Assembly: GCA_004293445.1 (NCBI GenBank)
Contig: RDYP01000001.1
Location: 124,001 to 188,000, forward strand
Direction of reading: 5' to 3'
Source of the DNA: Verrucomicrobiota bacterium
Lineage (GTDB): Bacteria > Verrucomicrobiota > Verrucomicrobiia > Verrucomicrobiales > Akkermansiaceae
Length of the DNA: 64,000 nucleotides
In this document: positions 1 to 64,000 of the stretch, piece after piece
How the letters are laid out: each line of letters opens with the position of its first letter
How positions within the stretch are numbered: position 1 is the stretch's first letter
Translations under genes and position numbers: made by a program
Notes under the pieces: model-generated
Databases searched by the model: none
The model's input: the letters and a program-made list of their open reading frames with translations, nothing else
Told to the model about the DNA's origin: nothing

Positions 1-2
1 CC

Positions 3-497
3 GAGGTGAACGCGCCAGAGGGCGATTTGGATTTGCTCTGTTTGACGGGCCCGCCCGCCGCCGGAAAACCGGTTCCTGCGGGCGCTCCGCGGGTAAAGCT
101 TCCGAAGGAATGGAAGCGCAGTCTGCTGCTTTTCTTCCCGGACCCGAGCAATAGCGCATTTCCGGCGCGGGTCATCGCGATCAATGCTTCGGAGGCTGAT
201 TTCAAAATGGGTCACAGTCTCGTTTTCAACGTCTCGAAGGCGACCATTCGTGGCAAGTTTGGCAATGAGGTGGTAACGGTGTCTCCAGGGGCGAAGGCGG
301 TGATCAAGCCGCCGGTAAATGGCAAGGGCGACTATCTGGTAGCAATTGATAGTGCGATGCCTGGTGACAAGGAAGCCACGCCGATTTGCCGGACGACTTG
401 GCGGCACGAACCGGAGGCGCGGCAGATCCTGTTCGTCACTCCGGAGGCCGGTCGCGATGTGCCGCGGGTCTGGGGCATCCTTGACCGCGAGAACTGA
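3..497 (+). CDS. hypothetical protein, 5'-truncated by window edge
   Basis: The frame is open to the left edge. The GTG at 6 is only the first in-frame start inside the window, so the true start probably lies upstream. The visible 163 residues form a beta-rich, soluble-looking C-terminal part without membrane segments, ending in a short charged tail. I recognise no family. It converges on the HAD gene that follows, with only 17 bp between stops and no clear terminator. Codon use matches the surrounding chromosomal genes. What is missing upstream could change the interpretation, for example by adding a signal peptide. Confidence 0.55.
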   Translation, partial: EVNAPEGDLDLLCLTGPPAAGKPVPAGAPRVKLPKEWKRSLLLFFPDPSNSAFPARVIAINASEADFKMGHSLVFNVSKATIRGKFGNEVVTVSPGAKAVIKPPVNGKGDYLVAIDSAMPGDKEATPICRTTWRHEPEARQILFVTPEAGRDVPRVWGILDREN

Positions 498-514
498 GTG
501 GTGGGCGGGCTTAT

Positions 515-1138
515 TCAGGAAAGCTGCCCAGCGAGCCAACGCTCGAATGCGGTGTGATCTTTAAGATCGTATTGCCAGCAGCGAAATCCGTAGCGGATGC
601 CGCTGGCAATGTTTGCCGGAAGGTCGTCGATGTAGAACGTCTCCTCCGGAGTGAGTTGGTGCTCCCGGATGGCATGGAGGTAGATCTCATCCTCCGGTTT
701 GATGGCACCGACTTCGTAGGAGAGCACCGCCTCGGGGAAGTGTTGGAAGATTTCGAAGTTCTCGAAGATCCACGGGCAGTGAATGTCGTTGGTGTTGGAG
801 AACAGGATGAGCCGATGACCCTGCGCGGCGAGTGATTCGACCGTCTGCCACATGGCTCGATTCGGGGTGAAGATTTCGCGCCATGCTCGGGTGAACTGGT
901 CGTTTGAAATCCCGCCGCCGAGTTGGTCGATCGCCCAAGGGATGTAGCTGTCGCGGGTGATTCGTCCGCTTTCAAAGTCATCCTTTTTGGCCATGAGGCG
1001 AGCGAGTCGTGCGTCGGTGTCAGGGGTGTCGGGAGGAAGCAAGGTCGCCAGCGAGGGCTCGAAATGAAAGTCGAGCAGGACTTTCCCGATATCGAAGAGA
1101 AAGGTCATAGGGCGTGAGGCGTGCCGAGGTTGAATCAT
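515..1138 (-). CDS. HAD-family hydrolase, YihX-like
   Basis: This is a 207-residue HAD subfamily IA phosphatase. The nucleophile motif reads FDIGKVLLD with Asp16. The second position is Gly, as in the YihX/glucose-1-phosphatase group, instead of the usual second Asp. Motif II is SNTN (residues 114-117), motif III is the Lys-Pro at 147-148, and motif IV is the Asp pair at 171-172. The chosen ATG overlaps the stop of the upstream glycosyltransferase (ATGA), which suggests translational coupling. An alternative start at Met11 (1108) sits just before the domain. The natural substrate, probably a small sugar phosphate, cannot be read from sequence. Confidence 0.85.
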   Translation of the reverse strand: MIQPRHASRPMTFLFDIGKVLLDFHFEPSLATLLPPDTPDTDARLARLMAKKDDFESGRITRDSYIPWAIDQLGGGISNDQFTRAWREIFTPNRAMWQTVESLAAQGHRLILFSNTNDIHCPWIFENFEIFQHFPEAVLSYEVGAIKPEDEIYLHAIREHQLTPEETFYIDDLPANIASGIRYGFRCWQYDLKDHTAFERWLAGQLS

Positions 1139-2244
1139 TTCGTCGTGGGCAAGCTGGCGAGGATGTGGCGGGCGGCGGTCAGGGCTCCGGCATTGCGACC
1201 GTGCAGGGCGAGTTTGCGTTTCATCGTGCGCCAGAGAGCGGCGTCATCGGCGAGGAGATCGGTCAGCGCGCTTCGAATGCGTGCGGGATGATCGGCGAGT
1301 TGGCCGGCACCGATGGCCTCGAGTAGTCTGAGATTGCCCTCCTCCTGCCCGGGGACGAGGTGATGAACCAGCATCGGGCAGCGGGCTGCGATCGCTTCGT
1401 GGACCGTGGCTCCACCGGCCTTTCCGATGACCAGGTGGTGGGAATTTAAAAGCCGTGGGACGCGGCGGGTCCAGCCCTTGATCGTTACCCGGCCCGGGTA
1501 GGCGTCCCGCACCTCGCGGGCTCGCTGCCAGAGGTGGCGGACGTTCTTGCCGAGCACGATGGTCAGACGGGTGTTCGGCGAGCTTTCGAGGACCGCGGTC
1601 GAGATGGGCTGGAGGTGGGGACGCTTGGCGGTAGTGAAATAGAGGACGCGGAAGGCTTGGCAGGAATCGTCATCAGGGACGGGTTGGAGCCGTGAGAAAT
1701 CGGGGTGAACGGGGAATCCGGTATCGACGACTTGTTCAGCGGGGAGTCCCGCGTCGAGCATGGTCTGGCGCGTATGGGGATCAGAAACGATCCATTCGAG
1801 AGTCGGTGCCTTGAGCCAGGCTGCATTGATCTCGATCGAGTCGGTCACGACCGTGAAAACCGGTGGTGGGAGAGGGGATTTCGCGAGGAGTCTCTGGAGA
1901 AAGTAAGGATAGAGCGGGTAGCTGGCGACGACAGCGTCGGGCTGCCAGTCATTGACGAGGGCTCCGAGCATGCGCTCGGGCTTTCGCATGAGTGGAAAGC
2001 GCTGGCGGGTGAAGTCGACTTGGTCGGTGGATTGATACACGCGCTGCCAGAGTCGTGGTGCGTGGTCGGTGATGAAGCGGTATCCTTTGCAGATCCAGCG
2101 GGTGCTCACCGGGGCTCCCAGCAGGCAGGGATCGCTGACGCGGGTCTCCGCGCCGAGTTCCTGAAGGGCGAGGGCGAGGTTGCGGGCGGCGCTGTTGTGT
2201 CCTTCGCCGAAGGCAGCGGTGCAGATGAGGATCCGGGCGGGCAT
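1135..2244 (-). CDS. GT28 glycosyltransferase, MGDG synthase / processive diacylglycerol glucosyltransferase type
   Basis: This 369-residue protein has the two-domain GT-B layout of MurG-like family 28 enzymes. The N-terminal glycine-rich motif AFGEGHNSAARNLA (residues 11-24) is typical of the diacylglycerol glycosyltransferase and MGDG synthase branch. The C-terminal nucleotide-sugar site reads GKAGGATVHEA, followed by a PGQEEGN segment that is diagnostic of the fold. It likely transfers a sugar from a UDP-sugar to a membrane lipid at the cytoplasmic face. It is the first gene of a two-gene unit with the HAD phosphatase (overlapping stop and start). MurG itself is less likely because the N-terminal motif differs. 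Confidence 0.8.
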   Translation of the reverse strand: MPARILICTAAFGEGHNSAARNLALALQELGAETRVSDPCLLGAPVSTRWICKGYRFITDHAPRLWQRVYQSTDQVDFTRQRFPLMRKPERMLGALVNDWQPDAVVASYPLYPYFLQRLLAKSPLPPPVFTVVTDSIEINAAWLKAPTLEWIVSDPHTRQTMLDAGLPAEQVVDTGFPVHPDFSRLQPVPDDDSCQAFRVLYFTTAKRPHLQPISTAVLESSPNTRLTIVLGKNVRHLWQRAREVRDAYPGRVTIKGWTRRVPRLLNSHHLVIGKAGGATVHEAIAARCPMLVHHLVPGQEEGNLRLLEAIGAGQLADHPARIRSALTDLLADDAALWRTMKRKLALHGRNAGALTAARHILASLPTTK

Positions 2245-2327
2245 TGTGATAGCGGCGCCCGATTTAGGGCGAAGGCTGGCGTTGCGTCGAACGGCTTTTA
2301 CGGCTTTTGTCTGCCGCGGCGCTTCTC

Positions 2328-3425
2328 ATGCCCGATTCCATTCCAAAGCTACGCGTGATCGACGAAAAGGACGAGGGTCCGGTGGAAGTCGTGCGCCTCG
2401 CGGTCGACGGTCGGGCAGTTGAGGAGGTGGAACGATTGCCGGGAGGTGCCGATGATCCGGTCGAGTTGCGTTTGCAGAGTCCAGCACGGGATCCCTTCGC
2501 GGGTCGCAGCATGGAGCCTGGAGTTGAAGCGATCCTTGATGCGGGAGGAGTCGCGGCCAGCGTCGAGCAGCCATGGGGAGCGGAAAGCGCGCGATGGGTC
2601 GGAATTCCTTACGGTTGGTTTGTGTTGATCGTCGTCGCCTTGTTGGGGGCGGGTGCTTGGTCAGTGCGAGAGATGCATCTTGGGGAACAGGAGCTGAAGG
2701 TCCGAGAGGAGAAGGTTTTGGAACGGGTGGATCAGAACAAGGTCGAGGATCAGCGCGCGGAAGCTTTGGTGACGGCCGTCGAGAGCGCGGTGAGCGGCTA
2801 CCTCAAGGCTCGGACGATCGATGAAATGTTGCCATGGGTGCGTCACCCGGAGCGAGTGAAGCCTTTGATTGTTGAAGAATGGCGAAGGGAATCCCGTCGC
2901 CCGTTGACTTTTGCCCGCATGACCATGTTCGAGGGGCAGGAATTCAGTGGAAAATCTTTCTGGGTGGTGCGAGCTGAAGTGCGCGACGGCCCACCGCAGA
3001 CCCTGTTGGTCGAGCAACTCGGGCCAACCAAGGTGAAGATTGACTGGGAAACACATGTTTGCCATCAGCCGATGCCTTGGAGTCGGTTCGTGGCGGAGCG
3101 ACCTGATGATCGGGCGATGGAATTCCGGGTGAGGGTCACGCCAGACACGTATCACAGTCACGAGTTCTCCAACGTCGGTCGCTGGGTGTGTTTTCGGCTG
3201 ATGGCGAAGGATTCGGACGAATATCTTTTTGGCTACGCCGAGGCAGGTAGTCCGGAAGCAGATTTTCTCTCGGGAATCTGTCAGAGGACTCCGGGTGGTG
3301 TAGCGGCGGTCATCCTGCGCTTGAGGGTTCTGTCGAGTTGCAAATCGCCACGAGGAGTCGTGATCGAGAAGGTGACTTCGCCGCATTGGGTTCGTACCGA
3401 CGAGCCTCAAGAGGACGGGTCTTGA
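2328..3425 (+). CDS. single-pass membrane protein of unknown function
   Basis: The ATG at 2328 is preferred over a TTG 21 bp upstream. The 365-residue product has a charged, Val/Glu/Asp-rich cytoplasmic N-terminus of about 90 residues and one clear membrane helix near residues 90-113. A coiled-coil-like stretch rich in Glu, Lys and Gln follows, and then a globular C-terminal domain of about 230 residues. That domain carries Trp-rich segments with several cysteines and no known motif. It is 33-36 bp upstream of the membrane sulfatase-fold gene on the same strand, so the two may be co-transcribed. I do not recognise the family; similar single-TM proteins of unknown role are common in Verrucomicrobiota. 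Confidence 0.7.
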   Translation: MPDSIPKLRVIDEKDEGPVEVVRLAVDGRAVEEVERLPGGADDPVELRLQSPARDPFAGRSMEPGVEAILDAGGVAASVEQPWGAESARWVGIPYGWFVLIVVALLGAGAWSVREMHLGEQELKVREEKVLERVDQNKVEDQRAEALVTAVESAVSGYLKARTIDEMLPWVRHPERVKPLIVEEWRRESRRPLTFARMTMFEGQEFSGKSFWVVRAEVRDGPPQTLLVEQLGPTKVKIDWETHVCHQPMPWSRFVAERPDDRAMEFRVRVTPDTYHSHEFSNVGRWVCFRLMAKDSDEYLFGYAEAGSPEADFLSGICQRTPGGVAAVILRLRVLSSCKSPRGVVIEKVTSPHWVRTDEPQEDGS

Positions 3426-3461
3426 TCCTGTGGCTAAGCCCTGTGAGTCTCCGCCCGCGTG

Positions 3462-5651
3462 ATGAATCCCGCTCGACCTGCCCTTGAATGGCGCCATTTG
3501 CTGCGGGGAACGCTGTTTGGGACAGGGAGCTTCTTGGCGCTGCAATTCGCCAGCGCGCTGTATCGATTGAGCCGGAGCACCGGTGAGATGGACAATAAGT
3601 TCAGTCAGTTGGCCCGGAGCGAATATCGCAGCTTTCTGATCGAACAGAATCTGGTGGTTCTGTCGGCATACCTGCTGCTTTGGATCGCGGCGTTCGTTTT
3701 GGTGCTGCCAGCGGTTGCTTTTTGGCGGAGCCGCTGCCCCTTGCGAGGGCGGGGTTCGATCGTCCTGCCGGCTTTTTTGTTCACCCTCGGCACCCACGGG
3801 TATTTCATGTTCCGTTTGGTCGGCGAGCGTCCCTATTTCTTGGGTGAAGCTCATTTTAGCCAGTGGTACTATCGGGTTCTCGACCTGCCGCCAGCCGCTT
3901 GGCAGCCATGGATCGATGGCATTTTGTTTTCGTTTTTACCGCTAGTGGTTGTCGCCGTTTCCGGTGGGTGGTGGCTTTCGCAAATGAAGCGGCCCTGGCG
4001 CTTCGCGACGCTTGGTTTGTTGGTGCTGAGTGGGGGAGGCTTGTTATTGGCGTCGTTTCAGCGGAGTGCTGCGATCCGGCCCGCATCCTCGGTTCGTCGG
4101 GCGCCGAACATTCTGATCATCGCGTCGGACTCCCTGCGTGGTGATCGTCTCGGATTCAGTGGCTACCAACCGGATCGACGCGATGGTCCTGCCGCGGCTG
4201 GGGTCTCGCCGAAGATCGATGCTTGGGCGGCGGAAGCAGCTCGATTCGATCGTTGTTACACCCCGATCGCATCCACTTTGGAGTCGGCGGTGAGCGTGAT
4301 GTCATCGAGCTACCCGCACGAGCACGGAATCCGCCACATGTATCCACGGCGTGAGCAAGTCGTTGCGGCGGAGGGCAAGATTCGCACGATTGGGGAGGTT
4401 TTGGCAGAAAGAGGGTATGATACCGCGGCGATCGGTGACTGGTGTGCCGGTTACTACGACATGATGCCTCTGGGCTTTCGCGATGTGTCGGTGTCGAGCT
4501 TCGACAATTTCCGGATCTACATGAGTCAGGCGGTGATGATGGCGCACTTTGTCGTGCCGCTGTATTTCGACAATGCCTTGGGCTATCGCATGTTCCCCCA
4601 GATCGGGTCCTTCGCGCAGTTCGTCACGCCAGAAGTCGTCACTCGGCGGGTCGAGGACAAGCTGGCAGCACAGGCGGCGAGTGGGCGCCCGTTTTTCTGG
4701 CACGTGTTTTATTCCTGCAATCACCTGCCTTACGCTTCGTCCGATCCGTATTACCGAATGTTTACCGATCCCAGCTATGAGGGGGCAAATCGCAGCAAGG
4801 TCGACTTTGACATCAACGAGTTCGTGAGCGGTACCGGACTGGAGGAAAAGCTCAAGGCTCTGTCCGAGGAGGAGATTCGCCAAATCCGCGGGCTTTATGA
4901 TGGCTGCACACGGCAGTTCGATGACTGCTTTGGCCGGATTCTGGAGGCGCTGCGTCGCCATGGATTGGAGGAGGATACCATCGTGGTAATGACCTCGGAC
5001 CATGGTGACGACCTCTATGAGCCGGGCGTGACTCTTACTCATGGTTTGGGTTTCAATGGGGCGGATCACACTTCTCACATGCCGCTTGCCATTGCGGGGC
5101 CGGGCATCGTTGGCCAGCGCCAGATCGCCCAGGTGCGGAGTATCGATATTGCGCCGACTTTGTTGGAGCTCGCGGGAGTCGAGCCTCCTATGACTTGGAC
5201 GGGTCGGAGCGTGGCACCGTGGATCCGGGGTGGGGAGCAGGGGACGGATCGCCCTTTCTACGGAGAGACCAGTTTTCCTTTCATTCTTTTCCAAGTTCCA
5301 GGCGTCGAGCGTCCCGCTCTGCCGCCGATGGATGAACTGACGACGATCGATCCGGACTACAATCACCAGTTCATCCTCAAGCCTGAGTGGGAGAAGCCTC
5401 TCGTTGACGCGAAGCAGCGCTGCTTACGAACTCGCGACTGGAAAGTTGTCGCGACGCCCGATCGTTCGGGGATGCGGCACTATGGTTTGTTTCATCCGGC
5501 CAGTGATCCCGATTGCCGGCGGAATCTCGCGGCGGAGCGGCCTGAGGTTCTGGAGCCACTTCGACAAGCGCTCGAGCGCTGGGTGCTGCAAGGTGAAGAG
5601 ACATCGATCCCAGAGATTTTCCCGAGGGGTGAGCCGGGACTCGAGCCCTAG
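3462..5651 (+). CDS. membrane-anchored sulfatase/alkaline-phosphatase-superfamily hydrolase
   Basis: The protein is 729 residues long. About five hydrophobic helices lie in the first 200 residues, followed by a large sulfatase-fold domain. The metal site begins at Asp223 in a segment reading NILIIASDSLRGDRLG. A second metal-binding motif, TSDHGDD, lies in the C-terminal half with HTSHMP after it. The usual formylglycine motif CxPSR is absent: the aligned stretch reads YTPIASTLES, putting Thr272 at the nucleophile position, as in phosphoethanolamine and LTA-synthase-type enzymes. A phospho-transferase or phosphohydrolase acting on envelope polymers is therefore more likely than a true sulfatase. 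A GTG directly before the ATG could also start it. Confidence 0.8.
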   Translation: MNPARPALEWRHLLRGTLFGTGSFLALQFASALYRLSRSTGEMDNKFSQLARSEYRSFLIEQNLVVLSAYLLLWIAAFVLVLPAVAFWRSRCPLRGRGSIVLPAFLFTLGTHGYFMFRLVGERPYFLGEAHFSQWYYRVLDLPPAAWQPWIDGILFSFLPLVVVAVSGGWWLSQMKRPWRFATLGLLVLSGGGLLLASFQRSAAIRPASSVRRAPNILIIASDSLRGDRLGFSGYQPDRRDGPAAAGVSPKIDAWAAEAARFDRCYTPIASTLESAVSVMSSSYPHEHGIRHMYPRREQVVAAEGKIRTIGEVLAERGYDTAAIGDWCAGYYDMMPLGFRDVSVSSFDNFRIYMSQAVMMAHFVVPLYFDNALGYRMFPQIGSFAQFVTPEVVTRRVEDKLAAQAASGRPFFWHVFYSCNHLPYASSDPYYRMFTDPSYEGANRSKVDFDINEFVSGTGLEEKLKALSEEEIRQIRGLYDGCTRQFDDCFGRILEALRRHGLEEDTIVVMTSDHGDDLYEPGVTLTHGLGFNGADHTSHMPLAIAGPGIVGQRQIAQVRSIDIAPTLLELAGVEPPMTWTGRSVAPWIRGGEQGTDRPFYGETSFPFILFQVPGVERPALPPMDELTTIDPDYNHQFILKPEWEKPLVDAKQRCLRTRDWKVVATPDRSGMRHYGLFHPASDPDCRRNLAAERPEVLEPLRQALERWVLQGEETSIPEIFPRGEPGLEP

Positions 5652-5758
5652 GAAGGGCTTTGTGACCTTTTGTGGCGTTGGCAGCGCGGATGATTGTCGC
5701 TTGAGTTTCCTCATCGGGTGGGGATGCTCCCGGCCGTCCGCGAGTCACACCAGAGCTG

Positions 5759-6487
5759 ATGAAACCTCTTTTTTTGCCCCTGATTGCCTTTTTTCTCAAC
5801 GCGGCTTCCGCAGCCGAGGCTCCGAAGCTGCTTGCGGACTACTTGAAGCCCGATGTTTTGATCAAGGGGGAGATCGTGGTGGTGGTGCCGCCGCCGGAGT
5901 TGGACAAGTATATCGCGAAGGTGGAAGAGGCCGCTCGCAAGAATCCCGAGTGGTTTCGGGAACATGCAAAAAGCAGCAAGCCGGGGGTACCTTTGCCTTT
6001 CGACGAGAGGTTGGGCCTCTCCCGTGAGGAATACGACGATTACTTGGGTTTCTGGCGGAAGCGGGATTTCAAGGGAATCGAGGCGGTGCCGATCCGCTTG
6101 GGATCCGGCAAGGACGGGCACTGGAACATTAATATCGGAGGATCCGCCCAAGCGGTTTCGATTCTGCGTTACGACCCGAAGGAGGATGCGTTCGCTTCGC
6201 CCAACGGGAGCTTGAAGCGGATCGAGGATGTCTCGGCTGACGCGAATAGCACGCTTGGCGCGTGGACTGGACACGAGTGGAAATTCGAGGAAAAGACCGG
6301 TCTTGGGACAACCAAGGAAAACATCGCGATCGGGAAAACTGGGGATAAGAAGTTCGGCCTGATTGTGTATCGTCTGCAAGAGGTCTCCGACCAGGGAACC
6401 CGTTTGGTTGATCGTGGATTGGTGGTCCGTTTCCCGCTCGGTGCGGCAGGTATTGTGAAGCAGCCGACAGCACCGAAGAAGAAGTGA
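5759..6487 (+). CDS. secreted protein of unknown function
   Basis: The 242-residue product starts with a clear Sec signal peptide (MKPLFLPLIAFFLNAASA, likely cut after Ala18). The mature part is mixed alpha/beta, has no cysteine and no catalytic signature that I can name, and ends in a basic PKKK tail. It lies 107 bp after the sulfatase-fold gene and 74 bp before the RsmB-type gene, all on the plus strand. Nothing in the sequence or neighbours fixes its role; a periplasmic or surface protein is the safest reading. Confidence 0.7.
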   Translation: MKPLFLPLIAFFLNAASAAEAPKLLADYLKPDVLIKGEIVVVVPPPELDKYIAKVEEAARKNPEWFREHAKSSKPGVPLPFDERLGLSREEYDDYLGFWRKRDFKGIEAVPIRLGSGKDGHWNINIGGSAQAVSILRYDPKEDAFASPNGSLKRIEDVSADANSTLGAWTGHEWKFEEKTGLGTTKENIAIGKTGDKKFGLIVYRLQEVSDQGTRLVDRGLVVRFPLGAAGIVKQPTAPKKK

Positions 6488-6561
6488 CCTTTGGGACGCA
6501 GGTGTTGCTTGCGTGCAACATGGGTGTTGCATGAGCGGGGCGGCTGGCCAAGGTCGCGGCG

Positions 6562-7737
6562 ATGAGAGTTCACCGGTTGTTGGCGGAAGGAAGCGTTGGG
6601 GTTCTGAGGGAGGTCTTCGACGAAGGCCGGGTTCTCGATCGTGCGCTGGATGAGGCCTTTCGCGCGAATCCCAAATGGGGCAAGCGCGACCGGGGCTTCC
6701 TGGCGGAAACCGTGTTTGAGGTCGTGCGTTGGCGTCGTGCGCTGGCATTTGTCGCTGCGGATGAATCGCTTGAGGCGATATGCGCTGCACAGTGGCGGCG
6801 CGCTGGGTTGGAAGTGCCGGAGTGGTGGCGCTGGAATGGCTGCGGATTGGACGAGATGGCAGCTCGGGAGAAGGAACTGGGTGATCAATCGCGTGCGGTC
6901 CGTGAGTCCGTGCCGGATTGGCTCGATGAAATCGGAGAGCAGGAGTTGGGCGAGTCTTGGGGACTGGAGTTGGCGGCCTTGAACCGTCGGGCGCGGGTGT
7001 TTTTGCGGGTGAACCCCTTGTTGACGACCCTTGACGAGGCGGTCTTGTGGCTGGCTGAGGCAGGAGTGCCCGTCGAGCGTGTCGAGGGCGCGCCGGATGC
7101 ATTGGTCCTGCCGGAGGGGAAGATCTTGCCAAAGTTACTTGCGCAGGATGGCAGGGTGGAGATTCAGGACGCGGGCTCGCAACAGATCGTTCCGCTGCTG
7201 GGCGTCGAGCCTGGAATGCGTGTGGTTGATACCTGCGCGGGTGCGGGTGGTAAGACCTTGCAGATGGCGGGTGTGATGGGGAATCGCGGTGAGATCATCG
7301 CGCTGGATACCTCGGAGCGGAAGCTGGTTGAGTTGAAAAAGCGTGTCGCGCGTTCCGGTGCCCGCAATGTGAGGATCGAACCCTGGCAATCCGACAGCTT
7401 GAGGCGTCGAAGTGGCTGGGCAGACCGTGTTTTGATTGATGCCCCCTGTTCGGGTCTCGGGACTCTGAAGAGGCAGCCGGATTTGAAGTGGCGGATCGGG
7501 CCGGAGGCCTTGCAAAAGACGATCGCGCTCCAAGCCAAGCTACTTGATCGTTATCGGCACCTGCTGAAGCCGGATGGGCAGTTGGTGTATGCGACCTGCT
7601 CGGTGTTGCCTTCCGAGAACACCCGGCAAGTGAGAGCTCTCTTAGAGCGCGGCGCGGCCCGGGAGATCGAAGCCGAGCTCAGCGTCTCTCCGGCAACGAG
7701 CGGTTGGGACGGATTCTATGCTGCTCGGTTAGGCTAG
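6562..7737 (+). CDS. RsmB/Sun-type rRNA (cytosine-5) methyltransferase
   Basis: The 391-residue protein has an N-terminal NusB-like helical region (residues 1-130) and a C-terminal Rossmann methyltransferase of the NOL1/NOP2/Sun family. The SAM-binding motif I reads DTCAGAGGKTLQMAG. The motif IV loop is DAPCSGLGTLKRQPDLKWR and the catalytic cysteine motif VI is YATCSVLPSEN. Both conserved cysteines (DAPCS and ATCS) are present. The family methylates C967 (RsmB) or related positions of 16S rRNA using SAM; the exact target here is inferred. It is followed by a hairpin with a T-run. Confidence 0.88.
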   Translation: MRVHRLLAEGSVGVLREVFDEGRVLDRALDEAFRANPKWGKRDRGFLAETVFEVVRWRRALAFVAADESLEAICAAQWRRAGLEVPEWWRWNGCGLDEMAAREKELGDQSRAVRESVPDWLDEIGEQELGESWGLELAALNRRARVFLRVNPLLTTLDEAVLWLAEAGVPVERVEGAPDALVLPEGKILPKLLAQDGRVEIQDAGSQQIVPLLGVEPGMRVVDTCAGAGGKTLQMAGVMGNRGEIIALDTSERKLVELKKRVARSGARNVRIEPWQSDSLRRRSGWADRVLIDAPCSGLGTLKRQPDLKWRIGPEALQKTIALQAKLLDRYRHLLKPDGQLVYATCSVLPSENTRQVRALLERGAAREIEAELSVSPATSGWDGFYAARLG

Positions 7738-7806
7738 CGTGAAGGCGCCATTCCATTCGAGCGATGGAATGGCGAATCGCCGCTGAACGGTCTAGCGAAA
7801 GTGGTC

Positions 7807-7828
7807 GCGCATCGGGCGATGCGCTTTT
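7807..7828 (+). terminator. intrinsic terminator after rsmB-type gene
   Basis: An 8-bp inverted repeat (GCGCATCG and CGATGCGC) with a very short loop is followed at once by four T residues. It sits between the convergent methyltransferase and nuoF genes. A second, larger stem (7783-7791 with 7830-7838) encloses it, and another strong stem is at 7746-7774, so the region is highly structured on both strands. Confidence 0.5.
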
Positions 7829-7834
7829 CACCGT

Positions 7835-9249
<1,415 letters not shown>

Positions 9250-9253
<4 letters not shown>

Positions 9254-9837
9254 TGGGAGGTTTGACTGACTTCGTAGGAGTCGAGAAGGGCGCGGGCTTT
9301 GTCGGCGGAGACGGCCTCGTGGAAATCGTCATTCACCAAGCAGACGGGAGCGGTCCCGCAGGAAGCGAGGCATTCGGCGAATTCGACCGACCATTTCCCG
9401 CAGGGCGAGACGCTGACGGGGTGGTGGTGGGAGTCGGCGTGGGAGCGATCGATGCCTGTCAGATCGCAGAGCTTCTCCATCAGTTCATGGGAGCCGCCCA
9501 TCGCGCAGGAGAGCGTGCGGCACACGCGGATGTGAAATTTCCCCGGAGCGGACTGGCGGAAGCCGGGGTAGAAAGTGACGACCTCAAGGACCTTGATCGC
9601 GGCAATGCCGAGTCTCGCGGCAACCCAATCAATGGCCTCGGCGGAGATGAAGCCGTGATGATGTTGAACGAAATGGAGGAGGGGCAGAACGGCCGAGCGT
9701 TTTTGATCTGCCGGGAACTGGGCGAGGCGCTTCTCGGCCTCCGCTTCAAGTGCGGCAGTGGGCACGAAAGGCGGGAAAAACTTCGCGCCGGGTGTCTCTT
9801 CCGAGGCCACGTTTTGATCGAGGATCGATGCGGACAT
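9250..9837 (-). CDS. nuoE: NADH-quinone oxidoreductase subunit E (24-kDa [2Fe-2S])
   Basis: The 195-residue protein has the thioredoxin-like [2Fe-2S] fold of complex I subunit E. The four cluster cysteines are seen as CRTLSC and, further on, ECLASC. The N-terminal helical part contains the typical LPLLHFVQHHHGFISAEA stretch. It transfers electrons within the NADH dehydrogenase module next to NuoF. It starts 2 bp after the stop of the thioredoxin-like gene and overlaps nuoF, so it is tightly coupled in the operon. The first 30 residues are poorly conserved and might be shorter. Confidence 0.96.
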
Positions 9838-9839
9838 GA

Positions 9840-10514
9840 TTATTTGACGAGTTTCTCGAGTTCGGCGATCGACTGGGTCTTGGCTACGACCTTGCCATCG
9901 AGATCGCAGACGACCACCGAGGGGATGCCGGTGACGCCGTGGTTGAAGTCCCGTTCGAACTTTGCCACCTTACCGAGTTTCAGCTGAGGCCAAGGCATCT
10001 TCTTGTCCTTGGCGTAATTTTCCATGGCTCCCTCGTCGTCGTCGCTGGAGATCAGGACGAGTTCGAAGTTGTCGTTGCCGTCTTTGTTCGCGTTGTAGAA
10101 TTCGACAAGGCTGGGCGTGAATTGCTGGCAGGGGCCGCACCAGGACGCGGTGTAGTAGAAAATGTAGTATTTCCGGGGCTTGCCTTCGGGCTTGAAGCGC
10201 TTGAGCGACCTGCCCGTTAATTTCACAAGGTTGCCATCGAGCACATCGTCGAAGGCGCTGGGCTTGGAATCGGCCGCGACCGCGAGCGGTTTCCAGTCGG
10301 CGAGACGCTTGGCATCGGGTCCGGCGAGGTCTGCGGCCTGCAGGGTAATCTGCTTGCCGTTACGCATTCGAAATTCTCCGGCTTTGCCGTCTTTCGTATC
10401 GATGACTCGGACGAGATCCAACTCAGCGGTTTTGCCGTTCTTGTTCGTCCACGTCTCGAAGGCAGCGGAAGAAATGCTGACGAGGCACAGACTGAGAACG
10501 AGGAAGGCTTTCAT
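9840..10514 (-). CDS. secreted thioredoxin-like protein with N-terminal SHD1-like domain
   Basis: The start at 10514 gives a clean signal peptide (MKAFLVLSLCLVSISSA). An SHD1-like beta domain follows (FETWTNKNGKTAEL onward, roughly residues 19-75), then a nucleoredoxin-type thioredoxin domain with the active site WCGPCQQF and the conserved cis-Pro region GIPSVVV. The protein should act as a disulfide reductase or isomerase outside the cytoplasm. It lies between nuoD and nuoE with 17 and 2 bp spacing, so it is co-transcribed with complex I genes. That is an unusual position. A link to cofactor or disulfide handling for respiration is only an inference. Confidence 0.85.
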   Translation of the reverse strand: MKAFLVLSLCLVSISSAAFETWTNKNGKTAELDLVRVIDTKDGKAGEFRMRNGKQITLQAADLAGPDAKRLADWKPLAVAADSKPSAFDDVLDGNLVKLTGRSLKRFKPEGKPRKYYIFYYTASWCGPCQQFTPSLVEFYNANKDGNDNFELVLISSDDDEGAMENYAKDKKMPWPQLKLGKVAKFERDFNHGVTGIPSVVVCDLDGKVVAKTQSIAELEKLVK

Positions 10515-10531
10515 CGCGAACTTGGTTCGAT

Positions 10532-11782
10532 TCAGCGGTCGCACTCGCCCATGACGAAGTCAAGCGATCCGAGGACGGCCGGAATGTCGGACACCATGTG
10601 GCCGGGCAGGAGGGTGGAGAGCGGCGACAGATTGCAGAAGGAGGGGCTGCGGATTTTCAGGCGATGGGGCACACCGCCGCCGGTTGAGTGGATATAAAAG
10701 CCAAGCTCACCCTTCGGATTCTCGGCGGCGAAATACACCTCTCCGGGAGGAGCATCGATTCCCTGAGTGGCTACGATGAAGTGGTGGATGAGTTCCTCCA
10801 TCGACATCATCACGCGCTCCTTTTCGGGGAGCATGCTCTTGGACTCCGCGAGATTGACCGGGCCGGAGGGCATGGTGTCCAGCACTTGGCGGCAGATGCG
10901 GATCGACTGACGGATCTCCTCCATACGGACGAGATAGCGTGCGTAGCAGTCGCCTTCGTCGGCAATGGCGACATCGAATTCATACTGCTCGTAACCGAGG
11001 TAGGGACGATCCTTGCGCAGGTCGCGGGCGACACCAGAAGCACGGAGATTGGGGCCGGTGAGGCCCCAAGCGATGGCGGAGTCTTTGGAAATGACACCGA
11101 TATCCGCCATGCGGTCGATGAAGATCTTGTTCTTATCCAGCAGCTTGGAAACCTCGCCAATGGTGACCTCGCACTCGTTGAGAAAGGTGCGGACCGATTG
11201 ATCGAAGCCGGGCGGCATGTCGCGGACTTGGCCGCCGACACGAGTGTAGGAAGTGGTGAAACGGGCCCCGGTGAGTTGCTCGCAGAGATTGTAGATCTTT
11301 TCCCGCTCGGTGAAGGTGTAGAGGAAGACGGTCATCGCGCCGACGTCCATGGCGCAGACACCGACCCCCAGAAGGTGAGAGGAAATGCGAGCGAGTTCGC
11401 AGCAGAGGACACGCAGGGCCTTGCCTCGGGCGGGTAGTTCCCAGTCCATCAGCTTCTCGACAGCACAAGCGTAGGCCACGTTGTTGGCGAGGGGGGCGAG
11501 GTAGTCGAGCCGGTCCGTGTAGGGCACGAACTGGTTGTAGTGCATGTTTTCGGCGATCTTTTCATCGCCGCGATGGAGGAAGCCGACATCCGGGTCCGCC
11601 TTGGTGATCACTTCGCCATCCAATTCCAAGATCAGGCGCAACACGCCGTGGGTGGCGGGGTGAGAAGGGCCCATGTTGAGGACCATCTTCTCGCCCATCA
11701 GGTCCGTTGTCTCCTCGTGGTATCCTGCGGCTTTCGCGGCGATATCGGGGACTTGGTATTCGGTCGTGGAGGTGCTGCTCAT
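10532..11782 (-). CDS. nuoD: NADH-quinone oxidoreductase subunit D (49-kDa)
   Basis: This 416-residue homologue of hydrogenase large subunits forms part of the quinone site of complex I. The hallmark NMGPSHPATHGVLRL lies near residue 36, followed by DVGFLHRG and the conserved C-terminal segment GSLDFVMGECDR. The ATG at 11782 is preferred over one 39 bp upstream because the extra residues are not family-like. It is the first gene of a partial nuo operon; subunits A, B, C and G-N are not in this window. The divergent region upstream carries a Rex operator. Confidence 0.96.
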   Translation of the reverse strand: MSSTSTTEYQVPDIAAKAAGYHEETTDLMGEKMVLNMGPSHPATHGVLRLILELDGEVITKADPDVGFLHRGDEKIAENMHYNQFVPYTDRLDYLAPLANNVAYACAVEKLMDWELPARGKALRVLCCELARISSHLLGVGVCAMDVGAMTVFLYTFTEREKIYNLCEQLTGARFTTSYTRVGGQVRDMPPGFDQSVRTFLNECEVTIGEVSKLLDKNKIFIDRMADIGVISKDSAIAWGLTGPNLRASGVARDLRKDRPYLGYEQYEFDVAIADEGDCYARYLVRMEEIRQSIRICRQVLDTMPSGPVNLAESKSMLPEKERVMMSMEELIHHFIVATQGIDAPPGEVYFAAENPKGELGFYIHSTGGGVPHRLKIRSPSFCNLSPLSTLLPGHMVSDIPAVLGSLDFVMGECDR

Positions 11783-11834
11783 GAGAATCCCGGCAGCCGA
11801 ATCAGGCCCCAAGAGTGGCACTCGGGCAAGGGGT

Positions 11835-11852
11835 TTGTGAAATTTTTCACAA
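11835..11852. promoter_or_regulatory. Rex operator (ROP site) upstream of nuoD operon
   Basis: The 18-bp palindrome TTGTGAAATTTTTCACAA matches the published Rex consensus TTGTGAA-N4-TTCACAA at every fixed position, and symmetry extends one base further on each side. It lies 53 bp upstream of the nuoD start and 74 bp upstream of the divergent isomerase-like gene, so it could control either. The window also encodes Rex at 51690-52310. Rex represses when NADH/NAD+ is low, so NADH dehydrogenase genes would be induced when NADH accumulates. Confidence 0.85.
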
Positions 11853-11925
11853 AGTCGGGCTGGCAGGCATCCATGTCCGATTTCCCGGGCTTGCCAGTTC
11901 GGCGCGGTGCAGCGAGGCTTCGGTC

Positions 11926-12807
11926 ATGGAACGCCGTTCTTTCCTTCGTCGCAGTGCCGCCACCACCCTTGCTTTTGGTTCGACAGGGGGGCTGATGGCC
12001 GCTCTTGCACCAGACAATGCCTACCGCAAGAACCTTGGCATTCAGCTTTATACTCTCCGCGACGCCTTGGGTAAGGATACCTTGGGCACCTTGAAGCAGG
12101 TCGCTGCAGCGGGCTACAAGCAGGTGGAGGGCTACGGGTTCCCGAATTGCCAACCCCTGATCGATGGGGCGAAGGAGGCGGGACTGGCGATGAATTCCTC
12201 GCATTTCGAGTGGGACTGCGTGGTCAATCCAAAGGACGAGGCGATGTCGGATTTCCAGAAGGTGCTCGATCGGGCTCGAGAAGTGGGTTTGAGCGATCTG
12301 GTGATACCTTACCTTGCGGACGGGAATCGACGGACGCTGGATGACTACAAGAAGGTCGCCGAGCACGCGAATCGCGCCGCGTCGCTGGCCAAGGCTGCGG
12401 GTTTGCGACTTTCCTATCACAATCACGCCTTTGAGTTGCAGCCGATGGAAGGTGACAAGTGCGGCTATGACGTCCTGATCGAGGAGTTTTCCAAGGACAT
12501 GATGTTCGAGGTCGATGGTTTTTGGATCAAGGTCGGCGGTCGGGAACCCGCGGCGATGATTGAAAAGCTCGCAGGGAGGGTTTCGCAGGTTCATTTGAAG
12601 GATCTCAAATCCGGATTGACCCTGCCGGAATTTGGGCAGCTACCACAGGATGCGTTCAAGGAGTTGGGGGAAGGCATCATCGCGTTGGAGCCGATCCTTG
12701 CTGCGGCGGAAAAGGCGGGCGTGAAGCATTGCCATGTGGAGCAGGACTACTCGCCGAATGCGATTGAGAGCATTCGCCGCAGTGCTGCCTACCTTGCCAA
12801 GCTATGA
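11926..12807 (+). CDS. Tat-exported sugar phosphate isomerase/epimerase-like TIM barrel
   Basis: The ATG at 11926 gives a twin-arginine signal (RRSFLRR within MERRSFLRRSAATTLAFG). A xylose-isomerase-like TIM barrel follows, with typical segments GIQLYTLRD, LSYHNHAFELQP, DGFWIKVGG and HLKDLKSG, whose His/Glu/Asp residues form the divalent-metal site in this superfamily. Length (293 residues) is normal. Such Tat-exported members are abundant in Verrucomicrobiota and Planctomycetes and usually act on uncommon sugars. The substrate is unknown. It is divergent from nuoD across an intergenic region with the Rex site. Confidence 0.8.
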   Translation: MERRSFLRRSAATTLAFGSTGGLMAALAPDNAYRKNLGIQLYTLRDALGKDTLGTLKQVAAAGYKQVEGYGFPNCQPLIDGAKEAGLAMNSSHFEWDCVVNPKDEAMSDFQKVLDRAREVGLSDLVIPYLADGNRRTLDDYKKVAEHANRAASLAKAAGLRLSYHNHAFELQPMEGDKCGYDVLIEEFSKDMMFEVDGFWIKVGGREPAAMIEKLAGRVSQVHLKDLKSGLTLPEFGQLPQDAFKELGEGIIALEPILAAAEKAGVKHCHVEQDYSPNAIESIRRSAAYLAKL

Positions 12808-12908
12808 TGTTTGGATGGCCTCGGTCGGGGCAGGGCCACGGGGGCCGCTAAATTGGTTCCGCTTTGGAATTGCGTGATCTCCGTTGGCTCCGATAGGGTC
12901 CGCGGACC

Positions 12909-15125
12909 ATGACATCGTTTCGCAATTGGTGGTCGGTTCTTCCTGCTTCAGCGCTGGTTTTCAGTTCGTGCGGGAAAAAGGAGCAGGAATCGGCTGGGGC
13001 GGCACCCGGCGAGGTGGCTGCGGTAGCCGCGGCTGATGCCTCGCAGGAGGAGGCCGCACCGACGGTGAAGGCCCTGACGCCCGGTCAGCGTGCAGCGATG
13101 CTTGGGATTGTGGGTCGTTTGTCGAAGGACACGGAGAGCGTCATGGCGATCTACGATGGCCGGGAGATCGTAAATCGGCTGAAGTCACTCAAGGCGTGGC
13201 AGCTTGTCCGCGAAATCGCGCAAGAAGAAGGAGAGGCCGACCCGGAAGAAGAGATCGCCGAGCCTGCGGAGGTTGCGGGAAAGTTCATCGGTCAGGAGAT
13301 CTTCATTGCGACGGGTAAGGGAACGACGCCCCAGTTCGCGAATTTGATCCAGCTCAACAAGCGCAGCAATTACTACCAAATGCGGGTGATGGTTGAGGCC
13401 TTCGCCTCCGCCACGAAGAGTGGCGAGCTATCCGATATCGAGGATAAGGACAGCAAGGTGATGGAAGGTCTGGCCAAGGAGCTCGGGAAGGAAATGGGGC
13501 TTTTGGAATCCGCGATGATGCCGCCGATTCTTTTGGGTTTGAAGGCCAGCGATGCGGAGACTTTGGCAGAGGCTCAACAGAATCTTGCCGGCAGTTTAGA
13601 CAGCTTGCCGATCTTCATGCCGGAAGGCCTCTCGCCGATCGAATTCACCAAGGGCGGCGTTGATTTCAAGGGTTACAAGCTGGCAGGCACTTTCATCGCC
13701 GACCAAGTCGCCGCTGCTCGTGAAGAGATCGAGAAGACGCTTGAGGCGGCAGATGTCGATCGCATGATTGAAGCACTGAAGACCAAGAACCTGGTCCTCG
13801 CCCATGGCTCTTTCGATAACTATCTGATGGTCTATCTTGGAGACAGCGAGGAAGGCTGCCCGCTGGTCGAGAAGCTTGAAGATTCTCTCGCTGCGAACGA
13901 TGACATCGCTTTCGTCGATGGTTTCGAGGGCAAGAAGCTCGCCGGCTTTGTTTACGGTGAGCAAGGGATCGCCAAGGCGGCGGTGGTTGGCTCCTTGAAC
14001 GACCTTGCCCTCGGCGTGCGTGATGGACTCGCTGAGACGGATGCCTTCGGCGACACCCGCGAGCTTGCGAGTTTGCTCGAGATGATCGGGGAAAAGGAGA
14101 GCGCCTTGCTGTCGCTTGCGAAGACCGAGTCGCTGGGTGGCTTGATCGTGCTTGAGGACGGCGTCAAATTCGAACTCTTCGGCGGCACGGATCGTGGCGC
14201 GATCGACCATGCTGCGTCCCACCAATTGGCGGGTCTTGGAAGTGGTGAGGACGTTTTGCTGTTCAGCAACTGGGTCGCGACTCCGGAGTATTCAAAGCGT
14301 GCCCGCGCCTATGGCGAGGTGGTGATTGAGACCGCCTACTCGATGCTCGAAACAGCTGCTGGTCTGGATTTTGAAGACTCGGAAGAGTTTGCTCAGTTCA
14401 AACAGGGCTTCACCCTGTTCAACGAGAGCTTCCGATCGGACGCGGTCGGGTTGTGGGATGCCATGGCCACGGCGGATTCCGGCTTGGGCGGCGAGCGTGC
14501 CTTGGTGGTGGATCTGAAGGGATCGCTGCCTCCGATTCCCGGGATGCCGCAGGAGCTGGTCGATGGAGGTCGCTTCGTTCGTGCATCGATGCTCGCGCCG
14601 GTGACGGATCGTGCGAAACTTTCGGAGTCTTGGGAAAAACTGGATGGTTCGCTGAAGAATGTCTTCAAGACCGTGAGTGCCATGACTGGTGAAGAGATTC
14701 CGATGCAGAAGCCGATCAGCTCGGAGAAAAACGGATTGATGACTTACTTCTTCTCTTTCCCGTTTTTCAACGATGAGTTCCTGCCGTCGATCACCGTTGG
14801 GGACAAGTGGTTCATTGCATCGAGCTCGAAGACGCAGGCGCTGGAGCTTGCGTCTGCAGCGGAAAAAGCCGCCGGTCCTCGGAAGGGTGCATGGTTGGAG
14901 TTGGACTTCGATGTGCTGAGGGAGTTCGCCGGCGACTGGCTCGATCTGGTGGAGAAAAACGGCGAGGCCATTTTGGGCGGCGAAGAGGAAGTTGCTGAAT
15001 TTGAGGCGCAGCTTCCTCGCATTCGCAAAGGCCTGGCGGCGCTGGAGGAGATGGATCAGTTGAGCGTGTCGGAGCGCCGCGAAGGTGGACGTCTTCGGAC
15101 TTCGCTTCACATCAAGACCCGCTGA
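12909..15125 (+). CDS. large predicted lipoprotein, function unknown
   Basis: The 738-residue product has a lipoprotein signal peptide with a lipobox ending in Cys21 (ALVFSSC). A low-complexity Ala/Glu linker follows to about residue 55, then a long acidic globular region without recognisable enzymatic motifs. The acidic bias and the repeated Phe-Xaa-Gly-Lys beta segments suggest a surface-exposed, beta-rich protein. It is a single-gene unit, ending about 110 bp before a strong terminator hairpin. I know no characterised homologue; it looks lineage-specific. Confidence 0.75.
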   Translation: MTSFRNWWSVLPASALVFSSCGKKEQESAGAAPGEVAAVAAADASQEEAAPTVKALTPGQRAAMLGIVGRLSKDTESVMAIYDGREIVNRLKSLKAWQLVREIAQEEGEADPEEEIAEPAEVAGKFIGQEIFIATGKGTTPQFANLIQLNKRSNYYQMRVMVEAFASATKSGELSDIEDKDSKVMEGLAKELGKEMGLLESAMMPPILLGLKASDAETLAEAQQNLAGSLDSLPIFMPEGLSPIEFTKGGVDFKGYKLAGTFIADQVAAAREEIEKTLEAADVDRMIEALKTKNLVLAHGSFDNYLMVYLGDSEEGCPLVEKLEDSLAANDDIAFVDGFEGKKLAGFVYGEQGIAKAAVVGSLNDLALGVRDGLAETDAFGDTRELASLLEMIGEKESALLSLAKTESLGGLIVLEDGVKFELFGGTDRGAIDHAASHQLAGLGSGEDVLLFSNWVATPEYSKRARAYGEVVIETAYSMLETAAGLDFEDSEEFAQFKQGFTLFNESFRSDAVGLWDAMATADSGLGGERALVVDLKGSLPPIPGMPQELVDGGRFVRASMLAPVTDRAKLSESWEKLDGSLKNVFKTVSAMTGEEIPMQKPISSEKNGLMTYFFSFPFFNDEFLPSITVGDKWFIASSSKTQALELASAAEKAAGPRKGAWLELDFDVLREFAGDWLDLVEKNGEAILGGEEEVAEFEAQLPRIRKGLAALEEMDQLSVSERREGGRLRTSLHIKTR

Positions 15126-15237
15126 ACAGAGTAGTCGGCGTTGTTGTCAACGGGCCGCGGTAGCGCAGCCCGGGACATGCCTGCGAATGTGAGGTCTCCT
15201 TTTTGAGAGCGGACCTCAGAGTTACCTGATCAACGAG

Positions 15238-15266
15238 AAAAGGCCTCCCTTGTGGGAGGCCTTTTT
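15238..15266. terminator. bidirectional intrinsic terminator between lipoprotein gene and aspS
   Basis: A perfect 12-bp stem (AAAAGGCCTCCC with GGGAGGCCTTTT) encloses a TTGT loop. It carries T-runs on the plus strand and A-runs on the other side, so it can stop transcription from both convergent genes. It is the clearest intrinsic terminator in the window. The stretch 15126-15237 before it holds a weaker GAGGTC/GACCTC stem and no gene that I can see. Confidence 0.85.
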
Positions 15267-15310
15267 GGTGGCTCGAATTTTTTGCGGGCCGATGGGCCTG
15301 GTGGCGAGGC

Positions 15311-17104
15311 TTAGGCAGTTGGCTTTTTCGAGGTGGTGATCCGAAGGTCGCGGAGTTGCTTGGGATCGACCTCTGCGGGCGACTGGCTCATCAAGTCGCT
15401 GCCCTTGTTGTTCTTCGGGAAAGCGATGACTTCGCGGATGGATTGTTCGCCGCAGATCAGCATCACGGTGCGGTCGAGACCGAGGGCGAGACCGCCGTGG
15501 GGCGGGGCACCGAAGCGGAAGGCATCGAGAATGTGGCCGAATTCCTCCGCGGCGGTTTCATCGGAAATTCCGAGCGCCTTGAACATCGCAGCTTGCAGTG
15601 GAGCTTCGTGAATCCGGATCGAGCCACCGCCGAGTTCCGTGCCATTGAGCACCACGTCGTAAGCCTGTGCGCGCAGATCGGTGGACAGCTCACCATTGAG
15701 CAGCTTTTCCTCGTCTTCTTTCAGCGGGCGGGTGAAGGGGTGGTGGACGGCGACGTAACGACCGGACTCCTCATCAAAGGCGAGAAGCGGGAACTCGGTC
15801 ACCCAGAGAAAGTTCAGCTCTTCGTTGCCTTCGAGAAGGTTTTGCATGTCCGCGCACTCCAATCGCACGCGGCCGAGCACGTCGCAGGCAGGTTCCCACT
15901 GATCGGCGGCAAAGAGGATCAGGTCGCCAGCTTCGATCCCGAGTTTGGCGCGCAGCGCCTCCACCTCCGTATCGGTCATCCGCTTGACGAAGGGCGAGCG
16001 CCAGGACTCGCGGTCCTCGCCTCGGGCTTGGATGTAGGCCAGGCCTTTCGCCCCTGCGGCTTGGGCGAGCTTGGTCAACTTTTCGATCTGGCCCGTGGAG
16101 ATGTCGGCGAAGCCCTTGGCATTGATCGCCTTGACCACGCCACCAGCGGCGACGGCACCGGAGAAGACGCGGAATTCGCAATTTTTCAGCTCTTCGGTGA
16201 GGTCGACGAAGGTCAGTCCGAAGCGGCGGTCCGGCTTGTCGGAGCCGTAAACGTTCATCGCCTCGCGCCACGTGATGCGGTCGAAGCTGGCGGGGATCGT
16301 CGTGTCTCGGGCTTCTTTGAAAACTCGGCCGAGCAGGCCTTCGACGAGCTTGATGATGTCCTCCTGTCCGACGAAGGAAGCCTCGATGTCGATCTGGGTG
16401 AACTCCGGCTGGCGATCGGCGCGCAGGTCCTCGTCGCGGAAGCACTTCGCGATCTGGAAATACTTTTCCATCCCGCCGACCATCAGGAGCTGCTTGTACT
16501 GCTGCGGTGCCTGGGGCAGGGCGTAGAAGGAACCGGGCTGAAGGCGCGACGGCACGAGGAAGTCGCGGGCACCTTCCGGGGTCGACTTCGAGAGGATCGG
16601 CGTCTCGATCTCGCAGAAGCCCTGCTCGTCGAGGAAGTCGCGAGTCGACTTGGTCACACGGTGGCGGGTCCGCAGGTTTTGAGTGATCCGCGGGCGGCGG
16701 ATGTCCAAGTAGCGGTAGCGCATCCGCAGGTCCTCGTTGGAAAGCTCCTTGTCGAGCTGGAAGGGGAGGACGTCCGCCTTGTTCACGATCACCAGCTTAG
16801 TGGTAACGATTTCGATGCTGCCAGTAGCCAGTTTGTCGTTGGTTGTATCGACGCTGTCCGTTTTGAGGCGGGCTTCGACGGTGCCGGTGACCTGGATCAC
16901 ATCTTCCACGCGCAGCTTGTGCGAGAGTTCCGCGGCTTCCGGGGAAACCTCGGAGCGGAAAACGCACTGGGTCACGCCTTCGCGATCGCGCAGGTCGATG
17001 AAGATCACGCCGCCTTGGTCGCGTGCGGAATTGACCCATCCGATCAGAGTGACGGTTTCACCGATGTGGGAAGGACGGAGTTCGTTGCAGTGGTGGGTGC
17101 GCAT
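15311..17104 (-). CDS. aspS: aspartyl-tRNA synthetase
   Basis: The 597-residue class II enzyme has the bacterial layout: an N-terminal OB anticodon-binding domain (residues 1-110), a catalytic core with motif 2 CFRDEDLRADRQPEFTQID, an inserted GAD domain around residues 290-410, and motif 3 GLALGLDRTVML near the C-terminus. It charges tRNA-Asp. The bacterial-type insertion makes it aspS and not an archaeal-type AspRS; whether it also charges tRNA-Asn depends on other genes. It lies downstream of hisS and a broken GxxExxY gene on the same strand, 60 bp after the latter. Confidence 0.97.
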   Translation of the reverse strand: MRTHHCNELRPSHIGETVTLIGWVNSARDQGGVIFIDLRDREGVTQCVFRSEVSPEAAELSHKLRVEDVIQVTGTVEARLKTDSVDTTNDKLATGSIEIVTTKLVIVNKADVLPFQLDKELSNEDLRMRYRYLDIRRPRITQNLRTRHRVTKSTRDFLDEQGFCEIETPILSKSTPEGARDFLVPSRLQPGSFYALPQAPQQYKQLLMVGGMEKYFQIAKCFRDEDLRADRQPEFTQIDIEASFVGQEDIIKLVEGLLGRVFKEARDTTIPASFDRITWREAMNVYGSDKPDRRFGLTFVDLTEELKNCEFRVFSGAVAAGGVVKAINAKGFADISTGQIEKLTKLAQAAGAKGLAYIQARGEDRESWRSPFVKRMTDTEVEALRAKLGIEAGDLILFAADQWEPACDVLGRVRLECADMQNLLEGNEELNFLWVTEFPLLAFDEESGRYVAVHHPFTRPLKEDEEKLLNGELSTDLRAQAYDVVLNGTELGGGSIRIHEAPLQAAMFKALGISDETAAEEFGHILDAFRFGAPPHGGLALGLDRTVMLICGEQSIREVIAFPKNNKGSDLMSQSPAEVDPKQLRDLRITTSKKPTA

Positions 17105-17163
17105 GATGAGGAATTTGGACCGGGATGGATAGGACGGATGGGATCAAGGCGTGATGAGCGAGG

Positions 17164-17555
17164 CTATTTTTTCAGCGGCTGGACCCTTTTGATTTCTACC
17201 TTTGAATTGCTGAAATCGATGATCGGACCGAGGGAGACTTTTGTCGTTTTGAGATAGCCGGGCATCTGCGCCGGATCGTGTTCAGTGATCGCTTTCTCTG
17301 TTTTGGTGTCCACGATGATCCTATCGAAAACGATGAGATCTGGAATGAGGAGGTCGATCGGGGGCTGTTAGTCGAAGAGAGGGCACTGGCGTGCTGATCG
17401 AAAGGGATGGGGAGGAGCTGGAATTCACGGACCATTGCCCGCTTGGAGGTCTTTTCGCGAGAGCCGCAGCCAATCTCGCTCATCACCTCGTAGGCAATGC
17501 CGATGATCGTCGCAGTTTGTTCGTCCCAATTTTTCATCCCATCCATTCGATCCAT
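17164..17555 (-). pseudogene. GxxExxY-family protein, frameshifted
   Basis: Two frames together encode a GxxExxY protein. The N-terminal part runs from MDRMDGMKNWDEQTATIIG through VMSEIGCGSREKT to PFDQHA. The C-terminal part resumes in another frame at IDLLIPDLIVFDRIIVDTK and continues through GYLKTTKVSLGPIIDF to the TAG at 17164-17166. The indel lies around 17350-17400. Homologues read through this region in one frame, and the position of the motif tyrosine is Ser here, which also argues for decay. Starts at 17555, 17546 or 17537 are all in frame. The family is small, PD-(D/E)XK-related and of unknown function. The gene sits between hisS and aspS. Confidence 0.8.
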
Positions 17556-17569
17556 CCTGGTCTCATTCT

Positions 17570-18865
17570 TCAGGCGAGAAGGGGTCCGTCGGGTTGCTTG
17601 AGGCGCTCGACGAGCCAGTCGGTAAGGTTGATGGCCTGGCAGCTTTCCTCGCTGCGAGAAGAGAGTGCTTTCAGTTTGAGCTCGGGGAACTCGCTGCCGA
17701 TGACGAGGGCGAAACGGGCACCGCTCCGCTCGGCTTGTTGGAACTGCTTGTTGACCTTTCCTGCGACAAAGGGGAGGTCGCAGGAAATACCGGCTCGGCG
17801 GAGCTGACCCAGAATGGAGAGGGCTTCTGAGCGGAGGGTATCGTCCGCAAGAACCAGAAATACATCGCAAGCGGCCGCGTGTTGCTGAAGCCAAGCGGCC
17901 ATGTGAAGCTCGGCGTGAGGACTTTCCTCGATGAGGTTGCGGATCACGTAGTCACCCATTGCGAAGCCGGTCGCGGGCATCTCGACATTGCCGTCGGAAA
18001 TCACGCCAACGAGCGTGTCGTAGCGGCCTCCACCGGCTACGGCGCGCATGCTTTTTTTCGCATCGAAGACTTCGAACACGACTCCGGTGTAGTAGGCGAG
18101 ACCGCGGACGATGGAGAGGTCGAGGGTCAGATAGTTGCCGAGTCCACGCGCATCGAGTTCGGCGCGAATGACATCGAATGCGACGGAGGCGCTATCGGGG
18201 TTTGCGATGAAGGCGTTGACCTCGTCCGCGGAGATACCAAGAGCGGCGAGCTTCTGGGAACTGAGTTCGGGCTTTTCCCGCTCCAACTTGTCGATGATCT
18301 GGAGGAACTCGGGGACGCTGCCTTCCGGGACGCCCCGGCGCTCGGCGAAGTCGATCCATGCCTGACGATCGGAGACGCGAACGACGAAGTCGCCTTCCTT
18401 GAAGCCGAAGGCGAGCATGGTATCGATCGCCAACGCGATCAGTTCCGCATCCGCCTGCGGCCCGCTTTCGCCGAGGATATCGACGTTGAATTGGAAGAAC
18501 TCGCGTCCTCTGCCCTTCTGGGGTTTTTCGTAGCGGAAGCACTGGCCGATTTCGAACCACTTGAGGGGCTTCGGGAAATCACGTTGGTGCTGGGCAACGA
18601 GTCTGGCCAGTGAAGCGGTCACCTCCGGGCGGAGGGTCACGTCGCGGCCGCCTTGGTCCTCGAAGCGGAAGAGCTGGGAGTTCAGCTCGCCGCCGGCCTT
18701 TTTCATGTAAAGCGCGGTGTCTTCGAGCAGCGGAGTCTCATATTCGACGAATCCATAGCGACGGGCGACAGCACGCCAGGTCTCGAACAGATAATTGCGG
18801 GTCGCGCAGTCTTTCGGAAGAAAGTCGCGGAAACCGGGAAGTGCTTGGAAACGAGGACCTGCCAT
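17570..18865 (-). CDS. hisS: histidyl-tRNA synthetase
   Basis: The 431-residue class II synthetase shows the expected motifs: GFRDFLPKD near the N-terminus, TLRPEVTASLARLV, motif 2 GQCFRYEKPQKGRGREFFQFN, the histidine-specific loop RGLAYYTGVVFE, and AGGGRYDTLVG. A C-terminal anticodon-binding domain follows. The ATG at 18865 (MAGPRFQALPG) is chosen over one 27 bp upstream because the family begins at about this point. It is the first gene of the hisS, GxxExxY remnant, aspS unit and is divergent from recF. It charges tRNA-His in the cytoplasm. Confidence 0.96.
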   Translation of the reverse strand: MAGPRFQALPGFRDFLPKDCATRNYLFETWRAVARRYGFVEYETPLLEDTALYMKKAGGELNSQLFRFEDQGGRDVTLRPEVTASLARLVAQHQRDFPKPLKWFEIGQCFRYEKPQKGRGREFFQFNVDILGESGPQADAELIALAIDTMLAFGFKEGDFVVRVSDRQAWIDFAERRGVPEGSVPEFLQIIDKLEREKPELSSQKLAALGISADEVNAFIANPDSASVAFDVIRAELDARGLGNYLTLDLSIVRGLAYYTGVVFEVFDAKKSMRAVAGGGRYDTLVGVISDGNVEMPATGFAMGDYVIRNLIEESPHAELHMAAWLQQHAAACDVFLVLADDTLRSEALSILGQLRRAGISCDLPFVAGKVNKQFQQAERSGARFALVIGSEFPELKLKALSSRSEESCQAINLTDWLVERLKQPDGPLLA

Positions 18866-19052
18866 GGGCGGGCGGGGAGGATGCACGGCCACCCCGGCAT
18901 TTCAAGGGCGGAGAATGCGAAGGAATCGGGCAATCAGGAAGGGGAGCACGGGGAGGGCAAAGCGCTGAAACGCACTGCGGATGAACGCGGTCGAAGCGAC
19001 GCTTGGCTGTTGCCCCTTGCGTCTTGGGGCTCGCGTCTGGTTTCTTCCCCGC

Positions 19053-20120
19053 GTGATTCGCACTTTGCGCGCCCTCGACTTTCGTTGTTTCTCCAGCCTC
19101 TCGCTTGAGATTCCAGAGGGTGGGGCGGTTTTCACGGGGGACAATGCCCAAGGTAAGACTTCGATCCTCGAGGCGGTGTGCATGCTGGTCCGGCTGCAAT
19201 CGCCGCGGACGCGGAAACCTCAGTCCATGGTGAAGATGGACGGGGCGGGCGGGTTTGGGATCGCGGGAGAGGGCTGGGGGATGGAGCGACGGGTTCGTTG
19301 GCAGCGCGGCCTCGAGCTTGTGGTTGATGGCGAGGTCCGCGATGGGCCGGGGCGCTATCTGGACGATGGCGGGCTGATCGTCTGGATGGGCAATGAGGAT
19401 TTGGAACTGGTGCGCGGTTCGGCGGAGGCGAGGCGGCGATATCTGGACTTTATCGGATCCCAGGTCGAAGCCGGTTATCGGACCGCACTGGCACGCTATC
19501 GCCGCGCATTGAAGGCCAAGAACCTACTTCTGAAAGATCTCCGACCGCGAGAGGAGGAAATCCGTTCTTATGAGGAAGTGATGATCTTGGCGGGCGATGC
19601 GTTGGTCGCGGCTCGTTCGCGCTTGGTGGAGATGCTTTCACCACTTGCTGGCGCGGCGCAGCGGGAGGTGAGCGGTCGGGATGAAAGACTGGATCTCGGG
19701 TATCGACCCGCCGGTGGCTCCGATCTGAGGGCGGCGCTGGAACAGGCACATGATCGCGAGCGGCGTCAGCGACAGAGTCTGGTAGGGCCCCATCGCGACG
19801 AACTGCAACTGAGCATCAATGGCTTGCCCGCGGCGGAATTCGCAAGTGAGGGCCAACAGCGCACCGTCGCACTGGCCTTGAAACTGGCGCAGGGCGAGCT
19901 TTTAGCCTCCCTGCGCGAAAGCCTGCCGGTCTATCTCATCGACGACATTTTTGGAGAGCTCGATCCCAGCCGTCGGAATGCCGTGCTGAGGGTGCTCCCG
20001 GCCGACGCACAAAAATGGATCACCACCACCCATCTCGGCTGGCTCGACGAGTCGCAGGGCCTCGGTGGCCTGGCGCGCTTTCCCGTGAAGGCGGGAGAAG
20101 TGCGGCGGGTGGGGGAATGA
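19053..20120 (+). CDS. recF: DNA replication and repair protein RecF
   Basis: RecF is an SMC-like ATPase that loads RecA at ssDNA gaps with RecO and RecR. The Walker A site reads GDNAQGKTSILEA. The signature region is present as SEGQQRTVALALKLAQ, and Walker B as PVYLIDDIFGELDP. I chose the GTG at 19053 because the family begins VIRTLRALDFRCF; the 24 codons upstream are not conserved-looking. The product is 355 residues, normal length. Here recF is away from dnaA/dnaN, at least within this window, and converges on the LysM gene with 18 bp between stops. A perfect 10-bp stem (20125-20151) lies at that junction, without a T-run. Confidence 0.93.
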   Translation: MIRTLRALDFRCFSSLSLEIPEGGAVFTGDNAQGKTSILEAVCMLVRLQSPRTRKPQSMVKMDGAGGFGIAGEGWGMERRVRWQRGLELVVDGEVRDGPGRYLDDGGLIVWMGNEDLELVRGSAEARRRYLDFIGSQVEAGYRTALARYRRALKAKNLLLKDLRPREEEIRSYEEVMILAGDALVAARSRLVEMLSPLAGAAQREVSGRDERLDLGYRPAGGSDLRAALEQAHDRERRQRQSLVGPHRDELQLSINGLPAAEFASEGQQRTVALALKLAQGELLASLRESLPVYLIDDIFGELDPSRRNAVLRVLPADAQKWITTTHLGWLDESQGLGGLARFPVKAGEVRRVGE

Positions 20121-20138
20121 GGTGGATTCCCCGCGAGG

Positions 20139-20642
20139 TCAGCGGGGAATCACCAAAGACTGGCCGGGGCGGATCATCGAACCCCGGATGCTGTTGGCGC
20201 GCTGGATGGCACCGACGCTTGTGCCGTAACGTTTGGCGATGTTGTAAAGATTGTCGCCCGAGCGCACGGCGTGGCGGACGGTCTTTGGACGGATCGGGGC
20301 AGTGGGTTTCCGTGCGACTGGCCGTGGTTTGATCGTATTGCTCGCGATGTTGGTGTTGCGCTGAGGTGGGCGCTGGGAGTTCGAGGAGGGGTTCGCGACG
20401 AGCATCGGTGGATTCACCCGGGAGCTGATCGTCGGGCGTTCGGGCTGGGCGTTCACCACCTGAGTGGCACCGCGGCGCCATTTTGAAGGACTGTCGGCCC
20501 AGGCTTCGACGTAATTCCCGCGGCTATCGAAGGGACCGGTGCCGGTGGGGTGGTTGCTGGCGATCAGGCTCCCTGGGTCGGAACAGGAGCTGAGGACCAC
20601 CGTGAGGACTGCGGCTGAAAGAGCGAGCCAGCGTGATTGCAT
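20139..20642 (-). CDS. LysM-domain lipoprotein
   Basis: The 167-residue protein has a lipoprotein signal (lipobox VLSSC, Cys20), then about 100 residues of Pro/Asn/Arg-rich linker. One LysM domain follows at the C-terminus (HAVRSGDNLYNIAKRYGTS onward, ending GQSLVIPR). LysM binds peptidoglycan, so the protein is probably an outer-membrane lipoprotein that touches the cell wall. There is no peptidase or amidase domain. It faces away from the tRNA-Ala gene, with a 265-bp gap between them that contains only a possible promoter. Confidence 0.85.
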   Translation of the reverse strand: MQSRWLALSAAVLTVVLSSCSDPGSLIASNHPTGTGPFDSRGNYVEAWADSPSKWRRGATQVVNAQPERPTISSRVNPPMLVANPSSNSQRPPQRNTNIASNTIKPRPVARKPTAPIRPKTVRHAVRSGDNLYNIAKRYGTSVGAIQRANSIRGSMIRPGQSLVIPR

Positions 20643-20792
20643 AGGAGGATTTAGATCCCTCGGCTGGCCTTTGGCAAAGCCTGATTCTCCCGCATGTCAT
20701 TTTCGGGCGCTCGCGGAAGCGGTATCAGAGGCATCGAGCAGCGCACTGTCGGATGACGACTTGCGGCATTGAGAGACGAAGGGTGAATGAGT

Positions 20793-20820
20793 TTGTTGAA
20801 GGCTCTTGTCTTGCTAGGAT
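20793..20820 (+). promoter_or_regulatory. possible sigma70-type promoter for tRNA-Ala
   Basis: A TTGTTG hexamer and a TAGGAT hexamer are separated by 16 bp, 88 bp upstream of the tRNA gene. The match is moderate and no experimental or comparative support is available. It is the best candidate that I see in the 265-bp gap 20643-20907, which otherwise shows no gene. Confidence 0.3.
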
Positions 20821-20907
20821 CTCCTTCTTGCCGGGGTGCGTGGCGTGAGAGATTTGGCCTTGATTCCTAATCCTCAAGATGTATCGGGTTCACTGTCTGG
20901 AAGGAAA

Positions 20908-20980
20908 GGGGCATTAGCTCAGTTGGTAGAGCGCTTCGTTCGCAATGAAGAGGTCAGGAGTTCGAATCTCCTATGCTCCA
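20908..20980 (+). tRNA. tRNA-Ala (anticodon CGC)
   Basis: A complete 73-nt cloverleaf: acceptor GGGGCAT with ATGCTCC, D arm GCTC/GAGC, anticodon stem CTTCG/TGAAG with loop TTCGCAA, and T arm GGAGT/ATCTCC-type pairing with TTCGAAT. The anticodon CGC reads GCG (Ala). The acceptor has the G3:U70 wobble pair, the main alanine identity element. CCA is not encoded. The gene marks the left edge of the accessory island. Confidence 0.95.
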
Positions 20981-21117
20981 CTTCCCCAGAAACCTTGGAA
21001 TTCATCCCGGTGCGGAGACCTTTTTCGTTGCTTATCGAATGCTTCGAGCCGCCGGGCCTTGTCCGCATGGATGTCACGGGATCGTGACTTCTGGCGATTC
21101 TCGAGCGACACGACAGA

Positions 21118-21936
21118 TTGCTGAGATTTTCTCTAAGCAGGCGGTCTGCGGCTTTCGAAGCACGCCCAGCTCGGCCCGGTCGCCCCATCGGCCCGACGAC
21201 CGCCACTCTGCCCGATGGCAGCCAGTGGGTGTTCAAGTTCGTCAAGATCGCCTGCAACGTCGCCTCACCGCTTGGCAGCGAGGAAAACCAGATCCTCCCG
21301 CTTCTCCGCGGCTGGTTCGGCGAAAACGCCGGAGCTCCCGGCACCAACTACCACGTCGCCTTCACCCGGACCGAAACCGGCTGGACCGTCGCCACCCCCT
21401 TGCGGGTCGTGCAAGCCAGCCCCGACACCGGGGAAAGCGACGAGCCCGAAACCCAAGATCTCCCCGGCTTCGTCGAGGCCCCGGCCGCCAAGGACAAATT
21501 CACCCGCCTCGTCCCCGTCTACAGCCTCGAAGCCGCCGCCGGCCTCTGGGGGCCGGAAAGCAGCCCCGAGGAAATCGGCTGGGCCGCGGCCCCCGGAACC
21601 ACTATCAAACCCGGCATATTCATCGCTCGCGTCCGCGGCCATTCGATGGAGCCGACGATCCAAGACGGCTCTTGGAACCTCTTCCGCCCCTGCCCGGCAG
21701 GCTCCCGCAATGGCCGCATCGTCCTCGTCCAGTTCAACTCTATGGGTGACCTGGAGAATGGCGGACGCTTCACCGTGAAAAGATACCACTCCGCCAAGAC
21801 CGTCGCCGACGATGCTTGGCAGCACGACCGCATTGAACTCCTCCCCCTGAACCCGGACTACGAGCCGATTCCCGTCGCTTTCCACGAAGGCCCGGAAATG
21901 GTGGTGGTAGGGGAGCGGGTTTCCTCAATCGACTGA
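21118..21936 (+). CDS. S24 (LexA-like) peptidase module, probably truncated at the 5' end
   Basis: The C-terminal half is an S24 domain. It has the serine loop VRGHSMEPTIQDGSW, a following FRPCPAGSRNGRIVLVQF strand, and the lysine partner in FTVKRYHS, so the Ser-Lys dyad is intact. The N-terminal part (DGSQWVFKFVKIACN onward) resembles the region that precedes such modules at the end of large helicase- or nuclease-type proteins, from memory. The listed TTG start is doubtful, and the piece may be the surviving tail of a longer gene. The strongly C-ending codon use (ccc, gcc, ggc runs) differs visibly from neighbours, suggesting transfer. It is the first gene after tRNA-Ala. Confidence 0.65.
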   Translation: MLRFSLSRRSAAFEARPARPGRPIGPTTATLPDGSQWVFKFVKIACNVASPLGSEENQILPLLRGWFGENAGAPGTNYHVAFTRTETGWTVATPLRVVQASPDTGESDEPETQDLPGFVEAPAAKDKFTRLVPVYSLEAAAGLWGPESSPEEIGWAAAPGTTIKPGIFIARVRGHSMEPTIQDGSWNLFRPCPAGSRNGRIVLVQFNSMGDLENGGRFTVKRYHSAKTVADDAWQHDRIELLPLNPDYEPIPVAFHEGPEMVVVGERVSSID

Positions 21937-22080
21937 ACGCTAAATGGGTAGGGAAAAGTTCTCTTTGGCATTCTTCTCTCCTGTGTCATTTGGCGCGTAG
22001 CGTGGAGAGCGGTCCTGAGTGGAAATGATTGAGAACGGATGTGCCCCGTTGAACAAGGGTTGCGTCGTGTGCGATGCGGC

Positions 22081-22971
22081 TTAGCGGTCGGGGAATATCA
22101 GATGAGATCTGATTTTCTCCAAAGTCGGTTTGGTGAGACGTTTCACCCTAAGGAGATCCTCGGCTTTGGAAAATGGGGTCTTGTTGCGTTCCTCGATGAT
22201 GCGGTCCGCAAGGACGTCCTCAATCCCATCGAGAGCGATGAGTTGTTCCCTTGTGGCCGTATTGGGATCAATCTTGAAGTCCGGTCCCGGGCCATTCTGC
22301 GCCTTCGCAATATCGGCTTCGGCGTTCTCTTTGCGTTGAAGTCGCCGTTCGGCCGGAAGCTTGTCCCAGTTGGTTTTGGCCCAGATACCGCGGTCTTTTT
22401 TCAATGCTTGGATCTCCAGATCTTGAAGCATTCCCCGGGCTTCCACGACGGACATGCCATCCGGCATGGTGGAAATGATACCCTTGGCTCTAGCCCATCC
22501 CTGCTGCACAAGCACCGACCCAAGGTCCTTGCCGTCGCCGAGCGTGATGAAGCCGTAGATGCGTTCGAAATTGGGATCGCCTCCGCCGTCTGAAAACCGG
22601 GTGGAGAGCGTGAATGGGACGAGCAGGCTCTTCTTAGTGTAATCGGCGGCTTCTTTTGCCAGCGCCAATGCGATCTTCATGGACTCCTCGCTGTTCTTGC
22701 CTGCGTCGGTGATGCCGAAATAGCGGCGCTGCTCGCCGAGGCGGGCGAGATTTCGATCATCATTCGCCACGTGGAGTTCCAGGCAGTCGACCCCGTAAAG
22801 TCGGATTGTGTGTTCGGTGCCGTCCGGGGTCTTGATCCGGAAGCTGTCGCCGTCCGCCCATCCGGTGGGGATGAAGGTGCAGCCCTTAATGGTTTGGAGC
22901 GGCTTCGGCGCGGCGTCGGCAAACTGCAGAAGACCTACCAGCAGGGCCGGAAGTATGCGGACGGAGATCAT
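22081..22971 (-). CDS. secreted staphylococcal-nuclease-like protein with C-terminal helix-hairpin-helix
   Basis: The 296-residue product begins with a signal peptide (MISVRILPALLVGLLQFADA). An SNase-like OB-fold domain follows, with WADGDSFRI, RLYGVDCLE and a late LVQQGWARAK segment. The C-terminal 65 residues form a ComEA-like HhH motif (IDPNTATREQLIALDGIED, then adrII and KRLTKPTLEKIR). The SNase fold hydrolyses DNA and RNA with Ca2+, and HhH binds DNA backbone, so a periplasmic or extracellular nuclease that holds DNA is likely. The Arg and Glu of the catalytic site should be checked by alignment, since LELH replaces the usual E-P pattern. Confidence 0.8.
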   Translation of the reverse strand: MISVRILPALLVGLLQFADAAPKPLQTIKGCTFIPTGWADGDSFRIKTPDGTEHTIRLYGVDCLELHVANDDRNLARLGEQRRYFGITDAGKNSEESMKIALALAKEAADYTKKSLLVPFTLSTRFSDGGGDPNFERIYGFITLGDGKDLGSVLVQQGWARAKGIISTMPDGMSVVEARGMLQDLEIQALKKDRGIWAKTNWDKLPAERRLQRKENAEADIAKAQNGPGPDFKIDPNTATREQLIALDGIEDVLADRIIEERNKTPFSKAEDLLRVKRLTKPTLEKIRSHLIFPDR

Positions 22972-23015
22972 GGCCGGGAGTGAAGAGGAAAGGTCCGCTT
23001 AGGGCGAGGGGCATC

Positions 23016-23933
23016 TCAGATCCGGTGGCGACTCCGGTGCCACGCGAGATGCGCGTCATCAGGCCGCAGCCGGGCGTGGGCGTGGAAGTGAAGAGGACGA
23101 AGATGGAGTTCGGCGAGGAGCCGGCCATGGGGGGACGATTCGCTGAAGCGCGGCTTGGCGACGTGGATCAGGAAGTCATCGCCCTTCGGGACCGCGGTCC
23201 AGAGGCCGGCGTCGAACATCCAGTGGGCGTCGGGGGTGAGGGCGAGGCCGTTGCGGGGATCGTCGTTGCCGGAGACGGCATGCTGGTGGATGTGGGCGGC
23301 CTGGACGATGGAGCTGCTTTCGGTATCGAGCCGGTAGCCGGTGAGGGCGCAGGTGAAGTAGTAGCCGCCGAGTACGTCGCTTTTGAAGCGGGAGTCGCGG
23401 CCCTTGCGCTGGCTGGCCCGGAACGCGTCGGCATCGGCGCGGAGGGCTTCGACGGCAGCGGACTTCGGCGCGGGCAGGCCGAGGCGGGCGCTGAGCATGA
23501 CCTGTTCGCGCGGGGTGAAGTAGATCGCGATCAGGGTTTCGCGGGCGTGGCGGCGGAAGGCGGGATCCTGGAGGGCGTCGAAGAGCTCGGGATCGAGCTG
23601 GCAGAGGCGGGTGGTGGCCTTGGCGAGGGACGGCTGGCCGTCTCGGGTGAAACGCTGCCAAACGCCGTCGCCGCCCAGGGCGTGGAAAGGCATTGGGATG
23701 TCCGGGGAATTGCGTTGGCGTTCCTGGACGAGTTCCCAGTAGTCGCGGAAGCGGGAGACCAGGCGGACGTCGTATTTCACCGAGCCGTCGGGGATGTCAC
23801 CGGATTCGATGAGGTCGATGACGGTGAGCAGCATCAGCGGCTTGTGCGGCGCGATGCCGCGGGCCGCGGTGCGGGCGGCCTTGAGGGTGGCGAGGCGGGA
23901 GAGCCAAGAAGAAGACGGAAGACTGGAAGACAC
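23016..23933 (-). CDS. SBD-HNH endonuclease, phosphorothioate-dependent (SprMcrA/ScoMcrA) type
   Basis: From the GTG at 23933 the protein has 305 residues. Residues 10-165 match the sulfur-binding domain family: WLSRLATLKAARTA, then APHKPLMLLTVIDL (residues 28-41) and MPFHALGGDGVWQ. The C-terminal part is an HNH nuclease with CALTGYRL near 195, His214 and His216 in AAHIHQ, NDDPRNGLAL (223-232) and His237. In characterised relatives the SBD recognises phosphorothioate-modified DNA and the HNH domain cuts near it (type IV restriction). No upstream ATG gives a family-like start. It lies in a group with a Dnd-associated methyltransferase and a cysteine desulfurase relic. Confidence 0.85.
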   Translation of the reverse strand: MSSSLPSSSWLSRLATLKAARTAARGIAPHKPLMLLTVIDLIESGDIPDGSVKYDVRLVSRFRDYWELVQERQRNSPDIPMPFHALGGDGVWQRFTRDGQPSLAKATTRLCQLDPELFDALQDPAFRRHARETLIAIYFTPREQVMLSARLGLPAPKSAAVEALRADADAFRASQRKGRDSRFKSDVLGGYYFTCALTGYRLDTESSSIVQAAHIHQHAVSGNDDPRNGLALTPDAHWMFDAGLWTAVPKGDDFLIHVAKPRFSESSPHGRLLAELHLRPLHFHAHARLRPDDAHLAWHRSRHRI

Positions 23934-24156
23934 AAGATTCAAGATTGGAAGGCTTGGTGTGGAGCTTCGCGCGGGGCATGCGCGGGTCATGGGCATCGAC
24001 GGCCGCGGAAAGTCGCTGCACGCGCTGAATGGAACTTCCGGGCTAGCGCCACTTGTTGCAGGATCTTTGCGAGCAGTGCGGGAGCCCTTGATCGAAGCGC
24101 CTGGCCCACGGCAACGATCTTTGGATGAGGGTAGAGGGTTTTCATGTCTTCGATTT

Positions 24157-24417
24157 TCACAACGGTTTCCCGTCGGGAGATTCATCCATGGCCTCGCGAA
24201 TGCGCCGCATTTGGGTGATGGCCTCCGCGTGGGTCTTCAGGGGATGATTGGCCCGGGATTCGCGAAGTTGGTCGGCGTACCAGCGGCGGGACGCTTCTGC
24301 CTGCCTGAGAACCCGTTCGAGCGGAGCGGGTGGCGCGGCCGCAAGAGCCTTGCGTGCGGCGATGTCGTCCGGATGCGGCAAGGGGATGTCGCGTCCCGGC
24401 CTTTTTGGAGCAGGCAT
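24157..24417 (-). CDS. small hypothetical protein
   Basis: This is an 86-residue reading frame from the ATG at 24417. The product is Ala/Arg-rich with a likely long helix (PLERVLRQAEASRRWYADQL) and a second helix near the C-terminus. I recognise no family. It lies between the desulfurase relic, which is on the other strand, and the SBD-HNH gene, on the same strand as the latter but 220 bp upstream of it. The 220-bp gap (23934-24156) contains no other gene that I can support. It could be a small regulator or a chance frame. Confidence 0.4.
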   Translation of the reverse strand: MPAPKRPGRDIPLPHPDDIAARKALAAAPPAPLERVLRQAEASRRWYADQLRESRANHPLKTHAEAITQMRRIREAMDESPDGKPL

Positions 24418-24427
24418 GGAGAGAGTC

Positions 24428-24607
24428 TGTGATTCCACATGTCTGATGGCAAGATGGCAGTGGCAGAGCTCCAAGCCGAGCCACGTGATCAAGGCGCTGG
24501 GCTACAGTGACGACGAGGCCAATGAGGCAATCCGGCTGAGCTGGTGCCACCTGACGCCGGAGGTGGATTGGAGAGGGGTTGCTGGGCGGATCAAAACCCT
24601 GCGCTGA
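24428..24607 (+). pseudogene. C-terminal fragment of a cysteine desulfurase (DndA/IscS-like)
   Basis: About 60 codons on the plus strand, ending in TGA at 24607, read like the C-terminus of a class V aminotransferase cysteine desulfurase. A substrate-loop-like start (WQWQSSKPSHVIKALG) resembles the SSG..PSHVL..LG of IscS and DndA, and IRLSWCHLTPEVDW matches the final IR.S.G..T..E.D segment. No upstream part with the PLP lysine is present, so this is a relic. In the Dnd system DndA supplies sulfur for phosphorothioation, which fits the SBD-HNH and methyltransferase neighbours. The identification rests on pattern memory only. Confidence 0.5.
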
Positions 24608-24617
24608 ATCATCATCA

Positions 24618-25229
24618 TCAGGCCGCGGTCGCCTTCGGGTCTCTCGGCCGGAAGTAACCGATGATGCTGCGTTTGGGGTCGCGGACGGACCACTGGACGT
24701 GGCTTTTGGCGGAAAGGCGCGATCCTGCGAACAGCTCGCCTCCTTCCAGAAAAGGCGCGCGAACGGTGTCGAATTCTTGGAGGCCAAGGGCGGCGCGAGA
24801 GCGATGGAGAAAGTTGATCACCGCGCAGTCGAGCTGCCGCTTCACAAAATCCTCGTCGCCCGGAAAGCCCGGTTCGTTGACGGGGACGGGGAGCGCTGCC
24901 TCCTCGCAGAAACGGATGTAGCCACCGGAAGCTTCCCGGACCAAGCCCAGGGACGCTTCTGCGGTGAGATCCAGGCAGTAGCCGGGGTGGATGATGGCCC
25001 CGATCACGGCTGGAGTTTTGATTTTTCCCCGGCCGGAAGAGGGTTTCGAGGCAAGGAACTCCGCCCACGACAAGGCACGGGACGGGTTGTTTTCCCAGAA
25101 ATACGCGCCTGAGCCCAGCCAGTCATGAGAATTGTCGCTGACCCGGACCTCCTCCCGGCCATTCAGGATCCGGTCGGCGACCGCCCGGTCGCAGCCGTGA
25201 AAGCCAAGGACGAGACCTGGTAGCCTCAT
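24618..25229 (-). CDS. ADP-ribosyltransferase-like toxin candidate
   Basis: The 203-residue protein begins with a segment typical of ART/PARP-like folds: GFHGCD at residues 9-14 (His11-Gly12) and WLGSGAYFWENNPSRALSW at 37-55, which has the Gly-x-Tyr-Phe arrangement of an NAD+-binding core. A PAVIGAIIHPGYCLDL strand follows. I cannot assign the catalytic Glu with certainty. The start overlaps the stop of a 56-residue upstream gene (ATGA), an arrangement common for toxin-antitoxin pairs. The target, if any, is unknown. It stands between the desulfurase relic and the phosphorothioation-associated methyltransferase, so a role as a defence effector is possible but inferred. Confidence 0.55.
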   Translation of the reverse strand: MRLPGLVLGFHGCDRAVADRILNGREEVRVSDNSHDWLGSGAYFWENNPSRALSWAEFLASKPSSGRGKIKTPAVIGAIIHPGYCLDLTAEASLGLVREASGGYIRFCEEAALPVPVNEPGFPGDEDFVKRQLDCAVINFLHRSRAALGLQEFDTVRAPFLEGGELFAGSRLSAKSHVQWSVRDPKRSIIGYFRPRDPKATAA

Positions 25230-25396
25230 CCGCCGTAGCGCTTGGTCAGCTTGCCTGCCGGCGTGTGAAAGCCGTTTTTGACGAGGAACTCACGGGCTTC
25301 GCCCCGCTTGAGCAGGTCGTCTACGAACTTGCGAATCAACCGGGACTCCTCCTTGAAGTCGGTAGGCTGGACTGGGCGTTTCGCGGACTCCTTCAC
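25226..25396 (-). CDS. small protein, putative antitoxin partner of the ART-like gene
   Basis: A 56-residue frame starts with GTG at 25396 and its TGA overlaps the ATG of the ART-like gene. The product is mostly helical and basic: EESRLIRKFVDDLLKRGEA, then a C-terminal FLVKNGFHTPAGKLTKRYGG. That tail resembles the ends of small antitoxin-like proteins encoded just before toxin genes. Size, order (small first) and the four-base overlap support a type II toxin-antitoxin pair; the pairing is inference. The 134-bp gap between this gene and the methyltransferase stop (25397-25530) has no other gene. Confidence 0.55.
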   Translation of the reverse strand: MKESAKRPVQPTDFKEESRLIRKFVDDLLKRGEAREFLVKNGFHTPAGKLTKRYGG

Positions 25397-25530
25397 GGCT
25401 GGAGCTAAGCATCGGCAGGGGGCGGATGCGAGGAAATTGTCGGGGCGTCGCGTGGGGCGTTTCCTTGTCCTTTCATTCGCCGGCCCGACCGTCCAAGCCG
25501 ACTAAAGATCGGCGCCCTCCTGCGCTGAAG

Positions 25531-27564
25531 CTACGGGGGTACACTCCCTTGAGGCGGTTCCCATGCTTCGCGGGTCATGCCGTGGCCGATGGTGTCTTCG
25601 CGGAGGCCGAGCTTTCGGAGCTTCGCGGAGAAGCGGTCCATTTTCGCGCGCTGCGGGTGGTCAGCGGCGAGGAAGCGCTCCTTGAAGAAGAGCAGCTGCC
25701 GCTTCGGGCCGGTGGGATCTTCGAAGACGGTGACGAAGCGGCGCTTGAGGTCGATCTTGATGCGGAGGGTCAGCTCGGGCAGGGGCTTGCCTTCGAAGTC
25801 GTCGTAGTGTGTGAAGGTTAGTTTGCGCGAGTGGAGGTGAATCTTGATGAGGTCCGCCGCGCGGGGATCGCCGTAGAGGCGGGCGCCGCATTCGACATAG
25901 ACACGAAGGAGGGCGGGGAGTTCGTCGAGCAGGCTGCGGTGGATGGTGAAGTGGCCCTCTTTCGGATCGAGGTGGCCGAAGTCGAGGCCCTGGAGGGCGA
26001 GTTCGAGTTCGTCCTCGTCGCCCGCGGCGAACATGAGGTCGCGGGCCTTTTCCTCGGCGTTCGCGTAGCTGCCGAAGAAGCTGCGGAGGTCGCGCTGGAG
26101 GCGGTCGGAGAGGTGATTGAAAGGAATCTTCCGCCGGAGCTGGGCGGCGGCGACAAAGACGAGGAGGTCTTCCTTCCGGCGCTGGCGGGCGGCGGCGAAG
26201 GTCGGTTCGCCGAAGCGGTCGATGAAGAGCTGGAGGGCCTTCGGCAGGGAGCCGCAGGCCTGGCGGACTTCCGCGAGGCGTTCGAATTCGTCGTCGCGCG
26301 GCAGTCGGCCGAGTTCGAGGACCCGCTCCCAGAAGACGTCGAGGAGTTCGCGGTGGGTCTCGTAGGGATCGACCTTCGATTTCAGCGCGCGGAGCAGGCC
26401 GAGCTTCCGGGACAGGGATTCCCAGTCGATGAAGCGGCGGCTGCGGGAGGCGAGGAAGTCGTGGAGGTCGGCGCTGTGGCGGAAGACGAGGTAGATCCCG
26501 AGGCCGACGGGCACGGCTTCGGCTTGGAGGCTGTCTTCGAGCAACGACTGGATCTCGGCGGGGTCGAAGAATTTCTGGAAGGTATTGCGGCGGGTCAGGA
26601 CTCCATCGCCGAAGGGGCGGATGTCGTCGTAGGCCTCCTGGCCGGCGATGAGCGTGGAGACCAGCAGCAGGCGGCGGGCGTGCTTCCAGGCATCGACCAG
26701 GGCCTCGACGCGTTCGGCGGGGTCCTCGATGACGTTGAGGACGAAGCCGAGGTTCACGACATCGGCGGTTTGTTTCGGCTGGTCCGGGGCGTGGACGGGG
26801 TCCCAGCCGTGGGCAGAGTGGCCGAGCTTGGCGATGGCTTCGATATCGCCGCCGTGGCCGCACCCGTAGTCGAAGAAGGACTCGCCGCGGCGGAGCTGGC
26901 CGAGTTCGAGTAGGGTCTTGACCGGCTTCGAGATCTCGCGGCGCACGAGGGCGGTCTTGTGGCGGTCGATGCGCGGCGCGCTGGGCGTCCGCGGGTCGGG
27001 TTCGGTAATGTCGACGGGCACTAGGCGATGGCCTTTCACGCGAAGGCCGCGGTCGGCGAGGAGGCGGTCCCAGTTCAGGCGGAAGCCGATGCGCGAGGTT
27101 TCGTCGAGCAGGCCGGCTTTCTCTTCCTCGCGGGTGAGACGGGCGAATTTTGCGTGGCGGGGATCGGTCGCGGGAAGGAAGGTTTCCTTGCGATGGAGGA
27201 TGGGCGGGTTCTCGCGGCCGCGGTAGTCGTCGCGGCGGATCTTTCCGGTGACGAGGTCGATGATGATGGACTCGGCGAGGGCGGGGTGCGGGTCTTTGTC
27301 GAAGGCCGGGTAGGCGAGGAAGGAGATCTTGGGCGAGGCGGTGTGGAATTTCAGCAGCTTGAAGTCCGGGCCGATGTCGAGGCGCTTGCGGAGTTCTGCG
27401 ACGGTGACTCGGAGCTTGGCGGGGAGGTCGTCGTAGGCGGAGCCGGGGTCGAGGAGGTAGATTGCGCCGGGGAGACGTTTGCCGTATGGAAGGGCATCCA
27501 CCAGGCTTCTAAATTCCGTTGCGTTCACGTGGATCGGATTAGCAGTCTGAGGTAGGCAAGTCAC
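25531..27564 (-). CDS. DNA phosphorothioation-associated putative methyltransferase (TIGR04096-like)
   Basis: The 677-residue protein has an N-terminal domain of about 190 residues (YGKRLPGAIYLLDP at 27-40; NPPILHRKETFLP at 119-131). A core begins with RHKTALVRREISKPVK at 201-216. Its SAM-binding motif I reads FFDYGCGHGGDIEAI (230-244), followed by GWDPVHAPD and NLGFVLNVIEDPAERVEAL (271-289). These segments match my memory of the family found beside dndBCDE cassettes. A C-terminal helical half of about 350 residues follows. No DndB-E or Ssp protein is present in the window. The GTG start at 27564 could be replaced by the GTG at 27528. The target nucleotide, or whether it methylates DNA, is not established. 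Confidence 0.82.
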   Translation of the reverse strand: MTCLPQTANPIHVNATEFRSLVDALPYGKRLPGAIYLLDPGSAYDDLPAKLRVTVAELRKRLDIGPDFKLLKFHTASPKISFLAYPAFDKDPHPALAESIIIDLVTGKIRRDDYRGRENPPILHRKETFLPATDPRHAKFARLTREEEKAGLLDETSRIGFRLNWDRLLADRGLRVKGHRLVPVDITEPDPRTPSAPRIDRHKTALVRREISKPVKTLLELGQLRRGESFFDYGCGHGGDIEAIAKLGHSAHGWDPVHAPDQPKQTADVVNLGFVLNVIEDPAERVEALVDAWKHARRLLLVSTLIAGQEAYDDIRPFGDGVLTRRNTFQKFFDPAEIQSLLEDSLQAEAVPVGLGIYLVFRHSADLHDFLASRSRRFIDWESLSRKLGLLRALKSKVDPYETHRELLDVFWERVLELGRLPRDDEFERLAEVRQACGSLPKALQLFIDRFGEPTFAAARQRRKEDLLVFVAAAQLRRKIPFNHLSDRLQRDLRSFFGSYANAEEKARDLMFAAGDEDELELALQGLDFGHLDPKEGHFTIHRSLLDELPALLRVYVECGARLYGDPRAADLIKIHLHSRKLTFTHYDDFEGKPLPELTLRIKIDLKRRFVTVFEDPTGPKRQLLFFKERFLAADHPQRAKMDRFSAKLRKLGLREDTIGHGMTREAWEPPQGSVPP

Positions 27565-27781
27565 GACAGCAGCGTGCCAGGAGGGTGTGTAGCGGTTGAT
27601 TCAGCTACTGAGGCTCTTTGCGAAGCAAATCGCGTGGATCTTGCTTCCGCATATCTTTGGCCCCGCTCCATCGCCGAGGCTACGTCGGTCGGATGGAGGC
27701 GGAGCCTCCGATGGCGGATTCATCCGTCAATGAGTGGAAGCGCATGCTACTGCGAAAGCTTCGTGCGTGCCGTCGGCGGGG

Positions 27782-28303
27782 CTATTCCCTTTGGATTTCG
27801 GCCCCGGTTTTGAGGGATTTGGCCGGCAGGAACCTCCTCAATCCGCCTGGGGAAACCACCTTGAAACCGAAGCTGGCGTAAAAAGAGGCGGCTTGGGGAT
27901 GGGCGGCGTCCACAACCAAGCCGATTCCGCTGGTGAGGGCGATGGTCTCGGTGGCAATCTGGCAGGCGGTGGCGACCAGCATCGCGCCGAGCCCTTTGCC
28001 TTGGTGCGTCGCGGCCACTGCAAGCCGTCCGAGCAAGATCGCGGGAACGGGCTGGTTCGGCAGCCCCTTGGGGGCTTCGGGCCATGGTTTGGCTTCGATC
28101 AGGATGGGGGACAGTGTGAAGAAGCCCAAGATCGGCTTGGGGGGTGCCGCATCGATACCAACGAGCACCCGGGTGGTGCTCACGCCCTTTTCCGAATGCC
28201 CGCGGGCGGTCTCCCTGAGGTAGCGATCGACCGAATCGAGACCGCTGGTGAAGGCGGCCCGGTCGTGGTCGGCCGAGAGGCGCTCAATCGCGTAGGACGA
28301 CAT
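27782..28303 (-). CDS. GNAT acetyltransferase, toxin of a type II TA pair
   Basis: The 173-residue GNAT protein contains the acetyl-CoA loop in LGRLAVAATHQGKGLGAML (Q-G-K-G-L-G) and a C-terminal FYASFGFK segment. Toxins of the TacT/AtaT type acetylate the amino group of charged tRNAs and block translation. The start overlaps the upstream DUF1778 gene by 20 bp, the standard order for this TA type (antitoxin first). The 217-bp stretch 27565-27781 downstream has a GGAGGC/GCCTCC hairpin and an open frame on the plus strand without family resemblance, so no gene is called there. Confidence 0.88.
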   Translation of the reverse strand: MSSYAIERLSADHDRAAFTSGLDSVDRYLRETARGHSEKGVSTTRVLVGIDAAPPKPILGFFTLSPILIEAKPWPEAPKGLPNQPVPAILLGRLAVAATHQGKGLGAMLVATACQIATETIALTSGIGLVVDAAHPQAASFYASFGFKVVSPGGLRRFLPAKSLKTGAEIQRE

Positions 28304-28607
28304 GGCGCGATGCTTCTTTGGCAGCCTCCACCATCTTTCTGTTGGCCTTGGGCGGGCGGGCGATGATGGCGGTCACCGCGGCGGCTTGGTCACGGGTCAG
28401 TTGCCAGCGGGACTCGGCCTCGATGACCTGCTCGGCTTGCGCGGCCACGGCCTCCTGGATGAAAGCGGCGACAGCGACGCCTCGGATGGCCGCGGCATAC
28501 TCGATCTTTGCGGCCAAGGATTCCGGGAAGCGGGTGTTGATGCGCTTCTTTGCAGGAACCTTGGGGCGTCCCCGCTGGGTCTTTTGGGCTTCGTCCTTCG
28601 CTTTCAC
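28284..28607 (-). CDS. DUF1778 ribbon-helix-helix antitoxin
   Basis: The 107-residue protein has a basic N-terminus (KTQRGRPKVPAKK) and an RHH domain reading INTRFPESLAAKIEYAAAI with a following helix. This is the DUF1778 arrangement that binds operator DNA and wraps the GNAT toxin through its C-terminal tail. It is upstream of and overlaps the toxin gene, so the pair is likely autoregulated. DUF1778 antitoxins are about 80-100 residues, so length is normal. The first few codons are uncertain. Confidence 0.88.
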   Translation of the reverse strand: MKAKDEAQKTQRGRPKVPAKKRINTRFPESLAAKIEYAAAIRGVAVAAFIQEAVAAQAEQVIEAESRWQLTRDQAAAVTAIIARPPKANRKMVEAAKEASRHVVLRD

Positions 28608-28742
28608 AGCTGGAGCCTAGCCCATGCAGCGGCGTTCACAAGAATTTCCGGTGCCAGGAATGCACCGGCGGATGGGCCTCTTGTAGCCGGGTGGATGGTC
28701 GGGGTCGTCTTGTCTGCCGAGATCATCCGCGATGCCGTCGGC

Positions 28743-28870
28743 TCACCCAATCCTCATCCGCTCGATCGCGGTGGTCACATCCGTCGCCCGAAACCGCCGG
28801 GCCTCGCCCAGCTTGAAGTAGGGGATCAGCCCGGCCATGCGCTAGTCGCAGGGCTGGCGGCAACCGTGCG
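28743..28870 (-). pseudogene. degenerate excisionase-like HTH gene, copy 1
   Basis: The minus strand encodes MAGLIPYFKLGEARRF followed by RATDVTTAIERMRIG and a stop. This is the C-terminal half of a small MerR/excisionase-type helix-turn-helix protein. Upstream, the part that corresponds to RRQLYNWRM in copy 2 is altered and contains a TAG, so the gene is not intact. The remaining sequence of the 375-bp gap 28608-28982 shows no other gene. A nearly identical second copy is at 30725-30881. Confidence 0.6.
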
Positions 28871-28982
28871 TGACCACCCTCTTCGGCCAAGCCGATGATG
28901 AGAAACCCCCGGCGAAGCTTTGGGACATCCTTAGCGTGCGCGCAAAGTGTGCGAGCACGTGTTTCAAGGGAAGGGGGGCGGC

Positions 28983-30020
28983 TTATGGAGACACCGCGAA
29001 GGTGCGTTCCAATTGGATCAAGTCTGCGTGAATGGCATTGATGAGCTGGGTGCCCGTCAATTTCCTGGATGAGGTCATGCTTTCCGCGAGTCCGGCGCGT
29101 GACAGGGCTGGCATGGCGGTATCGAGGGCCTGGCGAAGCTGGATCGATTGGACTTGCTCCGGAGCCGCGTCGAGACCGGGCTGGCCGAGGGCGTCGATGA
29201 AGGTGGTGATGGCCGAAAATACGGGCATCCAATCGACCCAGCGTGGGAAGCCGGCCGGCTGGGACCAGGTGATGAGGACGTCCCATGCTCCGGGTTTGAC
29301 CCAGAAGATCTTCTCGCGGCCATTCCTGCGGGAGTGGATGTGACCGGAGTCCTCCATTTCATTGAGAGTGTGCTGGACGGACTTGGAAAAATACCCGGTG
29401 TCGCGGGCGATGGCCGCGGGATGTCCTGACTCGTGGGTGAGAAGCCAGCCGAAGATCTCCGCCCGCGCATTCGCCCCGAAGAGCGCACGCAGGGAGGTGA
29501 GCAGGTTGGCGGCGCGACTCGGGTCCGGTGACCGGCTCATGCGGCGCAGTTCGACGGGATCACGCAACAGTCCGTGGCGGAGGAAGTCCGGATCGGGTTG
29601 GTGGAAGATGGGCAAAGCGCTGCCGCCGGAGCTGATGAAGAGGGGTTCCGGTTCCAACCCGGCGGGCAATGGATCCGCGAGCGTGCTCCATTTCCGCATG
29701 ATGGATTGTGTGGCAAGTCCGCCACTGATTGCGGCGAGTACGCGCAGGTCTGCCACAGGCCACTCGTCGTGGATGCGGCGGAGCCTCTGGAGGTTGATGC
29801 GCTTGCCGTTCGAGCTCAACCAATCGATCACCTCGTCGAGCAGGCGCGGGTCATAGCGCCCGAAGCGCGTGGTGACCAGCAGCAGGGACTCTGGATCGAT
29901 GATGCGGTCGTCATCGCCGCCACGGTGGCCGGCCACTCCCAGGGCGGCCCATTGGTGCCACAGGAAATCGAGGAAGCGCCCGAGCAGCCTATCCCTGGAA
30001 TGTTGGAACGAGGTGGTCAT
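28983..30020 (-). CDS. winged-helix protein paired with nucleotidyltransferase
   Basis: From the ATG at 30020 the product has 345 residues. The central part contains a likely winged-helix DNA-binding domain (NARAEIFGWLLTHE, then HPAAIARDTGYFSKSVQHTLNEMEDSGHI and a basic RRNGREKIFWV wing). The N-terminal region is helical and the C-terminal 100 residues are helical and hydrophobic. It overlaps the end of the upstream nucleotidyltransferase gene by 32 bp. Together the pair resembles AbiE-type or DUF6036-type nucleotidyltransferase TA modules, where the HTH partner is usually regulator or antitoxin. Here the HTH gene is second and larger than usual AbiEi. The function is therefore inferred. Confidence 0.65.
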   Translation of the reverse strand: MTTSFQHSRDRLLGRFLDFLWHQWAALGVAGHRGGDDDRIIDPESLLLVTTRFGRYDPRLLDEVIDWLSSNGKRINLQRLRRIHDEWPVADLRVLAAISGGLATQSIMRKWSTLADPLPAGLEPEPLFISSGGSALPIFHQPDPDFLRHGLLRDPVELRRMSRSPDPSRAANLLTSLRALFGANARAEIFGWLLTHESGHPAAIARDTGYFSKSVQHTLNEMEDSGHIHSRRNGREKIFWVKPGAWDVLITWSQPAGFPRWVDWMPVFSAITTFIDALGQPGLDAAPEQVQSIQLRQALDTAMPALSRAGLAESMTSSRKLTGTQLINAIHADLIQLERTFAVSP

Positions 30021-30588
30021 GTCCGAGATGGGTGAGGAGGTCGGCAAGTTTGTCGCGGTGTGAGAGGCCTTGGATGTGTTCGAGCACCCAGCGTACGGCC
30101 GTCTCGGTTTCGGCGCTGGTGGGAGACAAGACCCGGAGGTCGTCGAGATCACGGGGCTTGGCGCGGTTGAGGGCGGCGTAGGTCTTGAGCTGGATCTGAC
30201 CGGAGCGGTTCACGAAGCTGATTTTCAGATAGTGGCCGTAGTCCCGCGTCTCCAGATCCTGCCAGAATGAGGCAGGGAGAAGGCGAAGATCGGGAAAATG
30301 CAATGAGGCCGCGCCGTTGAGCCAGTTTCCGCCGAGACGAAGTTCGTCCGCCACCTGAGCCGCTGCCACCTTGAGTGCATCAGGTAGCGGGAACGCAGGG
30401 TCCACCCCGCCGTCCCAGTCCCGCATGGCGAGAATATCGACATCCTCGGTGGAGCGGGAGATGATTTCCTGCGCGAGGAGAGCGGAGCCCCCGCAAACGA
30501 CCAGCCAGAACCCGGCCTCCTTTCGGTTGGCCAAGAGATTGCCAAGCAGCCCCAAGGCTTCTTCCAGAGTTTGTTGGCTCAGATCCAT
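29989..30588 (-). CDS. nucleotidyltransferase-fold protein (DUF6036/AbiEii-like)
   Basis: The 199-residue protein has the polymerase-beta-like nucleotidyltransferase signature GGSALLAQE followed by TEDVDILAM, so the Gly-Gly-Ser turn and acidic pair are both present. A late segment LKTYAALNRAKPRDLDDLRVL fits the C-terminal helices of DUF6036 proteins. Related toxins (AbiEii, MenT) transfer nucleotides to tRNA or other targets. It is the first gene of a two-gene unit with the winged-helix protein. The unit lies exactly between the two copies of the small HTH gene, suggesting movement as a module. Confidence 0.7.
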   Translation of the reverse strand: MDLSQQTLEEALGLLGNLLANRKEAGFWLVVCGGSALLAQEIISRSTEDVDILAMRDWDGGVDPAFPLPDALKVAAAQVADELRLGGNWLNGAASLHFPDLRLLPASFWQDLETRDYGHYLKISFVNRSGQIQLKTYAALNRAKPRDLDDLRVLSPTSAETETAVRWVLEHIQGLSHRDKLADLLTHLGHDHLVPTFQG

Positions 30589-30724
30589 AAAGAGTTTCGC
30601 GAAAATATCCGTTTTGGATGTTTTAGCAAGTCATTTTGCTTGCCCGCCGCTCCATGATCGAGGGCTCCACCGCGACGGCGATCTGATCCCCGTGTGGAAG
30701 CCGACCACAGGGGCAAAAGCCAGC

Positions 30725-30881
30725 TCACCCGATTCTCATCCTCTCGATCGCTGCGGCCACATCCGTCGCCCGGAAGCGGACGGCCTTGCCCAGCTTGAAG
30801 TAGGGGATCAGCCCGGCCATGCGCCAGTTGTAGAGCTGGCGGCGACAGACCTTGAGGTGGGGGGAGGTCCTGTTCGGTCAT
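30725..30881 (-). pseudogene. excisionase-like HTH gene, copy 2, one-base frameshift
   Basis: Reading from the ATG at 30881, the frame goes MTEQDLP and is then broken by one extra base in the G run at about 30858-30864. After correction it continues HLKVCRRQLYNWRMAGL, IPYFKLGKAVRFRATD and VAAAIERMRIG to the stop. The corrected product, about 51 residues, is a helix-turn-helix protein of the excisionase/MerR type. The rest is intact, so this is a recent lesion, a sequencing artefact, or programmed slippage. No other gene is seen in the 397-bp gap 30589-30985. About 120 bp (30723-30842) is repeated at 28741-28860. Confidence 0.65.
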
Positions 30882-30985
30882 CAGGTCGAGTTCGGCGCGC
30901 GGCGAAGTCGGGTGCGGATCCATGCCCGTGGATGCCGTGTCAACGGGGGGGCCAATGCCTGCCCGAAGCTTCCACAGTTTCCTAC

Positions 30986-31480
30986 TCAGGCGGGGGGAGG
31001 GCGGTTGGCGAGGCTTTGGCGCAGAGTTTCAACGATCCGGTCACTCAGGCGGAATCCGGTTGCCGCCAACCTCCGGATGGCGTCTTCGAAATCAATCAAC
31101 CCTTCAGCAGCGGCGTCCAACAGCAGACCCGCAGTGCCGGTGATTTCCAAGCCCAGCGCACTGGCCACCCTGCGTCCCCGCTTCTCATCAAGAATCAGCA
31201 GGCAGCTGGCTCGGTATTGCCATGCCAAGGTGATCGCGGATGCTTCTCCGGCATCTAAGGCTGCCGTTTCTTCGAGATACGGCGTTTGGTCCGGAATCAC
31301 CGAAACCCAATCCGGCTTGCTCAAAAAGAAACTCTTCAGACTCTCCGGCGCGCCGTGGTGGACAGCCTCAAGCCGGATGGTCTCGGTAACCACCACCTCG
31401 CCATAGAGCCTGAGCAGCAAATCCAGCTCCCCAATCTCGGCCAGACAGGACAAGACGGAATTATCGCTGATGACGATCAC
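30986..31480 (-). CDS. PIN-like toxin (DUF3368)
   Basis: The 164-residue protein has the PIN-fold acidic residues in ISDNSVLSCLAEIG (Asp6), ALDAGEASAITLA and LLILDEKRGRRVA. DUF3368 proteins are VapC-like putative RNases paired with UPF0175 antitoxins, as here. Its start overlaps the antitoxin stop by four bases (ATGA). Length is normal. The catalytic acidic set appears complete, so the toxin is likely active if expressed. It stands next to the copy-2 HTH pseudogene. Confidence 0.88.
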   Translation of the reverse strand: MIVISDNSVLSCLAEIGELDLLLRLYGEVVVTETIRLEAVHHGAPESLKSFFLSKPDWVSVIPDQTPYLEETAALDAGEASAITLAWQYRASCLLILDEKRGRRVASALGLEITGTAGLLLDAAAEGLIDFEDAIRRLAATGFRLSDRIVETLRQSLANRPPPA

Positions 31481-31749
31481 CGGCCAGCATGTCGGAATTC
31501 AGATGAGCGGCTTGCATCCGCCATTACCTCCTCAGCCGTCTGCCCGGGCCACACGCCGTGACGGGACAGCAAGGCTTGCGCGTCCCAGCGCGATTCCAAC
31601 TCCAGCATCCTGCGAACTTGATCCAGCGAAAGCACATCCTTCGCATACGCCTCCGTCGCCAGAGCCTCAAGGACCGCACGGCCGAGGTTTTGGAACCCAG
31701 CGCCAAGCTCTGCTGCCAGGTCGTCGGGAATGGTCACGGTCAAATTCAT
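31477..31749 (-). CDS. UPF0175-family antitoxin
   Basis: The ATG at 31749 (MNLTVTIPDD) gives a 90-residue product. It has the UPF0175 pattern: a helical middle (AVLEALATEAYAKDVLSLDQ), then VRRMLELESRWDAQALLSRHG. Starts further upstream add residues that do not look like the family. It is upstream of and overlaps the DUF3368 toxin gene, which is the usual order for this TA type. It probably represses its own promoter with the toxin. Confidence 0.85.
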   Translation of the reverse strand: MNLTVTIPDDLAAELGAGFQNLGRAVLEALATEAYAKDVLSLDQVRRMLELESRWDAQALLSRHGVWPGQTAEEVMADASRSSEFRHAGR

Positions 31750-32138
31750 TGGTCGGGAGATTATTCCACCCCCTGCCCGGGTGCAAATCCGAAAACCTTC
31801 CACCGAAGTGCCCCTGTTGCCTCAAAAGTTTTGACACCGGGGGAGGTTGGCTGTGGGCGGCTGGAAAAGGTCGTTGACTCAAAAAGGACGACACCGGCAA
31901 CCGAAAGGAATGCCGATGAGTCGAAAGATGGCTAAAAAAGTGTTGCCGCCTGCGGCAGTGTTATGCAGGGCGTGGCCGGGAAGGCCGGTCGCGCCTGATT
32001 GACGAGGTCTGCGAGCAGTGGGCGTGATGCTTCGCTGCTGTAGGACCCTGAAGAGGATCGGTGTGGTCGATTTTCAGAAGCAACATGTGGACCTGCTTCC
32101 CTCTAGCGCGCCCTCTTTGAGGGTAATTTGTGAGGCTC
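31750..32138. other. intergenic stretch with possible transposase remnant
   Basis: I see no intact gene in these 389 bp. On the plus strand near 31960-32030, two adjacent frames read MQGVAGKAGRA and RLIDEVCEQWA. The pattern resembles the N-terminus of some integrase-core transposases that begin with a GRSRLIDEVC-type segment. A one-base shift and stops on both sides mean any such gene is a small remnant. The rest has no clear repeat or promoter. Confidence 0.25.
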
Positions 32139-32696
32139 TTACTTTTTCGGCGCCGCGGGTGGGAAGAGTGGCTTTGGTGCTAGGTTGCAATTTCCCTTGC
32201 CGCTGCTGCTGCCGGTAATGCGACCGTTGGCATCGCGCTGGGTTCCGGTGATGGTCCCTGATGGGCTCTTGCGACTGTCTGTGCTGCCGGTGATGCGGCC
32301 GGATGCGTCACGAAAGATGGTCTTTTGGGTCGAAGTTCCTTGTGGGCGGCTCTCACCGCTCCCTTGGATTCTGCCGTTCGCATCGCGATAGGTCGTCCGG
32401 GTGGTGCTGCCACTGCTGCTTCGCGTATCAGCCGTGCCGGTGATGCGGCCGCTGGCGTCGCGAAAGTCCGTGCGAGTTGTGGAACTGATGCCGGGCCGGG
32501 TGGTGGCAGTGCCGGTAATGCGTCCCGTCGCGTCCCGGATCACAGCCCGCTCGGTGCCGTTGCTCTGTTTCTGGCGCTCAATGGTTTGGACGATACGACC
32601 AGAGGCATCGCGCACCACCTCGCGGCAAGTCTGGGCAGTGAGAAATGGAGCGAGAGCGATGGACAAGTAGAAGCTGAGGTAGGGGATTTTCATCAC
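32139..32696 (-). CDS. secreted protein with 25-residue RDASGRITG repeats
   Basis: The 185-residue product has a signal peptide (MMKIPYLSFYLSIALAPFLTA) and then five full 25-residue repeats and a partial sixth, each starting RDASGRITG or a variant. The linkers are rich in Thr, Ser and Arg. The repeat frame is uninterrupted, and the coding strand is supported by the signal peptide and by synonymous-type variation between units. The protein ends in a Pro-rich APKPLFPPAAPKK. It probably forms an extended beta structure outside the cytoplasm. I know no characterised homologue. It lies just downstream of the repeat array at 32.8-33.5 kb. Confidence 0.7.
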   Translation of the reverse strand: MMKIPYLSFYLSIALAPFLTAQTCREVVRDASGRIVQTIERQKQSNGTERAVIRDATGRITGTATTRPGISSTTRTDFRDASGRITGTADTRSSSGSTTRTTYRDANGRIQGSGESRPQGTSTQKTIFRDASGRITGSTDSRKSPSGTITGTQRDANGRITGSSSGKGNCNLAPKPLFPPAAPKK

Positions 32697-32806
32697 GCGT
32701 CTGACGAAGAGGTGCTGAGGATTATTCGACGATTCTTAAGTCTTTCTCTGGCGCTGAGAAGGTGCAGAGGAGTTGAGCATGAGTTGAATGCGATTTGCAT
32801 GCGAAA

Positions 32807-32995
32807 GAAGTGCGTCAATGCTCGGGAGAAGTTCGTTAACGCTCGGGAGAAGTGCGTCAATGCTCGGGAGAAGTTCGTCAACGCTCGGGAGAAGTTCGCC
32901 AACGCTCGGGAGAAGTTCGCCAACGCTCGGGAGAAGTGCGCCAACGCTCGGGAGAAGTTCGTCAAGGCTCGGGAGAAGTTCACCAAGGCTCGGGA
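32807..32995. repeat. 21-bp tandem repeat, nine units
   Basis: Nine consecutive 21-bp units, with starts at 32807, 32828 and so on every 21 bp, follow the pattern GAAGTTCGTCAACGCTCGGGA, written here as GAAGTTCGTC plus AACGCTCGGGA. Variation is mainly at the T/G of GAAGT[TG]CG and at the following bases. A partial tenth unit leads into the 280-bp repeat. Because 21 is a multiple of three, all frames show false heptad repeats (for example NFSRALT); I do not call these as proteins. There is no spacer variation, so it is not CRISPR. Confidence 0.9.
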
Positions 32996-33533
32996 GAAGT
33001 CGGTTTAGGCGTGGATGAAGTGCGATGGAGCGCTCTTCTCCTGCTTTGAACGGTAGGGACTGACTGCCAGGCGGTCCCACTTCACCGACGACGAAGGAGG
33101 CGGGGGGATCTGCCTTTCTCTGGCGATTCGCCCTCGAGGGAAAAGTGGGCCGGCCCGGCGGTCCAGCCCTACCGGGTTTTAGGCGGCTGCCGCCGATTTG
33201 CTTACATGGACGATCCACGATCTGCTTTTCACTGGCCAGCTGGGGAGCTTCGACGAAGTTCACCAAGGCTCGGACGAAGTTGGTTTAGGCGTGGATCAAG
33301 TGCGATGGAGCGCTCTTCTCCTGCTTTGAACGGTAGGGATTGACTGCCAGGCGGTCCCACTTCACCGACGACGAAGGAGGAGGGGGATCTGCCTTTCTCT
33401 GGCGATCCGCCCTCGTGGGAAAAGTGGGCCGGCCCGGCGGTCCAGCCCTACCGGGTTTTAGGCGGCGGCTGCCGATTTGCTGACATCGACGATCCACGAT
33501 CTGCTTTTCACTGGCCAGCTGGGGAGCTTCGAC
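32975..33533. repeat. 280-bp tandem duplication
   Basis: Copy A (32975-33254) and copy B (33255-33533) are almost identical, with about a dozen substitutions and a few 1-3 bp indels. Each starts with a 21-bp-type unit GAAGTTCACCAAGGCTCGG, contains GGTTTAGGCGTGGAT, and later CGGCCCGGCGGTCC and CTGGCCAGCTGGGGAGC. Both copies end with a GACGAAGTTC that restarts the unit. The period of 280 bp is not a multiple of three. No gene is supported within 32697-33533. Confidence 0.9.
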
Positions 33534-33838
33534 GAAGTTCGCCAACGAGATTTTCTGTCGATCTCCGTGATTTGCGGAGACTGTGATCTTTTTTGTGTAA
33601 ACTGCTCTCCGGCGATGGTGGTCATGGGTTGGTTGGCAGGCGATCGGAATCGAGACAAACCGCTGGGGTAGGATCGCACTGGACATCGCCCCCGTTGTGA
33701 ATGCGGCAGGCGGTGACGAGGAGATCCATGTGTGAGTCTTGCAGTTCGAAATGGCCGGCATTTCGAAATTTGAGCGTAAGGTCTACGCTGCTCTGGGTCG
33801 CGATATTCGTTGTGACGGCAGGAGTCGTGGATCTCCGA
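33534..33838. other. gap without a clear gene; open frame lacking a start
   Basis: These 305 bp follow the second repeat copy. On the minus strand one frame is open for about 70 codons, from near 33836 to a stop at 33622. It reads ...NIATQSSVDLTLKF, then DSHMDLLVTACRIHNGGDVQ, but lacks a usual start and any family that I recognise. It may be a fragment of a lost gene that continued upstream. A TTTTTTGTGTAAAC stretch near 33588 is AT-rich compared with the surroundings. Confidence 0.3.
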
Positions 33839-34159
33839 TCATCTTGCCCCGCTTGGGCTTTCCGTTTCCGAGTTGGCTGAGGCTTCGAAGTTTCCGAGCC
33901 ACTCGCCGATCACGACGCTGTAAACGAGATCTCCGTGATCGAGATCGACGTCGGGCAGGAATTCATCGTCGAAGGCGGAAAGAAGCTCTTGGAGATCGGA
34001 CTCCCGGAGGCCCGAGCTTTTGAGGAGGATGACGGTGCCGGCCACGCTACCATTTGCGAGGTAGTGCAGATCGATGGCTGCCACCTCGGTTCCATCGCGC
34101 AGGGCGAGGAAGCGTTCCGAAGAGGCGGTGCGGAGGGTGCGTTTCCAAGAGAGAGACAT
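33839..34159 (-). CDS. small hypothetical protein
   Basis: From the ATG at 34159 the product is 106 residues: MSLSWKRTLRTASSERFLAL, then a beta segment with VAAIDLHYLANGSVAGTVIL and an acidic helix ESDLQELLSAFDDEFLPD, then DLVYSVVIGEWLGNFE and a short polar tail. The alternating beta and acidic parts look like a compact folded domain. It lies 14 bp after the DUF4236 gene on the same strand, so the two are probably one transcript. I do not recognise the family. Confidence 0.55.
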   Translation of the reverse strand: MSLSWKRTLRTASSERFLALRDGTEVAAIDLHYLANGSVAGTVILLKSSGLRESDLQELLSAFDDEFLPDVDLDHGDLVYSVVIGEWLGNFEASANSETESPSGAR

Positions 34160-34173
34160 GTGAGAAGGGGTGA

Positions 34174-34419
34174 TTAGCTGATGTGGCGGGCGATCCAGAT
34201 GGCTGTGGCCAAGGTGGTAGGAATGGTAGCGAGCAACAGAAGGCAACTGCCGCGATGGCCGATACCGGTACCTGGGATGCTGAGATTCGTGTAGCGGCGT
34301 CCACGCGCGCTCGTGCCGACGCGGACACCCCGGGTGCCGACTGAGTAACCGATGCCGCTCTTACTCAAATTGATTCGGAAGGGACCAAGATTGATTGATT
34401 TTCGGTAGTAAAATCCCAT
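34174..34419 (-). CDS. DUF4236 domain membrane protein
   Basis: The 81-residue product starts with the DUF4236 signature MGFYYRKSINLGPFRIN, continuing LSKSGIGYSVGTRGVRVG and ARGRRYTNLSIPGTGI, followed by one hydrophobic helix (LLLLATIPTTLATAIWIA). DUF4236 is a beta domain of unknown function often found at the N-terminus of small membrane proteins in many phyla and on mobile elements. It lies 86 bp downstream of the tRNA-Ile-like gene and just upstream of a small hypothetical gene. Confidence 0.8.
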   Translation of the reverse strand: MGFYYRKSINLGPFRINLSKSGIGYSVGTRGVRVGTSARGRRYTNLSIPGTGIGHRGSCLLLLATIPTTLATAIWIARHIS

Positions 34420-34505
34420 GGCGGAAAGCTTGTTGGCGTGGATCTTGGACTCTGGGGTGGGACAGATATAGGGTGAGGCTAAAAATTTCTGAAAATGATT
34501 TCGGG

Positions 34506-34584
34506 TGGTAGGAGCGGTGGGTGTCGAACCCACGACCTCCCGCTTATAAGGTGGGCGATCTCACCGTCGCAGAGCTACGCCCCC
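34506..34584 (-). tRNA. tRNA-Ile-like gene, anticodon TAT, divergent
   Basis: On the minus strand a 76-nt cloverleaf plus encoded CCA can be drawn: acceptor GGGGGCG/CGCTCCT (two G-U pairs), an 11-nt D loop, anticodon loop CTTATAA, and a perfect T arm GTGGG-TTCGACA-CCCAC. The anticodon is TAT, which would read the isoleucine codon AUA. Two mismatches stand out: C-U in the D stem (11-24) and A-C in the anticodon stem (30-40). Most bacteria read AUA with a lysidine-modified CAT tRNA instead. It may be a functional special tRNA or a decaying, horizontally acquired one. Unlike tRNA-Ala here, it encodes CCA. Confidence 0.7.
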
Positions 34585-34664
34585 GACTCGAAAGAGACGG
34601 ATGGGAGGGACGTATTCGGGCGGTGTCGCGGGGGAGTGAATCATGAATACCATCAATGCTTTCA

Positions 34665-37445
34665 TCAATGGGCGGCGAGCCAGTTGGGGCCGGTGCCGTG
34701 TTCGACGAGGATGGGGACCTCGCCGGGGAGTGGGAGAGCGGTTTGCATGGCGGTGAGAATCGCGGGCACAAGCTCGGCCTCTTCCTCGGGGGCGAGGTCG
34801 AAGACGAGTTCATCGTGCACTTGCAGGAGCATGCGGGTGCGGGCGGAGCGTTCGCGCAGGAGGGCATCGATCCGGATCATCGCCAGTTTGATCATATCAG
34901 CGGCGCTGCCTTGGATCGGGGTGTTGATGGCGGCCCGTTCGGCGTTGCCGCGGATGGTTGGATTGCCGGATGCGAGGTCGGGGAAGTAACGGCGGCGGCC
35001 GGCGAGGGTCTCGACGTAGCCGGATTCGCGGGCTTCCTGAATGATGCGATCCATAAACTCTTTGATGGCGGGATATTGCTTGAAGTAGCTTTCGATGATG
35101 TCCGCGGCCTCGGTGCGGGGGATGGCGAGTCGCTGGCTGAGTCCGAAGGCGGAAATGCCGTAGATGATGCCGAAGTTCACCATCTTCGCTCCGCTACGCT
35201 GTTCGCGGGTGACTTCACTTTCGGCAACGCCCCAGACTTTCGCAGCGGTGGCGGTGTGGATATCGCGGTTCTCGCGGAAGGCCTCGATCATCGATGCATC
35301 TTTCGCGAGCGCGGCCATGACGCGGAGTTCGATCTGTGAGTAATCGCAGGACAGTAGGGTGAAGCCGGGGCGCGGGACGAAGGCCTTGCGGATCTGTTTC
35401 CCGAGGGTGGAGCGAACGGGGATGTTCTGGAGGTTGGGATCGGTGGAAGCGAGGCGACCGGTGGCGGCGACGAGCTGGTGGAATTGGGTGTGGATGCGGC
35501 CGGTCTCTGGAACAATGTGGCCGGGTAAGGCGTCGAGGTAGGTGCTTTTGAGTTTGGTCGCCTCGCGGTATTCAAGGATCTCGTCGATGATGGGATGCTT
35601 GCCGGCGAAGGTGGCGAGGGTTTGTTCGTCGGTCTTGAATTGGCCGGTCTTGGTTTTCTTCGCTTTGTCGGCGAGCCCGAGTTCGGTGAAAAGGATTTCG
35701 CCGAGTTGCTTGGGGGAGTTGAGATTGAAAGAACGTCCTGCATGAGTGGCGATGGACGTGGCGAGTTCGTGGATTCGTTGCTGGAGCTGGCCGCCGATCT
35801 CGACGAGGGCGGCAGGATCGATCGCGATGCCCTCCATTTCCATGCGGACGAGGACGGGGAGAAGGGGGCACTCGATGTCCTGAAATACGTGCTGCTGGGC
35901 ATCGAGCAGCGGGCGGATTTTTTCGGCGAGCTGCCAAGTGACATCCGCATCTTCGGCGGCGTATTCGGCGAGCGTGGCGAGTGGGATCGCGGTGATGTCG
36001 AGTTGCTTGGATGCCTTTTTCACCTCGGCGAAGGCGAAGAGGTCATCGGACGCCGCAGGTGTGGCGGGGCTGCTGGATGCGATGTCGGCGAGCTTGATGG
36101 GCGAGTAGCCGAGCATGGTCTCGCTCAGGTAGTCCATGGTGTGGCGCTGGTCAGGGTGGACCAGCGCGTGGGCGAGCATGGTGTCGAAGAAGGGGCCGGT
36201 GACCTGGATGCCGTGGTGGTGGAGGATGGAGACGTCGTATTTCAGGTTGTGGCCGATTTTTTCCGCGGAGCTGTTGAGCACGGAGTGGAGGTGGGGGATA
36301 GCGGATGACAGGTCGGAGATCGGGAGATACCAAGCTTCGTGGGCTTGCCAGGAGAAGGCGATGCCTAACAGCTTTGCCTGGAAGCGATCGAGACCGGTGG
36401 TTTCGATGTCGAAGCAGAAGGATGCTTGCTGCGAGAGCTGGGCGAAGAGCGCGGTTTGCTTTTCGGGGCTATCGGCGAGGTGATAGCGGTGGGGGATGTC
36501 GCGGATGGTCTTGAGATTCGCGATCAGCGGGACTGTGGGCTCCCCGGATTCGCTGCGGGTTTGCGTGCTGCTGGTATCGTTCCCGAAAAGGCGCTTGGTG
36601 AGGGATCGGAACTCGAATTCGGCGAAAAGGTCCTTGATGGCTTGGTCGTCGCGGGGGGAGACGATGAGGTCCTCCCAAGAGACGTCGACCGGGGCATCGA
36701 TAATGATCGTGGCGAGATCCTTCGAAAGCAGGGCTTGGTCGGCGTAGGTCTCGACGTTCTCCTTTTGTTTGCCTTTGAGTTGGTCGGTGTGGGCGAGGAG
36801 GTTCTCGATCGAGTGGTATTCGGCGATGAGTTTCTGTGCCGTCTTGGGGCCGATGCCGGGGATGCCGGGGATATTGTCCACGGAGTCGCCCATGAGGCCG
36901 AGGAGATCGATGATTTCGTGTGGGTTTTTGACGCCCCAGATCTCGGGGAGTTTATCGATGCCGATCACTTCGTGTTCGTCGCCCTTACGGCCGGGTCGCC
37001 ACATGAAGGTGCGGTCGCTGACGAGTTGGGCGAAGTCCTTGTCGGGGGTGACCATGTAGGTCTCGAAACCTTCGGCCTCGGCGCGCTTGGCGAGGGTGCC
37101 GATCAGGTCGTCGGCCTCGTAGCCGTCGATCTCGAGCAGTGGCAGGTGGAACGCCTTGCAGAGGCGTTTCACGTGGGGGATGGCCGCGGCGAGCTCCTCC
37201 GGCATCTCGTCGCGCTGGGCCTTGTAAGCGGGGTATTTGACGTGGCGTGGGGTGGGGGCGGAAGTGTCCCAAGCGACGCCGAGATGGGTGGGTTTCTCTT
37301 TATCGAGGATGGTCAGGAGGGTGTTGATGAATCCGTAAAGCGCGGAGGTGTTGACGCCCTTGGAATTGCGGATGGGGTTCTGGATCAATGCGAAATGGGC
37401 CCGATACACGAGGGCCATTCCATCCAGGAGAAAGAGTCGCGGCAT
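34665..37445 (-). CDS. polA: DNA polymerase I
   Basis: The 926-residue protein has all three PolA domains. The 5'-3' exonuclease (residues 1-300) has YEADDLIGTLAKRAE and the helical GIPGIGPKTAQKLI clamp. The proofreading domain has FDIETTGLDRF, with the catalytic Asp and Glu retained. The polymerase domain has motif A DYSQIELRVMA, the O-helix region KMVNFGIIYGISAFGLSQRL, and motif C QVHDELVFD. It fills gaps and removes primers. It is the first ordinary chromosomal gene right of the island and is divergent from the membrane-anchored protein gene at 37603. Confidence 0.98.
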   Translation of the reverse strand: MPRLFLLDGMALVYRAHFALIQNPIRNSKGVNTSALYGFINTLLTILDKEKPTHLGVAWDTSAPTPRHVKYPAYKAQRDEMPEELAAAIPHVKRLCKAFHLPLLEIDGYEADDLIGTLAKRAEAEGFETYMVTPDKDFAQLVSDRTFMWRPGRKGDEHEVIGIDKLPEIWGVKNPHEIIDLLGLMGDSVDNIPGIPGIGPKTAQKLIAEYHSIENLLAHTDQLKGKQKENVETYADQALLSKDLATIIIDAPVDVSWEDLIVSPRDDQAIKDLFAEFEFRSLTKRLFGNDTSSTQTRSESGEPTVPLIANLKTIRDIPHRYHLADSPEKQTALFAQLSQQASFCFDIETTGLDRFQAKLLGIAFSWQAHEAWYLPISDLSSAIPHLHSVLNSSAEKIGHNLKYDVSILHHHGIQVTGPFFDTMLAHALVHPDQRHTMDYLSETMLGYSPIKLADIASSSPATPAASDDLFAFAEVKKASKQLDITAIPLATLAEYAAEDADVTWQLAEKIRPLLDAQQHVFQDIECPLLPVLVRMEMEGIAIDPAALVEIGGQLQQRIHELATSIATHAGRSFNLNSPKQLGEILFTELGLADKAKKTKTGQFKTDEQTLATFAGKHPIIDEILEYREATKLKSTYLDALPGHIVPETGRIHTQFHQLVAATGRLASTDPNLQNIPVRSTLGKQIRKAFVPRPGFTLLSCDYSQIELRVMAALAKDASMIEAFRENRDIHTATAAKVWGVAESEVTREQRSGAKMVNFGIIYGISAFGLSQRLAIPRTEAADIIESYFKQYPAIKEFMDRIIQEARESGYVETLAGRRRYFPDLASGNPTIRGNAERAAINTPIQGSAADMIKLAMIRIDALLRERSARTRMLLQVHDELVFDLAPEEEAELVPAILTAMQTALPLPGEVPILVEHGTGPNWLAAH

Positions 37446-37602
37446 GGGCGAGTGAAGGCAGAAGACTTCGAAACGGGAAGACTGAAGACTGGGAGAGTGC
37501 GGAACGAGATCATGGGCGGGGCGAGGTGGGAGGTCGCGCAGAGGAGGACTGGGAAATTTCTGGTCAAGGGAAGGCGTGGGTCTCTAGGTATGAACCAACA
37601 CG

Positions 37603-38262
37603 ATGAAATTTATTGCTCCTTTGCTTTGCTTGGCCGTTGCCGGATTCGCGGGCTATTTGCTGGAGCCCTATCTGCGGGTTGGGCTGACCGGGGTGGGACC
37701 TGCCGTGAGGGTGCAGGAGCGCGCGGAGGAATCGACGGTCGAGCCTGTGGACGAGGAAGTCGCGGAGCGGCCCGAAGAGGGCTTGGCGGAGGTCGAACCG
37801 GAAGCTCTTGCGAAGCCTGCGACCCAGACGATGCCGAACATCGAGCCCGCGCCAGAGCCGGTTGCAGTCGTCGAGCCGATCCCTGAAGTCGAGGCCGAGC
37901 CTGCTCCGATGGCCGAGGAGCCAAAGGTTGAAGAAGTCGAAGAGGTCGTGCAGGCCCCAGAGGAAAAAGCTCAAGAGGAGCCTGCCGCGGCGGGGCCGGT
38001 GGTTTTGGATCCGGAGGAGATTGTGGAACTGATGAAGGAGAGTATCCGGTCCCGGCAGGTGAAGGAATTCAGTTTCGCGGAGGTGCTTTCTTGGCAGGCT
38101 GGCGAGGATGAAGAACTGGATGGCGAGAGCTATCAGACGGGTCTGATCAGCTACAAAGCGGAGACGATTCTCGGGGTGAAGACAGTCCCGGCGAAGGCCC
38201 TGATCCAAGAGGGTAAGGTCCGCAAGTGGATCTGGCCCAACACGAAGACGGAGATCAAATGA
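37603..38262 (+). CDS. membrane-anchored Glu/Pro-rich protein, unknown
   Basis: The 219-residue product has an N-terminal signal or anchor (MKFIAPLLCLAVAGFAGYLL). About 110 residues rich in Glu, Pro, Val and Ala follow, and then a C-terminal folded part of 80 residues (DPEEIVELMKESIRSRQVKE to the end). The linker suggests an extended periplasmic spacer that presents the C-terminal domain. No family is recognised. It is divergent from polA (157-bp gap) and converges on the secreted protein gene at 38326. Confidence 0.7.
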   Translation: MKFIAPLLCLAVAGFAGYLLEPYLRVGLTGVGPAVRVQERAEESTVEPVDEEVAERPEEGLAEVEPEALAKPATQTMPNIEPAPEPVAVVEPIPEVEAEPAPMAEEPKVEEVEEVVQAPEEKAQEEPAAAGPVVLDPEEIVELMKESIRSRQVKEFSFAEVLSWQAGEDEELDGESYQTGLISYKAETILGVKTVPAKALIQEGKVRKWIWPNTKTEIK

Positions 38263-38325
38263 GGGCGGTTGATCTCTGCTCGGGGAAGGTGTGGAAGCCC
38301 GGATGCGGCATCTTGATGCGGCAGC

Positions 38326-40128
38326 TTATCGATCCGTGACGGTCCATTTTTTGAAGTCCCAGGTGCGGGATCGGTTGCCGGAGCGAATGATCAGGGGGCC
38401 GTGGGAATTTTGGGTAAGGCCGGGTGCTTGAAGTAGGGGGAATTTCTCGTAGGCGATTGGCTTGCCATTGACCTTGCATTGGCCGGCGAGGGGATCCTGG
38501 AGGGGCTTCCAGGTGAGATCGAGGATGCGTCCTTGAAGATTCTTGAAGACAAGCCGTGGGGGGCTTTGGCGATGCTTCGCGTCGATCGCGGTGTGGGTGG
38601 CGAGTGCTTGTCCGAAGCGTTGGAGTTCGGCTTTGGGTCCGCCTCCAGCGAAGGGGGCGAGGGGTGTGGTTTCGAGAATCCAGCCGCCGCGTCGTGCGTC
38701 GCAGCGGAGGAGGTCGAGGTTTTCCCGTCGGTTCGGCTTGTCCCAGCGCGAGGCCTCGAGGAAGCGGAAGGCGAACATCATGCTGCCGCCGTGGCAGAGG
38801 ACCCAGCCGTTCATTTCCTGGCGGAGCACGATAGATCCGGTGGTGGTGAAGGGGGCGCGGGTGATCCAGAAGCCGTAGTCCTCCGGCACGTCGTGGAGGC
38901 CGATGAGGGTGCCGCGATACTGCATGGTCTGGCAGTAAGGGTTTTCACCGTAGGCGAAGGCATTGCCTTTTCGTTCTTGGGGGCGGCGGCGGTTGTCCTG
39001 AAGAACCGTGAAAGTGCTGGCGTGTTTGGGGCTTTCCCACTTGAGCATCGTGCGGCGGCACTCCTTGAAGAGGAATGAGGAAAAGGGCGAGCCATCCTCG
39101 CGCTGGCTGGCGAGTCCGTAGCCATCGGTGAACCACGCGACTTTCCAGACGATTTGGGCGTGGCCGGGCCAGATTTGGTTGGCGAGCACGGTGCGTTCGT
39201 CGGGTAGGCTGGCTTGCCAGCGGCTGAGGAATCGGGCGTCGAGGGACTTGCCCGGGTGGGCAAGCCAGTAGGCCTGGGGTGCGGATGCGATGTTGAATGG
39301 CTGGCGGGAGCCGTAGAGGAGGAAGGCCATGCCGCTGGTGGGAGATGAGGAATGGGGGCTTAGATTGAGCGAGCCCCAATATTTTCCGCGTCCGGCACTG
39401 CTGATGTGGTAGCCGTGGTGCCAGTGGGCGCCGGTCTGGATGAGCATGAAGTCGAGCGTCATGCGGGCGGCGCGGGCGAGTTCGTCGTCCTTGCTGAACT
39501 CGGCGATCATGCGCGTGGGCGCGAAGTCGGTGCCGTAGTAAACCGGGGCGTCGTATTCGCTCGCGTTGCGGGCGCAGGTCTCGGTGAACTGGCGCATGAG
39601 GTAATGGCGGCAGCGTTCGCGGATCTTTGCGGAGTTGTTTCCTGCCGAGTCCTTGAGGTCGGGCCACTCGCTGGCTGCGAGGAAGCCGGCACCGCCGCGC
39701 ATGAGTTCGTAGTTCAACGACACGCCTGCGGGTCTGCCGTAGTTCGGGGTGCTGACGATGCGTTTGATTTTGTCGCGCATCGCCGGGGTGAAGGCTTTGG
39801 GCGCGAGCAGGTAGGCATGCATGACCGCGTGCATGTTGAAGGGATCGGGGCGGGCCCGGACAGTGGCGTCGAGCATGCGGTCGATGGCGGCGCGGGTGCC
39901 TTCGGGATCGATGCCGAGCTGGAGTCGCGCCGCGTAATAGGGCATCGCTTCTTTCGGGAAGTTCGCGTTGCGTGGCTTGGCTGCGGCGAGGTAGCGGATG
40001 AAGGATTCACTTCGTTCCTCGTAGGTCTTGCCGACGATGCGCGACGAGGGTGCTGCGGCGTGGGATGATGCCGCAGTGGCGCCTAAGAGGGTGAGCAAGA
40101 GGGCGAGTTTGTGGAAGAAATGGCGCAT
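38326..40128 (-). CDS. large secreted protein, possible carbohydrate-active enzyme
   Basis: From the ATG at 40128 the product has 600 residues with a signal peptide (MRHFFHKLALLLTLLGATAASSHAA region). The N-terminal half is helical, with an (alpha/alpha)-toroid-like feel. The middle is rich in aromatic and polar residues (AHWHHGYHISSAGRGKYWG and YGENPYCQTMQYRGTLIGL), and the C-terminal half is beta-rich. This general plan occurs in polysaccharide lyases of the PL8/PL21 type, but I cannot place it in a family. It lies next to an esterase and a beta-helix protein on the same strand, which supports a role in polysaccharide breakdown. Confidence 0.55.
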   Translation of the reverse strand: MRHFFHKLALLLTLLGATAASSHAAAPSSRIVGKTYEERSESFIRYLAAAKPRNANFPKEAMPYYAARLQLGIDPEGTRAAIDRMLDATVRARPDPFNMHAVMHAYLLAPKAFTPAMRDKIKRIVSTPNYGRPAGVSLNYELMRGGAGFLAASEWPDLKDSAGNNSAKIRERCRHYLMRQFTETCARNASEYDAPVYYGTDFAPTRMIAEFSKDDELARAARMTLDFMLIQTGAHWHHGYHISSAGRGKYWGSLNLSPHSSSPTSGMAFLLYGSRQPFNIASAPQAYWLAHPGKSLDARFLSRWQASLPDERTVLANQIWPGHAQIVWKVAWFTDGYGLASQREDGSPFSSFLFKECRRTMLKWESPKHASTFTVLQDNRRRPQERKGNAFAYGENPYCQTMQYRGTLIGLHDVPEDYGFWITRAPFTTTGSIVLRQEMNGWVLCHGGSMMFAFRFLEASRWDKPNRRENLDLLRCDARRGGWILETTPLAPFAGGGPKAELQRFGQALATHTAIDAKHRQSPPRLVFKNLQGRILDLTWKPLQDPLAGQCKVNGKPIAYEKFPLLQAPGLTQNSHGPLIIRSGNRSRTWDFKKWTVTDR

Positions 40129-40157
40129 CAGGTTGCGAGTAAAAGGATTCGGGGAAC

Positions 40158-41063
40158 TTAGGGTTTTCCGTCCTTGGCTGGCGTGAGGAGCCCTTGAAAG
40201 CGGAGCCATTCCTCAAGGCGCGCCGGCCAAGTGGCGGTGGGGCCGTGGCGGGGATCGAGGCTATTGCCGTGGTCACCATGGGGGTAGATGTGGAGCTCGG
40301 AGGGGACTCGGGCTTGGGCGAGAGCTTGGTAGAAAGCGAGGGTGTTTTCCACTGGGACCACCCGATCCGCCATGGTGGCGGCGATGAAGACGGGCGGGCT
40401 GTCCTTGCGGACGTGGTTTTCCACCGACATAAGTTCCGCTGTGCCGGGTGCGGGGGATTTTCCTAGGAGGGCATCGCGGGAGCCCTTGTGGGCGAAGGCC
40501 TGGGTCATGGTGATGACCGGATACACGAGGACCGCGAAGTCGGGACGGGCTGTGATGGCGTCGAGCGTTGCTCCGGTTTTTCCGACAGGGTGATCCCAAA
40601 GCGTGGCGGCGCAGGCGGATAGGTGACCACCGGCGGAGGTTCCCATCACGCCGATGCGGGTGGCGTCGATTTCAAATTCGGACGCCCGTGAGCGAACGGT
40701 GCGGACGGCGCGCAGGACATCTTGCAGGGGCGCGGGGTGGCCGTAGTCGGAGAGGCGGTATTTGAGGTGGAAGACGGTGATGCCGAGGCGATTGAGCAGA
40801 CGTGTGGAACTGTCGCCATTCGGGTTTGCGGAGATTCGGACGTAGCCGCCGCCGGAGCAGAGGATGACGGCGGTGCCGTTCGGCTGCTCGGCAGGGAAAA
40901 CGAGGAGGGACGGGTGGTGGATGTTCGTGATACGACCGTCGACGATTTTCTCGGCGGAGGGTTTTGGTTTGAGTCCCGGGACGCCCTCCGGCCAGAGATC
41001 GATGCGACGGGGCGCGGCTTTAGCAAAGGTCGCCAAGGTGGCCAAGAGGAGCAGGGCTTTCAT
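40158..41063 (-). CDS. secreted alpha/beta-hydrolase, acetyl-esterase type
   Basis: The ATG at 41063 gives a signal peptide (MKALLLLATLATFAKAA) and a 301-residue protein. The oxyanion region reads CSGGGYVRIS. The nucleophile elbow is GTSAGGH with Ser143, and the His is in PHGDHGNSLD near the C-terminus. The SPPVFIAATMADRVVP segment carries the acidic residue. Such BD-FAE/acetylxylan-esterase-like enzymes remove acyl groups from polysaccharides. It overlaps the beta-helix gene upstream by four bases and is followed after 29 bp by the 600-residue secreted protein gene, so an operon is likely. Confidence 0.85.
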   Translation of the reverse strand: MKALLLLATLATFAKAAPRRIDLWPEGVPGLKPKPSAEKIVDGRITNIHHPSLLVFPAEQPNGTAVILCSGGGYVRISANPNGDSSTRLLNRLGITVFHLKYRLSDYGHPAPLQDVLRAVRTVRSRASEFEIDATRIGVMGTSAGGHLSACAATLWDHPVGKTGATLDAITARPDFAVLVYPVITMTQAFAHKGSRDALLGKSPAPGTAELMSVENHVRKDSPPVFIAATMADRVVPVENTLAFYQALAQARVPSELHIYPHGDHGNSLDPRHGPTATWPARLEEWLRFQGLLTPAKDGKP

Positions 41064-42577
41064 GGGTCGTTTCCGGCGAGGCGCCGGGCGAGTTGGGCTT
41101 GATAGAGATTGGGCGGATCGAGTTCGCGGGAAGGAATGACTTCCACCCATGGTCCGCGTGGGGTTCTGGTGGGCTGGAGAGTGGTGGGCGCGCCGATGAG
41201 GTTCATTTGGGGCCAGCTTCCTTTGCGGGTGAGCACGGAAGTGATGGGGCGTCGACTGCGGATGTTCCAGAAGGTTTCACGAGCGCCGGATTCCGGATCG
41301 CGGCTGCCATTGCTGAGCCAGGGGCGGGTGCCAGCGCCGATGTCGATCTCGGTGAACAGGTTTTCGTAGGGCAGATGGGTATGGTGGTCGAAGCAGATGT
41401 CCACTCCCGCGCCTTTCATGAATACGGTGCCGGTGGCGTTTTCGACGGTGAGATCGTGGTGGAAGCGGGTGTCGATGTTGAAGCGGCTGAAAAGGCAATC
41501 GTCGCCACCTCGTTGCTGGAGTCCGTGATGTCCGCTGTGGGTTCCCGAGTGGAGGCCCTTGCCGCCCTTGCGCTCCCTCGCTTGGTCGGCCCGGAGTCGG
41601 ATTTGGTCGACGGTGCAGAAGGTGGATCGTTCGAGAAGAATGCCATTGTCGCAGTTGCGGACCGCGATGTCCCGGATCCAGCAATTCCAGGCACCATCGA
41701 TCCAGATGGCGTTTGCTCCGGTCTCGTGATAGTGGCCGGCATAGGATTGCTTCGGAAAGTGGAGGCCGAGGCCTTCGATACCGATTTCCTGAATGCCGGG
41801 TCGGACGGCGTGCAGGCGGGCTTTCCAGGCGGTGCGGGCATCGAGGCGGAGAGGGCGGGAGAGGGTGACGCGGTTGCCTTGGATGGATTCGATACGGGCG
41901 GGGAAGCGGACGAGATTTCGACGGACGAGGGAAGGATGGGCATCCAGCAGATCGGCATGAATGTGGCGGCCGAGGGAGCCGTCGGGATCGTCCATCATGA
42001 GCCGGATGGTTTGGCCTACGGCGAGTCCGCGGGTGGTGGAGAGCTTCAGCGTGCGGCTGCCGCGGGGAGCGTTTTCGACGAGGTCGGCAAGATGCGAGTT
42101 GCTTTCGCGGCCTTCGACCCAAAGGAAGCCCCCGGTCCATGACCAATTCCCGTATTCTCCGGTGCCCTGGCGTTTTCCGAGCACCTCGACGAGGGTCTTG
42201 GGGAAGAGGAGGATGGATTTTGCGGAGCCCTCGCCGCGGAGCACGAAGTTGCTCTTTCGGAAAGAGAGGACGCGGGTGATGCGGTAGCGTCCGGCGGGAA
42301 CGAGCAGGGCGCCGTTGTTTACGGCGGCGATGGCCTTTTCGAACGCCGCGGTGTCGTCGCTCTGGCCGTCGCCGAGAGCCCCGAAGTCCTTCACATTGGC
42401 GCGGATCGGAGGGCGGGGAATGGGCTTTTCGCCCGAATGATAGCCGGCATGCGAGAAGTCCGGCAGACGCCCTGCGGGATCCCAAGATTCGCCACCGCGG
42501 CCCCAGAGGGCGCTGTGAGTGCCTGCGGCGGCGATACCAGCGAGGAAGAAGTAGAGAATGGCGGAAAGGGCTGCCAT
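41060..42577 (-). CDS. secreted right-handed beta-helix protein (pectate-lyase-3 superfamily)
   Basis: The 505-residue product has a signal peptide (MAALSAILYFFLAGIAAAG). The pectate lyase superfamily entry motif follows, ANVKDFGALGDGQSDDTAAF, then LLVPAGRYRITRVLSF. Repeating beta-helix rungs follow (for example WCIRDIAVRNCDNGILLE and SGARETFWNIRSRRP). The superfamily includes polygalacturonases, rhamnogalacturonases and lyases. Catalytic Asp pairs of GH28 are not obvious, so the enzyme class is open. It is the first gene of the beta-helix, esterase, large secreted protein unit, consistent with pectin- or polyuronide-like substrates. Confidence 0.8.
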   Translation of the reverse strand: MAALSAILYFFLAGIAAAGTHSALWGRGGESWDPAGRLPDFSHAGYHSGEKPIPRPPIRANVKDFGALGDGQSDDTAAFEKAIAAVNNGALLVPAGRYRITRVLSFRKSNFVLRGEGSAKSILLFPKTLVEVLGKRQGTGEYGNWSWTGGFLWVEGRESNSHLADLVENAPRGSRTLKLSTTRGLAVGQTIRLMMDDPDGSLGRHIHADLLDAHPSLVRRNLVRFPARIESIQGNRVTLSRPLRLDARTAWKARLHAVRPGIQEIGIEGLGLHFPKQSYAGHYHETGANAIWIDGAWNCWIRDIAVRNCDNGILLERSTFCTVDQIRLRADQARERKGGKGLHSGTHSGHHGLQQRGGDDCLFSRFNIDTRFHHDLTVENATGTVFMKGAGVDICFDHHTHLPYENLFTEIDIGAGTRPWLSNGSRDPESGARETFWNIRSRRPITSVLTRKGSWPQMNLIGAPTTLQPTRTPRGPWVEVIPSRELDPPNLYQAQLARRLAGNDP

Positions 42578-42695
42578 GAAGCGGGTCTGGTCGGTGGCTC
42601 ACTTCGAAGACACCGAAGTGCGGGTCGGTCCTAGATACTCGGCCCTGAGGGCTGAACGATCACCGGTGACCTCATTCTTTCGGAGGAGGTGGAAC

Positions 42696-43490
42696 CTAGA
42701 GGCTCTCTGGGAATCGGTGTCGTCGATCGAAGCGAAGCGTCTCGCTGTAACCAGCGGCCTTTGCCAGCTCGATGGCATGGGGGAAATCGCGGCCCACTTC
42801 GTCCGGGGCGTGGGCATCGGAGGAAATCACCAGCGGTATGCCGGCTTGGGCGGCGAGCTGAAGAAATCGAGGGTGGGGGTAAGCTTCGGCACAGGGTTTA
42901 TGCCAGCCAGCGGTGTTCAGTTCGATGGCGCTGCCGCCTTTTGCGATGGCAGCGATGACTGGGTCGTAGAATCGATCGAGGTCGCCGGTCGGGCGATGAG
43001 CGAACTTTTTCACCAGATCGGGGTGGGCGAGCACGTCGAAGAGGCCACTTGCTGCCATTTCCGCGTAGGTTTTCCAGTAGAGAGCCCAAACGGCATCGAC
43101 ATCCGACTGCGCCCAGCGTCCGAGCCACTTCGGGTTATCAAAGTCCCATGTGCCGAGGTAGTGGACCGAGCCGATGAGGTAGTCCCAGGGGTAGCGGGCG
43201 GCGAGTTTCTCGATCCATGATTCGCAGCCCGTGAGCCAGTCGCATTCCAGTCCGGAGCGAACGGCTAGGGTGCCTGCGGCGGCGCTGCGGGCGCGATCGA
43301 TCCAATCGAAGTAGTCGGGCAGCTCGGACTCGAGCATCCGCCAGTCGTCGAAGGGCTCTGGCAGGCACGGAGCGTGGTCGGAGATCCCGTATTCGCTGAG
43401 TCCTGCGATTTTGCCGGCGGCGATAAACTCCTCCGGCGTGCCGTTCGCATGGCGGCAGAGTGGGGTGTGGGTGTGGTAGTCTGCCGGCAC
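42696..43490 (-). CDS. PHP-family histidinol-phosphatase
   Basis: The GTG at 43490 starts a 264-residue protein of the PHP superfamily. The metal ligands are visible in DYHTHTPLCRHA near the N-terminus, YGISDHAP, GLECDW, HYLG, VLAHPDLV and SSDAHAPDEVG. HisK-type members hydrolyse histidinol phosphate in histidine biosynthesis. Other PHP members are nucleotidases, so the call rests on overall length and the HTHTPLCRHA motif. It stands alone, 118 bp upstream of the beta-helix gene on the same strand and divergent from pta. Confidence 0.82.
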   Translation of the reverse strand: MPADYHTHTPLCRHANGTPEEFIAAGKIAGLSEYGISDHAPCLPEPFDDWRMLESELPDYFDWIDRARSAAAGTLAVRSGLECDWLTGCESWIEKLAARYPWDYLIGSVHYLGTWDFDNPKWLGRWAQSDVDAVWALYWKTYAEMAASGLFDVLAHPDLVKKFAHRPTGDLDRFYDPVIAAIAKGGSAIELNTAGWHKPCAEAYPHPRFLQLAAQAGIPLVISSDAHAPDEVGRDFPHAIELAKAAGYSETLRFDRRHRFPESL

Positions 43491-43578
43491 GCTGGCGATG
43501 GGAACGGGGTTTCGAGTTGCTAGGTTTTCGCTAGGGATACTAGAGTCCTGTCCGCACGCAAGCCTGCCGGCGCTACCG

Positions 43579-44655
43579 ATGACTCAAGACCCCAATCGCT
43601 CCGCTCCCGCGGGCAATCCTTTTACCGACTACCTGATCGCGAAGCTTAGGAATCACCCCAAGCGCGTGGTGTTTACCGAAGGCGAGGACTTGCGTGTTCT
43701 GCGTGCTGCAGCCCGGCTGGTCGAGGCCGAGGCCGCAGTGCCGGTATTGCTGGGGTCCAGGGATTTGATCCGCAGCATGGCAGCGGAGCATGGGATCAGT
43801 TTGCAGTTCATCAACATCATCGAGCCCGCGAAATCATCCGACCTCGGATTGTTTTGCCAGCGTTTCGCCAAGGTGGAGCGTTATCGCAAGCTGAGCGCGG
43901 CGGATCCTGCCGATGTGATGTCACGGCCGCACTATTTCGGGGCGATGATGGTGCAGTACGGGCATGCCGATGCGCTGGTGGGAGGGAATCAATCACTACC
44001 GGCGACTTTGTTCCGGGCCTTGATCCATAGTGTGAAGCCCCTGCCATCGGTGCCGAAGATGTTCGGGATGATGGTTCTGGTGGCGCCACATTTGCAGCAT
44101 TTCGGGCGTGACGGCATCTTGTTCCTCGCCGATTGCGGCCTGATCCCGCAGCCGGGAGTCGATCAATTGGCGACCGTTGCCTTGGAGACGGGCAAATTGG
44201 CGCGACATTTCCTCGGGCGATCTCCACAGATTGCGATGTTGAGTCACTCGACGAAGGGGTCCGCCGGGACCGAGGAGGCGCGCCGGATGTCGGCCGCGAC
44301 GGCTTTGGCAGTAGAGCGTGCGAGGCAGGCCTACCTCGATTTTTCAATTATCGGCGAGGTACAGGCCGATGTGGCTCTGGATCCGATGGCGTCGGAGATC
44401 AAACTGCCGGACGCAGGGCATCGGGAATCGGCCGATGTGCTGGTATTTCCGAATTTGGACGCCGCGCACATTTCGTTGAAGCTACTGCAGCACTGCGCCG
44501 GGGCCTTGAACTACGGGCAGATTCTTGGCGGTCTGGCGCGGCCCTGCGCACAGGTTCCCCGGACGGCGAGCGAGGAGACCATTTTCGGCACGGCTGCTGC
44601 GGTGGCGGTGGAAGCGATCAATTATCACCTGCTTTACCCTGAAGGTGAGGTCTGA
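43579..44655 (+). CDS. pta: phosphate acetyltransferase
   Basis: From the ATG at 43579 the product has 358 residues, the length of a single-domain Pta. Typical segments are VFTEGEDLRVLRAAARL near the N-terminus, GHADALVGG, PKMFGMMVLVAPH, LSHSTKGSAGTEEARRM, GEVQADVALDP, and ADVLVFPNLDAAHISLKLL. It interconverts acetyl-CoA and acetyl phosphate, normally with acetate kinase, which is not in this window. No Rex-like palindrome is visible upstream. A phosphate butyryltransferase is possible, but the long C-terminal motif set favours Pta. Confidence 0.88.
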   Translation: MTQDPNRSAPAGNPFTDYLIAKLRNHPKRVVFTEGEDLRVLRAAARLVEAEAAVPVLLGSRDLIRSMAAEHGISLQFINIIEPAKSSDLGLFCQRFAKVERYRKLSAADPADVMSRPHYFGAMMVQYGHADALVGGNQSLPATLFRALIHSVKPLPSVPKMFGMMVLVAPHLQHFGRDGILFLADCGLIPQPGVDQLATVALETGKLARHFLGRSPQIAMLSHSTKGSAGTEEARRMSAATALAVERARQAYLDFSIIGEVQADVALDPMASEIKLPDAGHRESADVLVFPNLDAAHISLKLLQHCAGALNYGQILGGLARPCAQVPRTASEETIFGTAAAVAVEAINYHLLYPEGEV

Positions 44656-44797
44656 AGCGTGCGACCGATGAGTTTCGTTCACCTCTGTCCGGAAGAGGAC
44701 GCATCCACGGGATGTGTCGGTGGCATGAAACGCGCTTGAACGGTCTTGCGCCTGTGCCATGGTCCGCCGCCCGGCCCCGGGGGCCTCTAATGCTGCA

Positions 44798-46531
44798 ATG
44801 TCCTCCTTCATCCAAATCCCCGACGATGCACCCTTTTCTTCCGAGCAACGCGTTTGGCTCGGGCAGTTTCTCACCCAATTGCTGGCTGGTGCCACGACGG
44901 GCTCCGCTCCGTCTGGTCCGGCGGTGCCGGTGACCATCCTTTGGGGTTCCCAAACGGGGAATGCCGAGGGTTTGGCGAAGAAGCTGGTGAAGCTTTTCAA
45001 GAAGGGGAATTTCGAGCCTGAGTCTTTCGATATGGCGGCTTATGACCGTGGTCGGCTGCCGCAGGAGAAAAACTTGCTCGTCATCACTTCGACCTACGGC
45101 GACGGTGAGCCACCCGACAATGCGGGCGATTTGCATGGTTGGCTGATGTCGGATACGGCTCCGCGCTTGGAGGGTGTGAATTTCTCGGTGCTGGCGCTGG
45201 GTGACACGAGTTACCCGGATTTCTGCAAGTGTGGGATCGAGTTCGACACCCGGCTTGAAGAGTTGGGGGCAACTCGGATTTTCCGCCGGGTCGATAGCGA
45301 TGTGGATTACGACACCCCCTTCAAGGAGTGGTCGGACGGTCTGTTCGCGTTGCTTGCACCTGCGGGTGCGGCTTCCTACGGAGCGGCTGCCGCGGTGGAG
45401 CAGATCGAGACCGGCTACTCGAAGAAGAATCCCTTCCCGTCGCCAATTCTCCGGAACTTCGATCTGAATCGCGGTGGGGACAAGCAGACGCACCACATCG
45501 AGCTTTCGTTGGCCGGTTCCGAGCTGGACTATGAAGTGGGTGATGCGTTGGGGCTTTGTCCTTTGAACCCGGCGGAGGTGGTTGACGAGATTCTGGCCAA
45601 CCTACCCTTCAAGACCACGGTGGAAGTGCCTTCTCCGGACGGTGGAGAGATCTCGCTCCGGGATGCCTTGATCTCGGTTTACGACATTGGGACCTTGAAC
45701 AAGTCGATCATTCAAAAGTGGCAGGCTCGCAGTGGCTCGCCCTTCTTGCGCTCGCTCGTTCAGGCGGACGACAAGAAGGCTTGGGATGATTTCTGCTGGG
45801 GTCGCGATTTGATCGATCTGGTCATCGATCATCCGGCGGACTTCACCGACGCCGAGGAATTTGTCGGGGTCTTGAAGAAGTTGCAGCCACGCCTGTATTC
45901 GATCGCCTCCAGCCCGAAGGCTCATCCGGGCGAGGTTCACCTCTGCGTGGGGATTGTGCGTTACAACAGCTTCGGGCGGAAGCGCGGTGGGATTTGTTCT
46001 ACCTTCCTCGCCGATCGCGCGAAGGACGTAAATCCCGGCGTTTACGTTCATGCCAACAAGGCTTTCCGCCTGCCGGACAGTGGCGAGACGCCCTTGATCA
46101 TGGTCGGGCCGGGGACGGGGATCGCCCCCTTCCGCGCCTTCCTTGAGGAGCGAAAGTTCAGCGGGGCCAAGGGTCCGAACTGGCTTTTCTTTGGCAATCC
46201 TCACCGCGCCACCGACTTCCTCTATGAGGAGGAATTGCTCGGATTCCAGCAGGACGGTACGCTCTCCAAGCTGGATCTCGCGTGGTCGCGGGACCAGAAG
46301 GAGAAGATTTACGTTCAGGATCTGATGCTTCAGCAGGCGGCTGAGCTGTGGAAATGGTTCCAGAATGGAGCTGCCTTCTACGTCTGTGGCGATGCTTCGC
46401 GGATGGCGAAGGACGTGGATGCTGCACTGCATCGCATCGCAGAGGAGCAGGGTGGTCTTTCCACAGACGATGCCGTCGCTTGGGTGGGTCAGTTGAAGAA
46501 GGACAAGCGATATCTGCGCGACGTTTACTGA
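44798..46531 (+). CDS. cysJ: NADPH-sulfite reductase flavoprotein subunit-like (CysJ type)
   Basis: The ATG at 44798 gives 577 residues. An N-terminal flavodoxin domain binds FMN (TILWGSQTGNAEGLAKKL and TSTYGDGEPPDNA). The FAD-binding domain has RLYSIASSPKAHPGEVHL and GGICSTFLAD, and the NADPH domain has GPGTGIAPFRAFLEER and YVCGDASRMAKDV, ending in the typical RYLRDVY. It passes electrons from NADPH through FAD and FMN to a partner such as the sulfite reductase hemoprotein. No cysI or other partner gene is in the window. A P450-reductase role is less likely given the CysJ-like C-terminus. Confidence 0.88.
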   Translation: MSSFIQIPDDAPFSSEQRVWLGQFLTQLLAGATTGSAPSGPAVPVTILWGSQTGNAEGLAKKLVKLFKKGNFEPESFDMAAYDRGRLPQEKNLLVITSTYGDGEPPDNAGDLHGWLMSDTAPRLEGVNFSVLALGDTSYPDFCKCGIEFDTRLEELGATRIFRRVDSDVDYDTPFKEWSDGLFALLAPAGAASYGAAAAVEQIETGYSKKNPFPSPILRNFDLNRGGDKQTHHIELSLAGSELDYEVGDALGLCPLNPAEVVDEILANLPFKTTVEVPSPDGGEISLRDALISVYDIGTLNKSIIQKWQARSGSPFLRSLVQADDKKAWDDFCWGRDLIDLVIDHPADFTDAEEFVGVLKKLQPRLYSIASSPKAHPGEVHLCVGIVRYNSFGRKRGGICSTFLADRAKDVNPGVYVHANKAFRLPDSGETPLIMVGPGTGIAPFRAFLEERKFSGAKGPNWLFFGNPHRATDFLYEEELLGFQQDGTLSKLDLAWSRDQKEKIYVQDLMLQQAAELWKWFQNGAAFYVCGDASRMAKDVDAALHRIAEEQGGLSTDDAVAWVGQLKKDKRYLRDVY

Positions 46532-46549
46532 GGTCCGCTTTTCGAGTGA

Positions 46550-46590
46550 GGCCGCGGTTGCTGGGAATTTTCCCGCAGCTGCGGCCTTTT
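46550..46590 (+). terminator. intrinsic terminator after cysJ
   Basis: A stem formed by GGCCGC (46550-46555) and GCGGCC (46581-46586) extends inward with TGC/GCA and GGG/CCC pairs, and TTTT follows. It begins about 20 bp after the cysJ stop and lies just before the convergent DUF4340 gene stop, so it may also limit antisense transcription. Confidence 0.7.
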
Positions 46591-46603
46591 CTTTGGCGGT
46601 GGA

Positions 46604-48541
46604 TCAGTCGTCCCCGAAAAGATCCACTGCGAGGAGCCGAACGGTTTCGCTGCTGAGAATGAAGGCTGCAGGGTCGCGATCGATGCGTCCGTAAAAAACG
46701 GTGTTGTCCGGGCGGTCGGTGGCGGGAGCGAGGTTCAGGGTCCGGCGGACGATGCCGGCTCGCTCGCCCTTCGCGTCGTAGCCCATCACAGCGAGACTGA
46801 AGCTCAGCGCGGGTTGGGCGAGAGCCTTCCGGGCGGCATCGTCATCGGGTGCCAACCAGGATTCGCCTTGAAGGTCGACGAGCAGCTTCACGAGGCGGTT
46901 GGCGCGTTCGGTAACCAGTTCCGAACTACGATCACTGCCATTTTCGCGTGCCTTCCAAGAGTCGGCCAGAAGGTTGTATTCGAGCTCCAGTGGAGGTCGG
47001 CCTTCCATAGTACGGATCATGCCGGCGAGGTCCACGGCCGGGATGGACCAGATCGATGGATGACGCCACTGCCAAGAATGTGTGGAGATCTCTCGGATAA
47101 ATCCGTCGTCGAGCTTCACTACCGTTGGGACGCCCTGTCGCATGGCGTGCCAGGTGCCGTCCCGTGCTTGGCCGAAGAGGAGTTTGAACCCTTCATTGCC
47201 GAAGGAAGTGAAGCCAATCGCCAGAGCGGGTCGGTCGAGGCCGTAGGGGGAAAGATTCATCGCGGCATCGCTCACGAATGCCGCCACCTTGGTTTGTGTG
47301 AGGGCTTTGAGGAGGCGGAAGAGTGAGAGCTCGTTGAGGGGCTTCATTCGATTCCCGTCGCGAAACTCCCAAGTGCCGCCCTTTTCGCGGGCCACGAGAA
47401 TTTCAGGGCCGGTGGCGGGGGTGATAAGAATGCCTTGAAGGGACTCGACATCGATGTTGGTAAGCATCGGGTTGCGGAGTTCGTTAACGCTGTCGGGCAG
47501 TCCCGCGAGGGAGACCATGCCATCGTCAGTGGCGGCACTGGCGACGGAATCGGGATTGTCTGTGGCGGGAAGGCCGGGAGCAATCGGCTTGAGCGGGAGC
47601 TCAAACACCGTGCCGGGGCGGTCGCTGATGGTCGCGAAGACGGTATCGGCCCCCGCAACAGAGGGTGGGAGAACGTCAAGCACGACCTCGGTTTCCTGTC
47701 CGAAGTGTCGGATAGCGATCTTCTGCCCGCCTTTGAGCTCATCGGCGGGTAGGGTAAGATCTGCGCGTTCGGCAACCTTGAGTGCCCGGAGTTTGAAGAG
47801 GTCTTCGATGAGCTTTTTCACTGCGGCCGGGTCAGTCCGCAATTCGAGGGGCTTGGTGATGCGCCAGGGCGCTTTGGGATCACTGCGAGAGAGGAGTAGT
47901 TCGCCCTCGCTGCCTTGGATGCGTATCGATGACAGCGCGAAGGGGTTGAAGAGAAAGGGATGGTGATCGCGAAGATGGCGGAGTCCGTCGCGGAAAATCG
48001 GGTGGATATCCCCGGTGCAGGCGTAGGTGAAGTCTTCGCGTCCGTCCTCGCGCGGTTGGATGAACACGGTCGGGGTTTCCTCGCCGGATCTCGGATCGCG
48101 CTGAATCCATTGGGTGCGACGGCCGAGCAGGTATCGTGCGAGCTCCTTGCCATCGCGGTTCTCGATGCTGATGCCGATGGTTCCTTCGCGGAGTCCGGCC
48201 TTGGCGTTGTCGATCTTGTGGGTCGGAATGACTTCTTCGACGCGGGTGCCGAGGGTGAACTGGAGGATGGCGTCGGCGGCGCGGGGATCCATCCGGTCCT
48301 GCCACGGTTCGAGGATGCGCCAATTGCCGTTCTCGAAGACACAGTCGGCCTGAACTCCATTGCCGGAAAGGCGGATGCGGTGGATGTCCTTGGTCGCGAA
48401 GCGGTAAAGTGGGCTGCCAGCGGCGGTGGCAGGGGGGCCGAGTAGTCGATCGAGGCTGCCATCCATCATGCGAAGTGCGGCGGTCAGCGAGAGGCCAATC
48501 GTCAGCAGCAGGAGGAACAGCGTGAAGGGGATCGATCGCAT
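46604..48541 (-). CDS. DUF4340 domain protein of an ABC-type GldG module
   Basis: The 645-residue product has an N-terminal membrane anchor (PFTLFLLLLTIGLSLTAAL) and then repeated DUF4340-type beta units (FATKDIHRIRLSGNG, NGNWRILEPWQDRMDPRAAD, SIRIQGSEGELLLSR and SLFRLLKALTQTKVAAFVSD). It should sit in the periplasm. It is the third gene after the ABC permease and the GldG-like gene (spacing 9 and 4 bp), a common order in Bacteroidota and Verrucomicrobiota. The function of DUF4340 in these modules is not well defined. The stop lies 13 bp after the cysJ terminator. Confidence 0.88.
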   Translation of the reverse strand: MRSIPFTLFLLLLTIGLSLTAALRMMDGSLDRLLGPPATAAGSPLYRFATKDIHRIRLSGNGVQADCVFENGNWRILEPWQDRMDPRAADAILQFTLGTRVEEVIPTHKIDNAKAGLREGTIGISIENRDGKELARYLLGRRTQWIQRDPRSGEETPTVFIQPREDGREDFTYACTGDIHPIFRDGLRHLRDHHPFLFNPFALSSIRIQGSEGELLLSRSDPKAPWRITKPLELRTDPAAVKKLIEDLFKLRALKVAERADLTLPADELKGGQKIAIRHFGQETEVVLDVLPPSVAGADTVFATISDRPGTVFELPLKPIAPGLPATDNPDSVASAATDDGMVSLAGLPDSVNELRNPMLTNIDVESLQGILITPATGPEILVAREKGGTWEFRDGNRMKPLNELSLFRLLKALTQTKVAAFVSDAAMNLSPYGLDRPALAIGFTSFGNEGFKLLFGQARDGTWHAMRQGVPTVVKLDDGFIREISTHSWQWRHPSIWSIPAVDLAGMIRTMEGRPPLELEYNLLADSWKARENGSDRSSELVTERANRLVKLLVDLQGESWLAPDDDAARKALAQPALSFSLAVMGYDAKGERAGIVRRTLNLAPATDRPDNTVFYGRIDRDPAAFILSSETVRLLAVDLFGDD

Positions 48542-48550
48542 GGCGGGACT

Positions 48551-50125
48551 TCAGGCGCGGCGCGAGGACCAGATGATGGCGGCGATGAGCAGTGCGAAGG
48601 CGGGTAGGAAGAAGAGATTGATGCGATTGATGAAGGAAACCTGGCTATCGAGAAGTGGCAGTTTGTACACTCCGAGGCTGCGTGGACCGGAGCCGGCGAG
48701 TTCTTCGCGGCCCATGAGCCAATTCATACCGCTGGCGAGAAAGTCGCGGTTGATGTCGGAAAAGTGGCTCGGGGCGAGAAAGTCGGAGTTGGCGATCACG
48801 AGCATGCGTGAGATTTCGCCGCCGATATCGTCGCGAGTGGCCGCGCCGCGGATCACGGCACCGGCAAGGCGGATGGGCCCCGGATTGTCCTCGCGGATAT
48901 CGAATTGCGGATCGCCGGAAGAGAATGCGGTTTCGCCCCAAAACTCGGAGTCGGTGGCGAGAAGGGTGTAGGGGAGAATCCGGCGGTCGATCAGGTCTTC
49001 GTTGTCCTTATCCCTGATATCGAGGCTGCAGGTCGCTCCGTCGAAGGCGGCGGTCTTGTTCCAGAGGTCGCGGGTGAACTCCATGCCTTCGGTGAAGGTT
49101 CCGCGGACGGTCGAGACAATCCGGCCGGCCTTGCGAGTCACCACGCGGTCTTTTCCGGGAGTGATGCCGTGGTTCCGGAGGAAAGCTCTCAGGCGGGGGG
49201 GAGTGGTATTGGTACCGAGGGTGATGAGTAGGGATGAACGGGGCCGGTTCCAATACTCCGTCAGCACTTCGAGCTCGGCGGTGGTAAAATCGTAGGTGGG
49301 ATTGATGATGGCGACGGCGGCGGCATCGTCAGGGATGCGATCGAGCTCCGCGATCCGGGCGCGGGTGGTCAAGGCGTTCTGGGTCAAGAGAGCGCCCTCG
49401 AAATTCGGCAATGGGGCGTCGTTATTGTCGCCCGTGAAGCCGCATTTGTCTGCAAGGAGGTAAACCTTGCGGGGTTTGCCTTCAATCGATGCGACGATGC
49501 CGGTCGTCAGTGCATCTTCACCGAGGAATCCGGTCATTTTTCGCTGCTCTTTGAGATCGGTCTCAAATCTTGCCATGGTTTCAGCCTCGATAAAGCGGAT
49601 GTGAGGGCTGGCGGATCGTGGGGCATCGGGCTGCTCAGCCGCCTCGCGCTGGGCCTTATCGCGGGCGTCGACGATCACGAGGTCGCTGGTGAAGATCGAT
49701 TTTCCGAAGGCGAGCCCGAAGACCTTGCCGTATTCGTCGACCACCTGCTGAGTGCGGTCGGGCGAGCGGATGGGATCGAGCAGTTCCACCTCAATCTTGC
49801 CGTTGGACAGCCGACCGTATTCGTAGGCGAGAACGCGAACTTTCTCGTAGAGCGGGTTGCTGCGGCGGAAGGCGACCAATAGCTTGACCGGGGTCTCGCG
49901 TTCGGCAAGGGCAGGGGATGAGAGGTAGCGGCGAGTGGCTGAAGAGAGGGTGTAGGAAAGGTCTTCGCTCAGATCCTTGGGCTTGTGGTGCTGCGATCCT
50001 AGATAGTTGGCCGCCAGCAGGAGTACGGTGAAGCACGCGATCTGGAGCATCGAGAGCGCACCAGTTCCGAGGCGTTGAATGGGTTTTGCCGCCTTTGGCT
50101 GCGGCGGTTCGGAATCCTTGCTCAT
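48551..50125 (-). CDS. GldG-family protein of ABC-type export module
   Basis: The 524-residue product has one membrane helix near residues 28-45, a large periplasmic domain, and a C-terminal helix near 500-520 (LFFLPAFALLIAAIIW). Family segments are present: YTLSSATRRYLSSPALAERETPV, YEYGRLSNGKIEVELLDP and AVAIINPTYDFTTAELEVL. GldG works with an ABC permease and ATPase in gliding motility and export in Bacteroidota; the role in this phylum is unclear. It starts 4 bp after the permease stop and is followed after 9 bp by the DUF4340 gene. Confidence 0.9.
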   Translation of the reverse strand: MSKDSEPPQPKAAKPIQRLGTGALSMLQIACFTVLLLAANYLGSQHHKPKDLSEDLSYTLSSATRRYLSSPALAERETPVKLLVAFRRSNPLYEKVRVLAYEYGRLSNGKIEVELLDPIRSPDRTQQVVDEYGKVFGLAFGKSIFTSDLVIVDARDKAQREAAEQPDAPRSASPHIRFIEAETMARFETDLKEQRKMTGFLGEDALTTGIVASIEGKPRKVYLLADKCGFTGDNNDAPLPNFEGALLTQNALTTRARIAELDRIPDDAAAVAIINPTYDFTTAELEVLTEYWNRPRSSLLITLGTNTTPPRLRAFLRNHGITPGKDRVVTRKAGRIVSTVRGTFTEGMEFTRDLWNKTAAFDGATCSLDIRDKDNEDLIDRRILPYTLLATDSEFWGETAFSSGDPQFDIREDNPGPIRLAGAVIRGAATRDDIGGEISRMLVIANSDFLAPSHFSDINRDFLASGMNWLMGREELAGSGPRSLGVYKLPLLDSQVSFINRINLFFLPAFALLIAAIIWSSRRA

Positions 50126-50129
50126 GGGT

Positions 50130-50882
50130 TCAGCGCCGCCAGCGGCGGTAGTCGATGACGTGGTAGGTGACGAAGAGGAGGAAGCTCGTCACGCTAAGGT
50201 AGTAGACCAAAGGCTTGGTATCGAGCAGGCCCTTGGCGAAATAGTGAAGGTGTTCCTGGCTCGAAATGTAATGAAACATGGGAGCGGCGCGGAAGTTCTC
50301 GCCCCAAATCACGGTCACGTAGCCGAGGAAATACTGAATCACGAGGAGGCCAATGGTGAGAAGGCCGGCGATGATTTGGCTCGAGGTGAGCGCCGAGGCG
50401 AGGCAGCCGACCGCAGTAAACGCGGCGCCCATGAGCAAGAGGATGCTGTAGGAACCGATTAAGGATCCGTAAGAGTAGGCAGGGGGAACGTCGGTGACCC
50501 ACTCATACATCCGGAACTGGATGAAGCTGGGTATCCACAAGAGGGCGTAGAAGGTCATGGCCGCGCCGTATTTGGATAGCACCACCTGCCAAGTTCGAAC
50601 CGGGGCGGTGAGCAGGCCCTCCAAAGTGCCGCTGCGTTCCTCCTCCGCGAAAAGTCGCATGGTAATCAGCGGGAAGATGAACAGGAAATAGAACCAAAAG
50701 AGCGGGGTATGGAAGGCGGCGTAGACGAGGCTGTCCTGGCGGGGTGAGTCGCGGAAGCCCTTCATCGCGGTCGAGAGGGCGGCGCCCTGCATGGCGGTGA
50801 CGAAGGCGAACACCACCCAGCCGAAGGGGTTGAGGAAGTATCCCTTCAGCTCTTTGCGGAGCATGATGAACAGAAGACGCAT
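50130..50882 (-). CDS. ABC transporter permease (GldF-like)
   Basis: The 250-residue integral membrane protein has about six hydrophobic helices and the family segments FFYFLFIFPLITMRLFAEEERSG and TLEGLLTAPVRTWQVVLSKY, which are typical of ABC-2 type permeases of the GldF class. It is the first gene of the permease, GldG, DUF4340 unit. The expected ATPase gene is not upstream: the next gene is pdxH in the same direction, 91 bp away. The ATPase must be encoded elsewhere or has been lost. Confidence 0.9.
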   Translation of the reverse strand: MRLLFIMLRKELKGYFLNPFGWVVFAFVTAMQGAALSTAMKGFRDSPRQDSLVYAAFHTPLFWFYFLFIFPLITMRLFAEEERSGTLEGLLTAPVRTWQVVLSKYGAAMTFYALLWIPSFIQFRMYEWVTDVPPAYSYGSLIGSYSILLLMGAAFTAVGCLASALTSSQIIAGLLTIGLLVIQYFLGYVTVIWGENFRAAPMFHYISSQEHLHYFAKGLLDTKPLVYYLSVTSFLLFVTYHVIDYRRWRR

Positions 50883-50973
50883 GGGTTTTCAGTCGCGCGG
50901 TGCGCGGGGCCGCAGGTGTAAGGAAAGAGCGGACGACGGGAAAGGCGAAAGCGCGTCCCCGTCGGAACCGGCA

Positions 50974-51609
50974 TCAGGGAGAAAGGCGTTCGATGTTCCA
51001 AGTCGCCTCCCGGCGTTCGTAGAGAAAGCGATCGTGGAGACGGGCGGGGCCACCCTGCCAGAACTCGATGCTCTCTGGCACCACGCGAAAGCCGCCCCAG
51101 AAGCTGGGAAGGGGGATTTCGCCTTGGCGGAACTTTTCGCGGATTTCTTCCAGCTTCTGGACGAGCAGTTTGCGGGAGGAAATCACCGAGCTTTGGCTGG
51201 ATACCCAAGCTCCAAGTTGGGATTCGCGGGGGCGGGAGCTGAAATAGCCGAGGGATTCGGCGGTCGAAATTTTCTCCGCACGGCCCTGGACAATGACTTG
51301 CCGCTCGAGGGGGATCCATGGGAAGAGCAGCGAGACCTGCGAATTCTCCTGAATGTGTCGGGCCTTGCGGCTTTCGTAGTTGGTGAAGAAGACGAAGCCG
51401 GAGTGATCGAAGTATTTCAGCAAAACGGTGCGCAACAAGGGGCGTCCTTCCGAGTCGGCTGTGGCGAGACTCATGGCGTTTGGTTCGTGCAACTCGAGAT
51501 CCATGGCCTGCTGGAACCATTGCTCGAATTGAAGCATGGGGTCGGCGGCGAGATCGGCACGGTGGAGACCGCGATCGGAGTATTCCTTGCGGAAATCGGA
51601 TAAATCCAT
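50974..51609 (-). CDS. pdxH: pyridoxamine 5'-phosphate oxidase
   Basis: From the ATG at 51609 ([20 protein letters not shown]) the product has 211 residues, normal for PdxH. FMN- and substrate-binding segments are [47 protein letters not shown] and [17 protein letters not shown]. It oxidises pyridoxamine or pyridoxine 5'-phosphate to PLP. Upstream in-frame codons to 51666 are not family-like. It is divergent from rex across 80 bp, and no Rex palindrome is seen there. Confidence 0.96.
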
Positions 51610-51689
51610 GGGCGGAGATAGACCGGTGAGGGCCGACCCGCAAGGCTGGGGCTTGACCGCAGGCATTTCCCTGCGTTCTCTGCCTCGCC

Positions 51690-52310
51690 GTGGAAAAGAT
51701 CGATATTCCCAAAAAGGCGATCTACCGCCTTTCGATCTACCACCGTTGCCTCCAGCGTCTTCAGGACAATGGTCAGGAAACGGTGAGTTCGACGGCCTTG
51801 GCCAAGGTGGCAGGGGTCAAGCCCGCCCAGCTTCGGAAGGATCTTGCCTATTTCGGCCAATTTGGGACGCGTGGGCTGGGTTATCCGGTGGAGACCTTGG
51901 GTTCGATGATCCGGGATCTTTTGGGACGCGAGCGTTTGCAGCCGGTGGTGCTGGTGGGCGCGGGTAATCTGGGATCGGCGCTCTTGCGGTATCAGGGTTT
52001 CCAGAAGGAGGGCTTTGAGGTAGTGTGCGCCTTTGATGCCGATCCGGATGCCGCTCGCAGCCGTGGTGTGGGGATTCCGGTGAGGTCGGAGCGCGAGATC
52101 GAGGAGTTCGTGCGGGCGGAGAACGTCAAGCTGGCGATTCTTTGCGTGCCTGCGAGCTACGCGCAGTTGATTGCGAATCGTCTGGTGGCGGCCGGGGTGC
52201 AGGGGATCCTGAATTTCTCGCCGGTCATGCTCGAGCTGCCCGACGAGGTGGTGGTGAACAATGTGGACCTCGCGCTCGAGCTGGAGCATCTGAGCTTCTT
52301 CATTCGCTAA
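51690..52310 (+). CDS. rex: redox-sensing transcriptional repressor Rex
   Basis: The GTG at 51690 starts a 206-residue Rex. The N-terminal winged helix has [16 protein letters not shown] and [20 protein letters not shown], followed by [12 protein letters not shown]. The Rossmann domain carries the NAD(H) site [13 protein letters not shown] (Gly90 to Gly95). The C-terminal domain-swap helix reads [17 protein letters not shown]. Rex senses NADH/NAD+ and represses respiratory and fermentative genes. A perfect consensus operator is found upstream of nuoD in this window, which gives it a likely target. It starts opposite pdxH and is followed by the ECF sigma gene on the same strand. Confidence 0.96.
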
Positions 52311-52401
52311 GGTGGAGAAGGACGAAAAGATTTCGTTTTTTCCCCAAGAAGAATCGGTGTGTTCCGTTTCTGATCTAGGTCGCCGATCCGGCAACGGGCA
52401 C

Positions 52402-52935
52402 ATGGTTACGGAAACGAGGGAGCAAATGGTCGAACGAGCACTCGCTGAATACGAGTCGCCGCTGGTTGGCTATGCCTATGGGTTCGTCAAGGACCTGGAG
52501 CGCGCTCGCGATATCGTGCAGGACACTTTTATCCGGCTTTGTCAGCAGGATGTGGCAAAGGTGCGCGATGGGCTGAAAAACTGGCTGTTTACCGTCTGCA
52601 GGAATCGTGCCCTCGATGTTTTGCGGAAGGAGTCGAGGCTGACGGCGCTTGACGAGCAGAAACTGCTGTCGCGCGCTGCGCCCGGAGTCGGGCCGGATGG
52701 CGTGCTCGATCAATCGGAGCGAATGGCCTCCGTTATGGCCTGCCTGAGCCGCCTTTCCGAGAACCAGCGGACGGTGATTCTGATGAAGTTTCGAGATGGC
52801 CTGAGTTACCAAGAGATTTGCGAACGCACGGGACTCGGGAGCGGGAATGTCGGATTTTTGATTCACACGGGTTTGAAACGACTGCGCGAATGGCTGCCCT
52901 CCGACCTGATGGACTCCACCCCTGGAAACCGATGA
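52402..52935 (+). CDS. RNA polymerase sigma factor, ECF family
   Basis: From the ATG at 52402 the product has 177 residues. Sigma region 2 reads VGYAYGFVKDLERARDIVQD with TFIRLCQQDV, and then NWLFTVCRNRALDVLRKE. Region 4 reads LSENQRTVILMKFRDGLSYQEICERTG. An in-frame GTG at 52312 would add 30 residues without sigma-like features. The stop overlaps the start of the anti-sigma-like gene (ATGA), so the two are translationally coupled. The stimulus is unknown. Confidence 0.92.
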   Translation: MVTETREQMVERALAEYESPLVGYAYGFVKDLERARDIVQDTFIRLCQQDVAKVRDGLKNWLFTVCRNRALDVLRKESRLTALDEQKLLSRAAPGVGPDGVLDQSERMASVMACLSRLSENQRTVILMKFRDGLSYQEICERTGLGSGNVGFLIHTGLKRLREWLPSDLMDSTPGNR

Positions 52936-54191
52936 AATTTTCTTCTGATGATCCCCGGCTCAGTGCGTATCTGCTGGGCGAACTGTCGGCTTCCGAGTCG
53001 GTCGCAGTCGAACACGCGGTGGCGGCAGATCCCTCCTTGCGTCTGTCGTTAGACGAACTGAAGCGTGTGACGTCGGTGCTCGAGGATACCCTGTCCGAGA
53101 CCTCGCGCGGCTTAAGACCTGCCCAGCGCGATGCGGTGTTAAGGGCTTTGCGGCAGGCGGATGATCGGGATCGGGTGATCGATTTTGCGCCTGCCGTGGC
53201 ACGGAGGCGGAACTGGTTGCCTGTGCTCGGGATGGCTGCGGCCATGGTCTTTGCGATCTTCCTCGCATCGCGCTTTTTGTTACCCCAATCGGACCTATCG
53301 GTTGAGAGAGGGGAGGATGTGGAGGAGATTTCTCTTCTGCCAATGCCGGGAGAAGGGCGCGTCAAGGGTGGCGTGGCGGTGGCTGGAGGTAGGGGAGGCG
53401 CTTCGCCTGCTGCGACTGAGCAAATGCTGACCGGGGGGGAGAGCGTCCCGCTTGGTCCGAACATCCGAGCGCACGATCGCCTGCCTGATTCGGCGCGTTT
53501 GCCCAAGCTTCAACCCCTGCCGCCTCTTGAATTTACCGGGGAAATCAGTCTGCCGGTTCTGGTTGGGCAGGCCAGCTACGGATGGATTCGAGGCTGGGTG
53601 AGGGGTCGTGCCGAGCTTCCGCCGAAGGATGCGGTGCGCTTGGAGGAGTTGGTCAACGCCTTCCCATTAGCGCTCGAAGAAGGCGAAGAGTTTGCATCGG
53701 CGATCGAGGCGGCACCCTGCCCGTGGAGCGCGGATTCGGATTTGATTGCCGTCACCTTACGGGCACCGGATGGACCTGCGGTGCCCATTCGCTGGTCCTT
53801 CGAGCCTCGAGCAGGGGCACGGGTCCGGCTTTTGGCCTCCCCGGGATCAAAGCAGGGGAGGCTGCCTGATCTCTTGCCCGGTGGGCGCACGGTGACGGTG
53901 CTGATCGAAGTGGCGGCGAGCGATGCCCCGAGACGGCTTGGGGTGGTGAAGTTGGACGTCGATGGGGATTTCTCCGGACGAATCGTTGAGCGGGCCTCGG
54001 TCCCGGCTTCGCCGGCGATGAGGCACCTTGGGTTGATGGCGGCTTTCGGATTGTGGCTGCGGGGAGAGGGCGTGGATCGCGAGACCATGCGCTCGATGCT
54101 GGCCGCCGCGGGTGGGGACGATGATCCGGGTCGTGCGGATGCCCGGCGTTTGGTGGGCGAGACCTTGGCTCTCGCCGAGGCCGGGCGTTGA
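52932..54191 (+). CDS. anti-sigma-like / YfbK-like membrane protein lacking a vWA domain
   Basis: The 419-residue product starts MKFSSDDPRLSAYLLGEL, a typical anti-sigma N-terminal segment, followed by one membrane helix near residues 95-118 and a Gly/Pro-rich linker. The periplasmic part matches the sequences that flank the von Willebrand A domain in YfbK-type proteins. The front flank is seen in SYGWIRGWVRGRAELPPKDA, VRLEELVNAF and EAAPCPW. The rear flank is seen in FEPRAGARVRLLASPG, DAPRRLGVVKLDVDG and HLGLMAAFGLWLRGEG. The vWA domain expected between them, about 180 residues with a metal-binding DxSxS, is missing. It overlaps the ECF sigma gene and is likely its regulator. Confidence 0.7.
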   Translation: MKFSSDDPRLSAYLLGELSASESVAVEHAVAADPSLRLSLDELKRVTSVLEDTLSETSRGLRPAQRDAVLRALRQADDRDRVIDFAPAVARRRNWLPVLGMAAAMVFAIFLASRFLLPQSDLSVERGEDVEEISLLPMPGEGRVKGGVAVAGGRGGASPAATEQMLTGGESVPLGPNIRAHDRLPDSARLPKLQPLPPLEFTGEISLPVLVGQASYGWIRGWVRGRAELPPKDAVRLEELVNAFPLALEEGEEFASAIEAAPCPWSADSDLIAVTLRAPDGPAVPIRWSFEPRAGARVRLLASPGSKQGRLPDLLPGGRTVTVLIEVAASDAPRRLGVVKLDVDGDFSGRIVERASVPASPAMRHLGLMAAFGLWLRGEGVDRETMRSMLAAAGGDDDPGRADARRLVGETLALAEAGR

Positions 54192-54222
54192 CGTTAGTCC
54201 GCGTCGCGCATTGAGTGGCGGG

Positions 54223-54660
54223 GTGTCCAGACTCAGCATTCCCGAATACGCGATGGCGCTGGCCCACGTGGCCAGCATGCGATCGGAGGATCCCTACCGC
54301 AAGGTGGGGGCGGCCGCGCTCGATTTCGATAATCGAGTGATCGGGACAGCCTACAACGGTCTCGCTCCCGGCTTCAACGCACCGAATGGATTTTGGGATG
54401 ATCGGGAGGCACGTCAGAAATTCATGCTCCATGCGGAAGTGAACCTGTGCAGTCTATTCCGTCGTGGTGAGGCAAAGATCGTAGCCACCACGACAATGCC
54501 CTGCACCGCCTGCATGCAGACGCTCTGCGCCTATGGGATCCGCGAAATTTACTATCGTGAAACCTATCACAAGTCCGACGCGCCGGAGATCGCAAGCATC
54601 TACGGAGTGAGGCTCGAGCAGGTCGACTTCAGTCCCTTTGCGGTCGAGGACGCGCGATGA
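54223..54660 (+). CDS. dCMP deaminase-family protein
   Basis: The GTG at 54223 is chosen because the family begins near SIPEYAMALAHVASMRSEDP. The 145-residue product has the zinc site of cytidine/deoxycytidylate deaminases: HAEVNL (His and catalytic Glu) and MPCTACMQTL (two Cys). The segment DPYRKVGAAALDFDNRVIGT also fits. It converts dCMP (or another cytosine nucleotide) to the uracil form; the exact substrate is not certain. Starts at TTG 54211 or further upstream, overlapping the previous gene, are possible but less likely. Confidence 0.8.
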   Translation: MSRLSIPEYAMALAHVASMRSEDPYRKVGAAALDFDNRVIGTAYNGLAPGFNAPNGFWDDREARQKFMLHAEVNLCSLFRRGEAKIVATTTMPCTACMQTLCAYGIREIYYRETYHKSDAPEIASIYGVRLEQVDFSPFAVEDAR

Positions 54661-54666
54661 CCTGAT

Positions 54667-55434
54667 TCACTCTTCTGCGGTCTCCAAGTCCCCGCCGAAG
54701 AAACCTTTGATGTATCCGAACTCGATCATGGTGTCTTGCCAAGGGGCGAGCACGGCGGGGTCTTGGAAAATACGCGCTGCACGCTGCATGGCGGCCTCGG
54801 CCTCGATTTCGCGGGCAGCGGCGAAGTGGATGGCGGCCTCCGCGTAGTAGGGGAAGGGGGAGTCGTCGAGGTAGTCGTATTTCGTCGCGAGCTTCTCCAC
54901 TTCGTCCTTCTTGCCGAGTTTCAACTTGGAGAGGAGGAGCTTGAATTCGACGAGGCGGGCAAGCTGGAGATCGTTGCCGACGGGGTTCTTACCGGTCATT
55001 TCGAGAACCCGGATGAGACTGGTTTCAGCGGCCTCCCAGTTCTTGTTTACAAAGTTCAATTCCCCGATGTTGAAGATGATCGAAGGCTGACCTGGCGCAA
55101 GTTCGTCAGCCTTTTTGAATAGAACGAGGGCCTTGTCGAAATTCCGGAACTCGACCTGGCATGCACCCTCCAGATTCAGCAGGTCCGGGCTGTTGGGGAA
55201 AACTGCCGCGGCCTCGCCGGCTTTTTCGAGGGTCTCGAACACCCGCTTCTGGCCGAAGAGGCGCTGAGCTTCGGTGAGCTTTTTATTGAACTCCTCGCGC
55301 TTTTCTTGGGGGAGATTGAGAAACTCCTGTTGGAAGGGCCGGAGTTCGGGCTCCTGTTTCTTTTCCACTTCCTGAGCGTGGAGCACGGTAAAGGGCAAGC
55401 TGCAGAGGAGGATCGCGCGGGAGATCGAGTTCAT
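54667..55434 (-). CDS. secreted TPR protein
   Basis: The 255-residue protein has a signal peptide (MNSISRAILLCSLPFTVLHA). A helical, Lys/Glu-rich part of about 50 residues follows, and then TPR-like repeats (SPDLLNLEGACQVEFRNFDK, ALVLFKKADELAPGQPSI and FNIGELNFVNKNWEAAETSL). TPR arrays mediate protein contacts, here probably in the periplasm. It converges on the deaminase gene with only 6 bp between stops. A gap of 55 bp separates it from the upstream nadD gene, and both are on the minus strand. Confidence 0.8.
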   Translation of the reverse strand: MNSISRAILLCSLPFTVLHAQEVEKKQEPELRPFQQEFLNLPQEKREEFNKKLTEAQRLFGQKRVFETLEKAGEAAAVFPNSPDLLNLEGACQVEFRNFDKALVLFKKADELAPGQPSIIFNIGELNFVNKNWEAAETSLIRVLEMTGKNPVGNDLQLARLVEFKLLLSKLKLGKKDEVEKLATKYDYLDDSPFPYYAEAAIHFAAAREIEAEAAMQRAARIFQDPAVLAPWQDTMIEFGYIKGFFGGDLETAEE

Positions 55435-55489
55435 GACGTGGATTCGGTGGAGAAACTAGCGAGTCGAGGGGAGGGCTGCAAGCCACAGC

Positions 55490-56074
55490 TCACGGATCGT
55501 AAAGTTGGTGATCGAGGATGTATTGGGCCACCGCGGGGTCGAGCCATTCGTGTGGCAGTCGTCCGGCGGCGATTTCCTGACGGATACGGGTGGCCGAGGC
55601 TGGGTGGGTTCCTTGGAGGAAGTGATGCTTCCAGCCTGGGTGAGGCGCGGGTGCTCCATTGCGGGCAAAGACGATGAACTCGACGATCCGGGCCAGACGG
55701 TCCGGTTCCTTCCATTGGGGCAGAGCTGTCCACTGATCCGCCCCCATGATCCAGAAAAGCTGCGCACGGGGAAAGCGCCGGGCCATTTCCTCAGCACTTC
55801 TGTACGAGAAGGACGGAGGCGGGGCCGTGAGATCGAAGTCGTCGGCGATGGCCCAGGGGAGCTCGCGGATGGCAAGCTTGACCATGGCCATGCGATGCTC
55901 GGGGGAGGCTGCTCCGTTGTCGGTCTTGTGGGGCGACTTCAGGCAGGGGAGAAAGCGTACCTCGTTAAGCGACATCGCCTCCTTCGCTCGGCTCGCAATG
56001 TCGAGGTGCCCGGAGTGGATCGGGTCAAAGGTCCCACCAAACAAGGCGATCCGGTGCGGCGCGGCGGAGCTCAT
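55490..56074 (-). CDS. nadD: nicotinate-nucleotide adenylyltransferase
   Basis: The 194-residue protein carries the nucleotidyltransferase HxGH-type motif in ALFGGTFDPIHSGHLDIA, followed by FLPCLKSPHKTDNGAASPEHR and WIMGADQWTALPQW. A late ATRIRQEIAAGRLP segment matches the ISSTxIR region. It makes deamido-NAD from nicotinate mononucleotide and ATP in NAD synthesis. It is transcribed with the TPR gene downstream, and the 114-bp gap upstream to the glycosyltransferase stop holds no gene. Confidence 0.95.
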   Translation of the reverse strand: MSSAAPHRIALFGGTFDPIHSGHLDIASRAKEAMSLNEVRFLPCLKSPHKTDNGAASPEHRMAMVKLAIRELPWAIADDFDLTAPPPSFSYRSAEEMARRFPRAQLFWIMGADQWTALPQWKEPDRLARIVEFIVFARNGAPAPHPGWKHHFLQGTHPASATRIRQEIAAGRLPHEWLDPAVAQYILDHQLYDP

Positions 56075-56188
56075 CGGACGACTTGCGGCACTTGTTTCAT
56101 AAACATTCCGACAACGAATTGTTTTCGGTCTCGAGTCGCTGCGAGTGGAGCAATGCTACCGGGTCTCGGGGATGTGACTTACGAGGAA

Positions 56189-57220
56189 TCATGATCCAAA
56201 AACGTGTCGTGCCCACGGGGCATCCCGCCAAGCGGGGTCACGTAATGTCAGTCCAATGATGAAGCGAGCGATCGCCGTTCCGTTGTATTGTGAGTGATTT
56301 CGTTCCCATCCTTTGCGCGCCATCGCCAATCGCTTCTCCGGATTTCCGGCCAAATGTCGGATTTTCAATGCGAGATCTTCGAGATTCTCGAAGTAGGCAA
56401 CTTCATCTTCAGGGTACAGCTCCTCAAGTCCTGCCCCGCGGGGAGTGAGCGTGAGAATGCCGTTTCCCATCAACTCACCAATGCGCGAAGAAGAGTAGAG
56501 AGGAACGTCCGAGCGTCTTGAGAGATTCAGTGCCATTTTCGACCGTCGAATCACCTGTTCTTTCTCCCATCCAAAAATGCCTGCTTGATCGAGGCAGCCA
56601 TAGAAGCCGCAACGAAGCTCGGGAAGCATGGAACGAAGGGAGTGAAGCATGTTTCTGCGACCCGGTTCCCCCTTGTCGCGTCCGAAGAATAGAAAATCGT
56701 GCAGCATTTCGTTCTCCGGTGTTTCGAAGGCACGATGACATTCGATCCCGGCATCAACCGCGCTCGGGATAAAAGCAGCCGGGCAGGACGGCGTTGCGAG
56801 AGCCTCCAGCAAAGGACCGCTGGTTGAGCAAAAAAGCGCATCAAGAGTATCGACTCGTTGGCGAAGATGGATGGTGGCATTCGCATCCCAGAGAGGATCC
56901 ACATACCAAAGGGCGATGCGAATCCTCGGAAGAATCCGACGAATCTCTCTCAGAGTCTCCGCAGTGATGAATTGAGCGTGGCCCAGGACCAGAAGGTCTG
57001 GATGCACATTCCGGCAGGTTTCGACGAGAGCTTTGTTGGCGCGGGCTTTACCGAATGTCTTGCTATTTATGGGGGAGAGCATTCGTGCCCGATCGTTGAT
57101 TGAGAATGGGTAGACGAAATGACCCAGTCTCACGAGCCCGTGGTGGATTTTCTGGTCTTGGTTCCAGAGGTGCGCCCCATCCTTGTCAAATTGAAGGTTG
57201 GCGGCGTGGACGATGCGCAT
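56189..57220 (-). CDS. CgeB/DUF3880-like glycosyltransferase
   Basis: The ATG at 57220 (MRIVHAANLQFDKDGAHLWN) gives a 343-residue GT-B protein. The C-terminal domain contains RRSDVPLYSSSRIGELMGNG, ILTLTPRGAGLEELYPEDEV and AYFENLEDLALKIRHL, matching Glyco_trans_1_2 in CgeB-like proteins; the N-terminal half has the loosely conserved DUF3880 type. It probably transfers a sugar in surface polysaccharide or protein glycan synthesis. It is divergent from a second glycosyltransferase gene across 95 bp. A start 42 bp upstream exists but is less likely. Confidence 0.78.
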   Translation of the reverse strand: MRIVHAANLQFDKDGAHLWNQDQKIHHGLVRLGHFVYPFSINDRARMLSPINSKTFGKARANKALVETCRNVHPDLLVLGHAQFITAETLREIRRILPRIRIALWYVDPLWDANATIHLRQRVDTLDALFCSTSGPLLEALATPSCPAAFIPSAVDAGIECHRAFETPENEMLHDFLFFGRDKGEPGRRNMLHSLRSMLPELRCGFYGCLDQAGIFGWEKEQVIRRSKMALNLSRRSDVPLYSSSRIGELMGNGILTLTPRGAGLEELYPEDEVAYFENLEDLALKIRHLAGNPEKRLAMARKGWERNHSQYNGTAIARFIIGLTLRDPAWRDAPWARHVFGS

Positions 57221-57246
57221 GTCCAGAGATTGGGGTTTTCCGAGAA

Positions 57247-57290
57247 AAGTGCCAAGTGCCAAGAAAGGGTCCCTTGATACTTGGCACCTT
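57247..57290. repeat. imperfect inverted repeat between divergent glycosyltransferase genes
   Basis: The left arm (AAGTGCCAAGTGCCAAG, then AAAGGG) and the right arm (CCCTTGATACTTGGCACCTT) are imperfect reverse complements around a TC centre. The repeat lies in the 95-bp divergent intergenic region. It could act as an operator or form a hairpin in either leader; it might also be a dispersed intergenic repeat of the genome. Confidence 0.6.
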
Positions 57291-57315
57291 GGGTTCGGGG
57301 AGCTTTGCTTTCCCT

Positions 57316-58350
57316 GTGATTCGAGTTTGTCACGTTCTAGCCAGCGTCGGAGAAAAGGGCGGCCTCGAAAAGAATGTCATCGAACTTGCCAATCATCAGG
57401 TTGGGCTCGGGCATTCGGTCGCGGTGGTCGCGGACGAATCGATGCGTCGGTATTTTGTCGATGCCATCTCCTTTCGGGCTCATCCCATGGCGCGTGGTCG
57501 TCTTAATCCATTAAGTCTATGGTCACTACAGTCCAAAATCTTGATGCTGAAGCCCCAGTTGGTCCACGCTCATGCGAACAAGGCGGCGTCGATGATTCGC
57601 TCCTTGCGCCATCGATTGCCTGGAATTCTTCGCGTGGCTACAGTGCAAAACATCAAGCGTAGTTCGCGGGCTTTTCGAAATTACCACGCGGTGATCACCG
57701 CATCCGCTCAGGTGCGCGACTCGCTTGGTGGGATTCCCGCGACCGTGATTTGGAATTCGATCAGCCCTCCGGCCTCGGACACGCGGGAGGCAGCCTTAGC
57801 CACCGCTCCCCCATTTTTGGGCGGAGGAGAGCCCATTTTCTGCACTGTCGGACGACTGGTTCCTGCGAAGGGCATGGACCTTCTGTTGGAAGCCATGGCC
57901 CAGGTTCAAGGTTTCAAGCTATGGATTGTGGGCGATGGGTTGCAGCGGCCTCTTCTCGAACAGCTGGTGGATCGATATCAGCTACAGGGGCGGATTTGGA
58001 TGGCAGGCCATCGGGACGATGCGGTGGGCCTTATGGGCTGCGCAGATTGGTTCATCGTGGCATCGCGCAACGAGGGAGGTCCTTACACGCTTGCAGAGGC
58101 ACTTCACATGAGAGTTCCCTGCCTCTCGACACGAGTTGGGTTTGCTCCCGAATTCTTGCCAGCGGAGGCAATCATGGAACCGGATTCGGTTCGTTCACTC
58201 GTCGAAGGCCTCAAATTAGCGCTCGCATGCCCTGACAAGCTTTTCAAGGGCCTGGAGGCGTCTTTTGACCTCGTAGCAAAAGAAGTTACTCTCGACGCGA
58301 TGAGTGCAAAGGTGACCTCAGTGTATCAACGATTGTTGGCTGATGCTTGA
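57316..58350 (+). CDS. GT4 glycosyltransferase
   Basis: The GTG at 57316 starts VIRVCHVLASVGEKGGLEKN, the expected first strand of GT4 enzymes. The C-terminal domain has the donor-binding region FCTVGRLVPAKGMDLLLEAM and the conserved VASRNEGGPYTLAEALHM (E-x7-E). The product is 344 residues, normal. The long upstream open frame from 57100 does not look like protein. It likely adds a hexose to a surface polysaccharide or lipid-linked glycan, and the divergent neighbour suggests a shared locus. It ends convergently with the nitroreductase gene, with 86 bp between stops. Confidence 0.88.
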   Translation: MIRVCHVLASVGEKGGLEKNVIELANHQVGLGHSVAVVADESMRRYFVDAISFRAHPMARGRLNPLSLWSLQSKILMLKPQLVHAHANKAASMIRSLRHRLPGILRVATVQNIKRSSRAFRNYHAVITASAQVRDSLGGIPATVIWNSISPPASDTREAALATAPPFLGGGEPIFCTVGRLVPAKGMDLLLEAMAQVQGFKLWIVGDGLQRPLLEQLVDRYQLQGRIWMAGHRDDAVGLMGCADWFIVASRNEGGPYTLAEALHMRVPCLSTRVGFAPEFLPAEAIMEPDSVRSLVEGLKLALACPDKLFKGLEASFDLVAKEVTLDAMSAKVTSVYQRLLADA

Positions 58351-58436
58351 CGATTCCCAAGTAGCGGGACGCTTTGACCTTATCAAATGCATACGTCCAT
58401 CGCAGCGTCTTCTCGAATTGTAGTTTTTGATCGAAA

Positions 58437-59075
58437 TTATCGATGCTCGATGACCTCGGTAATGGGGAATCGGGCCTTGGGCATCTCGGCGTATTTGTCA
58501 TCGGAAGAGCGATAGCCGATGGCACAGGCCACGGCAGTGGCGTATCCGCTTTCAGCGAGGCCGAGAATTTTATCGTAGGCAGCAGCATCGATGCCTTCGA
58601 GCGGGCAGGTGTCGATGCCGATTGCGGCCGCGGATGCCATCAATTGGCCGAGGGCGATGTAGGTTTGTCTGATGTTCCAAGCGTGTCGCACCTCCGGAGT
58701 CATTCGGTTGGCGAACCCATGCACGATATCGCGGTAGCCGGAGAGGTCGGTCGGAGTCTTGCCCTGAGCTGTGGCGAGGCATTGGATAAAGCGATCGATG
58801 TCGACGTCGGTTAGGTCAGTCCGGGCTGCAAATACGACGAGGCGTGCGGCATCCGTCACTTGGCCCTGATTCCATGAGCACTCGCGCAATTCCGAGCGGA
58901 TGGCAGGTGAGTCGATTACGAGAAATTTCCACGGTTGGAGGCCGAAAGACGAAGGAGCAAGATGGAGAGACTGCTCTAGGACCGACCAAGCGTCATTGGA
59001 AATCGTAGCGGCAGGATCGAATTGCTTGGTGGCGTAGCGAAATTGGAGGGATTGAAGTAATTCGGATGGGGACAT
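58437..59075 (-). CDS. NAD(P)H-dependent nitroreductase-family flavoprotein
   Basis: The 212-residue protein belongs to the NfsB-type nitroreductase family. The N-terminal LQFRYATKQFDPAATIS, the FMN-binding region SSFGLQPWKFLVI, and the late segment GIDTCPLEGIDAAAYDKILG and CAIGYRSSDDKYAEMPKAR are typical. It reduces nitroaromatics, quinones or flavins using FMN; the natural substrate is unknown. It follows lptD on the same strand after a 51-bp gap. Confidence 0.92.
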   Translation of the reverse strand: MSPSELLQSLQFRYATKQFDPAATISNDAWSVLEQSLHLAPSSFGLQPWKFLVIDSPAIRSELRECSWNQGQVTDAARLVVFAARTDLTDVDIDRFIQCLATAQGKTPTDLSGYRDIVHGFANRMTPEVRHAWNIRQTYIALGQLMASAAAIGIDTCPLEGIDAAAYDKILGLAESGYATAVACAIGYRSSDDKYAEMPKARFPITEVIEHR

Positions 59076-59126
59076 GGCCAGTTTGGGAGCGAGATTAAAG
59101 CTTAAGAAACTGCGATTCAGTGGTTT

Positions 59127-61685
59127 CTATTCGGCATCGAGTTTGAAAGGGATCGATGCCGAGGGAAATTCTTTTAGAGTGAAGCTGAGAAGAACGCCGA
59201 GTTCGCTTTTCAGGCGGTTGTCGCGATGGGTAATGCCAAGGGAGGCAACCCAATGGTTGAAGTCGTGGTGAACGGTGTATTGCTGGATTTCCAAAGTGCC
59301 GTCATCGAGCTCCCAGAGATGTAGAGCTCCGATACCCCATCGCTCCGAGAGCCGGGCGTAGCCGCGGAGATCAACGCGATTGGAATCCGTGAGAACAGGG
59401 TGATTATCCAGCAGTCGATGTCCGACGGAGAATTCGAGGTCGGGATTGGGCATGAAGCGAGTTCTCGCTGCTACTTCTGAGAATCCCGAGCCGTCCGCGA
59501 TCAAAGGAAACTGGGTTTCCAAATTTACACCAAGCCAAGGCAGCGGCGACCATTGCAAGTCATTGTAAAGGTTTGAGAAGTCGCGGTTGTAATCCGGGTC
59601 GGTGAGAAACGCGTCGAGGTAGGTATCCATCCCAAGCCAGTCGAGAGACTGGGCGTCGCGCTGGGTAAGGAGTTTATTGCGCATGCCTAGCCTGACGATC
59701 CCCCAGTCCCGCAGGCTATCAATTGCGGTGAAATTGGGAACGGCGAGCGGCTGTGGGCGCGTGCTGAAGGTTTCGCGATCGACTGCAGGGAACAGTGGAT
59801 CGAGGTCATCGGTAGAGATGAACGAGAGCCGGGTGTAGGGTTGAACGACGTGGAGGAGGCCATCGATTCCCCAGTCTCGATCGCGCACATCGCCGAGGTT
59901 TTTTGAGAACTTCACCGATGCTTCGACGCCGGCTTGAAGATGGGTGCGATCGATCGCGGTCGCGGGGCCGCTGACATTGGCGTAGCGGCTGTAACCCATC
60001 CCCAGTTCGGGGCTCAGGTTGAGCCAGTCACCCACTTGGGTGGGCATCGAGAACTGCTGATAGGTGTGGAATCGGTTGTAGCCCGGACTGAAGAGCTGTT
60101 CGGTCAGTCGGGGAATGGCTGGGCTTCCGGCGGGGAGGGAGCGGAGGGTTTGGACGAGTTGGCGCTCGTAGGTCGGGAGTTGATTCAGCAAGAAGGGAAC
60201 GTTCGGGTCATTCGCCGGGAGTGCTAGCAGCGGGCGGACGGTCGAAAGGGTGGCGCTACCAATTTCCTCCTCGATGAACGCGAGTGATGCCGAGCCTTCG
60301 TGGAGGATGGGCAGATCCAAGATCGGGCGTCGTACGAAATCGACCGCGATTTCCGGAGATCGGGTATCCGAGCGGTAGAACTCGTTTGTGCGGAAGCGTC
60401 CAAAGAGGCTGAAGAGGCTATGATCGTCGCGACGGAAGAGGCCGAGGCTGTTTTCCGGATTTGGATCGACGCGGAATAAGTCGGGGTTGAAGTCCTCGAG
60501 ATAATGATTGTCGCTTAGGAAGTTCAGATTGGCATCAAGGCGCCAATCGGCATCGGGTTGGAATTCGAGCGGCACGCGATGCTGAAGTGCCAGTCGGTAG
60601 CGATCCTCGTTGACGAAGCCACGTGGGATGCCGGTTCGGCTTTGGCTGGGGTCGAGGTCCTTGGTGTAGTAAAGCGACAGGCCGGAAAGGTTGGGATTGC
60701 TGTCTTGCCGGGTATCGCTGAGATCGACACCGGTACCAAGGCCCCGAAGAGTTCGCAGATCGAAATGCCAACGGGAGAGCAGCCATGCATTTTCGTTTTC
60801 TCCGGTTTCCAGGTTAGGCGTGCCGCCGAGCATGATCCCGTAGCTATTGAGTAGGAATCCCCCCCAGTTGGATCGGGCACCAGGGACAAAGTGGTAACCA
60901 AGTGTGCCGTCGAGGGGTTGTGCAAGGTAGGGGAGCCAAAAAATCGGAACGTCGCCGGCGTAGAGGCGCAAGTTTTTGAAGGTGACCTTATCCTCCGGAT
61001 AGACGGTGGTTTCGGAGGATCGGAGCCAGAAGCCCGGCTTCTCGGCGTCGTGGGTTGTGATCCCGGCGTCCTGCCCGACGTAAACTTGCTTGCCGTTCCT
61101 TTCCTCGACATGGAAACGTCCGGCTTCGAGAAGCAGCGGATCGACCCCAGCCCGCAGATCTGACGCTTCAAACCGCTCGTCCTGCCAGTGATAAACGATC
61201 TGTCCGCCACGTTGGAGCAGGTTCCCGTTGTAGACGCTCACGTCGCCGGTGAGGGTCACGGTGTGACTCGTAGTGTCGGCGACTGCATGGTTTGCAAAGA
61301 CTTCCATGCCCTGGGCGGTTGTCATTTTCACATCACCGTCGACGTGGAATCGCTGCTCCTTGCCATGCCACCGCGCCTTTGCCGAATGCAGCTTCATGCC
61401 ATTGTCGGTAATGGCTTCAAAAGGGCCCGAAAAAGTGGCGATTTGAGTGGTGGCGTCGTAGCTGGTCGACGGGCCGAAATCACGAATCCGAATGTTCTTC
61501 GGCATGTCGGGCAGTGCGACGGCATTCCCCGGAAATTGTTCCATGCCTTCCGGTAAAGGGACGGGCGTGATGCGGTTGGAGGAGGTGGAAACTCTGGAAT
61601 CGGGTGTCGCCGTTGATGGCTCTGGGGACTGGGCGGAAAGTCCCAGCGGAGCAAAGAGAATGGCAAGGAAAACGGCACGCCTCAT
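59127..61685 (-). CDS. lptD: LPS-assembly outer membrane protein LptD
   Basis: From the ATG at 61685 (MRRAVFLAILFAPLGLSA, signal peptide) the protein has 852 residues. The N-terminal OstA-like beta-jellyroll has THSAKA-type repeats, visible as GMKLHSAKARWHGKEQRF, VDGDVKMTTAQGMEVFANHA and VTLTGDVSVYNGN. The large C-terminal part is a predicted outer-membrane beta-barrel with alternating hydrophobic strands and many aromatic residues. It inserts lipopolysaccharide into the outer leaflet, so the organism has a Gram-negative envelope. The upstream open frame to 61988 overlaps the divergent gene and is not part of it. Confidence 0.85.
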   Translation of the reverse strand: MRRAVFLAILFAPLGLSAQSPEPSTATPDSRVSTSSNRITPVPLPEGMEQFPGNAVALPDMPKNIRIRDFGPSTSYDATTQIATFSGPFEAITDNGMKLHSAKARWHGKEQRFHVDGDVKMTTAQGMEVFANHAVADTTSHTVTLTGDVSVYNGNLLQRGGQIVYHWQDERFEASDLRAGVDPLLLEAGRFHVEERNGKQVYVGQDAGITTHDAEKPGFWLRSSETTVYPEDKVTFKNLRLYAGDVPIFWLPYLAQPLDGTLGYHFVPGARSNWGGFLLNSYGIMLGGTPNLETGENENAWLLSRWHFDLRTLRGLGTGVDLSDTRQDSNPNLSGLSLYYTKDLDPSQSRTGIPRGFVNEDRYRLALQHRVPLEFQPDADWRLDANLNFLSDNHYLEDFNPDLFRVDPNPENSLGLFRRDDHSLFSLFGRFRTNEFYRSDTRSPEIAVDFVRRPILDLPILHEGSASLAFIEEEIGSATLSTVRPLLALPANDPNVPFLLNQLPTYERQLVQTLRSLPAGSPAIPRLTEQLFSPGYNRFHTYQQFSMPTQVGDWLNLSPELGMGYSRYANVSGPATAIDRTHLQAGVEASVKFSKNLGDVRDRDWGIDGLLHVVQPYTRLSFISTDDLDPLFPAVDRETFSTRPQPLAVPNFTAIDSLRDWGIVRLGMRNKLLTQRDAQSLDWLGMDTYLDAFLTDPDYNRDFSNLYNDLQWSPLPWLGVNLETQFPLIADGSGFSEVAARTRFMPNPDLEFSVGHRLLDNHPVLTDSNRVDLRGYARLSERWGIGALHLWELDDGTLEIQQYTVHHDFNHWVASLGITHRDNRLKSELGVLLSFTLKEFPSASIPFKLDAE

Positions 61686-61779
61686 CGTGGGCGGATGAGA
61701 CGGGGTCCCGGGATTCAAGTAAAGGTCAAAGCCGGAAAGCGGTTGCGGGAATTGAGATCCGTAGGAGGATCGTCGGGTA

Positions 61780-62688
61780 ATGAACGGCCAACTCGGCATT
61801 GTCGGAGCGTCAGGCTTCATCGGACGAGAGCTCGCGAGGCAAGCGGCGGAAGCGGGCTGGGTGGTCCATGGCTTCAGTCGCACCGAGAGGGCGGCCTCGG
61901 GGGCGATTGCCCATTGGCGGGAGTGGACGGAAGCACCGGACTTCGCCGGCTTGGATGCGATCGTGAATCTGGCGGGTGAACCGGTCAATCAGCGCTGGAC
62001 GAAGGCTCGGCAGCGGCTTTTCCGGGACAGTCGGATCGGTGTGACGGAGCGAATCGCAGCCGGAATCGGGCGATTGTCGGGATCGGGTCGTCCCTCTGTC
62101 CTCGTGAACGCCTCGGCGGTTGGAATTTACGGCAATCGAGGCGACGAGCTTCTTGATGAGAGTTCAGCGCCGGGGTGTGGTTACCTTGCGGATTTGTGCC
62201 GGGATTGGGAAGACGCGGCGGATCGGGTGGCCGAGCTCGGCCCACGCGTCTTGAAGTGGCGGATCGGGATTGTGCTCGGGCGGGATGGGGATGCCTTCCG
62301 GCAAATGCTGATTCCCTTTCGGCTGGGATTAGGCGGGCGATTGGGCTCGGGTCAGCAATGGATGCCTTGGATCCATGTGGAGGATCTGGCGGCGTCCATT
62401 TTGCATGGAATCGGACGATCTGGGCTTCATGGCGCGGTGAATGGTTCGTCGCCGCAACCAGAACGGAACATCGATTTCACCCGGAAATTGGGGGCGGCTT
62501 TGAGGCGTCCTGCTTTGCTACCGGTGCCTGCCATCGGTCTCCGCGCTCTGTTGGGAGATTTCGCAGGCGTGATACTCGCCAGTCAGCGGGTAATTCCCAG
62601 AGTCTTGCTGGAGAACGAGTTTCATTTCCGTTACCCGACGCTTGAGCTGGCACTGAGTGACTTACTGACCTCGTCTTCGTCGTCGTGA
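61780..62688 (+). CDS. TIGR01777-family SDR-like oxidoreductase
   Basis: The 302-residue protein begins with the Rossmann motif [19 protein letters not shown]. It has the family segments [62 protein letters not shown] and [17 protein letters not shown]. It is a YfcH-like NAD(P)-dependent epimerase/dehydratase of unknown substrate. It is divergent from lptD (94 bp between starts) and is followed by the HAD gene after 49 bp. Length is normal. Confidence 0.9.
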
Positions 62689-62737
62689 TTCCGCTTGCGG
62701 GGAGCTTGGTCGACTGGTTCGCTTCGCACTCGACCCG

Positions 62738-63619
62738 ATGGCTGCCCTGCAAAACACAATTGCGCTGGTTTTCGATTACGACCAGACGTTGAGCCCGCGC
62801 TACATGCAGGACGATGTGTTGTTCCCGGAATTCGGGATCGATCCGCTGCAGTTCTGGAAGAAGTGCAATGCCTTGGTGACTGAGCAGCAATGGGATGGTG
62901 AGCTGGCTTACTTGAAATGCATTCTCGACTATCTCCAGATGGATCGCGTGACGAATGCCCGTCTGTGCGAACTCGGAGCAGGGTTGCGATTTTTTGCGGG
63001 GGTTCCCGAGATCTTCGAAAACCTACCGAATGCTGTTCTAAATCCCGATCATGAACTGGCCGGTATCAAGATCGAGTTTCACATCATTTCATCGGGTTTG
63101 AAGGCCTTGCTGGATGGCAGTCGCCTGGCTCCTCACGTGAAGTCGATTTTCGGCTGTGAATTCGGCGAGGACGCTCAAGGGCTCATCAGTTTTCCCAAGC
63201 GCGCGATTTCGCACACGACCAAGACTCAATTTTTGTTTCGGATCAACAAGGGGATGTTGGAGCATTCGCAGGATGTGAACGATCACATGCCACCGGATCT
63301 GCGTCCGATTCCCTTCGAAAACATGATTTATGTCGGTGATGGACCGACCGATGTTCCTTGCTTCACGTTGATGAACAAGAGCGGTGGGCATGCAATCGCG
63401 GTCTACAATCCGGACGACGGCAGTGGTCGTAGCTTCCGTAAATGCTATCAGCTTTCCACCCATGCGGGGCGGGTGAAACACATCGCGCCAGCCGACTATC
63501 GGGAGGGCAGCCACTTGTGGTTGCTGCTTGCTGAAATGGTCCGTGAAATTGCCGACCGGATGCTTCGCCGTCGCTCCGAAGAGCGGGAAAATGGAACGGT
63601 AGCCGCCCCCACGTTCTAA
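62738..63619 (+). CDS. HAD-family phosphatase
   Basis: The 293-residue protein shows the HAD motif I FDYDQTLS with the Asp pair DYD, a later [11 protein letters not shown] motif II and [18 protein letters not shown] motif IV. The long insert between motifs I and II (about residues 20-110) points to a cap domain of the phosphoserine-phosphatase-like type. The substrate is unknown. It lies between the TIGR01777 gene and mpl on the plus strand. The C-terminal 25 residues are Arg/Glu-rich and may be disordered. Confidence 0.85.
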
Positions 63620-63679
63620 ACGAAACTGCATCGTCAAGGCACCGAGCACCCGGTTATCTCTCCACTGCGGAAAATCCTC

Positions 63680-64000
63680 ATGTTAGAATCGAAGCATTTC
63701 CATTTCACCGGGGTCTGTGGAACGGCCATGGGTGCCGTCGCGGTTGCGATGAAGCGCAAGGGCTTCACGGTCACGGGATCCGATAGCAATGTCTATCCGC
63801 CGATGTCGGATTTCCTTCGCGCGGAGGGAATTGTGATCAGCGAGGGTTACCGCGCTGAGAACCTCCCGTCCGAGGCGGATGTCATTGTCATCGGCAATGC
63901 GATCAGCCGAGGCAATGAAGAGGCGGAGGCCGCCTTGTCACGTCGTTTGCTTTATCAGTCGCTACCCGAGGTGATGAAGGAGCACTTCTTGCGAGGAAAA
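63680..64000 (+). CDS. mpl: UDP-N-acetylmuramate:L-Ala-gamma-D-Glu-mDAP ligase, 3'-truncated by window edge
   Basis: The ATG at 63680 starts MLESKHFHFTGVCGTAMGAV, with the Mur ligase N-terminal Rossmann-type pattern of Mpl. GSDSNVYPPMSDFLRAEGI and VIVIGNAISRGNEEAEAAL follow, favouring Mpl over MurC. The gene runs off the right edge after 107 codons, so the ATP-binding and catalytic domains are not seen. Mpl recycles murein tripeptide by ligating it to UDP-MurNAc. The closely related MurC remains the alternative. Confidence 0.82.
   Translation, partial: MLESKHFHFTGVCGTAMGAVAVAMKRKGFTVTGSDSNVYPPMSDFLRAEGIVISEGYRAENLPSEADVIVIGNAISRGNEEAEAALSRRLLYQSLPEVMKEHFLRGK

Follow-up and report, generated by a model that had tools for sequence, protein, structure and literature searches.

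The complex I gene nuoD of this verrucomicrobial genome is preceded by the palindrome TTGTGAAATTTTTCACAA (positions 11835-11852), which raises the question whether this site is an operator of the regulator Rex and which genes such an operator would control. In a sequence search of the window, i.e. the whole 64-kb stretch of DNA analysed here, the 18-mer was found as an exact match to TTGTGAANNNNTTCACAA, the generalised Rex consensus of Ravcheev et al. 2012 as quoted in PMC5317091. All 14 of the 14 fixed bases are matched by the site ahead of the nuoD transcription unit, as originally predicted; when up to 3 mismatches were allowed, shuffled windows contained 0.01 matches on average. The prediction had also placed the site ahead of nuoD, which is correct, at a distance of 53 bp, which we counted as 52 bases between the operator and the ATG at 11782 (minus strand). 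The central four bases, ATTT at 11842-11845, are non-palindromic, a point the prediction did not make. Sequence comparison makes it very probable that the 18-mer is the Rex operator of a small Verrucomicrobiales regulon that covers much of oxidative phosphorylation and in which repression is lifted by NADH. The sites, their number and targets, their conservation, their co-occurrence with rex, their decay in rex-less genomes and the geometry of the promoters are seen in the sequences themselves.

The first gene of the presumed controlled unit is nuoD (10532-11782, minus strand; NCBIfam TIGR01962, 533 bits). It is followed on the same strand by nuoE (9250-9837), which scored 130 bits with TIGR01958 and thus remained below the cut-off of 142, and by nuoF (7835-9253), which exceeded the cut-off of NF010120 with 472 bits and whose first codons may not be the true start. 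Between nuoD and nuoE a further minus-strand frame with a signal-peptide-like start (9840-10544) lies within the presumed operon. On the other side of the operator a divergent gene (11926-12807, plus strand) encodes an isomerase-like protein with a xylose-isomerase-like TIM barrel (PF01261) and a twin-arginine-like start in its translation. The suggestion that this Tat-exported isomerase is perhaps controlled as well found no support: a tblastn search detected no isomerase homologue beside the operators in 100 fetched loci, 16 of them with the site before nuoD, and a TTG at -35 distance from the window operator exists on the nuoD side only. We therefore rejected the isomerase as a target, given the missing conservation and the missing TTG on its side.

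The presumed regulator is encoded at 51690-52310 on the plus strand (NF003995, 248 bits). Its N-terminal winged-helix DNA-binding domain matched PF06971 with 66.6 bits (cut-off 27) and its Rossmann domain for NAD(H) matched PF02629 with 67.9 bits, the GxGxxG motif being present as GAGNLG. Almost the entire protein can be aligned with solved Rex structures, and the RKDL.YFG segment as well as the GAGNLG stretch are intact and align with the solved chains. These domain and alignment matches bear out the predicted Rex at 51.7 kb with intact DNA- and NADH-binding motifs. That rex lies in the same window is likewise correct, its position being 40 kb off; this proximity is incidental and carries no weight by itself. 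The own genome contains a single rex match (E 1e-10), and the nearest rex genes were found in MAGs (up to 91%), Luteolibacter marinus (86%) and Haloferula sp. BvORR071 (85%). An operator ahead of rex itself is a common, non-defining trait of Rex regulons. In the window the best match before rex had 6 mismatches of 14, i.e. no operator was found there, and among 80 rex loci a copy occurred in two, both times ahead of a nuoG-like gene.

As the original prediction had proposed, the own genome was scanned as a whole (3,345,549 bases in 49 contigs). The scan returned six exact copies of the 18-mer, none with one mismatch and none for a reversed control pattern; from base composition alone, the expected number of matches to the 14 fixed bases is about 0.003. 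All six copies precede respiration-related units, in either orientation relative to the gene. Three belong to complex I: nuoB-nuoC (operator gap 48 bases), nuoD-E-F (52 bases) and nuoG-nuoH (74 bases). Here nuoB and nuoD exceeded their NCBIfam cut-offs, nuoG reached 456 bits at a cut-off of 470, and the names of nuoC and nuoH rest on their translations. The other copies precede a polyprenyl diphosphate synthase gene (pps; gap 11 bases, Pfam), actA-actB of alternative complex III (gap 43 bases; ActA, a multihaem cytochrome, by Pfam, ActB by PDB 6f0k at E 1e-212) and atpB of ATP synthase (gap 70 bases, Pfam). At two mismatches 12 further places appeared, one of them at 54555-54572 of the window, and none for the reversed control. 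A few of these are possible weak sites; the same looseness gave 8-14 places in five rex-less relatives, against 1-15 in the control. An identical three-mismatch stretch lies near the ends of three own-genome contigs (G000:C4:44-61, G000:C35:44-61 and G000:C49:82193-82210), and may be a repeat at which the assembly broke.

The choice of targets is conserved among relatives. In 18 genomes from 17 genera we surveyed every one of the 101 sites, and for 99 of them the target genes belong to respiration, quinone synthesis or ATP synthase. According to tblastn with the own-genome proteins, 91 sites precede nuoB, nuoD, nuoE, nuoF, nuoG, nuoH, pps, actA or atpB. Further targets were nuoI (L153), cytochrome oxidase subunit I (L189), a cytochrome c (L171), mqnE (L180), the start of nuoF at a contig end, a repetition of the one at L165 (L170), and an NDH-2-like dehydrogenase at three loci. 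The latter was recognised at L137 from Pfam matches that include an NDH2 C-terminal domain below cut-off, and at L202 and L212 from the similarity of their frames to L137; the L202 site lies behind a pps gene and ahead of NDH-2. At two sites the target is ambiguous: L147, with a gene for an RNA-binding protein, and L179, with rpsL. Some further sites have two candidate genes, e.g. L180, where the second is a sigma-factor-like gene running the other way. In this order the genes of complex I are dispersed: in one genome (G318) seven separate units carry the operator (nuoG, F, E, I, D, H and B; L146, L148, L150 and L153-L156), the highest number among the genomes surveyed, compared to three in the own genome. 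A shared site would therefore explain how such a scattered complex is coordinated. Paired operators 23 or 25 bp apart were seen before actA in G007 (L123:1621 and 1644) and G016 (L134:1575 and 1598), and also at G024:C11:117122 and 117147.

The position of the operator within the promoter was analysed by stacking 97 operators (91 from relatives and the six own ones) of nine operon types, which come from related genomes and are not independent. At the nuo and atp sites a TTG follows the operator in the direction of the gene after 4-8 bases in 69 of 70 cases, the exception being L142, with a spacing of mostly 5 or 7 bases. It is part of a CTTG in 56 of the 70 sites, mostly as a CTTGC -35 element. 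By comparison, TTG was found in 6% (at most 14%) of control windows in the same rows, and random positions gave 8% for TTG and 2% for CTTG. The best -10 element lay 16 or 17 bases beyond the -35 in 52 of 69 promoters, with a weak consensus. In the window, the candidate -35 of the nuoD promoter is TTGCCC, preceded by a C (11824-11829, minus strand), its TTG standing 5 bases after the operator in the same layout as in relatives. The candidate -10, CCTGAT (11801-11806, minus strand), was placed 17 bases after the -35 by the best-scoring spacing in related promoters; it is weak, with 3 of 6 bases agreeing with TATAAT. A general sigma-70 scan of 11600-12100 found no promoter, and the CTTGC promoter was revealed only because related sites were stacked. 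From this geometry the centre of the operator at nuo and atp would lie near -50. The layout differs at the two other kinds of target. In 5 of 8 pps promoters, TTGC or TTGA begins 17 bases ahead of the operator, which would then overlie the -10. At actA a downstream TTG was present in just 3 of 19 cases, and an arm of the operator may itself act as the -35.

Such a layout suggests how the regulon might work. At a low NADH/NAD+ ratio a Rex dimer would occupy the site just upstream of the nuo and atp -35 elements and hinder RNA polymerase there; at the alternative complex III and polyprenyl diphosphate synthase genes it would probably sit over the core promoter. When NADH rises, Rex would bind it and leave the DNA, such that complex I, complex III, the quinone side-chain enzyme and ATP synthase would increase jointly. 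That Rex binds, that NADH is the signal and that the effect is a repression are what we infer here, and NADH control of the nuoD operon would follow from the protein family of the regulator. Occlusion is less obvious at nuo and atp, where the operator is located upstream of the -35 unlike in Streptomyces avermitilis, and hindrance of the sigma or alpha subunit by an upstream Rex is plausible. Rather doubtful is a stronger proposal, in which Rex is position-locked in Verrucomicrobiales. A cassette of operator, mostly 5 or 7 bp, CTTGC, about 17 bp and -10 would then mark the split pieces of complex I as well as ATP synthase, and Rex would contact or compete with RNA polymerase at the UP-element or sigma position, possibly including activation, rather than occlude the promoter as in Streptomyces. 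Less probable again is that Rex is the regulator without repressing nuo and atp, e.g. as an activator upstream of the -35, with actA and pps as its repressed targets. The operator-TTG distance, fixed in nearly all nuo and atp sites, and the deviating layout at actA and pps would agree with this, as would the S. avermitilis repressor sites, whose positions with respect to the start vary widely in the sections of PMC5355995 we draw on. Those same sections describe every S. avermitilis Rex target as repressed (PMC5355995), opposite signs on complex I and complex III would make little physiological sense, and the position would fit blocking of the alpha subunit or sigma equally well. Repression by Rex that is relieved by NADH thus remains our preferred reading.

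If Rex acts on the motif, the two should occur together. Among 97 genomes of the family the motif was found in 79 and rex in 75: 75 genomes had both, 18 neither, 4 the motif only and none rex only, an agreement of 93 of 97 that stems from related, non-independent genomes, such that Fisher values are not usable as probabilities. In family genomes of at least 90% completeness motif and rex agreed in all 81 cases (64 both, 17 neither); the four motif-only genomes are 72-89% complete. Genera g12 and g13 each hold genomes with both and genomes with neither, and presence was therefore switched at least once within each, if the genera are monophyletic. In genus g3, which is presumably Akkermansia, rex was absent in every member seen. 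Across the phylum we sampled 288 genomes with a completeness of 90% or more; 26 of them contain the motif and 166 a Rex relative. Four or more copies are present in 16 genomes (families f1, f2 and f14), and exactly these 16 carry a Rex with an identity of 59% or more to the window Rex. The ten other motif-bearing genomes have one copy each, with rex present in 6 and absent in 4. At three of these loci in distant members of the phylum (G145:C11:308351, G248:C22:135142 and G325:C312:27449) the single copy lies directly ahead of rex, which suggests autoregulation there. An exact copy was missing in 144 of the 166 phylum genomes with a Rex relative. The motif and its regulon are therefore specific to the clade and not implied by the presence of any, more divergent Rex; occurrence of the operator where rex occurs holds in the family and fails outside the clade. 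In another distant genome a single copy (L219, G169:C1:239300-242500, outside the target survey) lies upstream of nuoE- and nuoF-like frames with 28% and 51% identity, perhaps belonging to another NADH-linked enzyme.

The same distribution bears on a different family of regulators. CRP/FNR proteins bind sites of the consensus TGTGA-N6-TCACA, which the palindrome also fits exactly, a reading that the original prediction had not considered, and its agreement with rex could in principle be indirect. This fit is one of sequence only. In a search with one Pfam model, HTH_Crp_2 (PF13545), the domain exceeded the cut-off in 21 of the 97 family genomes compared to 79 with the motif, and the best match in the own genome reached 24.8 bits at a cut-off of 27. 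Moreover, the motif tracks rex and directly precedes it in the three distant genomes. On the distribution of HTH_Crp_2 and the agreement between motif and rex we rejected the CRP/FNR reading, which appears very improbable.

If the motif serves Rex, it may be expected to decay where rex is gone. In the rex-less genomes of g12 and g13 we took every CTTG upstream of nuoD and atpB as an anchor and scored the 18 bases in register with it. At nuoD the best scores were 1, 4, 2 and 5 mismatches of 14 (G013, G053, G035 and G052); nuoD of G075 was not found. At atpB they were 1, 3 and 5 of 14 (G075, G035 and G052), with 6 for G013 and 7 for G053. For at most 5 mismatches the null rate is 0.007 per anchor, with several anchors per promoter, so that single weak cases prove little. 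Scans free of anchors recovered the low-mismatch remnants at the same places, and all nine anchors read CTTGC, of which CTTG had been imposed by the search. Five promoters of g3 and g5 genomes gave 3, 6, 8, 8 and 8 mismatches. Rex-less relatives thus appear to keep decayed operators at nuoD and atpB while the promoter TTG persists, and g12 and g13, where rex comes and goes, constitute a natural experiment on operator decay. Together with the conservation of the sites, their targets and their co-occurrence with rex, this pattern strongly supports the original proposal of a Rex operator ahead of complex I genes. The centre of the operator reads AAAT or ATTT in 74 of the 97 stacked sites, compared to 6 with AATT and 5 with ATAT, despite the palindromic arms and with mixed direction relative to the gene. 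The reading as a repeat or as a promoter element (UP element, A-tract) without any regulator would suit this preference, the identical centre of all six own copies and a position fit for an AT-rich UP element, but its probability is next to negligible given that the centre varies among relatives and that the stretch decays in rex-less genomes where the adjoining TTG stays. A mobile or spreading repeat was rejected, since, apart from the operator and the TTG close to it, the surroundings of the six copies differ from one another.

If the preferred reading of NADH-relieved repression by Rex is true, a single NADH sensor would adjust the levels of complex I, complex III, the quinone side chain and ATP synthase in concert. 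The proposed regulon belongs to a known kind, that of Rex, and has a wide scope and a fixed promoter layout. Verrucomicrobia were reportedly not among the phyla covered by the comparative Rex regulons of Ravcheev et al. 2012. We found no published Rex regulon for Verrucomicrobia in the open-access literature, which is weak evidence of absence, and the regulon can be tested in this phylum.

The closest known counterpart is the Rex regulon of S. avermitilis, in which, according to the account in PMC5355995, the nuo operon, the atp operon and ndh2 are direct targets, Rex represses and NADH weakens its binding. Both share the consensus TTGTGAANNNNTTCACAA as well as the nuo and atp targets (PMC5355995, sections cited). 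The S. avermitilis targets also include cydABCD, rex-hem, wblE and others (PMC5355995, same sections), whereas in the verrucomicrobial clade alternative complex III and polyprenyl diphosphate synthase are among the targets and rex has no site of its own. Complex I is moreover divided here into several units, each with a site, and the operator stands upstream of the -35, unlike the S. avermitilis nuo and atp operators, which are described as lying between -35 and -10 and including the -35 (PMC5355995). In PMC5317091 the passages on Rex describe a Rex site in front of a hydrogenase operon and make no connection between Rex and complex III. For Staphylococcus aureus the operator is given as TTGTGAAW4TTCACAA (PMC2883068, as far as cited), and its W4 centre resembles the all-A/T centre found in 89 of our 97 operators. 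The S. aureus Rex controls mainly genes of fermentation and anaerobic respiration, as summarised in PMC5355995, whereas the verrucomicrobial sites are found at genes of oxidative phosphorylation.
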